Position numbers and translations under genes: made by a program. Positions 1 through 64,000 of a DNA stretch of 64,000 bases are shown piece by piece (positions within the stretch are counted from its first letter, which is position 1; every line of letters starts with the position of its first letter). The stretch lies in assembly GCA_030605565.1 (NCBI GenBank), contig JAUWIB010000112.1, positions 1 to 64,000 of the forward strand, given 5' to 3'. The notes below the pieces were generated by a model, which saw only the letters and a list, made by a program, of their open reading frames with translations, was not told the origin of the DNA and ran no database searches. The stretch is from a bacterium. GTDB lineage: Bacteria > Zixibacteria > MSB-5A5 > GN15 > FEB-12.

Positions 1-39
1 TACTCGACTTCCTTCGATCTCTACCGTATCCTTGCTCAT
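1..39 (-). CDS. 5' end of a CDS running off the window (MSKDTVEIEGSRV...)
   Basis: ATG at 39 on the minus strand preceded by GAGAAAGGA; only 13 codons visible. Confidence 0.45.
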   Translation of the reverse strand, partial: MSKDTVEIEGSRV

Positions 40-103
40 GAGCGTATCCTTTCTCTCGGTTATCATCCGAGAGCTTAAAGTTTCACAACTAGAGGATACG
101 CTC
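40..103 (-). promoter_or_regulatory. Nested inverted repeat in the leader of the partial CDS: 11-bp outer arms and 7-bp inner hairpin
   Basis: GAGCGTATCCT (40-50) / AGGATACGCTC (93-103); CTCTCGG (53-59) / CCGAGAG (67-73). Confidence 0.6.
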
Positions 104-233
104 TTTCTTTTATCTCATCCACAACTTCCGACTATATCTCATTATTCTAGCCATAATCATACAAACAGCAGGCGCTTTCTTACGTCGGCTTCAACGACAT
201 GTTGTGTATTACTGTAGACAACTGAGATAGGCC

Positions 234-824
234 TTATAGTACAGAAAATGCTGTTTCAAGTGATTGGTTGAATTGAGTCTCTTTCAGACCTTTGACTAAA
301 GTACGCTGTACTTCTAAGATTAGACCGAGGTTGTGTGAACCACCCATCACGCATGCAACATTCTTGCCGAAGCGGTGCATCACAATGTCGTTCATATCAT
401 CCACACCCTTGTCTGACCAAACTTGCTTACAAGCACCGTACTCTAATTCTGACTTTGCTAGGTTTTCACAGTATTCGCTTTTGATTGTATTCTTTGAATC
501 ATCGGACCAATTGCCAAAGAGTGCACCAATAGTTGGCTCAATCACTAAAGGACCTATTTCTTCAAGCAACGCGTCCCTTTTTTCAGCCCCTAGCTGTACA
601 ACAGAAGAACGGCTTACGAGATGGAGTAACAGATATTGAAACTCAAACAGTACATATCCCCAGTTCCTATCGTTTTCCTCCTGCGAATTAAATTCCATTG
701 AAGGGCGAAGACTATTCGCCATAGAAAGTGATCCGTCTATAATCGCCTTAGAAAGAGCTTGAATCGGTGCTGTGTTCTTGTGCGACTCTTTGATGATTTT
801 ACGCCAAAGCTTAGACAAGCGCAT
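234..824 (-). CDS. Hypothetical protein
   Basis: 196-aa ORF in a lower-GC region; no recognised motif. Confidence 0.6.
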   Translation of the reverse strand: MRLSKLWRKIIKESHKNTAPIQALSKAIIDGSLSMANSLRPSMEFNSQEENDRNWGYVLFEFQYLLLHLVSRSSVVQLGAEKRDALLEEIGPLVIEPTIGALFGNWSDDSKNTIKSEYCENLAKSELEYGACKQVWSDKGVDDMNDIVMHRFGKNVACVMGGSHNLGLILEVQRTLVKGLKETQFNQSLETAFSVL

Positions 825-984
825 AATTAATCCCTACTACGAAAGCTAATAAATATCATCACTATGGAAAAACACAACATTGTTTATTATGGTCTTCTCA
901 TAAGACCTTTGGGCTACAGGCGTATCACAAATCCGCACCGCTGCTTAGTAAGATCATTACGTGCATGACGGTGTTTCACGAAAT

Positions 985-1527
985 CTATTTTCCTCTGTAC
1001 TCTTTTACATCCGTGATAATCCATTCGAGCATTTCCCAATGGCTTAGTTTGGTTGCATCATTGCCCATGCTCTTTCTGATTTCGAGAAGAAACAAACCCA
1101 ATAGAGACACTATGTGTCTGGCACCATCTTTATCTGCAGGTGTTTCTTGATCAGCTGTACTATATGCATGTTGAAATAAGTTGTTGTATGCTCTTACAAC
1201 TTCGTCGTTTGCAACCAGTGCTAGCTGAAAAGATTGTTTCCGGTAATCTACAGAAAACATTGTCTGACGGGCAATTTCGTCCTTGTCTACATTCTGGTTG
1301 TTCTCGTCCACTTCCCATGCAGCTTGAGAGGTCAGTAGAAGTATGAATGGCTCAAGGATGACATTGTAAATCTCAATCCTGTCACCCCTCAGTTTATCTT
1401 CAATATCCAGTCTTCTTTGCAATTTTGTACGTATCCGCCATCCTACCGCAGTCAGTAGTAGGACAAGAATGGGCGTCGCTATTGAACCAATAGCAGTTGC
1501 ATAATCAAGCCATGTTTTTGCTTCCAT
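985..1527 (-). CDS. Hypothetical protein with one N-terminal transmembrane helix
   Basis: 180-aa ORF, hydrophobic segment ATAIGSIATPILVLLLTAVGW. Confidence 0.6.
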   Translation of the reverse strand: MEAKTWLDYATAIGSIATPILVLLLTAVGWRIRTKLQRRLDIEDKLRGDRIEIYNVILEPFILLLTSQAAWEVDENNQNVDKDEIARQTMFSVDYRKQSFQLALVANDEVVRAYNNLFQHAYSTADQETPADKDGARHIVSLLGLFLLEIRKSMGNDATKLSHWEMLEWIITDVKEYRGK

Positions 1528-1820
1528 ATTTCCTATCCCGCTCTTCTATGACAACGGTTTTCTTGAATAGAAGCTACAAGTCGCAAGATCAGAGCGCAAG
1601 ATATCTTTCAAGGTTTGCATGATGACATTCCTATCATCACATACTCATTGACTTTTGGCGAGACTGCGATACATTTACGGCCATGCAAGATCGTGCTACC
1701 GCAACTGAGGGTGTACCCTGTTGAGAAGCAATGTTACGACCCTTGAGGGTTCCTGCCGCCTGGGTGCCCCGGACATTTGTCCGGGTGTCTTTGGTGACGT
1801 TCTTGAGAGACCCGGACGAA

Positions 1821-1983
1821 CGGGCTTGTTGAAAAACCCCGATAGCCGTCATTGCGAGGAGCGAAGACACTCGTGTCGTAGCGACGCGGCAATCTCAATT
1901 CGTTGGGCGACATGTAGTATGAGATTGCCGCGCTCCCTACGGTCGCTCGCAATGACGGTTTGTGGGGTTTATCAACAGGCGCA
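1821..1983. repeat. Element A copy 1: ~163-bp MITE-like palindromic element inserted in a P1 palindrome
   Basis: Ends CGGGCTTGTTGAAAAACCCC and GGGGTTTATCAACAGGCGCA; inner arms CCGTCATTGCGAG (1846) / CTCGCAATGACGG (to 1958); flanked by AA and half palindromes CCCGGACG and CGCCCGGG. Confidence 0.7.
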
Positions 1984-2232
1984 AACGCCCGGGCCACCCC
2001 GCCCTTCTGGGCGTGATTTCTTATATATGCTTAATGTCAGAATCCGGCCTTTTTCGCCAATTTCCACACCGAGAATTAGCCACAATGATTTACTAGACAA
2101 CAACTTAACGTTTTGACTCTTATGTCGTGCTTATGTTACCAACTACAGCCTCGTATGCAGCATGTTGCACATTATAGAATCTACGAATCATATCGTATCG
2201 ATACATACAGATTCGGAGTGAGTGACTAACCC

Positions 2233-3153
2233 GTGTCCTTGAACACCGAGCAACACAAGACCTACTCCCCCCCCTCCCCCGCCGCGGGCTACATCTTTGC
2301 GCTGGTGTCTGCTATTGGGGCGGGGCTGGCCACGGTGGTCGGAAAGTGGAATCTGGAATCGGTCCCCGTGCTGCTCATGAACAGCATTATCTTCACCGTC
2401 GCGACGGTCGCGCTGTCGGTCGGGTGGCTGCCGTTTGTGGGATTCAGAAAAGCGTTCTGCATTTCGCGGCAGGGCTGGTTCTGGGTATCGCTGTTCGCAA
2501 TCACATCGCTGCTGGCCGTCTGGGCTTTCTGGGAAGGCGTACATCGGATGGATCCGACGCTGGCGGCGTTTGTCAATCGCGCCGAAGTGCCGATGGTGAT
2601 CATCCTGGGCATCGTGATCCTAAAAGAACGATTCAGCCGCTGGGAGACACTGGGGCTGGTGCTATCGATAGTCGGTATCGTGATCATGAGGCTCACTCTG
2701 CGCTGGGAGTACTCGCTTGGTTTTTGGTTGGTGCTGTTGGGAGCGTTGTTCTTCGGATTGACCGAATTCGTATCCAAGATAGGCATTCGGCACGTACACC
2801 CGGTTACGCTGGCCTATTTGCGAAATATGATGCTGGCCGCAGCCTATTGGCTGATGTTTCTGGCGAGCGGTGAGAGCAGTGAGGGGCTCGGTGAGGTCTG
2901 GCCGGGCGTACTGGCCCTCGGTTTGATCGGCCCAATCATGGCACGCATGATGTACCTATTGGCCCTGAAGCGGATGGATCTTTCCAAGGTGGCGGTTATC
3001 AGTCAGACCCAACCGGTGTACGTAGTATTGATAGCGCTTTTTGCACTCGGACAGCTACCCACCGTACGAGAGACGGCGGGAGGTATCTTTCTCGTCATCG
3101 GATGCGTAGTGATGATCTTCGCGCGCGCCCGACCCGCTCGCGACAAATCATAA
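2233..3153 (+). CDS. EamA/DMT-family transporter
   Basis: 306-aa multi-TM protein with two EamA-like halves; GTG start. Confidence 0.85.
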   Translation: MSLNTEQHKTYSPPSPAAGYIFALVSAIGAGLATVVGKWNLESVPVLLMNSIIFTVATVALSVGWLPFVGFRKAFCISRQGWFWVSLFAITSLLAVWAFWEGVHRMDPTLAAFVNRAEVPMVIILGIVILKERFSRWETLGLVLSIVGIVIMRLTLRWEYSLGFWLVLLGALFFGLTEFVSKIGIRHVHPVTLAYLRNMMLAAAYWLMFLASGESSEGLGEVWPGVLALGLIGPIMARMMYLLALKRMDLSKVAVISQTQPVYVVLIALFALGQLPTVRETAGGIFLVIGCVVMIFARARPARDKS

Positions 3154-3342
3154 CCCGATCGGGCGCTCCGGGATAATGATCCAGGCGAGGATGTACGCCA
3201 GCAATCCGCTACCGCCAACTAACGCCGCAGTGACCAGGATCAGCCGCACGATTGTCGGATCCATATCGAAGTATTCAGCCAAACCACCGCACACACCGGC
3301 AATCATTCGGCTTTCTCTCGATCTATAGAGCCTCTTATCCAT
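3148..3342 (-). CDS. PspC domain-containing protein
   Basis: KRLYRSRESRMIAGVCGGLAEYFDMDPTIVRLI is PspC-like. Confidence 0.9.
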   Translation of the reverse strand: MDKRLYRSRESRMIAGVCGGLAEYFDMDPTIVRLILVTAALVGGSGLLAYILAWIIIPERPIGL

Positions 3343-3484
3343 GTAAATTCTCCCATGTAAGGAACATATCCGTCTCTATCGTTCGTCAGTCACCTGCTTA
3401 GTATACCACCTGTTGCCATGGTTTTTCAAGCGTCAATTCTCAGTAAGTGCGATGCGGTCCGGTCCGGCATTAGGGCGCACGATC

Positions 3485-3517
3485 AAAAAACCACCCCCGC
3501 CTTGCGGCAGGGGTGGT
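3485..3517 (-). terminator. Rho-independent terminator
   Basis: CCACCCC...GGGGTGG stem followed by a T run on the minus strand; similar copies at 5904 and 8307. Confidence 0.75.
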
Positions 3518-3544
3518 GTAACAAGCTATCGAATCGCCGAGCAG

Positions 3545-5734
3545 CTACTCGCAGATCGGCGGCGGGCCACCGTTGAACATGAAGTCAACGAGAAAGACCA
3601 GATCCGAAATAGTGATGCCCGGCTCTCCGTCAATGTTGGCCGCTGCCATGTCCGGTGGTGGCGACCCGCCGGTGAACATGTAATCGACGAGGTAGACTAA
3701 GTCTGCAATGTCGGGGCCGAAACCACCGTCATCATTGACATCGCCGCATACGAAATCAAGTCCCAGTGTCAACGCAACGAAGCCACCCAGTGAGGTCATA
3801 TAGATATGATTACCACCTGTGGCAATGCCGGTTGCCGGCCTATGATTACGAAACCTTGCGATTTCACCGCCGCTGCAACTATCGGACCACCCGGCTGGAT
3901 CCACCGCTAACAAGGTATGAGAGTACCTATCCTCCACAAGAAGGTATCCGCCGGCATGACTGATAATATTGGAATGGAAATATCCGAAATCGGGGGGACG
4001 CCAAGAGGCTGTGTGAACAGGATTCAGCGGGTCGGAGATGTCCCAAACAAACACTGAGTCAGAACTCCAATGCGCAAAGTAAAGCAGGGAACCCATCACA
4101 TCGACACAGGCTACATCGTTAGGCAGCACGTGCTCTTTAACGGGATGAGGATTGGTCGGGTCGCTGATATCAAGAACTAAGAAACCTTCCATCAGGGATT
4201 CCGGCGAATAGAAGCTGGTGAGGGCATATCCATCGACAAGCACCATACTAACGTCCCCCCGATTGATCTCGGTTGGCCAATAATCACTGTCGATGTACGT
4301 GCCCACCATGACCAGGTTGTTCGGGTCTGAGATATCAATAATGCCATAACCCCAGCGCCACATAGTTATGTAGGCGTAGTCACCTCTAACATCTATGCTC
4401 TTGACGTAGTGGTTGCCGGTCAGGCAGGCACTCAGTATCACAGGAGCTGCAGGATTGCTGATATCGAAGGCGGTCACTCCGTTGGTATTGCCGATCAACA
4501 TTATGTTGTCGACAATTTCAATGGCATTGTTCATACCGAGTTCAGCCCAGCCAATTTGGGTGATGTTGGCAGGGTCACTCAGGTCCACTATTCTTATTGT
4601 ATCCTGAAATAGTAAGTAGCCGGTGTTGCCCCGCACTTCGACATCGAGAGGCTCGTCCTGGCATTCACTGAATACTCCGACTTCCACAGGTGACGCTCGA
4701 TTGGAAACATCATTGATAAAAAGACCATCTTCATAACGAGCAACGTAGAGATAATCATTGTCGTAGTCCATGCCACGAGCATACTGGCCGTTACCACCGC
4801 ACTTGGCAATAGAGTCCACAGCGTAGGGATCGGCAACATTGAGAACCTTCGCGCTGTTTCTGAGTTCACCACCAATAAAAACTATCGTATCATCCACTAA
4901 GACAAGGTCAAGGCTCATGCACCAGGACCAGTGACCAGTGTCGAGCGGAAAGTGGCTGAGCACGTAAGGCTCGCCATGGTACGGATCGATAATAGTCAGT
5001 CCGCTGTCACCATTGGCGATATAGACGAGGTCATTGGCCACTTCAATGCCGTTGGCCCAGTACGTCTCGGTGGGGATGGCACCGAAAAATATCCATGGAT
5101 CATTGGGGTTTATCACATTATACCCCCAGACGCGGGCTGCTGAGGTTATGAAAACGGAATCACCGATGACTTCGAGATCCCGACTACCACTGGAGTAGGA
5201 AGAGTAGGATATCTCATAGGGGTAGACAGGATTGCTCACGCTGATAACATGAAGCCCATACCCGGACACATAGGCTATATTGCCGACCACCTTGACACTT
5301 GTGCCTATGACCGAGTCGGGGTTCTGGTAACAACCGAGAATATCGGGGTTGTAAACATCAGAGACATCAACGATGGTCAGAGTTGCCCAATCGGTCCCCG
5401 TACTCATATCGCCGCCACCGCAAATGTAGGCATAGTTACCTACGACCTGAAGTCGTGTTGTGGTCGACGGCATATATATCCGCGAAGCGACCTGAGGGTT
5501 GGTCTTGTCGCTGACATCAAGAATCACCAAACCAAAATCCATGGTTAAGAAGGCGTAGTCTCCGACGGCGTCACAGTAGTAGGCATTATTCCAGAAAGCG
5601 GTGCCGGCGAGTTCGAGGACAGCGCCGTTCTCAGTAATAGCAGGTTCCTGTGGAGGGTTTGCATTGACATCCGTTACCGGTGTCAGCATGAGTACGGAAG
5701 TCAAAACAGCAAGAGCGAAGTTGGGAAAAGACAT
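3545..5734 (-). CDS. Secreted LVIVD-repeat protein with C-terminal dockerin-like repeats
   Basis: Signal peptide MSFPNFALAVLTSVLML; many [LV]xIVDVSDPxNP repeats; C-term CGDVNDDGGFGPDIADLVYLVDYMF...PPPICE; GGAGG SD. Confidence 0.9.
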   Translation of the reverse strand: MSFPNFALAVLTSVLMLTPVTDVNANPPQEPAITENGAVLELAGTAFWNNAYYCDAVGDYAFLTMDFGLVILDVSDKTNPQVASRIYMPSTTTRLQVVGNYAYICGGGDMSTGTDWATLTIVDVSDVYNPDILGCYQNPDSVIGTSVKVVGNIAYVSGYGLHVISVSNPVYPYEISYSSYSSGSRDLEVIGDSVFITSAARVWGYNVINPNDPWIFFGAIPTETYWANGIEVANDLVYIANGDSGLTIIDPYHGEPYVLSHFPLDTGHWSWCMSLDLVLVDDTIVFIGGELRNSAKVLNVADPYAVDSIAKCGGNGQYARGMDYDNDYLYVARYEDGLFINDVSNRASPVEVGVFSECQDEPLDVEVRGNTGYLLFQDTIRIVDLSDPANITQIGWAELGMNNAIEIVDNIMLIGNTNGVTAFDISNPAAPVILSACLTGNHYVKSIDVRGDYAYITMWRWGYGIIDISDPNNLVMVGTYIDSDYWPTEINRGDVSMVLVDGYALTSFYSPESLMEGFLVLDISDPTNPHPVKEHVLPNDVACVDVMGSLLYFAHWSSDSVFVWDISDPLNPVHTASWRPPDFGYFHSNIISHAGGYLLVEDRYSHTLLAVDPAGWSDSCSGGEIARFRNHRPATGIATGGNHIYMTSLGGFVALTLGLDFVCGDVNDDGGFGPDIADLVYLVDYMFTGGSPPPDMAAANIDGEPGITISDLVFLVDFMFNGGPPPICE

Positions 5735-5903
5735 TTATATCCTCCGATCCAAGAGTATCGTGAGATATTCCGCGTTGATTGGACACAAGTATGTATCCAT
5801 ACAATAATAAATTGTAGGATGTTGTCAAGGACAAATCAGGTGCGAACTGCCTGAGATTCCGTGTAGGTGCGTTGCGCTACGCTCCGGCATTACGGAACCG
5901 GAT

Positions 5904-5938
5904 CAAAAAAACCACCCCCACCTTGCGGCAGAGGTGGT
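5904..5938 (-). terminator. Rho-independent terminator
   Basis: Copy of the hairpin plus T run downstream of the second LVIVD gene. Confidence 0.7.
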
Positions 5939-5965
5939 GTAACAAGCTATCGAATCGCCGAGCAG

Positions 5966-8137
5966 CTACTCACAGATCGGTGGCGGCCCTTCGTTGAACA
6001 TATAGTCAACCAGGTAAATGAGGTCGGCAATGTTGATGCCCGGCTCTCCGTCAATGTTAGCCGCGACCATATCCGGTGGTGGCGGCCCGCCAGTAAACAT
6101 GTAATCGACGAGGTAAACCAAATCGGCAATGTCCGGGATGAAACCACCATCATCATTAACATCGCCGCATACGAAATCAAGTCCCAGTGTCAACGCAACG
6201 AAGCCACCCAGTGAGGACATATAGATATGATTACCTCCTGTGGCAATGCCGGTTGCCGTCCTATGATTGCGAAACCTTGCGATTTTACCGCCGCTGCAAC
6301 TATCGGACCACCCGGATGGATCCACCGCTAACAAGGCATGAGAATACCTGTCCTCCACAAGAAGGTATCCACCGGCATGAGTGATGATATTGGAATGGAA
6401 ATGTCCAAATCCGGCGGGGTACCAGATGGCTATCTCAACAGGATTCAATACGTCGGAAATGTCCCACACAAGCATTGACGTAGAACCCCAATGCGCAAAG
6501 TAAAGCAGGGAATCCATCACATCGACACAGGCTACTGGACAAGGCAGCACGTGCTCTTTGACGGGATGAGGATTGGTTGGGTCGCTGATATCAAGAACTA
6601 AGAAACCGGACTTTAAGGATTCCGGCGAATAGAAGTTGGTAAGTGCATATCCACCGACAAGAGTTATACTTACGTTCCCCCGATTGATCTCTTCTGGCCA
6701 ATAATCACCGTCGATGTACGTGCCCACCATGACCAGGTTGTTCGGGTCTGAGATATCAATAATGCCATAACCCCAGCGCCACATAGTTATGTAGGCGTAG
6801 TCATCTCTGACGTCTATGCTCTTGACGTAGTGGTTGCCGGTCAGGCAGGAACTCAGTATCACTGGAGCAACCGGATTGCTGATGTCGAAGGCGGTCACAC
6901 CTCGGGTATTGCCAACCAACATCACATCGCCGACAATCTCAAGAGCGTCGTTCATACCGAGTTCAGCCCAACCTATCTGGGTGATGTTGGCAGGGTCACT
7001 CAGGTCCACTATTCTTATAGTGTCCATGAACATCAGATAACCGATATTGCCCTGCACTGCGATATCCCTGGGCTCGTACTGGCATTCCCTGAATACTCCG
7101 ACTTCCACTGGCCATGCTCGATTGGAAACATCATTGATGAAAAGGCCATTCTTTTCACGGGCAACATAGAGATAGTCATTGTCGAAATCCATACCACGAG
7201 CATACGTTCCGTTACCGCCGCATTTGGCAATAGAGTCTACAGCGTAGGGATCGGCAACATTAAGAACCTTCGCGCTGTTGCTGAGTTCACCACCAATAAA
7301 AACTATCGTGTCATCCACTAAGACAAGGTCATAGCTCAAGCCGCCTATGGGAAAGTGGCTGAGCACATAAGGTGGGCCGTTGTACGGATCGATAATAGTC
7401 AGTCCGCTGGTACCATTGGCGATATAGACGAGATCATTGGCCACTTCAATGCCGTTGGCCCAGTACGTCTCGGTGGGGATGGCACCGAAAAATATCCATG
7501 GATCATTGGGGTTTATCACATTATACCCCCAGACGCTGGAGGGAGAGGTTATGAAAACGGAATCACCGATGACTTCGAGATCCCGACTACCACTGAAGTA
7601 GGAAGAGTAGCATATCTCATAGGGGTAGACAGGATTGCTCACGCTGATAACATGAAGCCCATACCCGGACACATAGGCTATATTGCCGACCACCTTGACA
7701 CTTGTGCCCATGACCGAGTCGGGGTTCTGGTAACAACTGAGAATGTTGGGGTTGTAAACATCGGAAACGTCGACTATTGTCAGCGTTGCCCAATCTGTCC
7801 CCGTACTCATGTCGCCGCCACCGCAAACGTAGGCATAATCACCCACCACCTGAAGCCGGCTTGTGCCCGACGGCATGTATAACCGAGAAGCGACTTGAGG
7901 GTTGGTCTTGTCGCTGACATCAAGAATCACCAAACCAAAATCCATAGTGAGGAAGGCGTAGTCTCCGACGGCGTCACAGTAGTAGGCATTATTCCAGAAA
8001 GCTGTGCCGGCGAGTTCGAGGACAGCGCCGTTCTCAGTAATAGCAGGTTCCTGTGGAGGGTTTGCATTAACAACTGTTACCGACATCAGTAAGAGCACAG
8101 AAGTTAAGACAGCAAGAGCGAAGTTGCGAAAAGACAT
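5966..8137 (-). CDS. Secreted LVIVD-repeat protein with C-terminal dockerin-like repeats (tandem paralogue)
   Basis: Highly similar to the 3545-5734 product; start placed at MSFRNFALAV with GGAGG upstream. Confidence 0.9.
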   Translation of the reverse strand: MSFRNFALAVLTSVLLLMSVTVVNANPPQEPAITENGAVLELAGTAFWNNAYYCDAVGDYAFLTMDFGLVILDVSDKTNPQVASRLYMPSGTSRLQVVGDYAYVCGGGDMSTGTDWATLTIVDVSDVYNPNILSCYQNPDSVMGTSVKVVGNIAYVSGYGLHVISVSNPVYPYEICYSSYFSGSRDLEVIGDSVFITSPSSVWGYNVINPNDPWIFFGAIPTETYWANGIEVANDLVYIANGTSGLTIIDPYNGPPYVLSHFPIGGLSYDLVLVDDTIVFIGGELSNSAKVLNVADPYAVDSIAKCGGNGTYARGMDFDNDYLYVAREKNGLFINDVSNRAWPVEVGVFRECQYEPRDIAVQGNIGYLMFMDTIRIVDLSDPANITQIGWAELGMNDALEIVGDVMLVGNTRGVTAFDISNPVAPVILSSCLTGNHYVKSIDVRDDYAYITMWRWGYGIIDISDPNNLVMVGTYIDGDYWPEEINRGNVSITLVGGYALTNFYSPESLKSGFLVLDISDPTNPHPVKEHVLPCPVACVDVMDSLLYFAHWGSTSMLVWDISDVLNPVEIAIWYPAGFGHFHSNIITHAGGYLLVEDRYSHALLAVDPSGWSDSCSGGKIARFRNHRTATGIATGGNHIYMSSLGGFVALTLGLDFVCGDVNDDGGFIPDIADLVYLVDYMFTGGPPPPDMVAANIDGEPGINIADLIYLVDYMFNEGPPPICE

Positions 8138-8306
8138 ATCAATCCTCCGATCCGGAAGTATCGTGGAGTATTCCATGCTGATTAGACACACATGTTTTCT
8201 CATACAATAGTGAATTATAGGATTTTGTCAAGGAGGAATCAGTTGCGAACTGCCTGAGATTCCGTGGAGGTACGTTGCGGTCCGGTCCGGCATTAGGGCG
8301 CACGAT

Positions 8307-8340
8307 CAAAAAACCACCCCCGCCTTGCGGCAGAGGTGGT
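8307..8340 (-). terminator. Rho-independent terminator
   Basis: Third copy of the same hairpin. Confidence 0.7.
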
Positions 8341-8367
8341 GTACATCGTTATCGGATTACAGTGTTG

Positions 8368-11300
8368 CTACTCGCAGATCGGCGGCGGGCCACCGTTGAA
8401 CATATAGTCTACCAGGTAAATGAGGTCGGCAATGTTGATTCCCGGCTCACCATCGATATCGGCCGCAGCCATGTCCGGAGGTGGCGGACCTTCGTTGTAC
8501 ATGTAATCAACCAGGTAGATCAGGTCCGCAATATCAGGACCGGCGCCGTTGCCGTCCATATCGCCACACAGCATCGAGGCTACATTCAACGTTATCGCGA
8601 TGCTATGGTTTGGAGTATCCGGATCGTTCGAGGACACAAACACCGATCCGGTGTACTCACCATCCTCCAGTTCCGTGGCGTCGAGATGGATATCCACGGT
8701 GACATTGCTGAAGGGATCGATTGACCCACCCGCCGGTTGTGCATACAACCAGTGATCGGCGTTAATAGTGATAGCAAGGTCGTTGTGCATGTAGGCTGCA
8801 TTGTACAGGATCTCAAGGGCATCATCAGTGATCGAATTCTGGATGCCGATAGTGCCGCTCTCCAGCGTTAAGTTGCCGGGGTCCATGACGCCGTACTGCA
8901 GCTCGATAGAGCCGTCGGGATAGAGCATGGCCTGGAAACTGAGATCGCCGGCGCCCACAGTGCTGTAGTATAGCCTGATGTGGGAGAAGCTGACGATGAA
9001 CCGTCCGTTGGCAGCATCGTAGTAATAGTAAATGTTGCCCCCTTTGCGCGGGTCGAGGTCGTCCCAAAACATGGCGATCATACTGGTGCCGATAGTGTCG
9101 TATGGCAACGGCTTATTGAGACGAGCGCTCGATGCGGCGTCGAAGGTAACAATGCCGTTGGAACCGATGTACAGATCGGTGTAGACACTATCGTACAATG
9201 GGAACCCAAAGCCGATCGGGATCGCCCCGGTGGCCTCATCATCCCCAAGCGTTACCTCGGTCCCGACCGTGGAGACATCGACCCAACTATACGTCGGACC
9301 AGCCGCTTCATCGGAATCGATCCAACTGTGACCATAGATGTCCGGTCCCCCGAAGCCCTTGCTCATAGCCGGGTAGAACGGTTCGGTTTCGTCGGATTTG
9401 TCGGCATCAGCCGGTCGATGACCGGCCGGAACAGGCCGCACCACATCGCCGGCAACGATACCGCCGCTTCCGGCTTTGTTCTGATTCATTTGGCAGCCGA
9501 CCGTGTAATCCAACCGACCGGGCCCATTGTTGGTAACCACCAGCGGGTAGACCATCTCGGTACCGGCTTCAAGCGTTTCGTCTATAGACATTTCGACTAT
9601 CTGGATATCAGGCGTATAAACATGGACGAAGACCGGAATTGAGCCGGTCGAGTCGCCGTGTTCGTTGGAGTACCAATCCAGGGTACCGGCGTTGTCGCCG
9701 CACGGTATGCCGGCGGTATGTATGGTGACGTCCAGATCAACACTGTCACCCGGAAGGATGATCTGCTGCTGGCTTGTGAATTCCAACCACTCGCAGGTCG
9801 ATGTGAACCACATGCGGAGGGTGCCGTCGCCGATGTTGCGAACGCGCGCGAAATGCGAGGCGTCGTCACCGGGCTGCAAGCTATCGGTGATCTGAGCGGT
9901 CGCGATTTCGCATTCCGGCACGCCAACACGCCCGTACCCGCGCACCTCGATATCGTCGATGTTCCAACCGCTGTATGTCCCCGAACCGTCGGTTCCACCG
10001 AGACCGAACCTGATCTGGAAGTTCGGATTGCTGTCGGCGACGGCGGAGAGATCGTATTCCTCACCGTTCCACGATGTCTCCTGATTCGTGCTACCGTTTC
10101 CGAACAGCCGCACCCAAGTGTCACCGTCGTAAACGTCGAGGTAAGCATGGTCATAGGAACTGCTTTCGACGCCCAGCCAGTGGTAGTAAGTCATGATGAC
10201 GCCGAACATGCTGCCACAGTCTATGAGCGGCGAATAAACCCACTGGGTCCCGCTTATGTTGTTGTTGTACGTACCGGACAGGTCGTTGCCCAGAACGGCG
10301 TTGTCGCTGGTAGGCGTGACGTCCTCCGACGGATCGCCACCGCTGCCGGTCGGTGAACCCATCTCCCACTCGGCCGAGCCACCCATGCCGGTCCAACCCT
10401 GGTTATAGGAGAAATCGTCATAGTAGAAGACGACACGGTCACCAACAGTGATATTGAAATACAACGTTGCGGCAAAGTTTGTGCCACTGACATCAAGAGT
10501 CATAAGTACACCGTAGCCCAGCGGGCATTCAGCGTCGGCCGACATCATGAAAACATCAGTTGAGTTATTGGCCGATCCGCTGATGGAATCAATATCGCCG
10601 AAGTACCCAAAGTCATCGCTGACTTCAGTGTATTGATCACTCTCACTCAAGTAAGCCGAGATATCAAACGCCTGGCCGGAGCCGCTGTTGCCAAGAGTGA
10701 CAACCAGTTCGGCTGTTTCGCCCGGATCCAGAATGCCGTTGTTGTCACCGCCTGCGGCGTCGTCGATATAGACCGACACATACGCCAACTCCGGCGCATG
10801 GGCCGTCACAGTAAACTGACCGTACCAAGTTTCGCGGTTGGTGCCGGTTACTTCCAGATCAAACTGGATATATTCACCGTCGGGGATGTTGGCAGCGGCG
10901 TCGAAGGCGATACCATCGGCGACATAACCGATACCGTTGTTGCCTGGGATGGTGCCGTATGATTCGGTACTATCGGTGATGGTGACGTACGGATTGGTGG
11001 TGGTGACAGTGGCCACTACGTCGAGGGCGTCATCGGGACCGACGTTCTTCAACTGCAAGCCGAGCAGGATGCTCTCGCCGTTGTCGATCAGCCCATTGCC
11101 GTTGCCGCCGGTCGCATCGTTGATATCATAGCTGTCGAAGATAATGTACGGCCCGGAAGGGGTGATGATCTGGATGGTCGACGTGTACGGCTGCTTGTTC
11201 TGACCGGTGACTACGATATCGGCCACACAGGGAGCTCCAAAACCGGCCAGTTCAACATCAACAGAGCCGGAAGCGTCAACATAGCCCGCACCCTGGAGAA

Positions 11301-13236
11301 CACCATCGACCGTAATACCGACATACGATCCGGGGTCAGCCTGGACGGTGGTGATGGTCACGGTCATCAAAATCGTAGCGTCGTGGATAACATTATTGAC
11401 CGCAGGGATGCCGAGGTAGGTCATCACCGACGGGTCACCCATCAAGTGGTAGGCTTCCCAGTAGTAATTCTCACGGGTGCTGCCGGACTCTGTAACACCA
11501 ATGTTGCCGGCGAATACGATGGCGTCGTTGGTGATATAATGCTGGTCAGCGGTCTCGCCGTGGTCATGGAAAATACCGTCATAGGCGCCCGGCCCGACAT
11601 CTTCAAAGGGCGGTCCACTGCCGACAACGGGACCGTAGCCAACGCCCCACCAGTAATCTTCATCCCAGTAGGTGCCGTCGGTAGCACCGATATAGCCGAT
11701 GCCGCCTTTCCCCTCGACTTGCAGGAAAGCTTCACCAAAACATGGCGTGGGTTCATCGAAGGTGTTCGGCAGGCAGCAGTTGCCGATTCCCAGCAGATAC
11801 ATATTGTAGTTGGTCAGGCCGGGAATATGAGAAGTGGTGAACGATGGATCGGAATGACCCGAGTGGCCGCAATGCGCCGTGTAATTGTACAACCCGACAC
11901 CGTCACTGATAGTCTGAATGATCGCGGCTGACGCCCCGGAGGCATCGGACGCCGGATAGAGCCAGACATTCGGCGAGATGCCGTGAGCCGCATTGAAATA
12001 CAGATTCGTGCCGTAATTGATCTGGCCGTTACCATGAGTGATAGCCCAATAGCTGTCAACACCGGACACCAGCGTCACCTCATCAAGGTAGCTGGGGTCA
12101 GGCATCAAATACTGCTCGTACTCCAGTGTCTTGTCGATCTGCGGCTGCAACTGCGTCGTATTCTGGGCCGAGAACCGGCCGTAGTAGATTTCCGGGAATA
12201 TGTCATTGGTGAACTCACAGAAATACAGATCGGTGACATGCGATCCAGCCGTGCCCGAGAACGGGTCTATCTGTTGAGCGTCACCTACCAGGAGCACAAA
12301 CGACGGCGCCGGATCTTCGTGTGTTCCGTCGTTATAGACACTTTCGATGTGGGCCGCTATCGCCGTATTGGCGCTGCCAATGACATCGGTGTAGTCAACC
12401 TGCACCGTGAAACCCTTGCGCGTCTTCCACTCAATGAGCGGCTGCAACTGCGTTTCGAACATCCGATCAGAGATTATCAAGTACTTTACCGGATACTTGA
12501 CCAGATCGGGGTGGTCCAGATTGAGCATACCCTGATCGTAATTGATGACCTGCTCGTAAATCGGCTCGAAAAAGGGCGAGTAGTTCTTGACGTAGTTATC
12601 GCGAGTCGCCTGCCAGTCGGAGCCCGAGAAACTGATCTCAATCGTCAGTTCCTTGTAGATCCGAATCTTGTTCTCGGTCGGATTATACTCAACCGGGGAC
12701 ATCATGACTTTGCCCAAACGCAGACCGCGCATGGTGCCGGAAATCTCCGTTTCAACCGTCGGCATCGTGTAGAACCCAGGCTGCTGGTACAGTTCCTGGT
12801 TCCACTCAAATGGCGCCGACATCGGATCATCGGATTTGCACAGCGAAGGCTGAACCGGCATCAGAGGATCGATCAGTCCCAAACCGGTAAGGTCGAACTC
12901 CTCGATCTCGGAACTGATGATCTGCGCTTCAAGCTCGCAGCCAACAGGAATAGCGAGCAATTTGATCGCCATCGGCAACGACGGTTCACCGATCCGGTGC
13001 GACCGCGTCAGGCCGGGAGCGACCATCAGATTGAAAGCACCCTCTTTTGTCATGATGTTGCCGATGCTGACTTCGCCGATTTCCAGCTTGAGTGTCAGCC
13101 CATTGTTGTCCTGGTGCAGAAGCGTCACCCCATTGGATGCATCGCTTAAATCAAGCACCTCAGCGGCTTGTCCCAAAGACACCACGGCCATCATGGCCAC
13201 AATACTGAGACAGCACAGTGTTACCAACCTCTTCAA
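8368..13236 (-). CDS. Peptidase C25 (gingipain)-like secreted protein with C-terminal dockerin-like repeats
   Basis: Signal peptide LKRLVTLCCLSIVAMMAVVSLGQAAE from a TTG start with GGAGGT upstream; YTAHCGHSGH and GIGNCCLPNTF..PCFGEAF resemble the C25 His/Cys regions; ends YMFNGGPPPICE. Confidence 0.85.
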   Translation of the reverse strand: MKRLVTLCCLSIVAMMAVVSLGQAAEVLDLSDASNGVTLLHQDNNGLTLKLEIGEVSIGNIMTKEGAFNLMVAPGLTRSHRIGEPSLPMAIKLLAIPVGCELEAQIISSEIEEFDLTGLGLIDPLMPVQPSLCKSDDPMSAPFEWNQELYQQPGFYTMPTVETEISGTMRGLRLGKVMMSPVEYNPTENKIRIYKELTIEISFSGSDWQATRDNYVKNYSPFFEPIYEQVINYDQGMLNLDHPDLVKYPVKYLIISDRMFETQLQPLIEWKTRKGFTVQVDYTDVIGSANTAIAAHIESVYNDGTHEDPAPSFVLLVGDAQQIDPFSGTAGSHVTDLYFCEFTNDIFPEIYYGRFSAQNTTQLQPQIDKTLEYEQYLMPDPSYLDEVTLVSGVDSYWAITHGNGQINYGTNLYFNAAHGISPNVWLYPASDASGASAAIIQTISDGVGLYNYTAHCGHSGHSDPSFTTSHIPGLTNYNMYLLGIGNCCLPNTFDEPTPCFGEAFLQVEGKGGIGYIGATDGTYWDEDYWWGVGYGPVVGSGPPFEDVGPGAYDGIFHDHGETADQHYITNDAIVFAGNIGVTESGSTRENYYWEAYHLMGDPSVMTYLGIPAVNNVIHDATILMTVTITTVQADPGSYVGITVDGVLQGAGYVDASGSVDVELAGFGAPCVADIVVTGQNKQPYTSTIQIITPSGPYIIFDSYDINDATGGNGNGLIDNGESILLGLQLKNVGPDDALDVVATVTTTNPYVTITDSTESYGTIPGNNGIGYVADGIAFDAAANIPDGEYIQFDLEVTGTNRETWYGQFTVTAHAPELAYVSVYIDDAAGGDNNGILDPGETAELVVTLGNSGSGQAFDISAYLSESDQYTEVSDDFGYFGDIDSISGSANNSTDVFMMSADAECPLGYGVLMTLDVSGTNFAATLYFNITVGDRVVFYYDDFSYNQGWTGMGGSAEWEMGSPTGSGGDPSEDVTPTSDNAVLGNDLSGTYNNNISGTQWVYSPLIDCGSMFGVIMTYYHWLGVESSSYDHAYLDVYDGDTWVRLFGNGSTNQETSWNGEEYDLSAVADSNPNFQIRFGLGGTDGSGTYSGWNIDDIEVRGYGRVGVPECEIATAQITDSLQPGDDASHFARVRNIGDGTLRMWFTSTCEWLEFTSQQQIILPGDSVDLDVTIHTAGIPCGDNAGTLDWYSNEHGDSTGSIPVFVHVYTPDIQIVEMSIDETLEAGTEMVYPLVVTNNGPGRLDYTVGCQMNQNKAGSGGIVAGDVVRPVPAGHRPADADKSDETEPFYPAMSKGFGGPDIYGHSWIDSDEAAGPTYSWVDVSTVGTEVTLGDDEATGAIPIGFGFPLYDSVYTDLYIGSNGIVTFDAASSARLNKPLPYDTIGTSMIAMFWDDLDPRKGGNIYYYYDAANGRFIVSFSHIRLYYSTVGAGDLSFQAMLYPDGSIELQYGVMDPGNLTLESGTIGIQNSITDDALEILYNAAYMHNDLAITINADHWLYAQPAGGSIDPFSNVTVDIHLDATELEDGEYTGSVFVSSNDPDTPNHSIAITLNVASMLCGDMDGNGAGPDIADLIYLVDYMYNEGPPPPDMAAADIDGEPGINIADLIYLVDYMFNGGPPPICE

Positions 13237-13412
13237 GATTACCTCCGTTCGATTATGAAAACTCTCTACATCGCGTGTACACATGTCGTTGTCAACCGGT
13301 TGGACGGTCACGGCCACAGCCGGCCTCAGGGGTATTTGCCAACAATCTAAGATACAATAAATCACAATGTTTCAAAGGAAAAAAATCACCCCCGACGCTT
13401 GTGGGCACTTGT

Positions 13413-13440
13413 GGGCGACAGACCTCCCGGTCTGTCGCCC
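13413..13440. repeat. P2 palindrome (loop TCCC)
   Basis: GGGCGACAGACC TCCC GGTCTGTCGCCC. Confidence 0.8.
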
Positions 13441-13502
13441 TAAGAACAACTTGTTACCTATGTCTCCGGTTTAATCTGTTACCTATCTGCCCGGTTCATA
13501 CC

Positions 13503-13600
13503 GCCGGTGGCCCACCGTTTACGGTGGCATTTACTGACCCCACCATGAATGGCCGGTGGCCCACCGTTTACGGTGGGATTTACTGACCCCACCATGAATG
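13503..13600. repeat. Tandem 49-bp direct repeat (x2) containing P1 palindromes
   Basis: GCCGGTGGCCCACCGTTTACGGTGG[C/G]ATTTACTGACCCCACCATGAATG twice. Confidence 0.85.
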
Positions 13601-13680
13601 GTGGGCCACCCGTCGTTGTTACCCCCGCGCAGGCGGGGGTCCCTCCGTATCTGATTCGCCCGGAGGATGGATTCCCGCCT

Positions 13681-13727
13681 GCGCGGGAATGACATGAGGA
13701 GCGCGGGAATGACATGAGGAGCGCGGC
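13681..13727. repeat. Tandem 20-bp repeat, two copies plus a partial
   Basis: GCGCGGGAATGACATGAGGA x2 then GCGCGGCAATGACA. Confidence 0.8.
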
Positions 13728-13792
13728 AATGACAGAGAGAACAGACGCGCGAAGCGCATAAGACCCATTCATGGGCTTGACCGGGCGGGCAC

Positions 13793-13828
13793 AAAAAAAA
13801 CCGGGGACCGGACTAACCGGTCCCCGGG
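13793..13828 (-). terminator. Rho-independent terminator
   Basis: CCGGGGACCGG ACTAA CCGGTCCCCGG with a T run on the minus strand. Confidence 0.85.
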
Positions 13829-13853
13829 GGGAATTCAATATGTGAATGTTAGA

Positions 13854-16800
13854 TTACGGACCATCAATTTCGAACACAACGTCGGACACATCAAATACAG
13901 TGGCATCTGTGGTAGAGGTGACTCTCACTTTGCAGTCGAGTGAGGCTACCAAATCAGTGTCAGCCGTATTGTCAAGAGCCCAAGTGAAAGTACCGGCGCC
14001 TGGAGCGAGATTACCCGCAGTAGCGATGGCGAACCAAGTAGCACTCTCACCTGCACTAGCATCAAGCGTGTATTCGAGCTTGACATTGTCAAGTTGTCCC
14101 ATATGATCCCATGTTATATCATAACCAGCACCATTGATTGTCCAAGTCACCAATACATTTGGAGCAGTTATCAATACCGAAGGTTGGATTACGAACACCA
14201 AGTCCGATGTATCGCCAGCAGCAGGTCCTGCGTTGGTAGTGATTCTCACAAAGCATTGCGGTGCGGCTTCCAAGTCACCGTCTACCGCGTCATCGAGAGT
14301 CCAATTGAAAGTATTGGTGCCGGCTGCAATAGCATCAGCAGTGGCTATATCGGGCCAAGTAACACCGTTATCGACGGAATACTCGAGTTTGACAGGGTTG
14401 GCAAGACCGTTATCAGTCCACTCAATGGCCACGGCGGAATCCAGCACCCAAGTTTCGCCACCGTTTGGCACGGTTAAGGTGACATCAAGCGGGATTTCAA
14501 ACCAGTCATCACTGACATCCTCGATTGTGGAAACACCCTGAGCAAAGATCCTGATGTAGTAGGTTGCCGAAGCATCCAATGTAGCATCAAGCATCCACGG
14601 CCAGGTTTCAAGAGCTCCATCTACATCGGTAGCCAGAGTCGAAATGAGAGCACCGCCCGGATCCTTGCGCAATTCGATGGTGACATCTCCAACCTCAACC
14701 GGGTTGATCACGTTCCAGGTGATGTCGTGAGCGGTGCGGATCGGCCAGTTTTCAAGGCCGTTCGGCACCACAACAACCAGGCCGGAGATTGAGAACTCTC
14801 CACCCTCGAAGCCGCCGGTAACCGTACCGGCCTTCTTGATCCGGACCCAAGCTTGTTCCGCAGGTGGTTCAGGGATATTACTCCAGGTCCAGGTGCTGTC
14901 GTTTTCAGTGGCGGACGCCAACGTTATCCAGCCACTCGTGACAGGCGGAGGTCCGGTGGTGATATACTTATACTCGATATCAACCGTAGCACCAACCGTA
15001 GCGCCAATTGTCACCCACGTAATGGATGTAGCGGCGCCCTGAGCCAGATTTCCGGAAATCGGTGAAGTCACTATAACACCAGCGAAGGTCATCTCCGGAC
15101 TCTCTGCGTAAACAGCGTCGGTCTGACCGTACACTCGGATTGTCACAGTGGAGCAAGCCGAGTTTGCCGGCACAGTAAAGTTGCGCGGACTACCACCGGC
15201 GTAGTCGTCAAAAAGTATGGTGGAATCAGCATTGAAGCCGTCACGTGACCACCAGATGTCGACATCACCGACAGCGGCAGGTGCACCGTCAACCTCGGTC
15301 CACATGATATCTTGACCGGAACCGACCAGCCACTCTTGACCGGCGATCGGGGCGGTAATCGTAATACCTGAGATGCCGAAGAGTCCGGTTTGGCTAAGGA
15401 CATTATAAACCGTTCTGTTGCTCAGTTTGTCGAACATGACGATGCGAGCCGTCAGGTTGGAGGGCGTATTTGCCGGTACGGCCCACGTGTAGGTGCCAGA
15501 GTTGGCGACCGTATCGATCCACGTGGTGTCTTCACCAATAATGTAAGCTAAGGCGACCTCGGAGGACGCCACGTATACGGTATCCCATTCTATGTCGTAA
15601 TCCGCTCCGCCAGGGAGCCACTCGCCGGTAACCGGCGCGGTGATATTGACAAAGTCGTGGATTACGTCAAAGCCCCAAACCAGCGTATCGCCAGGTCTGA
15701 CGCTATCCATGCCGAAAGCATCGTCCCCTATGTTACCGACATAGAGACTACAGGCATAGTCTATGCCGATATCCGGAGGATACCAGGTAAACGCTCTGGG
15801 GCTGCCTGTCGCCTCAATCACGGAATCCAGAGCCCACGCGTTAGCGTCATCATTCCACCACCAGATTTCCATGCTGTCAAGACCAGCATAATCCCAGGTG
15901 AGCGGAACACCAAGTGAGTCTACACCTTCTTCGTCGTAGATGGTGTTGGCGTCACGCCAGGCGATCTGGTCTGGTCCGGTCAGCTCGAGGCCGGCCCAGG
16001 TGAAGACGTCACTCACCCACATCCAACCACCACCGGCGACTGTATCCTGCAGAGCAACCATAGCGTTGGTCGAGAAAAGGGTATCATCAACACCGTAAGT
16101 GTACTCGCCCGGCGTCTCATCAATATCCTGCACAGTATCGAACCACGTCGTACCGCCGTCGAGTGACAGGTACAGGTCGAGTACTTTGTAGATATCGTTA
16201 TCATCTACCGAAGTCCAGTCAATTAGAAATGACGGAGCCATGAAGTCGGTTGTGGCGGCGTTCGGTTCGACGAATTCAATCCACGGCTCGAGCTGAATGG
16301 TGTCAGCGCCCATGTTGCCGGAGTTGTCCCAGATCTGTACGATCAGGGTGTCCACCGATGCGGTAGCACCGGCGGCAACTGAAACGACACCAGCGCCGTT
16401 GCGCATGTCAACGCCCCAAGTCCAGGTGACCTCGTCTTCGGTAAGTACGAAGGCCGGATCGGCGCCGCCTTCAATAAACACGAAGTGGATGGAGTCAACA
16501 TACTCAACCTGGCTAATACCCAAATCGAAGCTGCTGGCTACCGCGCCACCGGCATTGTCGGCATCACCGGTCTGGGTGAGATTAATATCAGTCGAAGAGG
16601 GAGCCGTCTCGTCGCCAACAGTGATTTCTGCTGAGAACGCACCGGCGCCGGCCGAGTTGACCGCACGAATCTGGAAGGTAACTTCCGTATAGTCACTGAA
16701 CGGTGTCTGGAGTCCCATGTCATCGAAGAACAGGTCGAATGAAACATTCGAAGAATCAGAGGCAGCGAAGTTAACCGTACCCGTCTGCCATGTATAGTAG

Positions 16801-18536
16801 CTGATGTCCTCAATGTACGGATTAACAACGATGAAATCGGTGTTGAGGTGATTATCCTTGGCGAAGATCTGGTAGTACTCCGCGCCGCTGACCGAATCCC
16901 ACTTGAAGTCGATCACCAGATCGTCGAAGTCGGCCTTCCAGCCAGCGCCCATATCCAGCACGAAGCCGGTAGGTGCAGCCGGGGTTTCCGCCATGTTGAC
17001 ACTGGTGAAGGTCAAATCACTACCGGTAACGACATCGTCATCTTCAAAGTCGCCACGCAGGTTTGAGTATATCCGGAAATCCAACTCGTAGGTGTTAAAC
17101 GACTTCAGATCATCGGCCGGATTCACCGTCACGGTGACGCCGGAAGCCGAAATCGTCGCGTTCACTTCGCGGTTATTGGTAGCATCCAGAAGGGTCACCC
17201 AGCCGTTGGCATTGTCCGAATCAACATCCATATCGAAGTCGATAGTGATACTGTTACCCAGCGGGAAGTCGGTGAAGTCTTCGCCAAAGTCATCGAGGTT
17301 AGTCGCGACAAAACGTATACCCGACTGGGTCACAAGAGTACGCTGCCAAGTTGTAGAGTCGTCGTCGCCGTCTTCGTTTCTGGTATCAAGCAACCACAGT
17401 CCATCGGCTGATTTACCAGAGATCGTGACAACGTAATTGTTGTCAGGCACCAACGATAGAGCTGGATTGATCGTCAACACCATGTTAAGGACATCCCATG
17501 AGTAATCAAACTCCTCAGTGAAACCGATTGGAGCTCTCCTCACTGTCGCCGTGTCCATCGGCTTTGAGAAATTGATCTCCAGATCATCGGTGACCAAAAA
17601 GCCGGGTGTCTCGAAGGTGTAGGTGAGAATCACCGGCCTATTGGTTACGACCTGGGTGCCACCGTCGAGCGGGGCAAAGATGTTCGACATTTCGGTCGTG
17701 CCGGGCACCATGGAGATGTTTCTTTGCATGGTACCCTCAAAGGTGGAGCTACCCTCGGTGAACGGCAGGGTCATCAGATCGACTTCCCCGGCCGTCGCCA
17801 ACGCCATACCCGGCTGGCCAGCCTTGGGGGCCTCGTCGCCAAAAGCACCAACCCACAGCGGCACATTGTTGAAAGTGTAAGTGCCGTTGGCGATGGTGGT
17901 GGCCGTGTACTTGTTGGGGTGGATGTCAAAGCCGTAATCCAGGATTACAGTCACACCCTCTGCCACCGATACCAGGGTTGGATCGTCCAGCGCCAGAGAA
18001 GGTTCGCCATCCTTGACGGGCGGCGCCGGAAGCGCTGTGTAGACCTTACCGGTCACGTTGGCCGTCAACGGCAGCAGCCGCATATCGAGTGTATCTGAAA
18101 CATAGATGTTACCGGCCGGTCTGTCGGCAACACCGCCGCGCAGATCGTCAAGCTCCGGAATCGTCGTCCAGCCGCTTGTGACGGCGTGGCCGGTCACGCT
18201 GAAGGTGAACTCGTACTCGCCGGACACCAGGTCAACCGGTGTGCTCCAGTAACCGCCGGCATCGGTGGTTGTGGTGTACGTGCTGTCACCGTTTATCCAC
18301 GTAATCGTTACGCCAGCCAGAAACGCATTGTCCCAACCGTCAGACACAGTTCCGTGCACAGTGCCAATGACCTGATCCGTTTCCTCTATGATTACGGTGG
18401 TGTCATTTGTAACATTCTCGGGGAACTCAATCACGGTTGAGTCGTCGCCACAACCGGTGATGAAGTACGCCGCCATGATGCTGCTTGTAAAGATCGCGAG
18501 CAGCAATAGAAACTTCATGTTTCTTTTCATTACCAT
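13854..18536 (-). CDS. Large lipoprotein with repeated Ig-like (Ser-Thr-rich/Kre9-like) modules
   Basis: Lipobox-like AYFITGCGDD; Big_5-like region (INFSKPMDTATV); repeats of the form PxxGExW..xxxxIxW..V.L.YS.D.G..W. Confidence 0.8.
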   Translation of the reverse strand: MVMKRNMKFLLLLAIFTSSIMAAYFITGCGDDSTVIEFPENVTNDTTVIIEETDQVIGTVHGTVSDGWDNAFLAGVTITWINGDSTYTTTTDAGGYWSTPVDLVSGEYEFTFSVTGHAVTSGWTTIPELDDLRGGVADRPAGNIYVSDTLDMRLLPLTANVTGKVYTALPAPPVKDGEPSLALDDPTLVSVAEGVTVILDYGFDIHPNKYTATTIANGTYTFNNVPLWVGAFGDEAPKAGQPGMALATAGEVDLMTLPFTEGSSTFEGTMQRNISMVPGTTEMSNIFAPLDGGTQVVTNRPVILTYTFETPGFLVTDDLEINFSKPMDTATVRRAPIGFTEEFDYSWDVLNMVLTINPALSLVPDNNYVVTISGKSADGLWLLDTRNEDGDDDSTTWQRTLVTQSGIRFVATNLDDFGEDFTDFPLGNSITIDFDMDVDSDNANGWVTLLDATNNREVNATISASGVTVTVNPADDLKSFNTYELDFRIYSNLRGDFEDDDVVTGSDLTFTSVNMAETPAAPTGFVLDMGAGWKADFDDLVIDFKWDSVSGAEYYQIFAKDNHLNTDFIVVNPYIEDISYYTWQTGTVNFAASDSSNVSFDLFFDDMGLQTPFSDYTEVTFQIRAVNSAGAGAFSAEITVGDETAPSSTDINLTQTGDADNAGGAVASSFDLGISQVEYVDSIHFVFIEGGADPAFVLTEDEVTWTWGVDMRNGAGVVSVAAGATASVDTLIVQIWDNSGNMGADTIQLEPWIEFVEPNAATTDFMAPSFLIDWTSVDDNDIYKVLDLYLSLDGGTTWFDTVQDIDETPGEYTYGVDDTLFSTNAMVALQDTVAGGGWMWVSDVFTWAGLELTGPDQIAWRDANTIYDEEGVDSLGVPLTWDYAGLDSMEIWWWNDDANAWALDSVIEATGSPRAFTWYPPDIGIDYACSLYVGNIGDDAFGMDSVRPGDTLVWGFDVIHDFVNITAPVTGEWLPGGADYDIEWDTVYVASSEVALAYIIGEDTTWIDTVANSGTYTWAVPANTPSNLTARIVMFDKLSNRTVYNVLSQTGLFGISGITITAPIAGQEWLVGSGQDIMWTEVDGAPAAVGDVDIWWSRDGFNADSTILFDDYAGGSPRNFTVPANSACSTVTIRVYGQTDAVYAESPEMTFAGVIVTSPISGNLAQGAATSITWVTIGATVGATVDIEYKYITTGPPPVTSGWITLASATENDSTWTWSNIPEPPAEQAWVRIKKAGTVTGGFEGGEFSISGLVVVVPNGLENWPIRTAHDITWNVINPVEVGDVTIELRKDPGGALISTLATDVDGALETWPWMLDATLDASATYYIRIFAQGVSTIEDVSDDWFEIPLDVTLTVPNGGETWVLDSAVAIEWTDNGLANPVKLEYSVDNGVTWPDIATADAIAAGTNTFNWTLDDAVDGDLEAAPQCFVRITTNAGPAAGDTSDLVFVIQPSVLITAPNVLVTWTINGAGYDITWDHMGQLDNVKLEYTLDASAGESATWFAIATAGNLAPGAGTFTWALDNTADTDLVASLDCKVRVTSTTDATVFDVSDVVFEIDGP

Positions 18537-18640
18537 CTACTCCTTTGAAACTTAGTTTAGACTTCTCTTTTGTTCTGAAAGTTAATTTTCATGTCTCGTT
18601 AGTTTTGGCTAAGCCCATGCTTCCATTCGATGGGCCCTAC

Positions 18641-18670
18641 CTACGGGCTGGGACCACCCGACTCTTGCAT
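18641..18670 (-). CDS. Possible 9-aa leader peptide MQESGGPSP
   Basis: Strong SD AAAGGAGG 5' of ATG at 18670, TAG at 18641; upstream of the 13854-18536 gene. Confidence 0.3.
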   Translation of the reverse strand: MQESGGPSP

Positions 18671-19067
18671 CAGAGAAACCTCCTTTGTTCTGTCTACGAT
18701 ATTTCTTCTTATTGTTCATATCCCATACAATCTTTATCGGCGCAGAAGCATAAATCCTTATATGGTAGCCTTTTCTAATAAAGACTTTTATCCAAATTGG
18801 GCCATAACATAAATTCCGGCTTCTGGGCTGTCAAGGATTAAAAAGTACACAAAAGTGACTTATTTCTCAAGCGGTTATTTTCCTCCTGGTCGTCGCCGAT
18901 GGTTTGTAAAACCCTGACTGTGTGTAACATAACCGGCATCGGCGCGTTAACCCTCATCTTCGAAGGTGGACTATACCATCGTTTGAAATCAAAAGCAACC
19001 AAAAAAGCGGCTTTTTCAATCGCTGACGGCGCCCGAGGAGGTTTCAGTGAGCGGCAGACTTCGGTAC

Positions 19068-19101
19068 CCCACCCAGAGCGCCGGCATCGGGTGGGTTTTT
19101 T
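19068..19101 (+). terminator. Rho-independent terminator-like hairpin with no convincing upstream CDS
   Basis: CCCACCC...GGGTGGG followed by TTTTTT. Confidence 0.6.
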
Positions 19102-19177
19102 CATCTTCGCACATGGCAAACCCACCTGTCGCTTCGCTTTAGGTGGGGTACCGTTGGGATAGAGGGGCAGACCCTGA

Positions 19178-19351
19178 GAGGCTGTCCCATAAGTTTGCCA
19201 CGGTGAGGTGGTGTATAATACTGTTCATAAGTACATCACCTAACCCCGCGTAGGGGGCGGCCTTGCGTCGCCCCAATGAACGCCACTTGTGGTCGGCGGA
19301 CACAAGGCCCGCCGCTACGCGATAGAAAAAGCGACTTTTGAGACAGCCTCC
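19178..19351 (+). mobile_element. Element B copy 1 (MITE-like, ~174 bp)
   Basis: Ends GAGGCTGTCCCA...TTTTGAGACAGCCTCC; flanked by GGCAGACC and GGTCTGCC arms. Confidence 0.75.
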
Positions 19352-19411
19352 GGAGGTCTGCCGCCCCCCCCCCCTTGTGGTGGCTGAATCTTCAGACTCG
19401 GCCACAGGAAT

Positions 19412-19440
19412 TTGACATTGACGCCGATAGTGCGTATATT
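19412..19440 (+). promoter_or_regulatory. Sigma70-type promoter, TTGACA-N17-TATATT
   Basis: Exact -35, 17-nt spacer, near-consensus -10; 35 nt upstream of the proposed start at 19475. Confidence 0.75.
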
Positions 19441-19474
19441 CGACCGCCGTTTGAGGAAAGGAACTCAGCCTATT

Positions 19475-20560
19475 ATGTATCGAAGCAAAGTTGCCGTACT
19501 TAGAACCGACGCCACCCGCGTGGTGGAGGATTACCGGAAACTGCTGGAACTGGTCGACTATCAATCGGTGATCGACAAGAACCAGGAAACGTTGATCAAG
19601 CTCAATCTGTCCTGGACCAAGTACTTCCCGGCTTGCTCATCACAGCCGTGGCAGGTGGAGGGGCTTGTTAAGACGCTGGTCGAGGACGGCTACGCTCCCG
19701 ACAAGCTCTTGTCGGTGGAGAACAAGACAGTCGTCACCAACCCGATCCAGGGGGCTAAGAACAATCTTTGGATGCCGGTGCTGGACAAGTATGGTTTGTC
19801 GTTCACGCCGCTGACCGAGGTTGAGTGGATTGTTTATCAGTTCAAGGAGAAACTGCTGAAGCTGAACGATATCTTTCCGGAGGGGATTCAGATCCCGAAG
19901 ATGTACGTCGGCAAGCAGATCATTCACCTGCCGACGGTCAAGACACATGGTCACTCCACCACTACCGGCGCCATCAAAAACTCTTTCGGCGGGCTGCTCC
20001 GAGAGGTGCGACATTACGCCCATAAGTACATGCACGAAGTGTTGGTCGATCTGATGCTGATGCAGAAGGAATTGCACCCGAATATTCTATCCGTTATGGA
20101 CGGCACGGTGTGCGGTGACGGCGCCGGGCCGCGCACGATGACACCGCACGGCAAGAATCTTATCCTGGCTTCATCCGATTCAGTGGCTATCGACTCGATA
20201 GCGGCGAAGTTGATGGGGTTCGATCCGATGAGCATCCCGTATCTGAGAATGTGTCACGAGCGCGGGTTGGGTGTGGCGGAGTTTGACGAGATCGAGATTC
20301 TGGGTGAAGATATCGCCGAGATCAATTTCGGCTTCCACACCAAGAAGTCGTTGGTCATCTGGGGAGATCAACTTTTGCGCAAGGGGGCGTTGCGCTTTCT
20401 GGAACAGATCGCATTGCATTCACCGCTGGTCGTTTGGGCGCCGATGGCGTCGAACATATATCACGACTGGTTGTGGTACCCGACCGTGGGCAAATCGATC
20501 ATCCGCAAGTTTGCCAAGACCGAATGGGGCAAATTGTTCGAGAAATACAAGCGGGGGTGA
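19475..20560 (+). CDS. DUF362 domain-containing protein
   Basis: YRSKVAVLRTDATRVVEDYRKLLEL...KLNLSWTKYFPACSSQPWQVEGLV; start moved to 19475 because the upstream ORF start overlaps a promoter. Confidence 0.8.
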   Translation: MYRSKVAVLRTDATRVVEDYRKLLELVDYQSVIDKNQETLIKLNLSWTKYFPACSSQPWQVEGLVKTLVEDGYAPDKLLSVENKTVVTNPIQGAKNNLWMPVLDKYGLSFTPLTEVEWIVYQFKEKLLKLNDIFPEGIQIPKMYVGKQIIHLPTVKTHGHSTTTGAIKNSFGGLLREVRHYAHKYMHEVLVDLMLMQKELHPNILSVMDGTVCGDGAGPRTMTPHGKNLILASSDSVAIDSIAAKLMGFDPMSIPYLRMCHERGLGVAEFDEIEILGEDIAEINFGFHTKKSLVIWGDQLLRKGALRFLEQIALHSPLVVWAPMASNIYHDWLWYPTVGKSIIRKFAKTEWGKLFEKYKRG

Positions 20561-20811
20561 CACGGTCAAGCCGTGTTCTTGTGGCTACGCCACGCGGCTC
20601 CGAAACGCGCGTAGCGCGAAAGGCAGGCTTGCCTGTTCGAGAAGTATAAGCGGGGCGGATGACTGACATACCCACCTGTCGCTTCGCTTGTGGTCGGCGT
20701 ACGTCCCCGTGCGCCGACATGGCTGGAAGTCGCGGTAGACGAGGACGTCCACCGCGCACGGAATCTGTTACCTATCTGCCCGGTTCATACCGCATGGGTG
20801 CCCCACAGCTT

Positions 20812-20974
20812 GGAGGCTGTCTCATAACTCGGTTGTGAATGCATCGTCCCCACCACTGTTTATATGCTCAGATTCTAACACCGCGTAGGGTGGGGGCTTG
20901 TCTCCCACCTCAATTCCGGCGGACACAAGGCCCGCCGCTACGCGACAGAAAAAGCGACTTTTGAGACAGCTTCC
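20812..20974 (+). mobile_element. Element B copy 2 (MITE-like, 163 bp) inserted in a P1 palindrome loop
   Basis: GGAGGCTGTCTCATAACTCG...GCGACTTTTGAGACAGCTTCC; flanks GGGTGCCCCACAGCTT and TTGCTGTGGG. Confidence 0.85.
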
Positions 20975-21037
20975 TTGCTGTGGGTTCTTTGCATCCCACC
21001 ATGAATGGTGGGCCACCCGACGGTGCCGACATCTTGC

Positions 21038-21064
21038 GTCAGGACCGCAGGGGTCCTGACCTAC
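21038..21064. repeat. P3 palindrome
   Basis: GTCAGGACC GCAGG GGTCCTGAC CTAC. Confidence 0.75.
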
Positions 21065-21069
21065 AAGAG

Positions 21070-21828
21070 CTACTGCATCCGCAACAATTCAATCTGGGCC
21101 AGCGCCGCCGCTACCGCCGTCTCGACACGAAGCACCCAACGCCCGAGCTTGAACCTCTGAAATCCAGTACGCTCCATTAGTTCAATTTCAAACGGCACCC
21201 ATCCTCCCTCCGGGCCGATCGCGATAAGCACTGAGGGGGATGAGTCTCCATTGCGTGGGTAGACACCGGCCAGCGATACTTCACATTCGGGATCAGGTAA
21301 CAACTGACACAATGAATCTGAATCATCGGAGTAGTCTTGACGCAGGTTGTCCTCAAAGAACCTGCGAAAGCGATCGTGAATGGATACCTCGGGCATCCGG
21401 GTCAGTTTCCCCTGGCTCAGACCCTTGATCAAGTGCCGCTCGTAGTTTCGTGGTTGCAGCAGGGGTGACTGGAAGTAGCTTTTTTCGACGCGGTTGGCGC
21501 GCACCAGGTACAACCTGCGCACACCCATCATGGCCGAAGTCGCCAGCACTTTCTTCAGCGTTTGCGGGCGTGGTAAGGCGCAGATGAGATCGATTTTTGG
21601 AACCGGTTCGGGTACCGACTCAAGCTGCTCGGTCCTGATAGTGACGGCATCACTCGACACCCCCTCCACCACAGCAGTTCCCTGCGGGCCGTTGAGCAGG
21701 CCGACCTCGAGATGGTCACCGGGGACAAGCTTCAGCACGTTTCGGATGTGCTCGGCGCGGTGATCTGTCAGTTGGTAGCGATTATCGCCTGACGCGTCAT
21801 TGTCGGTCAGGATAATCAGATTCATCAA
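21070..21828 (-). CDS. rsmE: 16S rRNA (uracil(1498)-N(3))-methyltransferase RsmE
   Basis: DHRAEHIRNVLKLVPGDHLEVG...IALPRPQTLKKVLATSAMMGV; IGPEGGW...FQRFKLGRWVLRVETAVAAAL. Confidence 0.93.
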   Translation of the reverse strand: MMNLIILTDNDASGDNRYQLTDHRAEHIRNVLKLVPGDHLEVGLLNGPQGTAVVEGVSSDAVTIRTEQLESVPEPVPKIDLICALPRPQTLKKVLATSAMMGVRRLYLVRANRVEKSYFQSPLLQPRNYERHLIKGLSQGKLTRMPEVSIHDRFRRFFEDNLRQDYSDDSDSLCQLLPDPECEVSLAGVYPRNGDSSPSVLIAIGPEGGWVPFEIELMERTGFQRFKLGRWVLRVETAVAAALAQIELLRMQ

Positions 21829-21843
21829 GCACTACTTCCGGTC

Positions 21844-21863
21844 GGCAGATGTGGACATCTGCC
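21844..21863. repeat. P2 palindrome (loop TCCA on the minus strand)
   Basis: GGCAGATGTGGACATCTGCC. Confidence 0.8.
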
Positions 21864-21898
21864 GGGCACTGAAATCAGTTCACGCATATCGACCACGG

Positions 21899-22981
21899 CT
21901 ATTCCTGAACCGATGCCGCCTCAGCCGGCTGCTCTGAATGCAATCGGTCCTCAACCACTTTGATAAGGGTAACGAAGACGGCCGCAATGAGTGGTCCCAT
22001 GACCAGACCCAGCAGGCCAAACAGCGCGATGCCACCTAAGATGCTGAAGAAAAGCATCAGCGGGTGCATCTCGGTACGCCCGGAGATGAGCCAGGGGCGT
22101 ACGACGTTATCGGTCTGACTGATGACAAGACTGCCGATGGCGATCACGATGATTCCCTTGGCGTAAGAACCGCCGATCATCAGAATGATCCCGGCCGGCA
22201 CGTAGACGATAAAAGCGCCGACGAACGGAATGATAGCCAGGAAGGCCATGATGGCGCCCCAGAAAATGGGGGATGAAATGCCCACGGCGGCAAACATGAT
22301 TCCGCCCAGCACACCCTGCAACAACGCTACCACCACGCCACCGTACATCGTGGCCTGAATGACGTCGCGAAGCTGGCGGAGGGTGCTATCTACGCGCTCC
22401 GGTCGAAGCGGCATCAGACGTTTGATTTTGTCGACGACCCGTTCGCCATCCTTGAAGAAATAGTACAGAGTGAATATCATCAGCACGAAATAGAACACCG
22501 CCTTGGTGCCATTCGCCACCAGCCAACTGGTCTGGTTGAGAAGCAGGGTGCTGACGCTTTCGATGGCTTCACGAGCGATGGCGTCGAGATCGGCTTTCGA
22601 CAGATCGACATAACCTGAAAGCTTGTCCCGGGCGGTGTTCAGCCAGGGCAAATCGAACGACAGCAGCTTGTCCAGTTGGCCGCTTTGGTAGAGTTCATCG
22701 ACTTTAGCTACCGCGCCGGCGGCTTCGCCGACTAAAGCCACGAACAGATAAGTAATGGGGCCGATGATCAGAAGAACAATCAGAAAGCACAGCAGAACCG
22801 ATGTCAACCCCCGCGATTTCAGTTTAGTCAGGAGTTTCTCATAGACAGGAAAGAACAGAATAGCAAACACCGCCGCCCAGGCGATCGGCACGAAAAACGG
22901 AATCATAATCTCGTAGAACAGATAAAAGAATATGGCCGCAACCAGGAAAAAGATTGAGATTGATAGGTACTCTCGCTTCAT
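21899..22981 (-). CDS. AI-2E family transporter (PerM-like)
   Basis: FYLFYEIMIPFFVPIAWAAVFAILFFPVYEKL...GPLIAAVFVTLIKV; multi-TM. Confidence 0.88.
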   Translation of the reverse strand: MKREYLSISIFFLVAAIFFYLFYEIMIPFFVPIAWAAVFAILFFPVYEKLLTKLKSRGLTSVLLCFLIVLLIIGPITYLFVALVGEAAGAVAKVDELYQSGQLDKLLSFDLPWLNTARDKLSGYVDLSKADLDAIAREAIESVSTLLLNQTSWLVANGTKAVFYFVLMIFTLYYFFKDGERVVDKIKRLMPLRPERVDSTLRQLRDVIQATMYGGVVVALLQGVLGGIMFAAVGISSPIFWGAIMAFLAIIPFVGAFIVYVPAGIILMIGGSYAKGIIVIAIGSLVISQTDNVVRPWLISGRTEMHPLMLFFSILGGIALFGLLGLVMGPLIAAVFVTLIKVVEDRLHSEQPAEAASVQE

Positions 22982-23183
22982 GTCAACCGCCTTTGGATCA
23001 CTCCGACGCCAAACTACTCCACGACAAACCGAACTGCAACAATAAAACAACGCAAAGGATCACCGTGCTGGCTTTCGCCGGAATGACAGACAAGCCTGAT
23101 TCTCTCGCTTCACGCACCGTGATTCGATTTTCGTTTGTCGTTCTAGCAGAACACATAGACAGTGGTAGGTGGCCCACCGTTTA

Positions 23184-23355
23184 GAGGCTGTCTCAAAAGT
23201 CCCCTACATCGTCATTGCGAGCGATCCGCCACGGGCGGGGAGCGTGGCAATCTCATACTACGTGTCGCCCAACGAATTGAGATTGCCGCGTCGCTACGAC
23301 ACAAGTGTCTCCACTTCTCGCAATGACGGCTCTCGGAGTTTGTCAACAAGCCGGG
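23184..23355. repeat. Chimeric element: element B left end joined to an element A right half
   Basis: GAGGCTGTCTCAAAAGTC (23184-23201), CGTCATTGCGAG...CTTCTCGCAATGACGG (23210-23328), then GTTTGTCAACAAGCC. Confidence 0.65.
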
Positions 23356-23391
23356 ACGTCCGGGGCACACTTGTCGCAATGAAATCCAAGC

Positions 23392-23411
23392 GGCAGATGT
23401 GGACATCTGCC
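23392..23411. repeat. P2 palindrome
   Basis: GGCAGATGTGGACATCTGCC. Confidence 0.8.
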
Positions 23412-23437
23412 GCCCACAGGAGATGACCGCCTCAGTG

Positions 23438-23463
23438 GTCGGCGTATGTCCCCGTACGCCGAC
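23438..23463. repeat. P2 palindrome (loop TCCC)
   Basis: GTCGGCGTATG TCCC CGTACGCCGAC. Confidence 0.7.
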
Positions 23464-23714
23464 GTGCCCGACCAACCATCTGAGCGCGGTGCACGAGGAC
23501 GTACACTGCGCACGTAATGACTTTTCCGGGGAAAGTCCTCCCACTTTACACTTGACTTTTCGGGTCTATGGCGTTGATTGAATAGTAACCTTGGTGCAGG
23601 GTCTAATTACGGCTTGCCGTTGACGCCTTGACTGGCCGGGTTGCAGTTCGTTACTGCATATTAGTACTTCACATAACCTCCCGGTTTCAATACTCGAAAC
23701 TCCGGTAGGGACCA

Positions 23715-24473
23715 ATGGCAGGCCGACAGACAATGGAGGATGAACTGGACATGGGGTGGGACTTCGCCCGTGGTCTTCTTTTCCGAACCACCTTGGTAGT
23801 GGTAGCACCCTTACTTCTGTGCAGTCCCACGCTTTCATCCGATGCCGACCAGGAGTCGTCCGACTCGCTGGTTACAAGAATCGACCGGGACCAATACGCC
23901 ATTGGCGGCCTGCGCCTGAATAAACGTACGCAAGAGATCACTATACCCGGATGGGTCAACATGGACCAGGGTCAGATCGAATACTTCGCCACCACCCGAT
24001 CGGGGAAAACCCACGAAGCAGTCTTGGTGTTGGATTGTCGGCCTCTGCACCTGCAAACAGCGCTGCTGCTTTTGGGCCTGGAGAGCGGCGAAACGAACAT
24101 GCAGTATCAGGGTGATACCACCGCGCCACAGGGTGATTCGCTGACCATCACGGTGAGTTGGCAGGACGAGAACGGCCGTGAGGTTGCTCATCCCGCGCAC
24201 GAGTTGATGTACGATCTGCAACGAAAAGATGCCATGGAGACCACGCCGTGGGTGTTCACCGGATCGATGGTGATCGACGGGCGGTTCATGGCCGACCTTG
24301 ATGGTTCGATCATCGCTACCTACAGCGATCCCGTGGCGGTGGTGAACAATCCGTTGTCGGGGCGGGTCGATGACACCGTGTATGAAGCCAACGCTGAAAT
24401 CCTGCCGAAACCGGGTACACCGGTATTGGTGACTATCAGCGAGTGGCGGCAGTCTGAAGAATTCAGGGAGTAA
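23715..24473 (+). CDS. Secreted YdjY domain-containing protein
   Basis: ITIPGWVNMDQGQIEYFATTRSGKTHEAVLVLDCRPLHLQTALLLLGLE. Confidence 0.8.
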   Translation: MAGRQTMEDELDMGWDFARGLLFRTTLVVVAPLLLCSPTLSSDADQESSDSLVTRIDRDQYAIGGLRLNKRTQEITIPGWVNMDQGQIEYFATTRSGKTHEAVLVLDCRPLHLQTALLLLGLESGETNMQYQGDTTAPQGDSLTITVSWQDENGREVAHPAHELMYDLQRKDAMETTPWVFTGSMVIDGRFMADLDGSIIATYSDPVAVVNNPLSGRVDDTVYEANAEILPKPGTPVLVTISEWRQSEEFRE

Positions 24474-24474
24474 T

Positions 24475-25626
24475 GTGAAAGTATCACTGAAATCCATCGG
24501 TCTGATCGCAATCCTGATTGTGAGTATGACATCGTTCAGCGTGGCGGCGCAGAAGGACTCTTTCGATCTGTCGCTGAGACACGAGGCTGAGGCCGGCATC
24601 GGGCGTGCTCTGGCCTATCTGGCGGCGGCGCAGGGCGAGAATGGATCGTTTAATGATTATCCCGGCATCACCGGACTGGCCCTGACGGCGTTTGCGCGGG
24701 CGCCGGAGAAACTCAGAAGCAAGTACGATGACGGTATCCTGGCCGGGTACAAGTACCTGCTGTCCAACGTCCGTCCGGACGGCGGTATCTACCCCGAATT
24801 CGAGCCGCAACTGAAAGCGTACAACACATCGATCTGTCTGATGGCCCTGGTAGCCGCCCACGCGCCCAACTTTGAGGAACCGATAATCAACGCCCGACGA
24901 TATATCATGTCGCTGCAAGCCGACGAGGACGACGGCTTGACACCCGACAGTTCCACTTACGGTGGCATCGGTTACAACAAAGACGAACGCTCCGACATCT
25001 CCAACATGCAGTATGCCCTCGAGGCGGTGCGCGTATCCGAGAGCTACGCACCGACGGGTGAGGCAACTGCGGTACGTATAGGTGAAAAGCAAACGGACGC
25101 CGTCAACGAAGACCTTTTCTGGGAAAGAGCGATTGTGTTCCTACAGCGCTGTCAGAATCACAAGAAGTACAACGACTATAAGTGGTCTAGTGATGACGGC
25201 GGGTTTGTTTATTATCCCGGTGTCTCCAAGGCCGGTGGGGCCACATCGTACGGTGGCATGACCTATGCGGGAATGAAGAGTTTCATTCACGCCGGACTGG
25301 ACCCCGGCGACGAACGAGTGCAGGCGGCTTACCGGTGGATACGGAGCAATTACACCGTCGAGACCAACCCGGAACTTGGCGAGCAGGGGTTGTTTTACTA
25401 TTACAATGTGATGGCCAAGGCGTTGGCCGTGCTCGGTGATCCGACCCTGGTCGACAGTTCGGGTGTCGAGCACGACTGGCGCGGCGACCTGGCCGACAAA
25501 TTGATTTCGATCCAGGCGGCCGACGGCTCCTGGGTGAACGAAAACGGCCGCTGGTGGGAAAACAACCCGGTCCTGGTGACCGCCTACTGTGTGCTGACGT
25601 TGGAGGAGCTTCTTAAGCAGGAGTAG
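24475..25626 (+). CDS. Secreted prenyltransferase/squalene-oxidase-repeat (alpha/alpha toroid) protein
   Basis: ALAYLAAAQGENGSFNDYPGITGLALTAF...QAADGSWVNENGRWWENNPVLVTAYCVLTLEELL; GTG start 1 nt after the YdjY stop. Confidence 0.85.
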   Translation: MKVSLKSIGLIAILIVSMTSFSVAAQKDSFDLSLRHEAEAGIGRALAYLAAAQGENGSFNDYPGITGLALTAFARAPEKLRSKYDDGILAGYKYLLSNVRPDGGIYPEFEPQLKAYNTSICLMALVAAHAPNFEEPIINARRYIMSLQADEDDGLTPDSSTYGGIGYNKDERSDISNMQYALEAVRVSESYAPTGEATAVRIGEKQTDAVNEDLFWERAIVFLQRCQNHKKYNDYKWSSDDGGFVYYPGVSKAGGATSYGGMTYAGMKSFIHAGLDPGDERVQAAYRWIRSNYTVETNPELGEQGLFYYYNVMAKALAVLGDPTLVDSSGVEHDWRGDLADKLISIQAADGSWVNENGRWWENNPVLVTAYCVLTLEELLKQE

Positions 25627-25726
25627 CCTTAAATAGACAAAACAATTGTCGCCGCGGAGAATTCTGAGGACGATTGACATCGGCGACGTGACGAGACTGT
25701 ATGTTAACTGTAATCTGGAGGAAGCG

Positions 25727-28700
25727 ATGAAAACGCGATTGCTAAGCTTGGTTCTTGCACTCGCTGTGTTGTGCCTGGTGACGGCGGACGTCACGGCGCA
25801 ACCGAGTGTGAATGTCATGCCGGACGGTATCCGCAATCTACCAGCCGGTATCAACACCGCCTACGCCTGGCCCAACCCTGACACGGCCCTTGTTATCTGG
25901 GGCAATGTGACAGGCGGAACGGCGCCCTACACCTATGAATGGGACTTCGGTGACGGCTCGCCCGTAGCCGGCGGCTCGGTTACCGACGCACGCTATATCG
26001 CGGTGACCCACAGTTACGCCACTATGGGCCCCAAATACGCGACCTTGACGGTGACCGACAATGACGGGCTGGTTGATGTCGACGTGGTGCGTATCGACGT
26101 CGTCCCGCGTGACTGGGACTCGCGCGTGAATCTGGCTATCGAAAAAGGTCTGCGCTGGCTCTATTTGCATAACTACGGATATATCGCCTGGCAGGGCTGG
26201 GGCGCTGAGGGACAGTACAAAGTCGGCGCCTTCGGTATGGAAGTGATGGCTTTCGCCAATCGTGGGCACAGACCGTTCAACGACCCTGGTGACGAAGACA
26301 TCTACTCCGACTACGTCAAGCAAGGGCTGGACATCATCACTTCGTACGCGTACACCCAGAGCATCTCAGTACAGCCCTACGGTAATCCCGACTCCGATGG
26401 GGACGGCATAGGTATCTCGTTCTCCAACGGCACCCGGCCTTGTTATGAGGTCGGTATTGCCATCATGGCTATTGTCGCCTGTAATGCGCCGGATAGCACG
26501 GCCGCCACCGGACCGGCGGAAGTTATCGGCGAAACGTACAATGACATCGTCGTGGATGCCATCGACTGGCTGGCCTGGGCGCAGAACGATTATGGCGGCC
26601 GCGGAGGCTGGCGGTATTATGCTAACTATGGTAACAGCGACAACTCGGTGACACAGTGGCCGGCCATCGGTATGGAAGCTGCCGAATTCGACTGGTTGCT
26701 GGCGCCGCAGGCATTCGTCAAAAGCGAGTTGCTGGTCTGGACCCTTTACAGTCAAAACGCCAACGGCGGTTTTGGATACGGCAGCTCCAGCAATCCCAAC
26801 GTCGGGCGCACCGGCGCCGGTCTCTGTGAACTCTCCTTCTGCGACGTGCCGTACACCGACGCTCGCATTCAGAACGCCCTGAACTATCTCAATAACAACT
26901 GGTACCAGAGCAACAGTGTCACTAACGGAAACTTCGGCAATCTCTATGCCATGTACGGTGTGGCCAAAGGCTGCCGCATCGCCGTCGACGGGGCCGGAGA
27001 CCCGCATGAGATCCAAACCATAGGCGCCCATAGCTGGCAGCAGGAATACAACGAATGGCTGGTCGAACACCAGCACCCTGACGGCTACTGGAACGGCAGC
27101 AACTACGGCAGCAATGTCATCGATACCGACTGGGGCATCCTGATATTGATTCCGGCTATCACCTGTGATCCGGTGGCGGTGATTGCAGCGCCAGCCTCGG
27201 TACCGGCCAACACGCCGTTCACGCTGGACGGCAGCGGATCGTACTACACGTGTGGCGGCGCCGCTATCGTCGAGTGGCTGTGGGACTATGACAACAGCGG
27301 CGGCCTCGATTGGGGCAATCCCGACAGCGAGGGCGAGATAATCACCCATCCCGGCTACACGCTCGATCCCGGCGTGCTGGCCGACACTATCGTTATCACC
27401 CTGCGCGTGAAAGACAACACCGACGAGCAGGACACCGACATTGCCGAGCACATAATCATCGTCGACACCACCAACCATCCGCCGGTGGCCGACTGCGGCG
27501 GCCCCTACGCCGCCCGGGTCGGCGAGACCATACTGTTCGACGGAACCGGTTCATACGATCCGGATCCCGGAGACTCTATCAACAGCTACAGTTGGGACCT
27601 CGACGGTGACGGTCAGTTCGATGATTGTTTTGACTCGACCTGCACCGCGGTGTGGAATGAAGTATACTCCGGCTACGTAGGCCTCATCGTGACCGACAAC
27701 TTCGGCGCCGCCTCCGATGATACCTGCCATGTCACTGTCTGGACCTCGGAGATGGATGTCTACATTGCCGACGCCGACGTCACTGTCTCCAATCCGAACG
27801 CCCTTCCCGGCGACATGATCACGATCAACGCCACCGTTCACTGCGCTGCCGATTCCGATCCGGTTTCAGACGTGGTTGTGAGGTTCTACGATGGTAACCC
27901 GGCGGTTTCGGTGAACCAGATCGGAGTTGACCAGGTGATACCAGGCATGTCGGCCGGTGACGCCGTGACGGTCGATGTTCAGTACCTTGTCGGCGACACG
28001 CTGCCGCGCCATCTGTTTGTGCGGGTGGATCCGGATCAGGAGATCGAGGAGTATGACGAAAGCAACAACGAGGCCTCCTACACCCTCATGTCGACTCAGG
28101 AGTGCACGGCCTCTATGATCATCGATCCGTTCGTGCAGTACGTCTTTTATGCTAACGCCATCATCCCGATGTCCGCCACGATCTACCTCGGCGAGTTCAC
28201 ACCCGGGTTCGGCGCCTACGACGTCAATCCGGCGTCCGTGCTGGTCAACGGGTCCATCGCGCCCACCTCGTGGGAGATCATCACCGATCCCGAGATGTTC
28301 GACGGAACCATCTTCAGGTTCGAGTTCCCCATCAGGGACTTCATCTTAGGTTACGGATGGATTTGGGACAGCACCTTGCAGGATTACACGGTGACGTGGC
28401 AGTTCGGCGGCAAAGCCTGTCCCCAGTGTGACGCCACCGATACGTTCGTCCTGTGGGGTCATCGTTCGGGCGATCTGAATCTCGACGGTTCGGTCGACAT
28501 CGCCGATCTGCTGTTCATGGTCGACTTCATGTTCCTTGACGGCGAAGCGCCGGAGATTGCGGAAGCGGCCGACGTCAACGGTGACTGCGCCATAGATATC
28601 GGCGACCTTACTTACTTCGTCGCCTACTTCTTCGGCGCTGGTGAGGCCCCGGTCGCGCCTTGTTCGCAGTCACCGCCTTCGACGGCCAAACTGTGTCATG

Positions 28701-29302
28701 ATATCGGAATCAACTCCCACTATGCCGACGGCGCCACCGTGATCACGATCAGCTCATCGGTCGACCTTCGAGGTATACAACTCGAACTCACAGGCGATGC
28801 GGATGGTATCCCCATCAGTCGAACCGCCGCTCAACTGGAACTGGTCTACGGCGGAACCGAGAACGGTATGAAAATCGGGCTGTGCGATCTTGATGGGGTG
28901 GAGATTCTTCGCGCCGGTGAGTATGAGTTGCTCCGCGTCGAAGGGGCGTACGAGGTATCCGGTGCGCTGATGTCCGATCTGGAGCATCGCACGGTTACAC
29001 CGGTAATTAACGGCAGCGCCAAAGAAGCGCCCTTGCCGGGTGATTTCGCCCTGTATCAGAACCATCCGAACCCGTTTAACCCGCTCACCGAAATCGGCTT
29101 CTACCTGCCGACAGCGAGTCGGGCGCGCTTGGAGATATACAACATCATGGGCCAGAAGGTAGCGACCCTGGTCGATAGTGAGTTGTCGATGGGTGAACAC
29201 AGTTTCAGCTTCGACGGCGGCAGCGTGGCCAGTGGTGTGTACTTCTATCGCCTGGAAACCGCCACCGGCTCACAAACCAGGAAGATGGTGCTGATGAAGT
29301 AG
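25727..29302 (+). CDS. Secreted multidomain protein: PKD, toroid repeats, PKD, CARDB-like, dockerin-like, T9SS type A-like C-terminal sorting domain
   Basis: YEWDFGDGSPVAGG; AWAQNDYGGRGGWRY; SGDLNLDGSVDIADLLFMVDFMF; FALYQNHPNPFNPLTEIGFYLP...GVYFYRLETATGSQTRKMVLMK; start at MKTRLLSL with GGAGG upstream. Confidence 0.88.
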   Translation: MKTRLLSLVLALAVLCLVTADVTAQPSVNVMPDGIRNLPAGINTAYAWPNPDTALVIWGNVTGGTAPYTYEWDFGDGSPVAGGSVTDARYIAVTHSYATMGPKYATLTVTDNDGLVDVDVVRIDVVPRDWDSRVNLAIEKGLRWLYLHNYGYIAWQGWGAEGQYKVGAFGMEVMAFANRGHRPFNDPGDEDIYSDYVKQGLDIITSYAYTQSISVQPYGNPDSDGDGIGISFSNGTRPCYEVGIAIMAIVACNAPDSTAATGPAEVIGETYNDIVVDAIDWLAWAQNDYGGRGGWRYYANYGNSDNSVTQWPAIGMEAAEFDWLLAPQAFVKSELLVWTLYSQNANGGFGYGSSSNPNVGRTGAGLCELSFCDVPYTDARIQNALNYLNNNWYQSNSVTNGNFGNLYAMYGVAKGCRIAVDGAGDPHEIQTIGAHSWQQEYNEWLVEHQHPDGYWNGSNYGSNVIDTDWGILILIPAITCDPVAVIAAPASVPANTPFTLDGSGSYYTCGGAAIVEWLWDYDNSGGLDWGNPDSEGEIITHPGYTLDPGVLADTIVITLRVKDNTDEQDTDIAEHIIIVDTTNHPPVADCGGPYAARVGETILFDGTGSYDPDPGDSINSYSWDLDGDGQFDDCFDSTCTAVWNEVYSGYVGLIVTDNFGAASDDTCHVTVWTSEMDVYIADADVTVSNPNALPGDMITINATVHCAADSDPVSDVVVRFYDGNPAVSVNQIGVDQVIPGMSAGDAVTVDVQYLVGDTLPRHLFVRVDPDQEIEEYDESNNEASYTLMSTQECTASMIIDPFVQYVFYANAIIPMSATIYLGEFTPGFGAYDVNPASVLVNGSIAPTSWEIITDPEMFDGTIFRFEFPIRDFILGYGWIWDSTLQDYTVTWQFGGKACPQCDATDTFVLWGHRSGDLNLDGSVDIADLLFMVDFMFLDGEAPEIAEAADVNGDCAIDIGDLTYFVAYFFGAGEAPVAPCSQSPPSTAKLCHDIGINSHYADGATVITISSSVDLRGIQLELTGDADGIPISRTAAQLELVYGGTENGMKIGLCDLDGVEILRAGEYELLRVEGAYEVSGALMSDLEHRTVTPVINGSAKEAPLPGDFALYQNHPNPFNPLTEIGFYLPTASRARLEIYNIMGQKVATLVDSELSMGEHSFSFDGGSVASGVYFYRLETATGSQTRKMVLMK

Positions 29303-29327
29303 CGACGCATTCACGATTTGACAGGAC

Positions 29328-29358
29328 GGGACGATCCCTCGTGGGTCGTCCCTTTTTT
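29328..29358 (+). terminator. Rho-independent terminator
   Basis: GGGACGATCCCTCGTGGGTCGTCCC followed by TTTTTT. Confidence 0.9.
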
Positions 29359-29393
29359 ATAGTCGTGACTCAACGGTTGTCTTCCCCACACAA

Positions 29394-29545
29394 GGGCGTG
29401 TTGAAAAAGCAGGTATCTTCGTCATCGCGAGTCCGGCCACAAGTGGCCTTCATGGGCGGACGTGCCGATCTCGATTCGTTGCAGACATGGCGCAGGAGAT
29501 TACCGCACTCCCTGCGACACGAGTGTCTTCGGTCGCTTGCATAGC
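29394..29545. repeat. Degenerate element A copy 3
   Basis: GGGCGTGTTGAAAAAGC...TTCGTCATCGCGAG...GGAGATTACCGCACTCCCTGCGACACGAGTGTCTTCGGTCGCTTGCA; left flank CCCCACACAA. Confidence 0.5.
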
Positions 29546-29736
29546 ACGCCCGAAAATCGCGGAGCGACACAATTCGATCAAGAACCGACGCAGACCCACC
29601 AACCCTCTGGCTCGAGATGATCGACAAACCAGTTGACACGAGGCTTGCCAACGCCAAGATTGACGAAAGATACTCAGGCGAAAATGGTTTGAGGGCGTCA
29701 CCCTGCCGTTAGGCCTTCCGGCACCGCCCGTCCCTG

Positions 29737-30405
29737 CTACCCCTCTACCAATCGCTGCATCCGTTCACGGTCAAGGACGTGAATGGTTGAGCCGTTGACG
29801 GATATGACCTTCTCGCGCGACAGTCTGGCCAGCGAACGTGACAACGTCTCCGGTATGGTGCCGATTTCGGCAGCCAGCACCGATTTTTTCTCCGGTAAAG
29901 TCAACGTTACTTCATCGCCCGCACCATCGGGTATCATGTTAAGCAAGTGCCTGGCCAGACGGGTAGTGACGTTGGTGAGAGACAAACCCTCGACTAACTG
30001 GGTCAGTTTCTTGAGCAATTCGGACAGCCGGGCAATCATGTTCAGGGCCAGGTTAGGGTGACGTTGCAGGATACCGAGGAAGCGTTCCCGGTTGATAACC
30101 AGCACCTCCGAGGGTTCCAGCGCCTGAGCCGAGGCGGGATAGAAACCGCCGGCAAACATCGCAGCTTCGGCAAAACTGTCGCCCGTATCGGCCAGTATCA
30201 GTATCTGCTCCTTACCGTCCGGCGACATCTTGAACACCTTCACCCGGCCGGAACCGACGATGAAAAACGAATGCACCAGATCTCCCTCGAAAAAGAGCAC
30301 CTCGCCGGCGTCACAGTTTTTCAACGTCGAAGCAGAGGCTATTTCATCCAGCGAACGATCCTCCAACTCGCTGAACAATTGGGACATCTTTAGTATCTCG
30401 TGCAT
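29737..30405 (-). CDS. Crp/Fnr family transcriptional regulator
   Basis: cNMP-binding fold plus C-terminal HTH (LAAEIGTIPETLSRSLARLSREKVI); start at MHEILKMSQ with AAGGAAG SD. Confidence 0.92.
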   Translation of the reverse strand: MHEILKMSQLFSELEDRSLDEIASASTLKNCDAGEVLFFEGDLVHSFFIVGSGRVKVFKMSPDGKEQILILADTGDSFAEAAMFAGGFYPASAQALEPSEVLVINRERFLGILQRHPNLALNMIARLSELLKKLTQLVEGLSLTNVTTRLARHLLNMIPDGAGDEVTLTLPEKKSVLAAEIGTIPETLSRSLARLSREKVISVNGSTIHVLDRERMQRLVEG

Positions 30406-30503
30406 AGTTCTTCCTTCCGGCTGGAACCACCGGGTCATCGAGAATTCCTCACATCGGAGTTCTTAATAAGGATAATACTGGGTGTCGGAAAGAACTTTTT
30501 TGC

Positions 30504-30860
30504 TTAGAGGAGGCTGTTGAGCAGCTCTTCGATGTCGGACATCATAAACGGCTTGGCCAGAAAACCATCCGGTTTGACGGATTCGGTGTCATCCTGGACA
30601 TCACTGACTGCGTAACCGGAAATGAGCACCACCGGGATATCCGGAAACCTGCCTTTGACCTCGCGCAGCAACTCCAGGCCGGTCATGTTGGGCATCCGCA
30701 TGTCGGTGATAACCAGTGAGAATTCGGTATCGGACAGTTTGTCGAGAGCATCACTGCCGTCGGAAGCTCTCACCGATTGGTAATCGAAAACCTCGAGCAT
30801 TTCCGAGAGCAGCGAGGACATATTGGGGTTGTCGTCAACTATCAGAATCGATTTGGCCAT
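30504..30860 (-). CDS. Single-domain response regulator receiver protein
   Basis: ILIVDDNPNMSSLL...LVITDMRMPNMTGLELL...GFLAKPF; all receiver residues present. Confidence 0.92.
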   Translation of the reverse strand: MAKSILIVDDNPNMSSLLSEMLEVFDYQSVRASDGSDALDKLSDTEFSLVITDMRMPNMTGLELLREVKGRFPDIPVVLISGYAVSDVQDDTESVKPDGFLAKPFMMSDIEELLNSLL

Positions 30861-30934
30861 AAGCGTCTACCGGCTTCCTTTTCAGTATTGTCGGCAGATA
30901 GCGGGGGGGAACTTTAGGCGAAACGCCTTTTTTT

Positions 30935-32047
30935 CTACAGCTTCTGCGATCGGGCGACCAGTTCCGACTGCAAGGCGGCAATACCCTGGCGCTTGGAGGC
31001 AGAGACGAGAAAGCTCGGGGCTGAACCGAGAGATGGCGGCACAAAATCGAGGTTCGCATCTATTTTATTGTACACCAACAGATAAGGGACTCTGTCCGCA
31101 CCGATGTCGGCCAGCACCTGGCGGGTCTGTACGTATCGTTGCTCGAAATCCTCCGCCGAGCAATCGACCACCTGAATCAGAAGATCGGCCAGGCTGACTT
31201 CCTCCAGGGTTGACTTGAACGACTCCACCAACTGGTGCGGCAGCTTCTTGATGAAGCCGACCGTGTCCGAGATCACGATCCGACAAGGATGGCGGGTGAT
31301 CATCTGGCGGGTTGTCGAATCGAGCGTAGTGAAGAGCATGTCGGCGGTGGTGACATTGGCTCGCGTGAGCACGTTAAACAGGGTCGACTTCCCGGCGTTG
31401 GTATAGCCGACCAGGGCGATTTTGAACATCGCCTGTCTCCCCTTGCGCTGGGTCGAGCGCTGACGGTCCAGCTTTTTCAGGAGCGCCTTGAGGTTGGCGA
31501 TTCGCGTTCGCACCCGACGGCGATCGATCTCAAGCTGTGTTTCGCCCGGTCCCTTGGCCCCGATGCCGCCATACTGCCGCGAAAAATGTACCCAGGCGCC
31601 GGTCAGCCGCGGTAAAGTGTACTGGAGTTGGGCCAACTCAACCTGAAGGCGGGAAGCGCGGCTTCGAGCGCGGCTGGCGAAGATGTCCAGAATCAGAATC
31701 GGTCGGTCAACCACCTTGGCTTCAAGGGCATCTTCGAGGTTACGCTGCTGGGCCGGGCTGAGGGTGTCATCGAAGATGACGCAGTTGGCGCCATCGGTCT
31801 GCAATTGCTCCTTTAACTCAGCCACCAGGCCCTTTCCGATAAACGTGGCCGGGTCCGGGTGCGCCCGAGTTTGAATACGTTTGGCTACGACTGTTGCCCC
31901 TGCGGTCAGACTGAGGCGACCCAATTCAGCAAGGGAAGCATCCACCTCTGCGCGTTGCCGGGAGTCCGCCGCACGGCCAACCAATATGGCCTTTTCGGTT
32001 TCTGTCTTGCTGTAATCAATGACCACTACTGTAATATATGAAGGCAA
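30935..32047 (-). CDS. hflX: Ribosome-associated GTPase HflX
   Basis: LVGYTNAGKSTLFNVLTRA; ADMLFTTLDSTTRQM; SDTVGFIKKLPHQLVESFKSTLEE. Confidence 0.95.
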   Translation of the reverse strand: MPSYITVVVIDYSKTETEKAILVGRAADSRQRAEVDASLAELGRLSLTAGATVVAKRIQTRAHPDPATFIGKGLVAELKEQLQTDGANCVIFDDTLSPAQQRNLEDALEAKVVDRPILILDIFASRARSRASRLQVELAQLQYTLPRLTGAWVHFSRQYGGIGAKGPGETQLEIDRRRVRTRIANLKALLKKLDRQRSTQRKGRQAMFKIALVGYTNAGKSTLFNVLTRANVTTADMLFTTLDSTTRQMITRHPCRIVISDTVGFIKKLPHQLVESFKSTLEEVSLADLLIQVVDCSAEDFEQRYVQTRQVLADIGADRVPYLLVYNKIDANLDFVPPSLGSAPSFLVSASKRQGIAALQSELVARSQKL

Positions 32048-32391
32048 CCCCGATTTTCAAATCGATATCCCTGCGTTACAGCGAAATGGGTTCGTTTTGG
32101 CGATGAATCGCTTCTGTGCGCTTCGCGCATCCCAACCTCATCCTGAGCGGAGTCGAAGGATACACTGTTCAAGAATGGGTTCGTTTTGGTCATTTTCGCT
32201 TTTTCCCAAAAAAGGTCGGTGGTGATTTCGGCTGTTCCTGTCCATTCTCACACCTCAATAGTGCCCACCAAACTGCTTACTTCAACGGGGGCGCTTCGGA
32301 GTTTTGTGCAGAGTTTGTTGGGAAAATCGCCAGTGATAGTCGTCCTTCGACTGCGCTGTGAGTGACGCCGTCAACTGGAAACCCGGGGCAA

Positions 32392-32566
32392 GGAGGCTGT
32401 CTCACAACTCGGTTGTGAACGCATCGTCCTCATCACTGTTTATGTGCACAGATTCTAACACCGCGTAGGGTGGGGGCTTGTCTCCCACCAGTGAATGCCA
32501 CTTGTGGCCGGCGGACACAAGGCCCGCCGCTACGCGATAGGAAATGCGACTTTTGAGACAGCCACC
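32392..32566 (+). mobile_element. Element B copy 3 (MITE-like, 175 bp) inserted in a P1 palindrome loop
   Basis: GGAGGCTGTCTCACAACTCG...GCGACTTTTGAGACAGCCACC; flanks CCCGGGGCAA and AAGCCCCGGGCCACCC. Confidence 0.85.
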
Positions 32567-32664
32567 AAGCCCCGGGCCACCCGACCTTTGGTCAAGGGAA
32601 ATGTTGGCGACACACACAAGCGTCAGGGGGTGAACGCCGGCAGACTTCCTCCGATAACAAGAGT

Positions 32665-33876
32665 ATGCCGCAGATCGAGAAAACTGTCGTCACCGAAGGT
32701 CACCTGATCGACTCGGGATTGATGCGTCGGATTTTCGACACTATCGTCGCCGACAATGGTGAGTTCGAAATCATCGATTTCAAAATTGGGCGCACCAACG
32801 ACGAATTCTCCACCGCCCGATTGAAAGTCAGTACGCCGGACTCGGTGGCGATGAACACCATTCTGCTGAAACTGTCCGCCCTCGGGTGCATGGTTGACGA
32901 TGAAGACGAAGTCCGCCTGGGTGTCGCGCCCGTGGACGGTGTCGTCCCGCCCGATTTTTACAGCACCACCAACCAGGAAACGATGATACGCCGCAACGAT
33001 CACTGGATGCCTGTCGAGAAACTGCGCATGGACGGTGTGATCGTTCTCGATGGTGAACGGGTGGTAGTGAAGAAGTTTCAGGACGTCAAGAAGGGCGACA
33101 AGATCGTGCTTGGCCTGTCCGGGATCAAAGTGAAGCCGGAGTTTGCCCGACGCGACCGTGACGATTTCGGCTTCATGTCCGGTGAGGTCTCGACCGAGCG
33201 AAAGGTGCGGCTGGCCGTGGACCGGGTGGCTGAAATAATCCGAGAGAACAACAAAAGGCTGGCCGTGGTGGCCGGGCCGGTGGTGGTGCACACCGGCGGC
33301 GCCGTTGACCTGGCGCGGTTGATCCGGCATGGATATGTCCAGGTACTGCTGGCCGGCAATGCTCTGGCCGTACATGATATCGAAGCGGCCCTGTTGGGAA
33401 CATCGTTGGGGATCGATCTGAAAACCGGCCGACCGGTCGAGATGGGTCACCGCAACCACCTTCGGGCCATCAACGAGGTGCGCCGGGCCGGTTCGATTGC
33501 GGCCCTGATCGCCGAAGGCAGGCTCACTTCGGGCGTCATGTACGAGACGATCAAAGCGTCCGTGCCGTTTTCGCTGGCCGGGTCTTTGCGCGACGACGGC
33601 CCGCTACCGGATACCGTCACCGACATGAACCGCGCCCAGGAAGATCACGCCCGCTTGCTGGAGGGGGTCGATGTGGTGTTGATGCTGTCGACGATGCTAC
33701 ACTCAATCGCCGTGGGCAATATGCTTCCGGCGCGCGTGCTGACTGTTTGCGTCGACATCAATCCATCCGTAGTCACCAAGCTCAAGGACCGTGGCTCTCT
33801 GCAAACGATCGGCGTCGTCACCGACGTGGGGCTGTTCCTGCACCTGCTGGCCGAACGCCTGCTTAATGGCGACTGA
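32665..33876 (+). CDS. TIGR00300/LOR-SDH-type protein (ornithine cyclodeaminase-like)
   Basis: EGHLIDSGLMRRIFDTIVADNGEFEIIDFKIGRTNDEFSTARL; VVVHTGGAVDLARLIRHGYVQVLLAGNALAVHDIE. Confidence 0.8.
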   Translation: MPQIEKTVVTEGHLIDSGLMRRIFDTIVADNGEFEIIDFKIGRTNDEFSTARLKVSTPDSVAMNTILLKLSALGCMVDDEDEVRLGVAPVDGVVPPDFYSTTNQETMIRRNDHWMPVEKLRMDGVIVLDGERVVVKKFQDVKKGDKIVLGLSGIKVKPEFARRDRDDFGFMSGEVSTERKVRLAVDRVAEIIRENNKRLAVVAGPVVVHTGGAVDLARLIRHGYVQVLLAGNALAVHDIEAALLGTSLGIDLKTGRPVEMGHRNHLRAINEVRRAGSIAALIAEGRLTSGVMYETIKASVPFSLAGSLRDDGPLPDTVTDMNRAQEDHARLLEGVDVVLMLSTMLHSIAVGNMLPARVLTVCVDINPSVVTKLKDRGSLQTIGVVTDVGLFLHLLAERLLNGD

Positions 33877-34120
33877 GGCAGTGGAGTCCGCTCGAAACCA
33901 AGCCTGTCCTGAGCGCAGTCGAAGGGCGGTTTCGTCACCCCGTGGTTTGGCGCGCGAAGCTCGAGAAACAGGCTTGCCTGTCACCCCGGCACAGGCCGGG
34001 GGCCGTCCGTCTTTTTGCAGGTCAGGTCCCTTGCGGCGGGTGGCCCGGACGTTCGGGCTTCAGAGACCCGTAGGCAATAAGCCCTGTCCTCCTGATTCCG
34101 GAAGAACAGCCTGCGGCTGT

Positions 34121-34147
34121 GTCAGGATCGCAAGGATCCTGACCTAC
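34121..34147. repeat. P3 palindrome
   Basis: GTCAGGATC GCAAG GATCCTGAC CTAC. Confidence 0.75.
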
Positions 34148-34320
34148 GGGATTGCTGACACAGTCAAGCCGCCCACCCGCAAATGGGTTTTTCGAGCTTC
34201 GCGCGTCGTGGCGTTGGACATAAATTAGTTGATCGGTGACTCGTTCATAGTCAGATTGTCGTTAGACAATTAGCCGGCGTCTGTTCAGGCGCACGTATCA
34301 TTCATGGAGGTGGCTCCGCT

Positions 34321-34881
34321 ATGACCGACAAGAAGAAATCGTTCCCCGCACCGCCGTCACTTATCGGTGACAAAGTCTTTCTGCGCCCGAGCACCCCTGA
34401 GGACATAGCCAACATGCACCATTGGTGGCTGCAGAGTGAACCGCAGTCATTGAGTTGTCGTCCGCACCCATTCCAAACCGCCAGGGAGGCGGCTGAGGCA
34501 GCACAGAAGAAAGAGATAAGCATCAATAATCAACGCTTCACGGCTGTGCGCAAGGACGATAAGACACCGGTGGCCTCGGTGAGTTTCTTCAGTCTCAATC
34601 CGCTCAATCGTTCGGCTGAACTGGGTCTGCTCGTTGATCCCGAGGTGCGTCGCAAGGGATACGGCGCCGACGCCATAAAAACACTGACGCGCCACCTGTT
34701 TCGATATCGCGGTTTGAACAAAGTGTATGCCCAGACGGCCGGGTTCAATGAAGGCGCTATAGCGATGTTGGAGTCACTCGGCTTCAAGAAGGACGCGACC
34801 CTTCGCGATCACTACTTCTACGATGGTGTATTTCACGTCGGGTACGTCTACTCGCTGTTGCAGTTCGAGGTGGACTGGTAG
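34321..34881 (+). CDS. GNAT family N-acetyltransferase
   Basis: LGLLVDPEVRRKGYGADAIKTLTRHLFRYRGLNKVYAQTAGFNEGAIAMLESLGFKKD. Confidence 0.9.
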   Translation: MTDKKKSFPAPPSLIGDKVFLRPSTPEDIANMHHWWLQSEPQSLSCRPHPFQTAREAAEAAQKKEISINNQRFTAVRKDDKTPVASVSFFSLNPLNRSAELGLLVDPEVRRKGYGADAIKTLTRHLFRYRGLNKVYAQTAGFNEGAIAMLESLGFKKDATLRDHYFYDGVFHVGYVYSLLQFEVDW

Positions 34882-34902
34882 TCGCAGATGCAGGTATTAC
34901 TA

Positions 34903-35826
34903 TCAGGGTGTTTGTGACTGATCGGCCGTGTTCGGTTCCGCAGCATTCTCTTGCAGTTCGCTACTGTCGCTTTCGTCTGGCTGTTGGTCAGCAGTATCGC
35001 CTGAATCCTCGGTCTCTTTCTTGCGCACAGAATCAACGATCTGGTTAAGTTTGATCAACTCAGCACGGGCGCGCTCGGCGAAATCGTCACCTCTGGAGGC
35101 ATACAGCACTGAGCGCGAAACATTGATCAAGGCCGTCTTTGTGAAATCGGCTGTGCCGTAGGTGGCCGCTTTCTCCAACGAGCCACCCTGCGCCCCAACC
35201 CCCGGAATCAGCAGCGGCATATCGCCGGCTATGACACGAAGCTCTTTCAACTGTTCGGGATTGGTGGCCCCGACCACCAGGCCACAGTTGCGCTCCTTGT
35301 TCCAGTAGGCCACTTTCTCGGCAACGATTTCATATAGCGGCTTGCCGTCAACGTTCAGAATCTGGAGATCCTTCGACCCGGGGTTGGACGTGAGACACAG
35401 GATAAACACACCCTTGTCCTTGTGTTCGATGAAGGGACGAAGCGAGTCATACCCCATGTAAGGATTCAGCGTAACCCAGTTGGCTTTTAACTGCTTGAAC
35501 ATGGCGTCGGCATAATGCGCGGCTGTGTTGCCGATGTCGCCCCGCTTGCCGTCGACGATGACTGGAATCTCGTCGGGAATGCGCTCGATAATCAATTTCA
35601 AAAGGGATAGTCCCTCGGCCCCAATGCTTTCGTAGAAGGCGATATTCGGCTTGTAAGCGCAGACGATATCTTTAGTGGCCTCAATGATCCGAACCGCAAA
35701 TTCAAACATCCCCTTGACGTTCTTAGAGTATTCAGATGGCATTCGCTTTGGATCCAGATCCAAGCCGAGGCAGATGATCGATTCATTGTCCGCTTGTATC
35801 TGTTGAAGTTCTTTTAGAGCACTCAT
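34903..35826 (-). CDS. pyrF: Orotidine-5'-phosphate decarboxylase (long type) with acidic C-terminal tail
   Basis: IICLGLDLDPKRMP; PVIVDGKRGDIGNTAAHYADAMF; LLIPGVGAQGG. Confidence 0.93.
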   Translation of the reverse strand: MSALKELQQIQADNESIICLGLDLDPKRMPSEYSKNVKGMFEFAVRIIEATKDIVCAYKPNIAFYESIGAEGLSLLKLIIERIPDEIPVIVDGKRGDIGNTAAHYADAMFKQLKANWVTLNPYMGYDSLRPFIEHKDKGVFILCLTSNPGSKDLQILNVDGKPLYEIVAEKVAYWNKERNCGLVVGATNPEQLKELRVIAGDMPLLIPGVGAQGGSLEKAATYGTADFTKTALINVSRSVLYASRGDDFAERARAELIKLNQIVDSVRKKETEDSGDTADQQPDESDSSELQENAAEPNTADQSQTP

Positions 35827-36743
35827 TAGTATTTCTCCAGTCTGCCGACCAGGTCCGTGATCGACTTCATTTTGTTCTTCCTGAGATAGTCTTTGAGACC
35901 GTGCACGATCTTGAGGGGTGCCTCCGGTTCCACAAACAGGGCGGTGCCGATCTGGAGAGCAGTGGCTCCACAGAGGAAAAACTCCACCGCATCTCTCCAG
36001 TCGGAGATACCCCCAACGCCGATTATCGGCAGTCGGCTGCGGCTGTGCACAGCATCCACCATAGCCAGTGCGATCGGCTTGATAGCCGGTCCGGTAAGTC
36101 CACCCTTGTTGTTGGTGAGTCGCGGTCGCCGGGTGTCTATGTCAACGGCCGTTCCAATTACCGAGTTCATCACGGTGAAGGCGTCGGCCCCACCCGCTTC
36201 GGCCGCTGAAGCGATATCGCCAATACTGGTCACATTGGGTGAAAGCTTGACGATCAACGGGCGCGCGAACACGGCCCGCACCGCCGCCACCACTTTCTCC
36301 GTCAGGTACGGATCGCTGCCGAACTGGATGCCGCCCTGATCCACGTTGGGGCAACTGATGTTTAACTCGATCATGTCCAGCACGGCGACGTCATTCAGGC
36401 GACGGCTCACCTCGACGTATTCATCGATCGTAGCGCCGGCGACATTGACGATAATGCGCGTCTGCTGTTTGGCCAGGAACGGCACTTTCTCGCGAATGAA
36501 AGCTTCAATCCCGACATTGGCCAAACCGATGGCGTTGAGCATACCTGAAACCGTCTCCGCCGTGCGCGGCGGCGGATGCCCCAATCTTGGTTCCAGCGTG
36601 ATCGATTTGGTTACCAGCCCGCCCAGTTTCGACAGCGGATAGAGTTGAGCCAGTTCTTCGCCGTAGCCGCAACAACCGGAGGCGGTCAGCACAGGATTAT
36701 CAAACTCCACCCCGGCGATCATCACTTTCATGTCAGGCGTCAC
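35826..36743 (-). CDS. pyrD: Dihydroorotate dehydrogenase, catalytic subunit
   Basis: NPVLTASGCCGYGEELAQ; IELNISCPNVDQGGIQFG; VNSVIGTAVDIDTRRP; PIIGVGGISDWRDAVEF. Confidence 0.94.
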   Translation of the reverse strand: MTPDMKVMIAGVEFDNPVLTASGCCGYGEELAQLYPLSKLGGLVTKSITLEPRLGHPPPRTAETVSGMLNAIGLANVGIEAFIREKVPFLAKQQTRIIVNVAGATIDEYVEVSRRLNDVAVLDMIELNISCPNVDQGGIQFGSDPYLTEKVVAAVRAVFARPLIVKLSPNVTSIGDIASAAEAGGADAFTVMNSVIGTAVDIDTRRPRLTNNKGGLTGPAIKPIALAMVDAVHSRSRLPIIGVGGISDWRDAVEFFLCGATALQIGTALFVEPEAPLKIVHGLKDYLRKNKMKSITDLVGRLEKY

Positions 36744-37531
36744 AACGCTACCTCCCCAATCTGAAACACCGGCCCATCACAGCAGACACGCGCATGTCCG
36801 CCCGCCGTGAGCGGTACCACACAGCCCAGACAGACGCCGATCCCACACGGCATGGGCGCTTCCAGCGACAACTGACCCGGCACGTGGAGGGCCAGCCCCA
36901 GTTCGTTCACGGCCTTCAGCATTCCCTCAGGACCGCAGGCAAAGATGCGACAGTTGTCACCGTACTTTTGCAGGAACGTCTTCACGGGCTTGGTGACCAA
37001 TCCTTGTTCGCCGAGAGTGCCGTCCTCTGTTGCTATCCGAAGATCCACGCCGAGCTTCTTGATGCGGCTGCGTTCGATAATGTCTGATCGGCTGCGGCCA
37101 CCGTAGAAGAACAGGATATGCTTTGGATCATGACCTCGGTCGATCAATTTCTGAGCAAGAAACAACAACGGCGGGAAACCGACACCACCGGCGACTATGA
37201 CAACGCGCTCCCTCCTGCGCGGTAGTTTGAACGGTTGTCCCAGCGGTCCCAGCAGGTTGGTTGCATCGCCGCGTCGGAGGGCGGCCAGAATGCGGGTGCC
37301 GCGCCCAACCACTTTGACGATCAACTCCAAGTCACCACAGCTTGTTTCCACTGAGGCGACCGAGAAAGCGCGACGGAAATAGACCTCACCGGCCGGTAAC
37401 TTCAGATGAACAAACTGTCCGGGGCGACACTTGTCGGCAGCGGAAAATGGTGCGAAGGTAAACGAGAAATAATCGTTCTTCAGGTCTCGGCGCTTGATCA
37501 GGCGCACAGTTTCACACTTCGGTCTTGTCAT
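36740..37531 (-). CDS. pyrK: Dihydroorotate dehydrogenase electron transfer subunit
   Basis: YFRRAFSVASVE...VVIVAGGVGFPPLLFLA; Cys motif PCGIGVCLGCVVPL..ARVCCDGPVF; start overlaps the upstream gene stop. Confidence 0.93.
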   Translation of the reverse strand: MTRPKCETVRLIKRRDLKNDYFSFTFAPFSAADKCRPGQFVHLKLPAGEVYFRRAFSVASVETSCGDLELIVKVVGRGTRILAALRRGDATNLLGPLGQPFKLPRRRERVVIVAGGVGFPPLLFLAQKLIDRGHDPKHILFFYGGRSRSDIIERSRIKKLGVDLRIATEDGTLGEQGLVTKPVKTFLQKYGDNCRIFACGPEGMLKAVNELGLALHVPGQLSLEAPMPCGIGVCLGCVVPLTAGGHARVCCDGPVFQIGEVAL

Positions 37532-39627
37532 TTCAAGATATCCGGCTTCTGCACCAGGAACCGATAGTAAAGCCACTGGTCCTGAAGCTCCAGTTGGATA
37601 CGGGTTGGATCCCAGGCCATCGAAGCAAATGTCTCCTCGGCGAGGAAATTGATTTGCTCATTGGGAGACTTGATCTTGAGTTCGTATTCACTGACCTCAC
37701 CAAAGGGATCCAGCAATACCTGGAAGATAAGCCAACCTTCCCAGCCACCGCGGTAGGCTTCCTCCGGGTAGATGAACGGTTCATCGATCCGGATAGGGTC
37801 CGACCGAAGCTCGGCCAGGAGCTTCCCATCCCTGGACAGTGCCGCTACCTCCGGGTCAACATAGACTGAAGTGTCCCCAGCGGCCTGCAAATTGTCTCCA
37901 TCATCCCCCTCAGCAAGCATGACACTGTCTGCCTCCTGGTCATCATCAGACGGCCTTTTCTTGGCAACATACTGCGTGCGCCGACGGGCCTCGTTGGCCC
38001 ATTCACTACTTGGAAACGAATCGGATAGTTCGTTGTAGGCCCTGATGACAGAGGAGTCACCCGGGCTGTCATACATTTCCGTCAGCCATATCAGCGCAAA
38101 ACGAGACTGCAAGAAGTGCTTGGAATCAGGGAAACGGTCCACCACGACCTGATAGTTGGCTCGGGCGCTGTCGAGATTGAACTCATCGACCACGAAATGC
38201 TCGGCCCGGCTGAAATACACACCGGCATAGCCGGTGTCGGCCGAACTGCCGGCCAAACCCAGTCTCTCCAATGCCTCCGGCAGGTAGTCGGAAATTGGAT
38301 ACAGCGTTAGTACCTGACGAAGAATCGAGTCGGCTTTGCTGGAGTCCTCCTCATGTTCCCGAACCATCTCAGAAAGGGCGATCAGTGCTTTGGGGGAGTC
38401 AAAGGCGGTGGGAAAGGAATCGGCCACTACCCGCATAGCGATCATTGCAGAGTCCGGCTTGTTCAACTCGAGCCAGTACAACTCAGCCAGTTGGTACTGA
38501 GTATAGGCGGCCCTGTCGATAATATCCTGGGTGGAGGTTGAATCGATCTCTATCGCGCGCGAGTACGCATCCAACAACCCGATGGACGATGAGCGGTGCA
38601 GCGCATCCTTACCAATGTCAGAACCGCGACTGAGCTTGGTGGTGGAGTCGTAATATATCTTCGCTTGGACAAGATCATCGTAATCATACTGGTAGATCAA
38701 GGCCAAACGCCAGAAAGCCCGAGCTTTAACTTTCGGTTTCTCGGACTGGCTGATGATATCCTGGTAGTAGGCTTCGGCCTGGGCCAACTCTTCGTCGAAT
38801 TCGTATCCTTCACCCATCTTCAATTTGAGGGCGCTCACGGAGTCGAAATAGACGTCCTGATCCATTAACGTCATGAGATAGTCCTGACCGTCATCGATCC
38901 GTTGCAGTCGGTAGGAGCTGTTGGCTGCCTGAAACAGCGCGTGGTACTTATCGTCCTTGTCCGGATCCATTCCCAATAGTTGCAGATAAGCGCCTAAGGC
39001 ATCCTGAAAACGGTAACCGGCGAAGTATCCGTCGGCCAGATAGGTCTGTGCGAGTCGCCGTTCCTCGGCATTGCCCAGCGAGTCGCGCAGGGCCAGAAAA
39101 TACGGTTCTGCTTTGCGGTATTCCTTATTGTCGAAGTGAAAGACGCCGAGCGTCATGGCAGCCTCGCTCTTGAACTGAGCGTCATAATCTCCGTCGAAAA
39201 TCTCCTGAAAAACAGCAATGGCATCGTCAAGGTCTTTTTGCATCAACTTGGCCTTCGCCAGATAGAGGGTGGCCTTACGAGCGTACTCGCTCTCGGCGTA
39301 AACCGCCAGAATCTCTCGCGCCCGCCGCTCGCTCCGGGAGAACTCTTCGGTGTAATAGTAGGAGACCATCAGAATGTACAGGGCATCGTCATAATATTTG
39401 GAATTGGGGTAGTCTTCGATAACTTTGAGCGACTTTTCAATTGCCTTGCGATAACTGCCGACATTACCGCGGCCTTTCCCCTTGGATTTGTTGCGCGATT
39501 TTTCGGCCTCGTTGAACGACTTCCTGGCGTTGTAGAAAGTATTATAATAGACACAGCCGCCGCCGGCCGAGAACAGCAGCCCAACGACCATCAACTTTAT
39601 GATCCACAATCTCAGAGGAGATACCAC
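37528..39627 (-). CDS. Lipoprotein with tetratricopeptide repeats and a TonB-C-like C-terminus
   Basis: Lipobox LLFSAGGGCVYYNTFYNA; BamD/YbgF-like TPRs; C-term GWEGWLIFQVLLDPFGEVSEYELKIKSPNEQINFLAEETFASMAWDP. Confidence 0.8.
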   Translation of the reverse strand: MVSPLRLWIIKLMVVGLLFSAGGGCVYYNTFYNARKSFNEAEKSRNKSKGKGRGNVGSYRKAIEKSLKVIEDYPNSKYYDDALYILMVSYYYTEEFSRSERRAREILAVYAESEYARKATLYLAKAKLMQKDLDDAIAVFQEIFDGDYDAQFKSEAAMTLGVFHFDNKEYRKAEPYFLALRDSLGNAEERRLAQTYLADGYFAGYRFQDALGAYLQLLGMDPDKDDKYHALFQAANSSYRLQRIDDGQDYLMTLMDQDVYFDSVSALKLKMGEGYEFDEELAQAEAYYQDIISQSEKPKVKARAFWRLALIYQYDYDDLVQAKIYYDSTTKLSRGSDIGKDALHRSSSIGLLDAYSRAIEIDSTSTQDIIDRAAYTQYQLAELYWLELNKPDSAMIAMRVVADSFPTAFDSPKALIALSEMVREHEEDSSKADSILRQVLTLYPISDYLPEALERLGLAGSSADTGYAGVYFSRAEHFVVDEFNLDSARANYQVVVDRFPDSKHFLQSRFALIWLTEMYDSPGDSSVIRAYNELSDSFPSSEWANEARRRTQYVAKKRPSDDDQEADSVMLAEGDDGDNLQAAGDTSVYVDPEVAALSRDGKLLAELRSDPIRIDEPFIYPEEAYRGGWEGWLIFQVLLDPFGEVSEYELKIKSPNEQINFLAEETFASMAWDPTRIQLELQDQWLYYRFLVQKPDILK

Positions 39628-39687
39628 CGTGTGTCAACCCATCCTTATGTTGCTTCGGTCCTTATACTCCGCTTCCCGCCACCGGTT

Positions 39688-40437
39688 TCACGCCTTCGGA
39701 TCGGTCCGTCGACCGCGGAGTTGCTCCACCAGAGGGGGAAGGAACTCCCCCGACCTGGCGCTTACATAAAAATCAGCCAACTCAGTCAAGGGGGTGCGCT
39801 CCGGGTTGATCTCGATCAGAGTGGCGCCGCTACGCTTGGCCATCATCGGCAACGAGGCAGCAGGATGGACAACCGCCGAAGTCCCGATCGACAAGAAAAC
39901 ATCCGACTCCTCCGAAACCCGAAAGGCGGTTGAGATGATGTCATTGTCGAGCATCTCGCCGAACCAAACCACGTCGGGTCGAATCCGGCCGCCGCATTGT
40001 TCGCAGGTGGGGATGTTATCGGGGTCGATGTCGGTTTGTGCCGCCACGTGTTGGTTGCATTCGGCGCACTTGTTGCGGTGAATGTTGCCGTGCAGTTCGA
40101 GGATATTCTTCGAACCCGCCTGGCGGTGCAGCCCGTCGATATTTTGGGTGATCAGCGTGAAATCCGTGAACATATCTTCCAGTTCCGCCAGCGCCTGGTG
40201 GCCGGGGTTCGGCTCGACCTTGCCCATCAGTTCCCGACGCCAGTTGTACCACTGCCACACTATGTTCGGATTGGCCATGAAAGCGCTCATGGTAGCCAAC
40301 TCCTCGGGCTTGAACTCCTTCCACAATCCCTGCTTACCTCGGAAAGTGGGTACACCCGATTCGGCTGATATCCCCGCTCCGGTCAGGACCGCGCAGCGAC
40401 GACAGTTGAGCATGATTTCAACCAGTTCGTTTGTCAT
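39688..40437 (-). CDS. cobB: NAD-dependent protein deacylase, Sir2 family
   Basis: VLTGAGISAESGVPTFRG; TQNIDGLHRQAGSKNILELHGN; Zn Cys pairs CAEC..CEQC; upstream start at 40500 also possible. Confidence 0.92.
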   Translation of the reverse strand: MTNELVEIMLNCRRCAVLTGAGISAESGVPTFRGKQGLWKEFKPEELATMSAFMANPNIVWQWYNWRRELMGKVEPNPGHQALAELEDMFTDFTLITQNIDGLHRQAGSKNILELHGNIHRNKCAECNQHVAAQTDIDPDNIPTCEQCGGRIRPDVVWFGEMLDNDIISTAFRVSEESDVFLSIGTSAVVHPAASLPMMAKRSGATLIEINPERTPLTELADFYVSARSGEFLPPLVEQLRGRRTDPKA

Positions 40438-40534
40438 GGCGGCAAGATACGTCCGCCCGACCTGATTGCCAACGATAATGTTGGCCGGTGCGCCGGTCAA
40501 CCGGAGTCCGGCGATTTACAGGGATACTGTGGGC

Positions 40535-40554
40535 GGCAGACCTCCCGGTCTGCC
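40535..40554. repeat. P2 palindrome (loop TCCC)
   Basis: GGCAGACCTCCCGGTCTGCC. Confidence 0.8.
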
Positions 40555-40671
40555 CGTTTGAAGGACGTATCCAAGGTAATCAGGGAACAGCCTGTACTCT
40601 GGCCTCTAAAGAGATCGAGAATAGGTCCGATACATTTAATAGATGTCTCAAAATGAAACAACCAAAGCGAT

Positions 40672-42081
40672 ATGCCAATGCAGCAGTTTCAAGATGAAGC
40701 AGTGATGCGACCGCAGATCAACCGGTGGCGGTCCAACCGACAAAACAGTTCAACGGACGACAGTGAAAAGCATGACAGTCTCCCCTCGCTGGTTCTGGGG
40801 TTGCGACTCAGGGGGTATCTGGCTGAGGATGATCGGTCACAGTTGGACCGCCTGGCGCCATCTGAGCAAAAGGTGTTTCTGGTTCGCGGCGACCGCGTGC
40901 TACACCCTGCGGATGGAACCCCGTTTCCACTGGAGCATGTTGCCGCAGCCCCCGGCCAGGATACGGTTGCCCTGTTTTCACATCGATACCATGTCGACAA
41001 AGGGGACCACGGGCATGCTTACAAGATCCAGACGGCCGTGCTCAATCCCGGTCAGCCGGAACCGTTTCTGTTCGGCTGGTTCGGCCCGGAACCCGACCCG
41101 CTCGAAAGAGGTCCGGACAATCGATTCAGCGATACCGTGGAACAGTTGCGCCAGGCGTTCACGAACAGTACCGAGTTGACATCGCGCTTGTCAAAGCTGC
41201 TCAGCGAGCCGGTGCCCACCCTGATTCTCGACCGAAGTACGGAGCGTGTGCTGATGTGCAATACAGCGGCAGCCAAACTGATGAAGCTGGATCAGACGGC
41301 CACTATCGGGCATTCGTTCGAGCAGATACGCGGCCATTTGGGCCGACTGCCGGCCGGTCGGCGCATGACCATGCGACACATGGCCTCTGCCACACCTGAG
41401 TTAACGATAATCACCCTGGATCAAACGACCATAACAAACCGTGATGATCACCGCTTCTATGCGGACTTTTTGCTTCACCCGGCCCGGCAGAAATTATCGA
41501 GTATCATCACGGCGGCCAAATTGTTGCAGACAGACGCATCAGACCTGGGCGCCGAGGAAGTCTCCAGACTGTCACGGATGATTGCCGGCGAAGGGCGCTA
41601 TCTGGATGATCTGGTAAACAAGCAGTTATTGCTTGTTGAGGGGGTATCCAGTGCAACCGGATCCGGCAGCATAGTTACTCAGATTGAGTTGGCCGCCGAC
41701 AGGGTGAGTGCGATTCTGGGTCAACCCTGCCACACCGAAATCCTGAACAACTGTCCCAACTCTGCTCCCCGCGCCTCACGCCCGTCCTTCGCGCTGCTGA
41801 CCGAGGCGGTGCTGAGAGGGCATCAAGGTAATCCGGACTCACAGCAGCCAACGGTTGTGACTATCGAGCCGGATGGTTCCGCTACCGGCGTCGTGGTTCG
41901 CTTTGAGACGGAGATATCAGGCACTGCGGCTATCGGCGATGACGTCGACCTCATGCTCGATTACGCGCGCCGGTTGGCGATCCGACTGGGTTATCGTGAA
42001 TTCAACAGCAGCTTCATTTCAAACCACCGGATTCGCACCGAAATGATCCTCAACATAGACCAAACCACGGAAGATATATGA
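40672..42081 (+). CDS. Degenerate histidine kinase-like protein (PAS-like plus HisKA-like, no recognisable HATPase)
   Basis: TLILDRSTERVLMCNTAAAKLMKLD; FLLHPARQKLSSIITAAKLL resembles an H-box; no N/G boxes seen. Confidence 0.6.
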   Translation: MPMQQFQDEAVMRPQINRWRSNRQNSSTDDSEKHDSLPSLVLGLRLRGYLAEDDRSQLDRLAPSEQKVFLVRGDRVLHPADGTPFPLEHVAAAPGQDTVALFSHRYHVDKGDHGHAYKIQTAVLNPGQPEPFLFGWFGPEPDPLERGPDNRFSDTVEQLRQAFTNSTELTSRLSKLLSEPVPTLILDRSTERVLMCNTAAAKLMKLDQTATIGHSFEQIRGHLGRLPAGRRMTMRHMASATPELTIITLDQTTITNRDDHRFYADFLLHPARQKLSSIITAAKLLQTDASDLGAEEVSRLSRMIAGEGRYLDDLVNKQLLLVEGVSSATGSGSIVTQIELAADRVSAILGQPCHTEILNNCPNSAPRASRPSFALLTEAVLRGHQGNPDSQQPTVVTIEPDGSATGVVVRFETEISGTAAIGDDVDLMLDYARRLAIRLGYREFNSSFISNHRIRTEMILNIDQTTEDI

Positions 42082-43481
42082 CATCGTCACCGATCGGTCA
42101 CAACAGAATCCTGATAGTTGATAATCCGACTATCGCCGATGGTCTCCAGACGACCACTCTGACCGAAGAAAACATACCGGTCGAACACGCCGAATCCGGT
42201 GACGAGGCGCTGTTGCGGTTGGAAGAAGGTTTCGAACTGCTCATAGTGCCGGACAACGTCGACGGAATGCCGGTAACAGACTACCTCACCAAGGTCCAGC
42301 GCCGATTTCCAAAGACCGGCGTTATCGTGGTTACGACTCCGGCCAACGTTGATTTGGGTGCGGCCGCGCTTGAGGCCGGCGCGACCGACTATCTGCTGGC
42401 TCCGACTACCCCGGCTGCTACCATGGCCGCCGTCCGCCGCGCCCTGAGACTCATGCAGATGAAAAACGAATTGGTGGTGTTGCGTCAAACGGTATCGATG
42501 GCCAATGGTTTCGACAACCTGGTTGGGTTGTCGGAGTCGATGATCAAATTGAAAGAAACCGCTCGTAAGCTGGCGCCGACCGACATATCAGTGCTGATCT
42601 CCGGTTCGTCGGGCAGTGGCAAAGAACTGCTGGCCCGGGTCATGCATCATCATTCGCGGCGCCGCACGGGAGCGTTCGTGGCAGTCGATTTCTCGGCCAT
42701 ACCTGAAGAATCGGTGGCTCGCATTTTGTTCGGCCACGATGAAGAACGGTCAACCGGTGACGGCTCCACCGAGGGTCTGTTAGAGAAGGCTGACGGCGGT
42801 ACGCTGTTTTTGGATAATGTCGACCGGGCGCCGATTTCGATTCACAAGAGGCTGGCGCAGTTCTTGAGAGATTCCATAATCATCACCGGCGATACACAGA
42901 TCAAACGCAAGATAGAAATGCGCGTGATGGCTGCGGCCAGCCAGTATCTGACCCCAATGCTCACCGACGGAAAATATAACGCCGAACTCTACCGCCTTAT
43001 CAGCGAAATGAAACTCCACCTGCCGACTCTCTCGGAGCGACCGGAGGACATTGAACTGCTCATCGATTACTTCCTCCGCCGATGGCAGCAGGATACAGGC
43101 CGTGACCCGGTAACCATAGGCCCAGACGCCATCGAGAAACTGCTGGCCTACCGTTGGCCGGGCAATGTCCGTGAACTGGACAACTGCCTGCGACGGGCGG
43201 CCACATTGTGCCGGGATAACATGCTTCAGACACAGGACATCAGTTTCTTCGGGCATGGTGGTCCGGAGGTGGTAGTCCGGCGTGAGCATCGTATCCTGCA
43301 CACCCGGCGACCCAGCGGTCGGCTGGACGATACCCAGCGATCCATAATCGCCCGCGCTCTGGAAGATAACGATTGGAATTTCACTCAAACCGCCCAGGAG
43401 TTGGGCATCGGGCGAACAACTCTGTGGCGCAAGGTTAAGAAATACCGGCTCACCAAAGAGCCGTCTGAAATCGAGGCATAA
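42078..43481 (+). CDS. NtrC-like protein: degenerate receiver, AAA+ and Fis-type HTH
   Basis: Walker A GSSGSGKELLARVMHHHSRR; RWPGNVRELDNCLRRA; Fis HTH NFTQTAQELGIGRTTLWRKVKKYRL; key catalytic motifs altered. Confidence 0.88.
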   Translation: MTSSPIGHNRILIVDNPTIADGLQTTTLTEENIPVEHAESGDEALLRLEEGFELLIVPDNVDGMPVTDYLTKVQRRFPKTGVIVVTTPANVDLGAAALEAGATDYLLAPTTPAATMAAVRRALRLMQMKNELVVLRQTVSMANGFDNLVGLSESMIKLKETARKLAPTDISVLISGSSGSGKELLARVMHHHSRRRTGAFVAVDFSAIPEESVARILFGHDEERSTGDGSTEGLLEKADGGTLFLDNVDRAPISIHKRLAQFLRDSIIITGDTQIKRKIEMRVMAAASQYLTPMLTDGKYNAELYRLISEMKLHLPTLSERPEDIELLIDYFLRRWQQDTGRDPVTIGPDAIEKLLAYRWPGNVRELDNCLRRAATLCRDNMLQTQDISFFGHGGPEVVVRREHRILHTRRPSGRLDDTQRSIIARALEDNDWNFTQTAQELGIGRTTLWRKVKKYRLTKEPSEIEA

Positions 43482-43501
43482 AGTACCAAACGAGCAACAC
43501 T

Positions 43502-44038
43502 ATGATAGACAACAACGACAAACATTGGACGGCTGCCACCGGTGTAACCGCCGGTACGGATTCCCGTGAGGGGGCGAGAACGAAACAGAACACGCCGCTC
43601 TCGGAAGTCTTCCACGCCCTCACCGACCGACTTCGCAAGGAGTACAATATCGACAAGGGAGTCCTGGTGCTTCGGAACGACGAAGCTCGCCAGTTGGCGG
43701 CGGTATCAACCTGGCATCGTGGTATAGCCCGCGATGGGTTGCGGCTCAATCTTCCCGTTGACGCCTCGCTCTTTGAGAAAGTGGCTGAGCAAGGTCATGT
43801 CTACACCGAGGATTTCTGCGAGTCGTTCAGCGGCAATTTCTTTGAACGCAAGTTGCTGCTGGACGATGATTCCCGCTCATTCGTCCTGCAACCGCTCAAG
43901 AGCGATGGCCGCGTGTTGGGATTGCTTGGATACAGTTCGCGTATGCCGATGGCTTTTGTCACATTCGAAGAAGGGGCACTGGACGATATCTGCGATCGGC
44001 TGGGGTCAATAATCGAAAAACTGGTTTACCATCAGTAA
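43502..44038 (+). CDS. GAF domain-containing protein
   Basis: GVLVLRNDEARQLAAVSTW...RSFVLQPLKSDGRVLGLLGYSS...FEEGALDDICDRLGSIIEKL. Confidence 0.7.
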   Translation: MIDNNDKHWTAATGVTAGTDSREGARTKQNTPLSEVFHALTDRLRKEYNIDKGVLVLRNDEARQLAAVSTWHRGIARDGLRLNLPVDASLFEKVAEQGHVYTEDFCESFSGNFFERKLLLDDDSRSFVLQPLKSDGRVLGLLGYSSRMPMAFVTFEEGALDDICDRLGSIIEKLVYHQ

Positions 44039-44045
44039 GTAACGC

Positions 44046-45170
44046 TCAGTTATTCTCCCGGGCGGCCTGAATCTCCCGTCGAGCGCGATTGTGCTCGGCG
44101 TTGGTGCGTGAGAAACGATGACCGCCTTTATTGTCAGCCACAAAATACAAGTACTCGGTTTCTTGAGGTAACAGCGCCGCCTTTATCGAGGCCAGCCCGG
44201 GCGAGTTGATCGCCGTAGGGGGCAAACCCTTCCTGAGATAAGTATTGTAGGGCGTGTCTCGTTCGAGGTCCTTTCGATACAACGGACGGTCCAGTCCACC
44301 CAGGCCATAAACAACGGTGGGGTCGGCGTCTAACTTCATATTCGCCCGCAATCGATTGGTGTAGACCGAGGCGACAATTACCCGTTCGGAATCCAGGCCG
44401 GTTTCCGCCTCAATGATTGAGGCCAGCCTGATGATTTCATCTCTGGAGAGGTCCATGGGAAGGTGTTCCGGCCAGATGGAATCGGTCATCGAGCGGTGCA
44501 TCGCCACCATCTCCTCAACAGCATCCTTGGCGTCTGCGCCCCACGGGAAGAAGTATGTCTCGGGGAATAAATATCCCTCGAGGCTGGGAAGTCCCATCTT
44601 CTTCAGGGATATCGTATCTTTCACCACCGACATCACCTCGGTGGAGTCATGGTCAAGCTTCTCGGCCAAAATCGCGGCTACCTGCCACAGCGTGGCGCCT
44701 TCGGGGACGGTTACCTTGATGCGCACGAAATCAGCTTCGCAAAACTTCCTTAGGACCGACCGACAGGAGTTCTCGCCCTTGAAATCATAGCGCCCCGGCG
44801 TGAGTTTCCGATCTGTTCCGAACCAACGAGCGGCGAGTTTCAAAGTTAGGCGTGATTCAACTATTCCCGCAACCAGCAACTCGTTGGCGACAGACTCAAA
44901 CGATGCGCCCGACTCGATGATGATCGGCGCCACCCGATCACCCAGGTCTACCTGGTGATAATACGAATAACCGGCCCACGCGACAGTTGCCGCCGCTACC
45001 ACCAGCAGTCCAAACAGATATGTCTTGATCCGTTTCATGCTACCGAAAGCTCTTACCAACAGGCTCACCGCAAACAGTACCAGTCCGACCAATAGCAGAA
45101 AGGTGCTGACCAGAAGATACCAGGGGTACTCCCACCAGCGTACGTTCGTTTGATCAGCGCGGTTGCTCAT
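44046..45170 (-). CDS. mltG: Endolytic transglycosylase MltG
   Basis: LASIIEAETGLDSERVIVASVYTNRL; DADPTVVYGL; YNTYLRKGLPPTAINSPGLASIKAAL. Confidence 0.94.
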   Translation of the reverse strand: MSNRADQTNVRWWEYPWYLLVSTFLLLVGLVLFAVSLLVRAFGSMKRIKTYLFGLLVVAAATVAWAGYSYYHQVDLGDRVAPIIIESGASFESVANELLVAGIVESRLTLKLAARWFGTDRKLTPGRYDFKGENSCRSVLRKFCEADFVRIKVTVPEGATLWQVAAILAEKLDHDSTEVMSVVKDTISLKKMGLPSLEGYLFPETYFFPWGADAKDAVEEMVAMHRSMTDSIWPEHLPMDLSRDEIIRLASIIEAETGLDSERVIVASVYTNRLRANMKLDADPTVVYGLGGLDRPLYRKDLERDTPYNTYLRKGLPPTAINSPGLASIKAALLPQETEYLYFVADNKGGHRFSRTNAEHNRARREIQAARENN

Positions 45171-45585
45171 CGAGGAACCGTTGCAGGATAATCACCGCCG
45201 CTAATCGGTCGAGCCGTTTCTTGTCCTGGCCAACTTTCTTGCCGTGAGCGTGAATCACGTCGGCCGCTTCGATCGTACTGTATCGTTCATCTACTTTGTG
45301 TATCGGCCCTTCGTAAACGGATTGCAACTCCTCGACAAATCGATCAACCTCGCGGCACTTGTCACTCTTGTCGCCGGACGGCATCAGAGGATACCCGACG
45401 ACGATACCGTTTGGCTTGATCTCGCTGATAAAGCGCGCAATCCGCTCAAGAGCGTCACGTTGCGACTTTACTTCAAGAGTCGTCAAGGCCGAGGCGATCA
45501 GTCCGGTCGGATCGCTTTTGGCCAGCCCGATCCGACGGCGACCGTAGTCGATACCGAGATAAGTGTGACCGGAATCGTTGTTCAT
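45154..45585 (-). CDS. ruvX: Holliday junction resolvase-like RuvX (YqgF)
   Basis: TYLGIDYGRRRIGLAKSDPTG; VVGYPLMPSGDKSDKCREVDRF; VDERYSTIEA. Confidence 0.94.
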   Translation of the reverse strand: MNNDSGHTYLGIDYGRRRIGLAKSDPTGLIASALTTLEVKSQRDALERIARFISEIKPNGIVVGYPLMPSGDKSDKCREVDRFVEELQSVYEGPIHKVDERYSTIEAADVIHAHGKKVGQDKKRLDRLAAVIILQRFLDEQPR

Positions 45586-45762
45586 CTGCGGAATCTAAGC
45601 GTTCAACGACTCAAGGTCAATCAATACAAAGAAGCGTCGGACGGGTGACCCATCTCCGCCGCGGCGGGGTGGGTTTCTAAGCTAGAGCTACGATCGACGA
45701 TGGCATGATAGACAAATGTGGAACATGGACAGCTTTTTGTTTAGCTCGGGGATTCATCTGAT

Positions 45763-45786
45763 CCCAGGGCAAGCCCTGGGGCACCC
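45763..45786. repeat. P1 palindrome, intact
   Basis: CCCAGGGC AA GCCCTGGG GCACCC. Confidence 0.85.
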
Positions 45787-45830
45787 GGCTAAAAAAGGTT
45801 TCGGGGAACGACTGGTGGTTGCGGCCGTCG

Positions 45831-47090
45831 CTACGTCTTGCGCTCTTTTTTCTTGGCGGCGGGGAAGAGAATGTTGTTCAGGATCAGACGATATCCCGGC
45901 GAATGTTTGTGCAGCACCAGTTCGGTCGGTGGATCATGGACCAGGTGGCGGTAATCCTCCGGGTCGTGACCGGACAGAAAGGTGAACGTGCCCCGCCCCA
46001 GGTTGCCGTGGATATAGCGCACTTCGTCAAAGTTGTCCGGTTGCCCCAGCACGACCACGAACTTCTTCAACAGCGACTTGCGAAAGCCGGTGGTCTGCCC
46101 GAGAAAGCCGTTGACAGTGTTGGTGTGGCATTGCGTCAGCATGGTCGGCACCGGGTCCAGTTTGGCGGCGAAGTCAAACAGGTAGAAATAGTCCTGACGT
46201 TCATCGAGAAACCGCACCAACCTGTCCGGATAGGTATCGATGTCGGAGTGGCTGTACACCATCGGATCGAACTCCAGTCGAAAATTCTCAAAGGCGAAGG
46301 TCCGTGTGAAATCAAGGGCTGCCTGAGCACCGGGATCGATCGGGTCGCCGTCGATCTGACGCGGCACGATATCCAACCCCTCGGCGGCCAGCGCGATATC
46401 GACTGTCTCCGGCGCGGAACACATCGAGAAAAAGAACCCACCGCGACGCACGTAATCGTACACCGTCCTGGCCACATCGAGTTTCATCTGAGAAACCTTA
46501 CTGTAGCCCAGCTTCCGAGCCATTTCCTCGTTGCTTCGCACTTCTGCCTGGTACCAAAGCTGATTGCGAAACGCGCCGTAGAACTTGCCGTACTGGCCGG
46601 TAAAATCCTCATGGTGACAGTGCAGCCAGTCGTACTCTTCAAGCGCCCCGGCCAACAGGTCTTCATCGTAGACGTTGTCGTACTTGATCTCGGCGTAGGT
46701 CAAGGCGAGCGTCACGGCATCGTCCCAAGGCTCATTGGTGGGGGGAGAATAAACGGCGATAACGGGCGCTTTCTCAAGCTCGACCCGCTCCATATTCTCA
46801 ACCTCGATCTGACGATAGATATCCGCGACCTGCCCGGACGTTATTCGCTGGGCCGAGACACCCATGAGCAAACACAGGTCACTCATCTCCGTAACGTCAT
46901 CGATCAGGAACGACCCCCCGCGATAGTTGAGCAACCACTCGGCATGGTAACCTTTGTCCAGGGCGCGAAAGCAAACGCCGTACGCCTTGAGATGATCGGT
47001 CTGACTGTCATCCATCGGGATAAACAGCGACGCCGCGTGCAACGGCGCGGTGAGGGCTATTGCGATTATGAATACGAGTGTTCTAATCAT
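45831..47090 (-). CDS. Conserved secreted protein; relatives in Bacteroidota are, from memory, often labelled asparagine synthetase B-like
   Basis: Signal peptide; LFIPMDDSQTDHLKAYGVCFRALDKGYHAEWLLNYRGGSFL; VTLALTYAEIKYDNVYDEDLL..YDWLHCHHEDFTGQYGKFYGAF. Confidence 0.75.
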   Translation of the reverse strand: MIRTLVFIIAIALTAPLHAASLFIPMDDSQTDHLKAYGVCFRALDKGYHAEWLLNYRGGSFLIDDVTEMSDLCLLMGVSAQRITSGQVADIYRQIEVENMERVELEKAPVIAVYSPPTNEPWDDAVTLALTYAEIKYDNVYDEDLLAGALEEYDWLHCHHEDFTGQYGKFYGAFRNQLWYQAEVRSNEEMARKLGYSKVSQMKLDVARTVYDYVRRGGFFFSMCSAPETVDIALAAEGLDIVPRQIDGDPIDPGAQAALDFTRTFAFENFRLEFDPMVYSHSDIDTYPDRLVRFLDERQDYFYLFDFAAKLDPVPTMLTQCHTNTVNGFLGQTTGFRKSLLKKFVVVLGQPDNFDEVRYIHGNLGRGTFTFLSGHDPEDYRHLVHDPPTELVLHKHSPGYRLILNNILFPAAKKKERKT

Positions 47091-47225
47091 CGTTCTATTT
47101 CGTATCTGACGCGCACAGCGCGAAGAACAGGCTCACCTGTGTCACCCTGAGCGTAGCCGAAGGGTCACAAACGTCTTTCTGGGTACGTCATACTTCGACT
47201 CCGCTCAGCATGACGGTGCGTGGGC

Positions 47226-47245
47226 GGCAGATGTCCACATCTGCC
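47226..47245. repeat. P2 palindrome (loop TCCA)
   Basis: GGCAGATGTCCACATCTGCC. Confidence 0.8.
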
Positions 47246-47323
47246 CCCTTATACACAAGACTCAAAGTAACGATTACGAGACTTTTGGCAACAGTGATTT
47301 TACGGGGGGGCGTGCAGTTCCGG

Positions 47324-47352
47324 TTGCGCGACACGCGACTTGTAGCTATATT
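47324..47352 (+). promoter_or_regulatory. Possible sigma70 promoter, TTGCGC-N17-TATATT
   Basis: 17-nt spacing, 60 nt upstream of the nuclease gene. Confidence 0.45.
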
Positions 47353-47411
47353 ACGTGCGGCTGTTAATTGAATAGTGGGAACCGAAGAACTAAAGGCGAG
47401 GAGGTAGGCAA

Positions 47412-48473
47412 ATGGATATTGAGGGCAAAACCATTTGGCAGTTGGCATGCGGTGACACTGATCGCAACTATGCCGATGTATGTCTAAAGTGGGACGTCAT
47501 CCTAAACGGACCAGGTTATGCTGGGAAATGGCACAAGTGCGAAGAGCAGCTTCGAAATGATGGTTGGACGTCTAAGAAGCTTTCAGACTTGAGACGATTC
47601 GCGGAAGATATAAAGGATGGCGACATCGTTGTTCTGCGTCTGGGTACAAAGAAAGTCATGGGGGTGGGTGTTGTAGTCGGTGGATATGATTGGAGCAATA
47701 TTTTCTCGGACGTAGATGGTTGGAATCTGCAGCATTTCCGACGAGTGAAATGGTATTGGAGGGGGGGGGACCAGGTCCCAGATTTAGCAACTTACGCAAT
47801 GAAGCTCGGTGATACGACACAGAAGCTGGATTCTAAGAAAGTAGAGGTAACCAACTGGCTCAGGGGTTTGAGCATTCCTCAGAGCGAGATTGACCGTGAC
47901 TTGGTCCAACTACCGCAGGAAAGCTCTAAACCTGTCACAATTGAACAGGTCTCCGAGTACTTGTTCGACAGCGGCGTGTCCAGCAACTCGGTTGAGACCC
48001 TTGTCACGGAAATCGACGAACTAGTGCAGATCGCCAAATGGTACAACAAAGAAAGAGAGAACAGCCCCTCAGAGTCGGAAACTGTCTCATACCTGGTGGT
48101 TCCTCTCCTACGGGCTCTCGGTTGGACACATCAGAAAATGGCGATTGAATGGCATAACGTCGATATCGCACTTTTCAGCAGTTTGCCGAGAAGCCCTGAG
48201 ACGACTAGTGTAGTGGTCGAGGCGAAGAAGAAGGGGAACTCATGTTTGATGGCGAAGTCGCAGGCTGAAACATACGCCAAAGATAAGACGAACTGTACCA
48301 GACTAATTGTGACGGACGGTCTCAGGTATGGAGTGTATGTACGAAACGGAGCCGAATTCGATTTGCTGGCGTATCTCAACCTCACTGCCATGAAGGACGG
48401 CTATCCGATCTACGATGATTGTAAAGGGGCCAAAGAAGCTCTTCAGGCTATGATGCCCGAATTCAATGGGTAA
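47412..48473 (+). CDS. PUA/EVE-like domain fused to an HsdR-N-like PD-(D/E)XK nuclease domain
   Basis: DIKDGDIVVLRLGTKKVMGVGVVVGGY...HFRRVKWYW; VDIALFSSL...SVVVEAKKKGNSCLMAKSQAETYAKDKTNCTRLIVTDGLRYGVY. Confidence 0.75.
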   Translation: MDIEGKTIWQLACGDTDRNYADVCLKWDVILNGPGYAGKWHKCEEQLRNDGWTSKKLSDLRRFAEDIKDGDIVVLRLGTKKVMGVGVVVGGYDWSNIFSDVDGWNLQHFRRVKWYWRGGDQVPDLATYAMKLGDTTQKLDSKKVEVTNWLRGLSIPQSEIDRDLVQLPQESSKPVTIEQVSEYLFDSGVSSNSVETLVTEIDELVQIAKWYNKERENSPSESETVSYLVVPLLRALGWTHQKMAIEWHNVDIALFSSLPRSPETTSVVVEAKKKGNSCLMAKSQAETYAKDKTNCTRLIVTDGLRYGVYVRNGAEFDLLAYLNLTAMKDGYPIYDDCKGAKEALQAMMPEFNG

Positions 48474-48607
48474 TCCTTGGAGCACCTGATGATGACTACC
48501 CGGACAGCCACTACTCCATCTTTTGACCTTTGCAAGAATCGTCCGTTCCATTTATATTGTGAGTAGCGCCGGTGAAATGTACTGTAGTATCAGCAAGGAA
48601 GTCACCA

Positions 48608-49072
48608 ATGGCTGAAACAGTGAAGATAGTTGAGTATTTCTATGCAGTAGTCGGCGACCGGCCCGGTGAGGTTCGGCGGCTGATGGAGCATCTGAGCGAG
48701 AAGGGTGTGAACTTGCTTGCTTTCACAGCCTTTCCCGTCGGCGGTGATAAGTCGCAGTTGGATTTCTTCCCGGAGAATCCGAACCTGCTTCAGGATGCCG
48801 CCCGAGACGCCGGGGTAGAGTTAGTCGGACCCAGGAAAGCCTTTCTCATTCAGGGTGATGATCGGGTTGGCGCTCTTCACCATCACCATTTGATGCTGGC
48901 CAACGCCAATATTAATGTACATGCCGCCAACGGTGTCGTGAGCGGGTCCGGCAAGTACGGTTACATCCTGTGGGTGACGCCGGACGATTTGAAGAGGGCC
49001 GCGGAGGTGCTGGTGGGGGGAGAGACGGACGGACACTTCGGAACCCTGAGCCCGGGTTCGGTTGACTGGTAA
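48608..49072 (+). CDS. ACT domain-containing protein
   Basis: VKIVEYFYAVVGDRPGEVRRLMEHLSEKGVNLLAFTAF; start at MAETVK after AGGAAG. Confidence 0.8.
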   Translation: MAETVKIVEYFYAVVGDRPGEVRRLMEHLSEKGVNLLAFTAFPVGGDKSQLDFFPENPNLLQDAARDAGVELVGPRKAFLIQGDDRVGALHHHHLMLANANINVHAANGVVSGSGKYGYILWVTPDDLKRAAEVLVGGETDGHFGTLSPGSVDW

Positions 49073-49154
49073 GGCAGGCACGGCGCTGTCATTATGCAGG
49101 CTACGCCCGGAACTCAACAGTAGAAGTCCCGCCTAAAGAAGCAGTCGGAAGCTG

Positions 49155-50000
49155 TCACTTCACCAGCGCTCGCAGCACGGCCAGGTTTTCGATGTCTTCG
49201 GCCAGGTCGTCCCCTTTGGGGGTCTCGAGAATCATCGGGATATTCTTCAGCCGCCGGTCGTTGACGATATTGCGGAACCCTTCCAGCCCGATAAACCCCT
49301 TGCCGATATGTTCGTGCCGATCCTTGCGTGAGTCGAATTCCTTCTTGCTGTCGTTCATGTGAATGACCTTAAGCAGGTCCAGACCGACCACATCATCAAA
49401 CTGTTTGATCGTTTTCTCGTACTCTTTTGGATCGGTTAGCGGATACCCGGCGGCGAAAATGTGGCACGTGTCCAGACAGACACCCATGTGCTCTTTGTTC
49501 TCCACGCCGTCGATCATTTGAGCCAGTTGCTCGAATCGGTAACCGAGATTGGAACCCTGTCCGGCCGTACTCTCCAAGAGCAGCGTGACCTGATTGTCAT
49601 CCAATTCATTAAACATACGGTTAATGTTTGCGATGATCCGCGCCATGCCGGTTTCTTCGCCGGAGCCGACATGCGATCCGGGGTGCATCACCAGATTGGG
49701 TATCTTGAGCAGCTTGCAGCACTCCATCTCCTCCCGAAGTGACAGACGCGACTTTTCGCCCAGAGCGTCATCGGGTGAAGCGATATTGATCAGATAACTA
49801 GTGTGCGATAACGCCACCGTAACACCGGTAGTCTCTATGGCCTCAAAGAACTTGTCAATTTCCTTTGGATCCAGTTTCCTCGCCCGCCACTGATTGTTGG
49901 ACTTGTTGAACATCTGGATCGTGTCACATGTGGCTTTCTTACCACGCTCGACTGCGTTGAAGATACCACCGGCGATAGATTCATGGGCGCCAAACAGCAT
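49155..50000 (-). CDS. nfo: Deoxyribonuclease IV (AP endonuclease)
   Basis: FGAHESIAGGIFNAVERGKKATCDTIQMF; NLVMHPGSHVGSGEE; GVCLDTCHIFAAGYPL; VIHMNDSKKEFDSRKDRHEHIGKGFIG. Confidence 0.95.
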   Translation of the reverse strand: MLFGAHESIAGGIFNAVERGKKATCDTIQMFNKSNNQWRARKLDPKEIDKFFEAIETTGVTVALSHTSYLINIASPDDALGEKSRLSLREEMECCKLLKIPNLVMHPGSHVGSGEETGMARIIANINRMFNELDDNQVTLLLESTAGQGSNLGYRFEQLAQMIDGVENKEHMGVCLDTCHIFAAGYPLTDPKEYEKTIKQFDDVVGLDLLKVIHMNDSKKEFDSRKDRHEHIGKGFIGLEGFRNIVNDRRLKNIPMILETPKGDDLAEDIENLAVLRALVK

Positions 50001-50160
50001 AGGACTCCTGTCGCATCATTATTCCCGTGTCCGGTCCGGTTTAAGATACCGATTCGGCTAACAAAAGCAAACTGCAATCCGTGGGTTACCGACGATATTG
50101 GCTTGACCTCTAAACGCGTCGGGGTTACCTTTTGGTCAGTGTATAGTTGAGGAGTATCCA

Positions 50161-50988
50161 ATGGTTAAAGACGCAAGACAGACCAAAGCGAAATCGTCGA
50201 AGACTAGCCCCAGCCCAGAGCTCTTGTCCTACTGTGACGCCGCAGAACAGATTCTGAGGGATGTGAAAACGGCTCTCAAGTATAAGGAACTATCTGACAA
50301 AGCGAATAAAAAGGGAATCCTCCGAACTGAGTCTGCGACGCCTGACATCTCAATGTATGTCTCCCTGAGAGGTGAAATAAAGCGCCGGCAGCAGAGAAGC
50401 GAGGCACAACGCTTCAAATTCTTGGGGAATGGCATATTCACTCTGGTGGAGTTGATCACTGGAGCACCTGCCAAGAAAACAAAATCGGCGATAGAACAAG
50501 TGCGTGAATCGCGCGAGGAGGCTTACAAGGCGCTCTACAAGGCTCTTACGTCCGCAAACCAAGGGCCTAACTTCGAGACGATGGCTGCGGACCTTCTCAT
50601 AGCCATGGGATACGAGGATGTTGAAGTGATCGGTGGCCATGATGATCGTGGAGTGGACATTCTGTGTGAGAAGCGCGACGGGATCATGCGGGTGCGGTTT
50701 GCGATACAATGCAAGTGCGTACGGGAGAGTAAACAGGTGGGACCCAAAGATGTCAGCACTCTTAGAGATAATCTGTCAACCTATGGTTGCCAACAGGGCA
50801 TCATCGTCACGACAAGCGTTTTGAATGACGACGCAAAGAAAAAGGCCTCGGAAACAGGAAAAGATCGGATTCACTACATTGAGCGTAACGAGTTGTTTGA
50901 CCTGTTTGCGAGTAACGGGATTGGCCTGCGATCTGAGGAGGTGAGATTTTTCCAACTCGATACCTCACAGTACGACTTCCTCAACTGA
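50161..50988 (+). CDS. Mrr-like restriction endonuclease domain protein
   Basis: NFETMAADLLIAMGYEDVEVIGGHDDRGVDILCEKR...FAIQCKCV; QGIIVTTSVLNDDAKKKASE. Confidence 0.85.
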   Translation: MVKDARQTKAKSSKTSPSPELLSYCDAAEQILRDVKTALKYKELSDKANKKGILRTESATPDISMYVSLRGEIKRRQQRSEAQRFKFLGNGIFTLVELITGAPAKKTKSAIEQVRESREEAYKALYKALTSANQGPNFETMAADLLIAMGYEDVEVIGGHDDRGVDILCEKRDGIMRVRFAIQCKCVRESKQVGPKDVSTLRDNLSTYGCQQGIIVTTSVLNDDAKKKASETGKDRIHYIERNELFDLFASNGIGLRSEEVRFFQLDTSQYDFLN

Positions 50989-51298
50989 GAGTACTTGCAG
51001 GGAAAGGTCTCAGCCGGCAGCTTCGTCGTCCGGCCCCACTCCCTTACTCCTTAGTCCTCCAGCCATGTCCTCAAGACCTTGCCAAGTTTCGATCAAATCG
51101 ACCCACGGCCGACCTTAACCCAAATCGGCCGCGGTCCTGACTTTTCGACAAACTTCCGGCGCCGCACAAACAAGCCGCTGGCACCTATAGCCGACCTGCA
51201 GTCCACGCCTTGACTATTGCCCTGAGATTTTCCTGGAAACCCGTTTTTCCACTGACACGATCTGTCACCCCCCCCTGTTACCATGAGTTCGAGAGAAC

Positions 51299-51748
51299 AT
51301 GAACCTGGTAAGGGGTAAACAAATGGAGCAATCGATTTTAATCAGAGACACCGGTGTCAAGATAACCGATATCCTTGACATGATCTCGCGGGGGCTGTCG
51401 TATTATCAGATCCTGCTGTCCGACTCGCGGTTGACGCTGGCCGATATCATGGTGACGGCCAAACTGGCCAAGGAGTTGATCGATAACTTCGTAACACCGG
51501 AGCACACGATCATTGTCGACAGTTCGATAGAGATCATCGCCACCGGAGGGCGGATCATCAACGTATCGAAGTTACGAGAGGAACATCCGCGCGCTTTTAT
51601 GAAATGGAATGAAAGCGAAGAAGCGCAACTCACCGAGCTTTTTCACGCCGGCAAGAGCATGGTCGAGATGGCCAATGTGCTTCAGCGCAAGTGCGGCGCA
51701 ATCAAACTGCGATTGGAGAAACTGGGGCTGATAAAGGCGGAAGAGTAG
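51299..51748 (+). CDS. DUF433-like N-terminus with C-terminal Myb/HTH-like segment
   Basis: DTGVKITDILDMISRGLSYYQIL; KWNESEEAQLTELFHAGKSMVEMANVLQRKCGAIKLRLEKLGLI. Confidence 0.65.
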   Translation: MNLVRGKQMEQSILIRDTGVKITDILDMISRGLSYYQILLSDSRLTLADIMVTAKLAKELIDNFVTPEHTIIVDSSIEIIATGGRIINVSKLREEHPRAFMKWNESEEAQLTELFHAGKSMVEMANVLQRKCGAIKLRLEKLGLIKAEE

Positions 51749-51798
51749 CGGTCGAGCGATTTCACTCATAAGACGCTGCGATCCTGTGCACTGTGGGC

Positions 51799-51869
51799 GG
51801 CAGACGTCCTCGTCTGCCCCTTGCTTACCTCGGATACGTCCTTCGAACGGGCAGACCGGGAGGTCTGCC
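51799..51869. repeat. Two opposed P2 palindromes (51799-51818 and 51850-51869)
   Basis: GGCAGACGTCCTCGTCTGCC and GGCAGACCGGGAGGTCTGCC. Confidence 0.8.
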
Positions 51870-52009
51870 GCGCACAATATCATGGGTTCTTGGAAGGTCC
51901 CGCGCAGGCGGGAATCCATCCGTTCTGCCGTCGGCTCAAACAGAAGTTTCAGCAGGGTAGGTTTGCGGACAAACCTGCCGACAGAGGCGGGTCCGAAGAC
52001 GGACCCGCC

Positions 52010-52396
52010 CTACAAGATCACCGCGTCGGCCTCGATCTCGACCAGCCAGTCGTCTCGAAGCAGCGATTTGACCACGATCATAGTCGCAGCCGGTCGGATG
52101 TCTGAGAAGAACTCGCCGTGAGCCAAACCGACCTCTTTCCAGATCGAGGCATCGGTGAGATAGATGCGGGTGCGGATAACATCGGTAAGTGAACCACCCG
52201 CTTCTTCGATTGCCCGTTTGATAATCTCCAGGCAACGGCGGGTTTGTCCGGCTGCATCGTTGGGGCAGACAGTAGCGCCGTCAGGTGCTATCGGCGCTGT
52301 CCCCGATACGGCAATTAGATTACCCACCCGAACAGCGCGGGAGAAACCGATCTGCTTCTCGTAGGGCGAGGCTGATGAGACGAGTTTTCGCTTCAC
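52010..52396 (-). CDS. RidA family protein
   Basis: YEKQIGFSRAVRVGNLIAVSGTAPIAPDGA...QTRRCLEIIKRAIEEAGGSLTDVIRTRIYLTD. Confidence 0.92.
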   Translation of the reverse strand: MKRKLVSSASPYEKQIGFSRAVRVGNLIAVSGTAPIAPDGATVCPNDAAGQTRRCLEIIKRAIEEAGGSLTDVIRTRIYLTDASIWKEVGLAHGEFFSDIRPAATMIVVKSLLRDDWLVEIEADAVIL

Positions 52397-52421
52397 TGCT
52401 TTCCCTATTCGTCCTCAGGTA

Positions 52422-52799
52422 TCACGCCGGCGGAGGCGCCGGCGTTCCGGTAAATAGTCGCACTGCTTCATCATTGAACAGTATCCAGATACCATAGATC
52501 CCCAGAGCGGTGCCGAACGGAAGGTTGAACAAATTCAGAAACGATAGCACCAGCGTCAGTATCCGCGCCCAGTTCTGGTGTTTCATCAGTCCCCAGCCGG
52601 CTATAATACCCGGGATCGACGTGATCAGGATTATGAAAGCGATGAGACCACCAATCACCACCACCAGAAGGGCGGCGTCCTCATCCGGCGAGAAGAGTCC
52701 TCCGATGCCGAGGACAACAAAGACGGTCAGAGCGCCAATCAGCCCTAAGACACCGAACACTATATATAGTATCCCCAGGACCTGCACATGCTTTTCCAT
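52422..52799 (-). CDS. Small multi-TM membrane protein
   Basis: 125 aa, several hydrophobic helices. Confidence 0.7.
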   Translation of the reverse strand: MEKHVQVLGILYIVFGVLGLIGALTVFVVLGIGGLFSPDEDAALLVVVIGGLIAFIILITSIPGIIAGWGLMKHQNWARILTLVLSFLNLFNLPFGTALGIYGIWILFNDEAVRLFTGTPAPPPA

Positions 52800-52934
52800 T
52801 GAGACTCTCCTAGTGTTTTGCGTGCGTTGCTGCGACGCATTCGTTCATGACACATTATTAGACAAATAACGCACCCCCCTGACCTCAAAGGCAACTGTTT
52901 TTTTGGTCCGTCCGACAGCGCAGACCAGTGTATG

Positions 52935-54359
52935 CTACTTCAGATTCATCGATAGGATCTTTATCTCGGTCATGTCCTCGATCGAGTAACGCACGCCCTC
53001 GCGACCAAGCCCGGAGTTCTTCATGCCGCCATAAGGTTGATGATCGGCGCGGTAGGTCGGAATATCGTTGATGACGACACCACCACACTCGATATACTTG
53101 AAAGCATAAAACACATCCCTCATCCGGTTGGTGAAGATGCCGGCTTGCAGGCCATATTCGGAGTTGTTGATCTCGTCGACAACCTTCCTGAAGCTCTTGT
53201 ATTGTTGCACTACCACCAACGGCGCGAAAGCCTCTTTGGAACAGACATCCATCGACCTTTTGACATCGGTCAGCACCGTCGGCTGCATGATAGAGCTTCT
53301 GCCCCTGCCACCCACCAGGATTTTAGCGCCGCCGTCTACGGCCTCGCGCACGGTCGCCAAAGTGTTCCTGACTGCCTCGGCGTTGACCATCGTGCCGACA
53401 TCGGTCCTGGGATTCAGCGGGTTGCCGACCTTGAGCTTGCTCACCTTGGTCTTGAACATCCGCAGGAACTTAGCATAGACCTTCTCGTGAACATAGATCC
53501 TCTGCACCGAGATACACGACTGTCCCGCCACCGCAAAGGCGCCGTAGAGCAGGCGGGTCGTTGCGAAATCGAGATCGGCGTCATCGGCGATAGCTACTCC
53601 GGCGTTACCGCCCAACTCAAGCACGACCTCTTTTTTGCCGGAGTGCTCTTTTATCCACCAGCCGACTTCCGATGACCCGGTGAAAGTTATCAGTTTCACG
53701 CGCGGGTCATCAAGCAGCGGCGACGCTTCCTTTGACGATCCCGGCAGAATCGAAACCGCGCCTTTGGGGTGGTCGGTCTTGTCGATAATCTCGGCTAACA
53801 TCAGCGCCACGATCGGGGTGGCCGAGGCCGGCTTGAGAACGATAGTGTTACCCGAGGCAATCGCCGGCGCGATTTTGTGAGCCACCAGGTTCAACGGGAA
53901 ATTGAACGGCGCGATTCCCGCAATGACACCACGCGGAAAACGCCTGACCAATCCCATGCGCTCTTCGGCACCGGGGTTCCAATCGAGGTCGATAATCTCA
54001 CCGCCGATGCGCTTGGCCTCTTCGGCGGCTACTTTGAAAACACCAATGGAGCGTGAGACTTCGCCGCGAGCATCTTTGAGCGACTTGCCCAACTCGCGCG
54101 ACATCATGGTGGCTATCTTGTCGAGATTCTTCTGAAGACCGGCCGCGATTGCCAGACAGGTTTCTTCGCGTTTGTATGACGGCAACTCTCGCGTCAGACC
54201 AAACGCTTGGTGGGCGATCTTGATCGCCTCGGTGTAGTCGCTCTTCGATGCTGCAGCAACCCGACCAACTAAAGCGCGGTTGTAGGGTGAGACGACGCGA
54301 ATCTTATTGGGGCGGTCAACCCATGTGCCGCCCAGGTACATCTTGTAATTCCTGGCCAT
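52935..54359 (-). CDS. Aldehyde dehydrogenase family protein
   Basis: GIAPFNFPLNLVAHKIAPAIASGNTIVLKPASATP; ITFTGSSEVGWWIKE; VLELGGNAGVAI; AGQSCISVQRIYVHE. Confidence 0.95.
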   Translation of the reverse strand: MARNYKMYLGGTWVDRPNKIRVVSPYNRALVGRVAAASKSDYTEAIKIAHQAFGLTRELPSYKREETCLAIAAGLQKNLDKIATMMSRELGKSLKDARGEVSRSIGVFKVAAEEAKRIGGEIIDLDWNPGAEERMGLVRRFPRGVIAGIAPFNFPLNLVAHKIAPAIASGNTIVLKPASATPIVALMLAEIIDKTDHPKGAVSILPGSSKEASPLLDDPRVKLITFTGSSEVGWWIKEHSGKKEVVLELGGNAGVAIADDADLDFATTRLLYGAFAVAGQSCISVQRIYVHEKVYAKFLRMFKTKVSKLKVGNPLNPRTDVGTMVNAEAVRNTLATVREAVDGGAKILVGGRGRSSIMQPTVLTDVKRSMDVCSKEAFAPLVVVQQYKSFRKVVDEINNSEYGLQAGIFTNRMRDVFYAFKYIECGGVVINDIPTYRADHQPYGGMKNSGLGREGVRYSIEDMTEIKILSMNLK

Positions 54360-54524
54360 ACTATCTCCGGATTATCTTTATGTTCTGTTTGCGCGATAGA
54401 ACTCAACCTGCATCTATACCTATGGAGAGCAAACCAGTTTGCCCAGCCGTTTGGTCAGTTTCACGTTCTCAGTATAATCGACCAGGCAGTCGGTAACCAC
54501 TTGTTTTTGCGGCCGCAATGCATT

Positions 54525-54686
54525 GAGGCTGTCTCAAAAGTCGCTTTTTCTATCGCGTAGCGGCGGGCCTTGTGTCCGCCGGAATCGAGGTGGGAGACAA
54601 GCCCCCACCCTACACGGTGTTAGAATCTGAGCACACAAACAGTGGTGATGACGATGCATTCACGACCGAGTTTTGAGACAACCTCC
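54525..54686 (-). mobile_element. Element B copy 4 (MITE-like, 162 bp, inverted)
   Basis: GAGGCTGTCTCAAAAGTCGC...GACCGAGTTTTGAGACAACCTCC; flanked by TT on both sides. Confidence 0.8.
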
Positions 54687-54997
54687 TTTCCTCGGGGTCT
54701 GCTTGAGATCATCCCCCTCACAGTGCCACGGCGATGTTCCCGGGGAGCGTCTATTGGGTCAGGCTGTGCTGTGGGGAATTCCCTACACTTTATGGGTGAG
54801 ACTGTGCTCGTTCGCCGGATTTCCAAGGTCAAGAGTCGCCTCCTGGAGTTTTGGGGAGAGTTGGGCGAGGCTCGGGCCTGATGGCTATCATATTGATATT
54901 CAAGGGGTTGTGCTGGCCCACAAATGGGCGCTGCGACTATTGATACTCAGCGGCACAGATTTTACAGTACAGTCATTGTCAAATTGAGGAATTCTAT

Positions 54998-55363
54998 ATG
55001 CACAAGAGAAAAATCAATAACGAACAAGGTATCACCATCCTCGAAGTAATGGTGGCCATGATTATCCTGAGCATGTCGATACTGCTGCTCCTGAACATGG
55101 CTATGGTGGCTATGGATGGCAATGATTGGGCCAACAATACTACCGCGGCCACCCAACTCATGCAGCAAAAGCTGGAGCAGTTGCGAACTTCCGGCAATCT
55201 TACCGATGGGGCCGACACTATAGGCGAGTATGCGCGAAGTTGGGTGGTTACCAACGCGGGCAGCCACCTGAGAAAAATCGACGTCAGAGTTGACTGGGAG
55301 GATATTCGCAACCGCTCCAAAGTTGATTCGCTGACGGCGTACATCAAATCCGATTCGGTATAG
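54998..55363 (+). CDS. Type IV pilin-like/PilV-type protein
   Basis: NNEQGITILEVMVAMIILSMSILLLLNMAMVAM prepilin N-terminus. Confidence 0.85.
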   Translation: MHKRKINNEQGITILEVMVAMIILSMSILLLLNMAMVAMDGNDWANNTTAATQLMQQKLEQLRTSGNLTDGADTIGEYARSWVVTNAGSHLRKIDVRVDWEDIRNRSKVDSLTAYIKSDSV

Positions 55364-55371
55364 GTGTTATT

Positions 55372-56196
55372 ATGAAGAGCATGACAAGAAAACTCAGGCG
55401 GCAAACGGGCGCCAGCCTGCTGGAGGTTCTGATTGCCCTGGCTATTACCGGAGTAGTGACCCTGGCTGTGTTCAAGGCTTACGTGGTCCAGCATCGTCAT
55501 TACATAGTACAAGAGGACGTCACCGACATCCAGCAGAATGCGCGAGCCGCCATTAATGAGATTACCCGCCATGTACGCATGGCCGGTTATGACCTGCCGA
55601 TGGGCTTGGCGGCCATCGCGCCCTCCAACACCAATCCGGACACCATCACGCTGACCTATCACTCCGCCGACTGCGACACCTATCTGTCGGCGCCCATGCC
55701 ACAACCATCGGCCGAGTTGAAATGCGGTTCCGATATATCGTGCTTCTGGGATGGTATGTGGGTATACATCTACGAGGGCGCCGTGAACACCGGCGAGTGG
55801 TTTCAGATCACGCACGTTCAAGCCGATGCCTTTCATCTGCAACATAATACGATGGTCTTGTCACGTAGTTACGGTGCGGATTCGAAGGTTCTGGCCATGG
55901 TGCAGGTGAAGTTCTTCATCGATACCTCAGATGCCGATCATCCCAATCTGATGGTTCAGTACATGGGCCAGACGCCGCAGGTTTACGCGATGAACATAAC
56001 TGACCTGCAGTTCCAATACGAGATGAAGAATGGCGCCGTCCTCGATGAGCCGGTGCTGGTCGATGACATCAGAGAAGTGCTCGTCTCAATAACCGGACGC
56101 TCCAACAGTCCGGACCCCGAAGCGCCGGATACCGCTAACGTATATCGGTACCGAGACTTTGCCACATCGGTTCACTTGAGGAACCTTGGAAGCTGA
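55372..56196 (+). CDS. PilW-like prepilin protein
   Basis: RQTGASLLEVLIALAITGVVTLAVFKAYVVQ; DIQQNARAAINEITRHVRMAGYD. Confidence 0.85.
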   Translation: MKSMTRKLRRQTGASLLEVLIALAITGVVTLAVFKAYVVQHRHYIVQEDVTDIQQNARAAINEITRHVRMAGYDLPMGLAAIAPSNTNPDTITLTYHSADCDTYLSAPMPQPSAELKCGSDISCFWDGMWVYIYEGAVNTGEWFQITHVQADAFHLQHNTMVLSRSYGADSKVLAMVQVKFFIDTSDADHPNLMVQYMGQTPQVYAMNITDLQFQYEMKNGAVLDEPVLVDDIREVLVSITGRSNSPDPEAPDTANVYRYRDFATSVHLRNLGS

Positions 56197-56211
56197 GGAA
56201 GGTGGCTCGAT

Positions 56212-57843
56212 ATGAATAACCTATTGCTCAAATCAGAACGCGGTTTCGCCACGCTGATTGCGCTCTTGATGGTCGGCATGCTGACCCTGTTGGGCATCGC
56301 CGCGTTATCGACATCAGATGATGAAGTGAATATCGCCGGCAACGCTTACAATGAGATGAGGACGTTCTATGCCGCCGAAGGAGGCCTCGAGGCCGCGGCT
56401 GCAGCTTTGCAGACCGAATGGGATAGCACCGGTGTGCCCCCGATGCTGATGCCGACTGAAACGAGAGAGATCAATAACTGCGTCGTGACCTACGGCACCG
56501 CCGACAACGGTCCGGCCACGCAGGATGTGCTCTCCACCGGAACGCTCACCGGTCTGCACGCCCTGGTCAAATCATTCACAATCACCTCGGTCGCTGTGAG
56601 CCAAAACGACCACGGCAAGATGGAGTTGTCACAAACGTTCCAGACGGCGTTGGTGCCGCTCTTCCAATTCGCTGTTTTTTACGAGAACGACCTGGAGATC
56701 GCGCCCGGCCCGGCTATGACCCTGGCGGGACGCGTTCACAGCAACGGCAACCTGTGGTTACAGGCCGGCACTTCCCTGCAGATGGACAGTTATGTTACGT
56801 CGGCGGGCAGTATATACCACGGTCGCAAGGGTGCGGGCGGTGTCGCCTCAGGTGATGTGACAGTCAAGGACCTGTCCGGCGCCGATGTTTCCATGAAAGA
56901 TGGGGCCAACTGGCTGGATGCCGACGACAGCTACTGGTACGATTCGTCAGTAACCCGCTGGCAGGGAATGGTGCAGGATTCCGAACATGGTCAGGAAGCG
57001 CTCAATGTTCCTCTGAACGCTTCCGCCGGCGGGGATCCTCACAAACTGATCGACCGCGGCAGCGGCAATCCGGATTCGTATGAGCATCATGCCACCCTGA
57101 AATTCATCGACGGTCAGGCTCTTCAGTTAGTCGGAGGCATCTGGACCGATGTCACCGCGAACATGATTGCCGACGGGGTCATCAGCTTCAATGCGAATCA
57201 GTTCACTGACCAGCGAGAGAACGCCCAGGTGGACGTTATGGAACTTGACGTCGACCTGATGTACAGTCAGGGCTACGCTCCCACCAGCGGCGTCATCTAT
57301 TTCGCCGATTCAACATCAGACTACCCGGCCTTACGTCTGAGATCGGGATCGCAAGTTGATGCCGGTTTGACTGTCGCCAGCGCAAACCCTGTCTACACGC
57401 TGGGTAACTACAACTCGGTTGACAAGAAACCGGCCGCGATTCTGGCTGACGCCGTTACTTTCCTTTCCGGCTCGTGGGATGACAGCAAGAGCGCTATGAC
57501 CAAGAGCGATCGGATCGCCACCAATACGACCGTGAATGCATCTTACCTGACCGGTAATACTGAGACCACCGATGCCAACTACAACGGCGGCTTCGAGAAC
57601 CTGCCTCGCTTTCTGGAAGAGTGGTCCGGCAGGGACTTCAACTGGTTAGGATCAGCTGTCTGTCTATGGAACTCCGTACAGGCGAACGGCCTTTGGAACG
57701 GCACATACTACTCGCCGCCAAACAGAAATTGGGCCTACGACCCCGACCTGAACGATCCCAACAAGCTGCCGCCGGAGACGCCCATGATACGAGTGTTCCA
57801 GCGCATCGGGTGGCAACAGAAATATGTCGGTCCGGCCAACTGA
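56212..57843 (+). CDS. PilX N-terminal domain protein, large
   Basis: SERGFATLIALLMVGMLTLLGIAALSTSDDEVNIAGNAYNEMRTFYAAEGGLEAA. Confidence 0.85.
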   Translation: MNNLLLKSERGFATLIALLMVGMLTLLGIAALSTSDDEVNIAGNAYNEMRTFYAAEGGLEAAAAALQTEWDSTGVPPMLMPTETREINNCVVTYGTADNGPATQDVLSTGTLTGLHALVKSFTITSVAVSQNDHGKMELSQTFQTALVPLFQFAVFYENDLEIAPGPAMTLAGRVHSNGNLWLQAGTSLQMDSYVTSAGSIYHGRKGAGGVASGDVTVKDLSGADVSMKDGANWLDADDSYWYDSSVTRWQGMVQDSEHGQEALNVPLNASAGGDPHKLIDRGSGNPDSYEHHATLKFIDGQALQLVGGIWTDVTANMIADGVISFNANQFTDQRENAQVDVMELDVDLMYSQGYAPTSGVIYFADSTSDYPALRLRSGSQVDAGLTVASANPVYTLGNYNSVDKKPAAILADAVTFLSGSWDDSKSAMTKSDRIATNTTVNASYLTGNTETTDANYNGGFENLPRFLEEWSGRDFNWLGSAVCLWNSVQANGLWNGTYYSPPNRNWAYDPDLNDPNKLPPETPMIRVFQRIGWQQKYVGPAN

Positions 57844-57867
57844 AGAAGCCACGCGGCCACGAGTCCC

Positions 57868-57928
57868 GTAGGTCGAAACCCCTGCTCCGAAGGACCGTCC
57901 TGAGCAGAGTCGAAGGACGGGTTTCGAC
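57868..57928. repeat. P3 palindrome with loop insertion
   Basis: GTAGGTCGAAACC CCTGC [TCCGAAGGACCGTCCTGAGCAGAGTCGAAGGACG] GGTTTCGAC. Confidence 0.65.
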
Positions 57929-58035
57929 ATCATGGACCGACAAGACAATTGCCGTTGTGTCAGGTCTTGGCGTCGATGCAATCGATGGTGTGACCTGACG
58001 CATACGACATTGATCGGTGAGCATGGAATATAAAC

Positions 58036-58527
58036 GTGATAATAAGTAAGTTTATGAAGAAGCGAAACAGGGGGCATACTAAAATGTGGGAACCTATTGA
58101 GAACGCGCTTGAAAATACACGCGACCCTGTGCACAAAGCTGTCTGGCTTGCGGCGGCAATTATGTCGCAGAATTATTGGCAGGTCCTTCTGCAGGGTGGT
58201 GAAGACATAACACTGAATGATTTTGCATTCGTGCAAGCGAGGATTCGAGACTGCGCTAACATACTTTGCACGCAGGAAGTACAACCTCCCCGAATACAAC
58301 AATGGTTTAATGGTGACCACCCAAAAAACACTCACAACTTTCTCAGGGCTGCAGGGCCGGAGGGTAGACAAAGGCGACTAACAGCATTCGGGGAATTTGA
58401 CGGAGACAAAGAGATTCCGGATTTTGAACGTGACCCTACCTTACCTGTTTGTAATGATGGAAATAATGATGTTATCGTACATGATATTAAAATATTTGCG
58501 AGAGATGTTTACACACCTTTCAAGTGA
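58036..58527 (+). CDS. Hypothetical protein
   Basis: 163-aa ORF in a locally lower-GC stretch. Confidence 0.5.
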   Translation: MIISKFMKKRNRGHTKMWEPIENALENTRDPVHKAVWLAAAIMSQNYWQVLLQGGEDITLNDFAFVQARIRDCANILCTQEVQPPRIQQWFNGDHPKNTHNFLRAAGPEGRQRRLTAFGEFDGDKEIPDFERDPTLPVCNDGNNDVIVHDIKIFARDVYTPFK

Positions 58528-58702
58528 TAGGACAAAGATGGCGGAAATATCGAAAGGAACATTCGCACGGTTCAAGGAACTGTTGAATACTCGATTCGAG
58601 AAGTAAATGGTAGGGCAAGTTTGTCTTCAAACCTGCCCTGCAATCCTTCCCCTCTTGAGAGGGGCGGCCCGCCGAAGGCGAGGCCGGGATGTGTTTCGAC
58701 AC

Positions 58703-58722
58703 GGCAGATGTGGACATCCGCC
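58703..58722. repeat. P2 palindrome with one G.T pair on the TCCA strand
   Basis: GGCAGATG TGGA CATCCGCC. Confidence 0.7.
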
Positions 58723-58731
58723 GTGCACAGA

Positions 58732-58785
58732 TGAGATTGCCGCGCTCCCAACGACACGAGTGTCTTCGGTCGCTCGCAATGACGA
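58732..58785. repeat. Half element A (copy 4)
   Basis: TGAGATTGCCGCGCTCCCAACGACACGAGTGTCTTCGGTCGCTCGCAATGACG. Confidence 0.65.
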
Positions 58786-58887
58786 GACGAGTCCTGTAGG
58801 TCGAAACCCCTGGTCCGAAGGACCGCTGAAGGCGGGTTTCGACATCATAGACCGACAAGACAAAACCAAAGAACCGGCTGCGCCGGT

Positions 58888-58914
58888 GTCGAAACCGCAG
58901 GGGTTTCGACCTAC
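58888..58914. repeat. P3 palindrome
   Basis: GTCGAAACC GCAGG GGTTTCGAC CTAC. Confidence 0.75.
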
Positions 58915-59007
58915 GGTTAAGAGGCGGGTTTCGGTCTACGATCGAGGTTCAACCCATAGATATTTTTGGGAAAGTCCAATAACAAGATCTTCAGTTGCGC
59001 AGGCGGG

Positions 59008-61419
59008 TTATTCGATGTGAAGATCATACGGCATCCGGGCGTAGATGCCTTCCTCGCAAAGATCAGGGAGCAGTTTGATTCCGTCGTCCACAACGCTCGA
59101 TTCGCCCAAAAGGAGTCCTGCGATCGTGCGAAATAAAGATCGCCCCGGCAGTAGAAACAAGGGTCGCTTTACCGGGTAGACGGCGACGCGGTAGTCATCA
59201 ACTCCGGCCCGCCGAGCAGTGTAGTCGAGCGCCTGCCTGATACCTCCCAGTTCATCGATCAGACCGTTTTGTTTCGCTTCCCGACCGGTCCACACCTGCC
59301 CCTGCGCCAGAGCATCCACCGAGTCGATTCCCAGCTTGCGACTCTCGGAGACTAACTCAAGAAAGTGACCATAGAAAGCCTCCAGATGTGAGAAGTACTT
59401 GCGGCGTTCATCGTCGGTGAAAGGGCGCATGGTGGTAAGCATACCGGCGTACCGACCACGGGTGTACAATTCCTTGCCGAGATCGATTTTGTCATACAAG
59501 CCGCTAAGGTCGACCTTACCGCCGAAAATGCCGATCGATCCGGTGATGCTGCCCGGCTCGGCGAAGATGTACTGCGACGGCATGGCGACGTAGTAGCCGC
59601 CGGATGCGGCCACGTTGGCCATGGAGACGGTGAGCGGTTTGTGCTCAGCAGCTTTGGCGGCAATATGATGAATGTCCTCTCCGGCGAGCGCGAAGCCACC
59701 GGGGGAGTTGATGCGCAGCACGATTCCCGCTACCGAAGGATGGCTCATCGCCTGGGCAAAACCAAGCTTCATCAAAGCCGGAGTGACACTCTGACCGCGG
59801 CCGAGAGGATCGCCGCCTTTTGAGCTGATTTCACCATCGGCGACCACCATCGCTACTACCGGCTGGGGTGGCCAGCCGTCGTTCAGCAAGGTATCTCTGA
59901 GGTATCTCTTGAATGTTATCTGGGGAAGTGGTGACAAGAACTTCTCGTCGAGTTCGTCCCGATAGCTCAGGCCGTCAACGAGACCATACTCAATCGCCTC
60001 GGGGGAACTGAACGGGCCGTTGTCGATTATGCTTTTGACGGAGTCGACTGACAGCATGCGTCCGTCGGCAATGGCTGTTACCAACTGATCGTACAGATCA
60101 TCGAGCAACCGGTTGATCTGGGCGCGGTTTTCATGGGAAGATTCGCTTCGAGTGTACTGTTCTGCAGCCGTCTTGTAATCACCAACTCGCATGATATCGG
60201 CCTTGATACCCAGTTTGTCAAAGCTGCCGGCGTAGAACGTCAACTCCGCCCTCAGCCCCACTAATTTGAGTTGGTCCACCGGCGCCATGAGAATGCGGTC
60301 GGCGACACTGGCAACGTAGTAGGTAATGTTACCGGCCCGCGACAGGTGACAAGTGATCGGTTTGCCGTGGTTCTTGAAATCGACCAGAGCGGCGCGCAAC
60401 TCCTGAGCTTGAGCAAAGCCGAGAGACAAGCCGCGCAAACTGATGAGCATCTCATCGACCGACGGATCCTCAGACGCTCGGTAAATGTTGGTGATCAACG
60501 TCGCGAACGGTGTGCGCTGACGTCCGAAGATCGGCCGTGGAGGGTTTTCGGACAGGGAGCCGGAGAGACCGAGCGTCACCCGCCGACCGCGCGGTGGGAT
60601 CACGGACGGTTGCCGCAAATTCGTGCTGCCGACATACACGTCGGTGTGCTGATGGTCGCCGCCATCGGTGAAGTGAGCCTGCGACCCCACAAAATAATTC
60701 AGCAAGTTCGCCCGAAATCCGATCTGGAAGTTTCGGTCGGAATCCAGATACCCTCGAAAGTAGAGTCCGTTATTCGTAGCCAGTTCTGCGTGGTAAACGT
60801 AATCGGCATTTGACAGCCTGGTCCTGGTCGAGAGAAACATGTCAACCGACAGGGTGAGCCGTCGTCCCATCGGACGATAGGCCGCCGAATAACGCATTTC
60901 GGTTTCGGTCCGTCGGCCTTCATCGTTGCGAGCGTGATTGAGGTTCTCGAACACCGCCGCCCAGCGAAACTTATCGCGCCCACCCATCAGTCCGACATTC
61001 CAGAAATGCCTCTTGTGGAGATCGGGCGGACCCTCTTTGAAATAGCGATAGGAACCTCCCAGGTGCATGCCGCTTCCGAAGGTCATGCCCAGCGCAAACA
61101 GATACTCCTTGAAGTCATCACCATCGGGATTGTAAAGACTGCGGTAAGCCGTCGCCAGCCGATCACGGTTGGTGACAAAACCCCAACTGCGGGCCACCTT
61201 GTCATCGTCATAGCTCGTCATGAGCTGAAACGACGAAGCCGCATAGCGCGACAATCCGGCCGGGTTGACCCAGGCCGCTTCCGATCCAAACACTGACGCC
61301 GCGGGTTGGTAGTAAAAGACCGACTGAAGTTTTGAGACTCTCTGAGCCGAGATTGTTCCACCGACAGCCACGACGACTATCCCGGTCAGCACAAACCATC
61401 GAATCCAACGGTTATTCAC
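59008..61419 (-). CDS. sppA: Signal peptide peptidase SppA (67K type) with N-terminal beta-barrel-like domain
   Basis: Signal peptide; EAAWVNPAGLSRYAASSFQLMTSYDDD..; catalytic Lys context VGDYKTAAEQYTR; catalytic Ser context VAASGGYYVAMPSQYIFAEPGSITGSIGIFGGK. Confidence 0.9.
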   Translation of the reverse strand: MNNRWIRWFVLTGIVVVAVGGTISAQRVSKLQSVFYYQPAASVFGSEAAWVNPAGLSRYAASSFQLMTSYDDDKVARSWGFVTNRDRLATAYRSLYNPDGDDFKEYLFALGMTFGSGMHLGGSYRYFKEGPPDLHKRHFWNVGLMGGRDKFRWAAVFENLNHARNDEGRRTETEMRYSAAYRPMGRRLTLSVDMFLSTRTRLSNADYVYHAELATNNGLYFRGYLDSDRNFQIGFRANLLNYFVGSQAHFTDGGDHQHTDVYVGSTNLRQPSVIPPRGRRVTLGLSGSLSENPPRPIFGRQRTPFATLITNIYRASEDPSVDEMLISLRGLSLGFAQAQELRAALVDFKNHGKPITCHLSRAGNITYYVASVADRILMAPVDQLKLVGLRAELTFYAGSFDKLGIKADIMRVGDYKTAAEQYTRSESSHENRAQINRLLDDLYDQLVTAIADGRMLSVDSVKSIIDNGPFSSPEAIEYGLVDGLSYRDELDEKFLSPLPQITFKRYLRDTLLNDGWPPQPVVAMVVADGEISSKGGDPLGRGQSVTPALMKLGFAQAMSHPSVAGIVLRINSPGGFALAGEDIHHIAAKAAEHKPLTVSMANVAASGGYYVAMPSQYIFAEPGSITGSIGIFGGKVDLSGLYDKIDLGKELYTRGRYAGMLTTMRPFTDDERRKYFSHLEAFYGHFLELVSESRKLGIDSVDALAQGQVWTGREAKQNGLIDELGGIRQALDYTARRAGVDDYRVAVYPVKRPLFLLPGRSLFRTIAGLLLGESSVVDDGIKLLPDLCEEGIYARMPYDLHIE

Positions 61420-61430
61420 AACGAAGCTCC

Positions 61431-62474
61431 TTACTCACCGGCTGAAACGTAAATGTTGCCTTTGCCTCGAACGGAACCGCTTATCATGGCTCGGCCGTCA
61501 CCTACGAGGAGATTGAGCCGATTGGGTTCAACCAGTTCCGTCGTGAAGGGAAAGTTCTGCGCCTCGATCTTGCCGCCTTCGTCGACCGCCATTGCCAGGA
61601 CTGCGGAGAATTCCTGCGGAAGCCGCAACTCAATATCCTCGTACTTGTTGGTGATCAGGAGTTGCCCGGCATTCAGATCGCTGAGGATGATCACTATCGG
61701 TCCGGAGGTACACCGGATATAGCTTTTTTCGTCATCAGGGTCCCAATCCACGATTTCAATCCGGCCATACGCATTCTTGACGTTGAGGCCGCCGGTGAGT
61801 CCATTAATACGAATATCACCGCCATCATTTCGGAACACGGCCGGTTGCGTCAAGTCGCTTATACCCTCGGCCGTCAACCTCGAATTAGTAGTGACGACTC
61901 GAATCTGTCCGGAGATGTCGGTAACGGTAACACGGCGATTGGCCGTCTCCACCTCCAGTCGCTCCGAGATGTGAGCCACATCCAAACGGCCCAGCGAGGT
62001 CGTATTCTCAAAAGAAATAAAGGGACCGTCAGCGTCGATGTCAAAGTAAGCTGCGTCGATCTCGACCTCAAAGCCCTCTGGAATCTCCACCATCGCCTCA
62101 ACCAGGCCGGATTCATCATCCTTCCACGGGGCGGGATTCGGGGCGCGCATCTCCAGCCGCAGTCCGGTCGGCGCCGCACTGAGTGATACCGCGATTTGAT
62201 CGAGATAGTCCTCCGCTCGCGACTTGCGCGAGGTGCGAGCTCTCTTGGTATAGGTCAAGATCGCAGAATCGGTCGCGGTTGCCAAAATGGTCAACTCTCC
62301 CTGCAAACTACCGGCTGCTTTTATGACTAGCTTGTTGCCATTGCCCGGCAAGGTGGACGACTCCAACTCGCGGGTGGCAAATAACCCTTTCGATTCCTGC
62401 TCAACCTCCTGCGCCCAACAAGACGACAGATTCATCAACAAGGCCAGACCAACGGCCATCACTGAATTCTTCAT
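61431..62474 (-). CDS. DUF4097-like beta-strand repeat protein, secreted
   Basis: Signal peptide; RVTVTDISGQIRVVTTNSRLTAEGIS...GGLNVKNAYGRIEIVDW. Confidence 0.75.
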   Translation of the reverse strand: MKNSVMAVGLALLMNLSSCWAQEVEQESKGLFATRELESSTLPGNGNKLVIKAAGSLQGELTILATATDSAILTYTKRARTSRKSRAEDYLDQIAVSLSAAPTGLRLEMRAPNPAPWKDDESGLVEAMVEIPEGFEVEIDAAYFDIDADGPFISFENTTSLGRLDVAHISERLEVETANRRVTVTDISGQIRVVTTNSRLTAEGISDLTQPAVFRNDGGDIRINGLTGGLNVKNAYGRIEIVDWDPDDEKSYIRCTSGPIVIILSDLNAGQLLITNKYEDIELRLPQEFSAVLAMAVDEGGKIEAQNFPFTTELVEPNRLNLLVGDGRAMISGSVRGKGNIYVSAGE

Positions 62475-63271
62475 CAGCTACTTTTTCCTGTGGTGTGATG
62501 GTAGATTCGCTGCATCATTATGGCTGCCGCCACGGCGGCGTTGAGAGAATCCACGCATCTTTCATGTTCCAATCTCCATCGGCAGTCCGAAACCTTCAGG
62601 ATCGATTCGGAAAGGCCTTCGGCTTCCGAACCGACAGCTAAGATCAGCCGGTTACGCCTGGCGCCTCTGAGGTCCACCGCGTTGCTCTTACCATTTACAT
62701 CGGCGGCAATCAGTCGGAACTTTCCTTTGCCGACCAGCGATGCTACATCGTCTGCCGCTGTGAGAATAAGGTCCACGCCGAAGATGGCGCCAACACTGGC
62801 TCGCACTACTTTCGGTGCATACGGATCGGCGCACTTTCCGGTCAGCAGCACCGGGTTGAAGCGAAAGGCCAGAGCACACCGCAAGAGCGTGCCGAGATTG
62901 CCCGGATCCGATATCCCATCGCACAATAGTACTGTACGATGCTCGGGGCGGAGAAGTTCATCGGACGAGCTTCGCGGCAAATCGAATACGCCCACGATTC
63001 CCTGCGAAGTCACGCTCTCCGATATCCCGTTCAACTCACGCGCAGAGACTTCGACAACCTGAACGCGACGCCGGCGAAATCGTTGGACCAGTTGATGACC
63101 CCGTTCTGCCAGTAGCGCCGGTGACCAGAGCAACAGTTCGGGGCGGACATCGTGCCGTATCGCTTCCTCAAGCAGCCGCACCCCTTCAGTCGCGAACCGG
63201 CCCAGAGCACGGCGACCTTTCCGCGTGCGCAACGACTTGATATCTTTTTGTTCCTTTTTGGTTATCGACAC
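62474..63271 (-). CDS. TrmH/SpoU family RNA methyltransferase
   Basis: FATEGVRLLEEAIRHDVRPELLLWS; VLLCDGISDPGNLGTLLRCALAF; LILAVGSEAEGLSESIL; GTG start proposed at 63271. Confidence 0.9.
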   Translation of the reverse strand: MSITKKEQKDIKSLRTRKGRRALGRFATEGVRLLEEAIRHDVRPELLLWSPALLAERGHQLVQRFRRRRVQVVEVSARELNGISESVTSQGIVGVFDLPRSSSDELLRPEHRTVLLCDGISDPGNLGTLLRCALAFRFNPVLLTGKCADPYAPKVVRASVGAIFGVDLILTAADDVASLVGKGKFRLIAADVNGKSNAVDLRGARRNRLILAVGSEAEGLSESILKVSDCRWRLEHERCVDSLNAAVAAAIMMQRIYHHTTGKSS

Positions 63272-63338
63272 CTTAAGTTGCCTCTGAGGTGAAAGACATT
63301 CAAGGCCTAATGAATCGCTCAATGCATCTACTTGGCAA

Positions 63339-64000
63339 GTGAAAACTCTGTTGACATGGCTGCTGCCGGCGCTGATTGTAATTATCCTGCCGATTGATGC
63401 CGCTTCTGATATTCTCATCGGCGGCCTTGACGGACTGGACCCGCATGACAATGGTGAGCGCTACCATGTCCTGCTGGCCCTTTCCGGCGGCGGGGCGCGC
63501 GGCATTGCCACTATCGGCCTGCTGAAGGCGTTTGAAGAAAAAGGTGTCGAGATTGAGGCCGTCACCGGGACATCTATTGGCGGGATTATCGGCGGTCTCT
63601 ACGCTTGTGGCTATAGTGCGGACGAGTTGGCGGACATCGTTCGCAACCTCGATCTGACCGGTCTTTTTTCCGATCAGCCGTCGCGTCGAACAATGTTCCT
63701 TACCCAGCGGGAAGAGCGCGACCGGCACCTGCTGTCAATTCGCTTCGATGGCTTCAAGCCCGTGATCCCCCGGGCTTTGACGGCCGGGCAAAAGCTGACC
63801 ACGATTCTGACGGCTTTGACGACGCGGGCCAACTACCACGCCGCGGGCAACTTCGACCGGCTGCCGATCCCCTTCAAGACGATCAGCACCGACATTGTCA
63901 GTGGCCGTGAAATCGTGCTCGACAGCGGCTCCCTGGCCGACGCCATGCGAGCTACGATGGGTTTTCCCCTGGCCTTCACTCCGCTCGACAAAGGCGACCA
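63339..64000 (+). CDS. Patatin-like phospholipase, 5' part (runs off window; absent from the ORF track)
   Basis: GTG start; [23 protein letters not shown] signal peptide; [50 protein letters not shown]. Confidence 0.88.

Follow-up and report, generated by a model that had tools for sequence, protein, structure and literature searches.

In the 64,000-nt stretch of DNA analysed here (the window), we identified a gene for a two-domain protein of 353 amino acids that is probably a solo, NTP-independent and modification-dependent (type IV-like) restriction DNA endonuclease. The protein combines an N-terminal reader domain of the PUA superfamily with a C-terminal PD-(D/E)XK nuclease domain of the HsdR-N type.

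The gene and its surroundings

The gene and its neighbours are arranged as follows.

45831–47090, − strand: upstream neighbour
47412–48473, + strand: reader-nuclease fusion gene, intact ORF with ATG start, 353 amino acids
48602–49072: downstream neighbour, weak match to an ACT domain
49155–50000: downstream, endonuclease IV-like gene, identified by eye
50161–50988, + strand: separate Mrr-type nuclease gene

The reading frame is the one quoted in a preliminary description of this DNA, and we confirmed it from the sequence. Inspection of the flanking genes also agreed with the claim made there that no methylase or ATPase gene adjoins it. Compared with its homologue in L013, a relative of the same genus, the gene showed a dN/dS of ~0.28 (dN 0.077, dS 0.270), which indicates that it is under purifying selection.

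The Mrr-type gene lies 1.7 kb downstream of the fusion gene, past the ACT-domain and endonuclease IV-like genes. Its product has a weak N-terminal HARE-HTH match and an Mrr_cat match (E 4.6e-23), and it also matches the PADLOC candidate system PDC-S02. Because a full-length homologue is absent from the six other genomes of the genus, this gene, too, seems to have been inserted singly, next to the endonuclease IV-like one.

A search of NCBIfam with the 353-aa protein gave no match. The family alignment comprises 64 full-length or nearly full-length members from related genomes, plasmid records, GTDB genomes and viral contigs. AlphaFold2, run on this alignment, modelled the whole protein with a mean pLDDT of 94.5 and a pTM of 0.91, and together with Foldseek it assigned the N-terminal part to the PUA superfamily and the C-terminal part to the PD-(D/E)XK nucleases.

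47412–47861, + strand: PUA-superfamily (YTH/EVE-like) domain, residues 1–150 (domain-only model and Foldseek)
47862–48050, + strand: linker joining the two domains, with predicted helices 177–186 and 191–213 (DSSP on the model)
48054–48470, + strand: PD-(D/E)XK (HsdR-N-like) nuclease domain, residues ~215–353 (Pfam, Foldseek)

The N-terminal reader domain

Modelled by itself (mean pLDDT 91), the N-terminal domain has a PUA-like beta-barrel fold according to Foldseek. When the full model was searched against the PDB, YTH domains ranked first, followed by archaeal EVE-type proteins and then VcaM4I. With the N-terminal domain alone, the ranking was unchanged, and the best match was the YTH domain of YTHDF2 (E 3.9e-5, TM ~0.55–0.58). 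Further matches were PH1033 (TM 0.58), MJECL36, the EVE domain of VcaM4I and 2eve (TM 0.47), and TM ranged from ~0.47 to 0.59 over all matches listed for this domain.

Profile searches gave no corresponding signal. None of the 64 family members matched a YTH profile in Pfam, no YTH chain appeared in the PDB profile search, and the matches of the N-terminal domain in that search were at chance level only. Pfam EVE (PF01878) gave no match, and hhalign against 19 EVE domains returned a probability of 4%. Sequence profiles thus do not place the domain in YTH or EVE, so that the reader assignment rests on the predicted fold, at TM ~0.55. Of the earlier proposal of an EVE-like PUA reader, the PUA superfamily stood, with the refinement that YTH (m6A) is nearer by fold than canonical EVE, for which the profile comparison was not significant. 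In the model, the fold class of the reader is well supported, whereas the family inside this class is indicated only by the nearest fold.

Three aromatic positions deserve attention in this respect.

47490–47492, + strand: W27, candidate base-cage aromatic beside strand beta-2 (topology compared with YTHDF2 W432)
47691–47693, + strand: W94, candidate base-cage aromatic at the end of beta-4 (topology compared with YTHDF2 W486)
47721–47723, + strand: W104, candidate cage position in the beta-4/beta-5 loop (topology compared with YTHDF2 W491)

The m6A cage of YTHDF2 is built from W432 (strand beta-2), W486 (beta-4/beta-5 loop) and W491 (PMC8981655). Mapped by topology and not by superposition, positions 27, 94 and 104 would match the places of this cage. 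Position 27, next to model strand 29–32, is W, H, Y or F in 62 of the 64 homologues (W33, H16, Y7, F6); position 94 carries one of these four residues in all 64, and W104 is invariant (64/64).

PADLOC matched residues 53–115 to the candidate PDC-S02 (E 3.1e-6), a partial match of ~60 N-terminal residues. The same N-terminal match was obtained for 42 of the 64 family members, with E up to 2.3e-9, and PDC-S02 did not match the 353-aa protein over its full length. The reader domain is also weakly similar (E 2.6e-4) to the segment that precedes the AAA domain in an McrB-like protein of L010, a genome of the same family. This protein is encoded by a 712-residue frame (L010:427-2562, − strand) with an McrB-like AAA domain and one more N-terminal region, which is uncharacterised.

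The C-terminal nuclease domain

Pfam HSDR_N aligned to residues 250–307 with E 6.5e-4 and 20 bits, below the gathering cut-off of 25.1 bits. Across the family, it matched 18 of the 64 members at E up to 0.01, the best value being 2.1e-7. Foldseek matched the C-terminal half to 3h1t, an HsdR fragment, with a probability of 1.00. The catalytic residues lie in the following segment.

48072–48275, + strand: catalytic signature E221/E223, E246, D251, E270-x-K272 and Q284-x3-Y288 (family alignment)

Among the 64 homologues, E221, E223, D251, E270, K272 and Y288 are invariant, while E246 and Q284 are conserved in at least 90% (Q284 in 63). The alignment indicates that a full PD-(D/E)XK residue set with a Q-x3-Y motif is present. 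The sub-threshold HSDR_N match, the fold match to 3h1t and the conserved catalytic residues together bear out the HsdR-N-like PD-(D/E)XK C-terminus that had been proposed before. Calcium-channel subunits appeared among the PDB profile matches of the nuclease domain (E ~0.003), over short stretches, and were treated as spurious.

A one-gene unit without recurring partners

Comparison with a sister genome of the same genus, L131, delimited the segment that carries the gene.

47307–48530, + strand: 1.2-kb segment missing as a unit in L131, consisting of the gene plus ~100 nt on its 5′ and ~60 nt on its 3′ side

In L131, the equivalents of 47179–47306 and of 48531 onward are joined directly. The gene is therefore a 1.2-kb one-gene presence/absence unit with a clean empty site. 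The inserted gene starts directly after a cluster of short dispersed intergenic repeats (47140–47310), which includes the hairpin-like unit GGCAGATGTCCACATCTGCC and has 44 further matches in the genome. L013 has a further copy of this type of repeat, downstream of its gene.

We examined 131 genes flanking ~42 family members. No Pfam family was seen more than twice among them, and in an all-against-all BLAST of the flanking genes one neighbour family was common to one pair of loci. A conserved partner gene was rejected on this basis, and the lack of a recurring neighbour argues against any obligate partner, which bears out the single-chain, stand-alone character claimed in the preliminary description. 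As expected of a type IV enzyme, there is no cognate methyltransferase, since no neighbour of any kind recurs. Defence genes found among the neighbours, in an uncontrolled listing, were those for BREX BrxL, PglX, PglZ, a CBASS cyclase, SspD, ThsB/TIR, AbiH and a type II methyltransferase.

Distribution and divergence of the family

In GTDB genomes, we found 72 homologous loci, which come from numerous bacterial phyla and, in one case, from a Lokiarchaeum. Plasmid records contained homologues in Cupriavidus metallidurans (53%) and Photobacterium. One homologue was found on a viral contig (L085) and none in phage records, which shows that phages are not the main carriers of the gene. Within the window's own phylum, 10 of 134 genomes gave a match. 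The family tree requires 25 changes of phylum label against a minimum of 14, and Zixibacteria occur in three places. From this tree-supported scattering, we conclude that the family is patchy across phyla and behaves as horizontally traded. Six copies contain an in-frame stop or a frameshift (L032, L045, L047, L072, L080 and L082), at differing sites; L045 is a broken copy in a complete Lokiarchaeum chromosome. Such copies are consistent with a defence gene that is acquired and later decays.

The window gene and its counterpart in L013 (L013:4546-5598) diverge unevenly. In the first 150 codons, dS is 0.55 and dN 0.133, compared with 0.11 and 0.037 in the rest of the gene and a dS of 0.24 in the flanking ACT gene. 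The step at about codon 152 coincides with the end of the reader domain and suggests, for this one pair, that the reader domain was recombined at the domain boundary. Across 134 pairs with more than 60% identity, both halves are equally conserved on average.

Comparison with known systems

EVE-HNH enzymes have been characterised (PMC7897488). Like the 353-aa protein, VcaM4I (PDB 6yex, PMC7897488) has an N-terminal PUA-superfamily reader and a C-terminal nuclease in one chain, without an NTPase or methylase. It differs in its HNH nuclease, where the protein studied here has PD-(D/E)XK, and in its canonical EVE reader with another pocket; the two have no detectable sequence relation.

A YTH-like restriction reader, with reported binding to 6mA DNA, is also found in YTH-McrB of Thermococcus gammatolerans and in EVE/YTH McrB fusions (PMC7641849, PMC12707154). 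Those systems need a motor GTPase, with McrC as a nuclease of its own, whereas here the reader is fused straight to the nuclease. The general architecture, a YTH-like domain plus a PD-(D/E)XK nuclease, was predicted by Bell et al. in 2020 from PSI-BLAST searches with an archaeal YTH domain; in its available part, that paper treats these fusions in general terms and does not describe an HsdR-N-type nuclease, or the spread or stand-alone status of the present family (PMC7641849).

PDC-S02 resembles the 353-aa protein in the N-terminal stretch and in being a one-gene candidate defence system. Its C-terminal part appears Mrr-like, because the window's Mrr-type protein matches there, in contrast to the HsdR-like nuclease of the 353-aa protein, which is matched only in part. 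The HsdR N-terminal nuclease domain of type I systems (PDB 3h1t) has the same PD-(D/E)XK fold and motif set; the 353-aa protein differs in being without helicase, HsdM and HsdS and in using the nuclease domain alone behind a reader. We found no description of an HsdR-N-type reader-nuclease family in the literature searched, the scope of which lay outside subscription journals.

Prokaryotic YTH-like readers have so far been tied mostly to McrB GTPases or to predicted RNA-targeting systems. If our reading is correct, a one-gene YTH-like nuclease would be a simple system for studying on what basis folds of this kind discriminate modified adenine from modified cytosine and DNA from RNA, and a nuclease of this family could serve as a compact reagent for base-modification mapping.

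Proposed mode of action and alternatives

We propose that, when DNA enters the cell, the YTH/EVE-type PUA domain would flip one of its modified bases into an aromatic pocket. The attached HsdR-N-type PD-(D/E)XK domain would then cleave close to that site, and it would probably do so as a dimer. A methylase would be dispensable, given that host DNA that is unmodified or carries other modifications would go unrecognised. The variation at position 27, the negative YTH and EVE profile searches and the methyltransferases of the host described below count against this proposal. The gene would act as horizontally traded one-gene defence cargo, with no regulatory role for its G9 tract, and the family is predicted to destroy, probably, phage DNA bearing modified bases.

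As to the ligand, the nearest fold points to an N6-methyladenine-like base, with a cytosine modification as the next candidate by analogy with VcaM4I. The host genome codes for several N6/N4 and three C5 methyltransferases. A context-free reader of 6mA or 5mC would therefore attack the host's own DNA, so that recognition would have to be context-dependent or aimed at phage-type (hyper)modification. We dropped the ligand inference from these methyltransferases as uninformative, given that both N6/N4 and C5 enzymes are present.

One variant of the endonuclease reading, which does not exclude it, is that the reader, like that of VcaM4I, senses cytosine in a modified form (5mC, 5hmC or glucosylated 5hmC), and not 6mA. 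We regard it as possible but somewhat doubtful. The Foldseek matches include the EVE domain of VcaM4I, cytosine modification is what SRA and EVE domains sense in those stand-alone enzymes that have been characterised to date (PMC7897488), and prokaryotic YTH-like and EVE domains are hard to distinguish according to Bell et al. (PMC7641849). Against this stand the first rank of the YTH folds, the composition of the VcaM4I pocket (P24, W82 and Y130; PMC7897488) and the C5 methyltransferases of the host. An elaborated form of the preferred reading holds that this is a single-chain, NTP-free family in which a true YTH-type cage senses DNA adenine that is modified at N6 or hypermodified by a phage, cutting is of the HsdR type and specificity is changed by recombining the reader domain, as the divergence step in the closest pair (the window gene and L013) might suggest; taken as a whole, this combination is rather unlikely.

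It is more unlikely still that the reader binds modified RNA (m6A or other) and that the nuclease is an RNA cutter or a suicide effector, along the lines put forward for CoCoNuTs with YTH-like domains. The nearest solved folds are indeed RNA m6A readers, and the YTH-like domains that also occur in CoCoNuTs belong to systems predicted to target RNA (PMC11090510). However, the nuclease is HsdR-like, from a lineage of DNA cutters, no partner of any kind recurs, and the 6mA DNA binding mentioned above was reported for archaeal YTH domains fused to McrB (PMC7641849, PMC12707154), all of which argues against this rival. The similarity of the nuclease domain to the HsdR N-terminus might also suggest that the protein is not self-sufficient and was left behind, as an orphan, by a type I restriction system or some other operon of several genes, but this is very improbable, as the same two-domain protein is full-length in more than 60 loci with no recurring partner and nothing in the genome matches HSDR_N over threshold.

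The G9 tract

The predicted endonuclease had further been suggested to be phase-variable on account of a homopolymeric run.

47761–47769, + strand: G9 tract in the codons TGG-AGG-GGG-GGG-GAC (W-R-G-G-D)

The nine consecutive G are present and in frame, and the claim that a one-base slip would remove the nuclease domain is correct in silico: G8 gives 124 and G10 gives 133 amino acids, both ending just past the N-terminal reader domain. The window contains four nine-G matches in two runs, more than most dinucleotide shuffles (mean 0.74; 4 of 100 shuffles reach 4). Nevertheless, that slippage toggles the nuclease domain of the same enzyme, as in contingency loci, is the least credible of the explanations considered here. 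A pattern search of the genome yielded 26 nine-G positions in 15 runs, fewer than the ~39 expected when the shuffle mean of the window is scaled to the 3.39-Mb genome, and other G9 runs lie in housekeeping-type ORFs (by eye, DnaJ-like and RluD-like). The tract does not convincingly exceed chance.

Runs of at least seven G or C were absent from the homologous ORFs examined, including that of the 86%-identical L013, which reads AAGGCGCTAGG at this position. The residues coded by the tract are not conserved in the 64-row alignment. The broken family copies have their lesions elsewhere and contain no G run of seven or more. Contingency tracts are usually longer than nine G, and no repeat tract is conserved or recurs among the homologous alleles, as would be expected of a contingency gene. 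With a tract private to one allele, non-conserved residues and no genome-wide enrichment of G9, phase variation becomes, on this comparative evidence, an unneeded hypothesis; the run looks like an accident of one sequence. A G9 tract in one metagenome-assembled allele, unsupported by relatives, gives no ground for calling the gene a phase-variable switch.

Two other kinds of homopolymeric run were seen. A C11 run occupies 19364–19374 of the window, inside a 141-aa ORF of doubtful status. Runs of eight or nine A occur at nt 130–197 of four homologues (L016, L020, L024 and L029), where they share one part of the reader domain, and are possibly lysine codons of AT-rich hosts.
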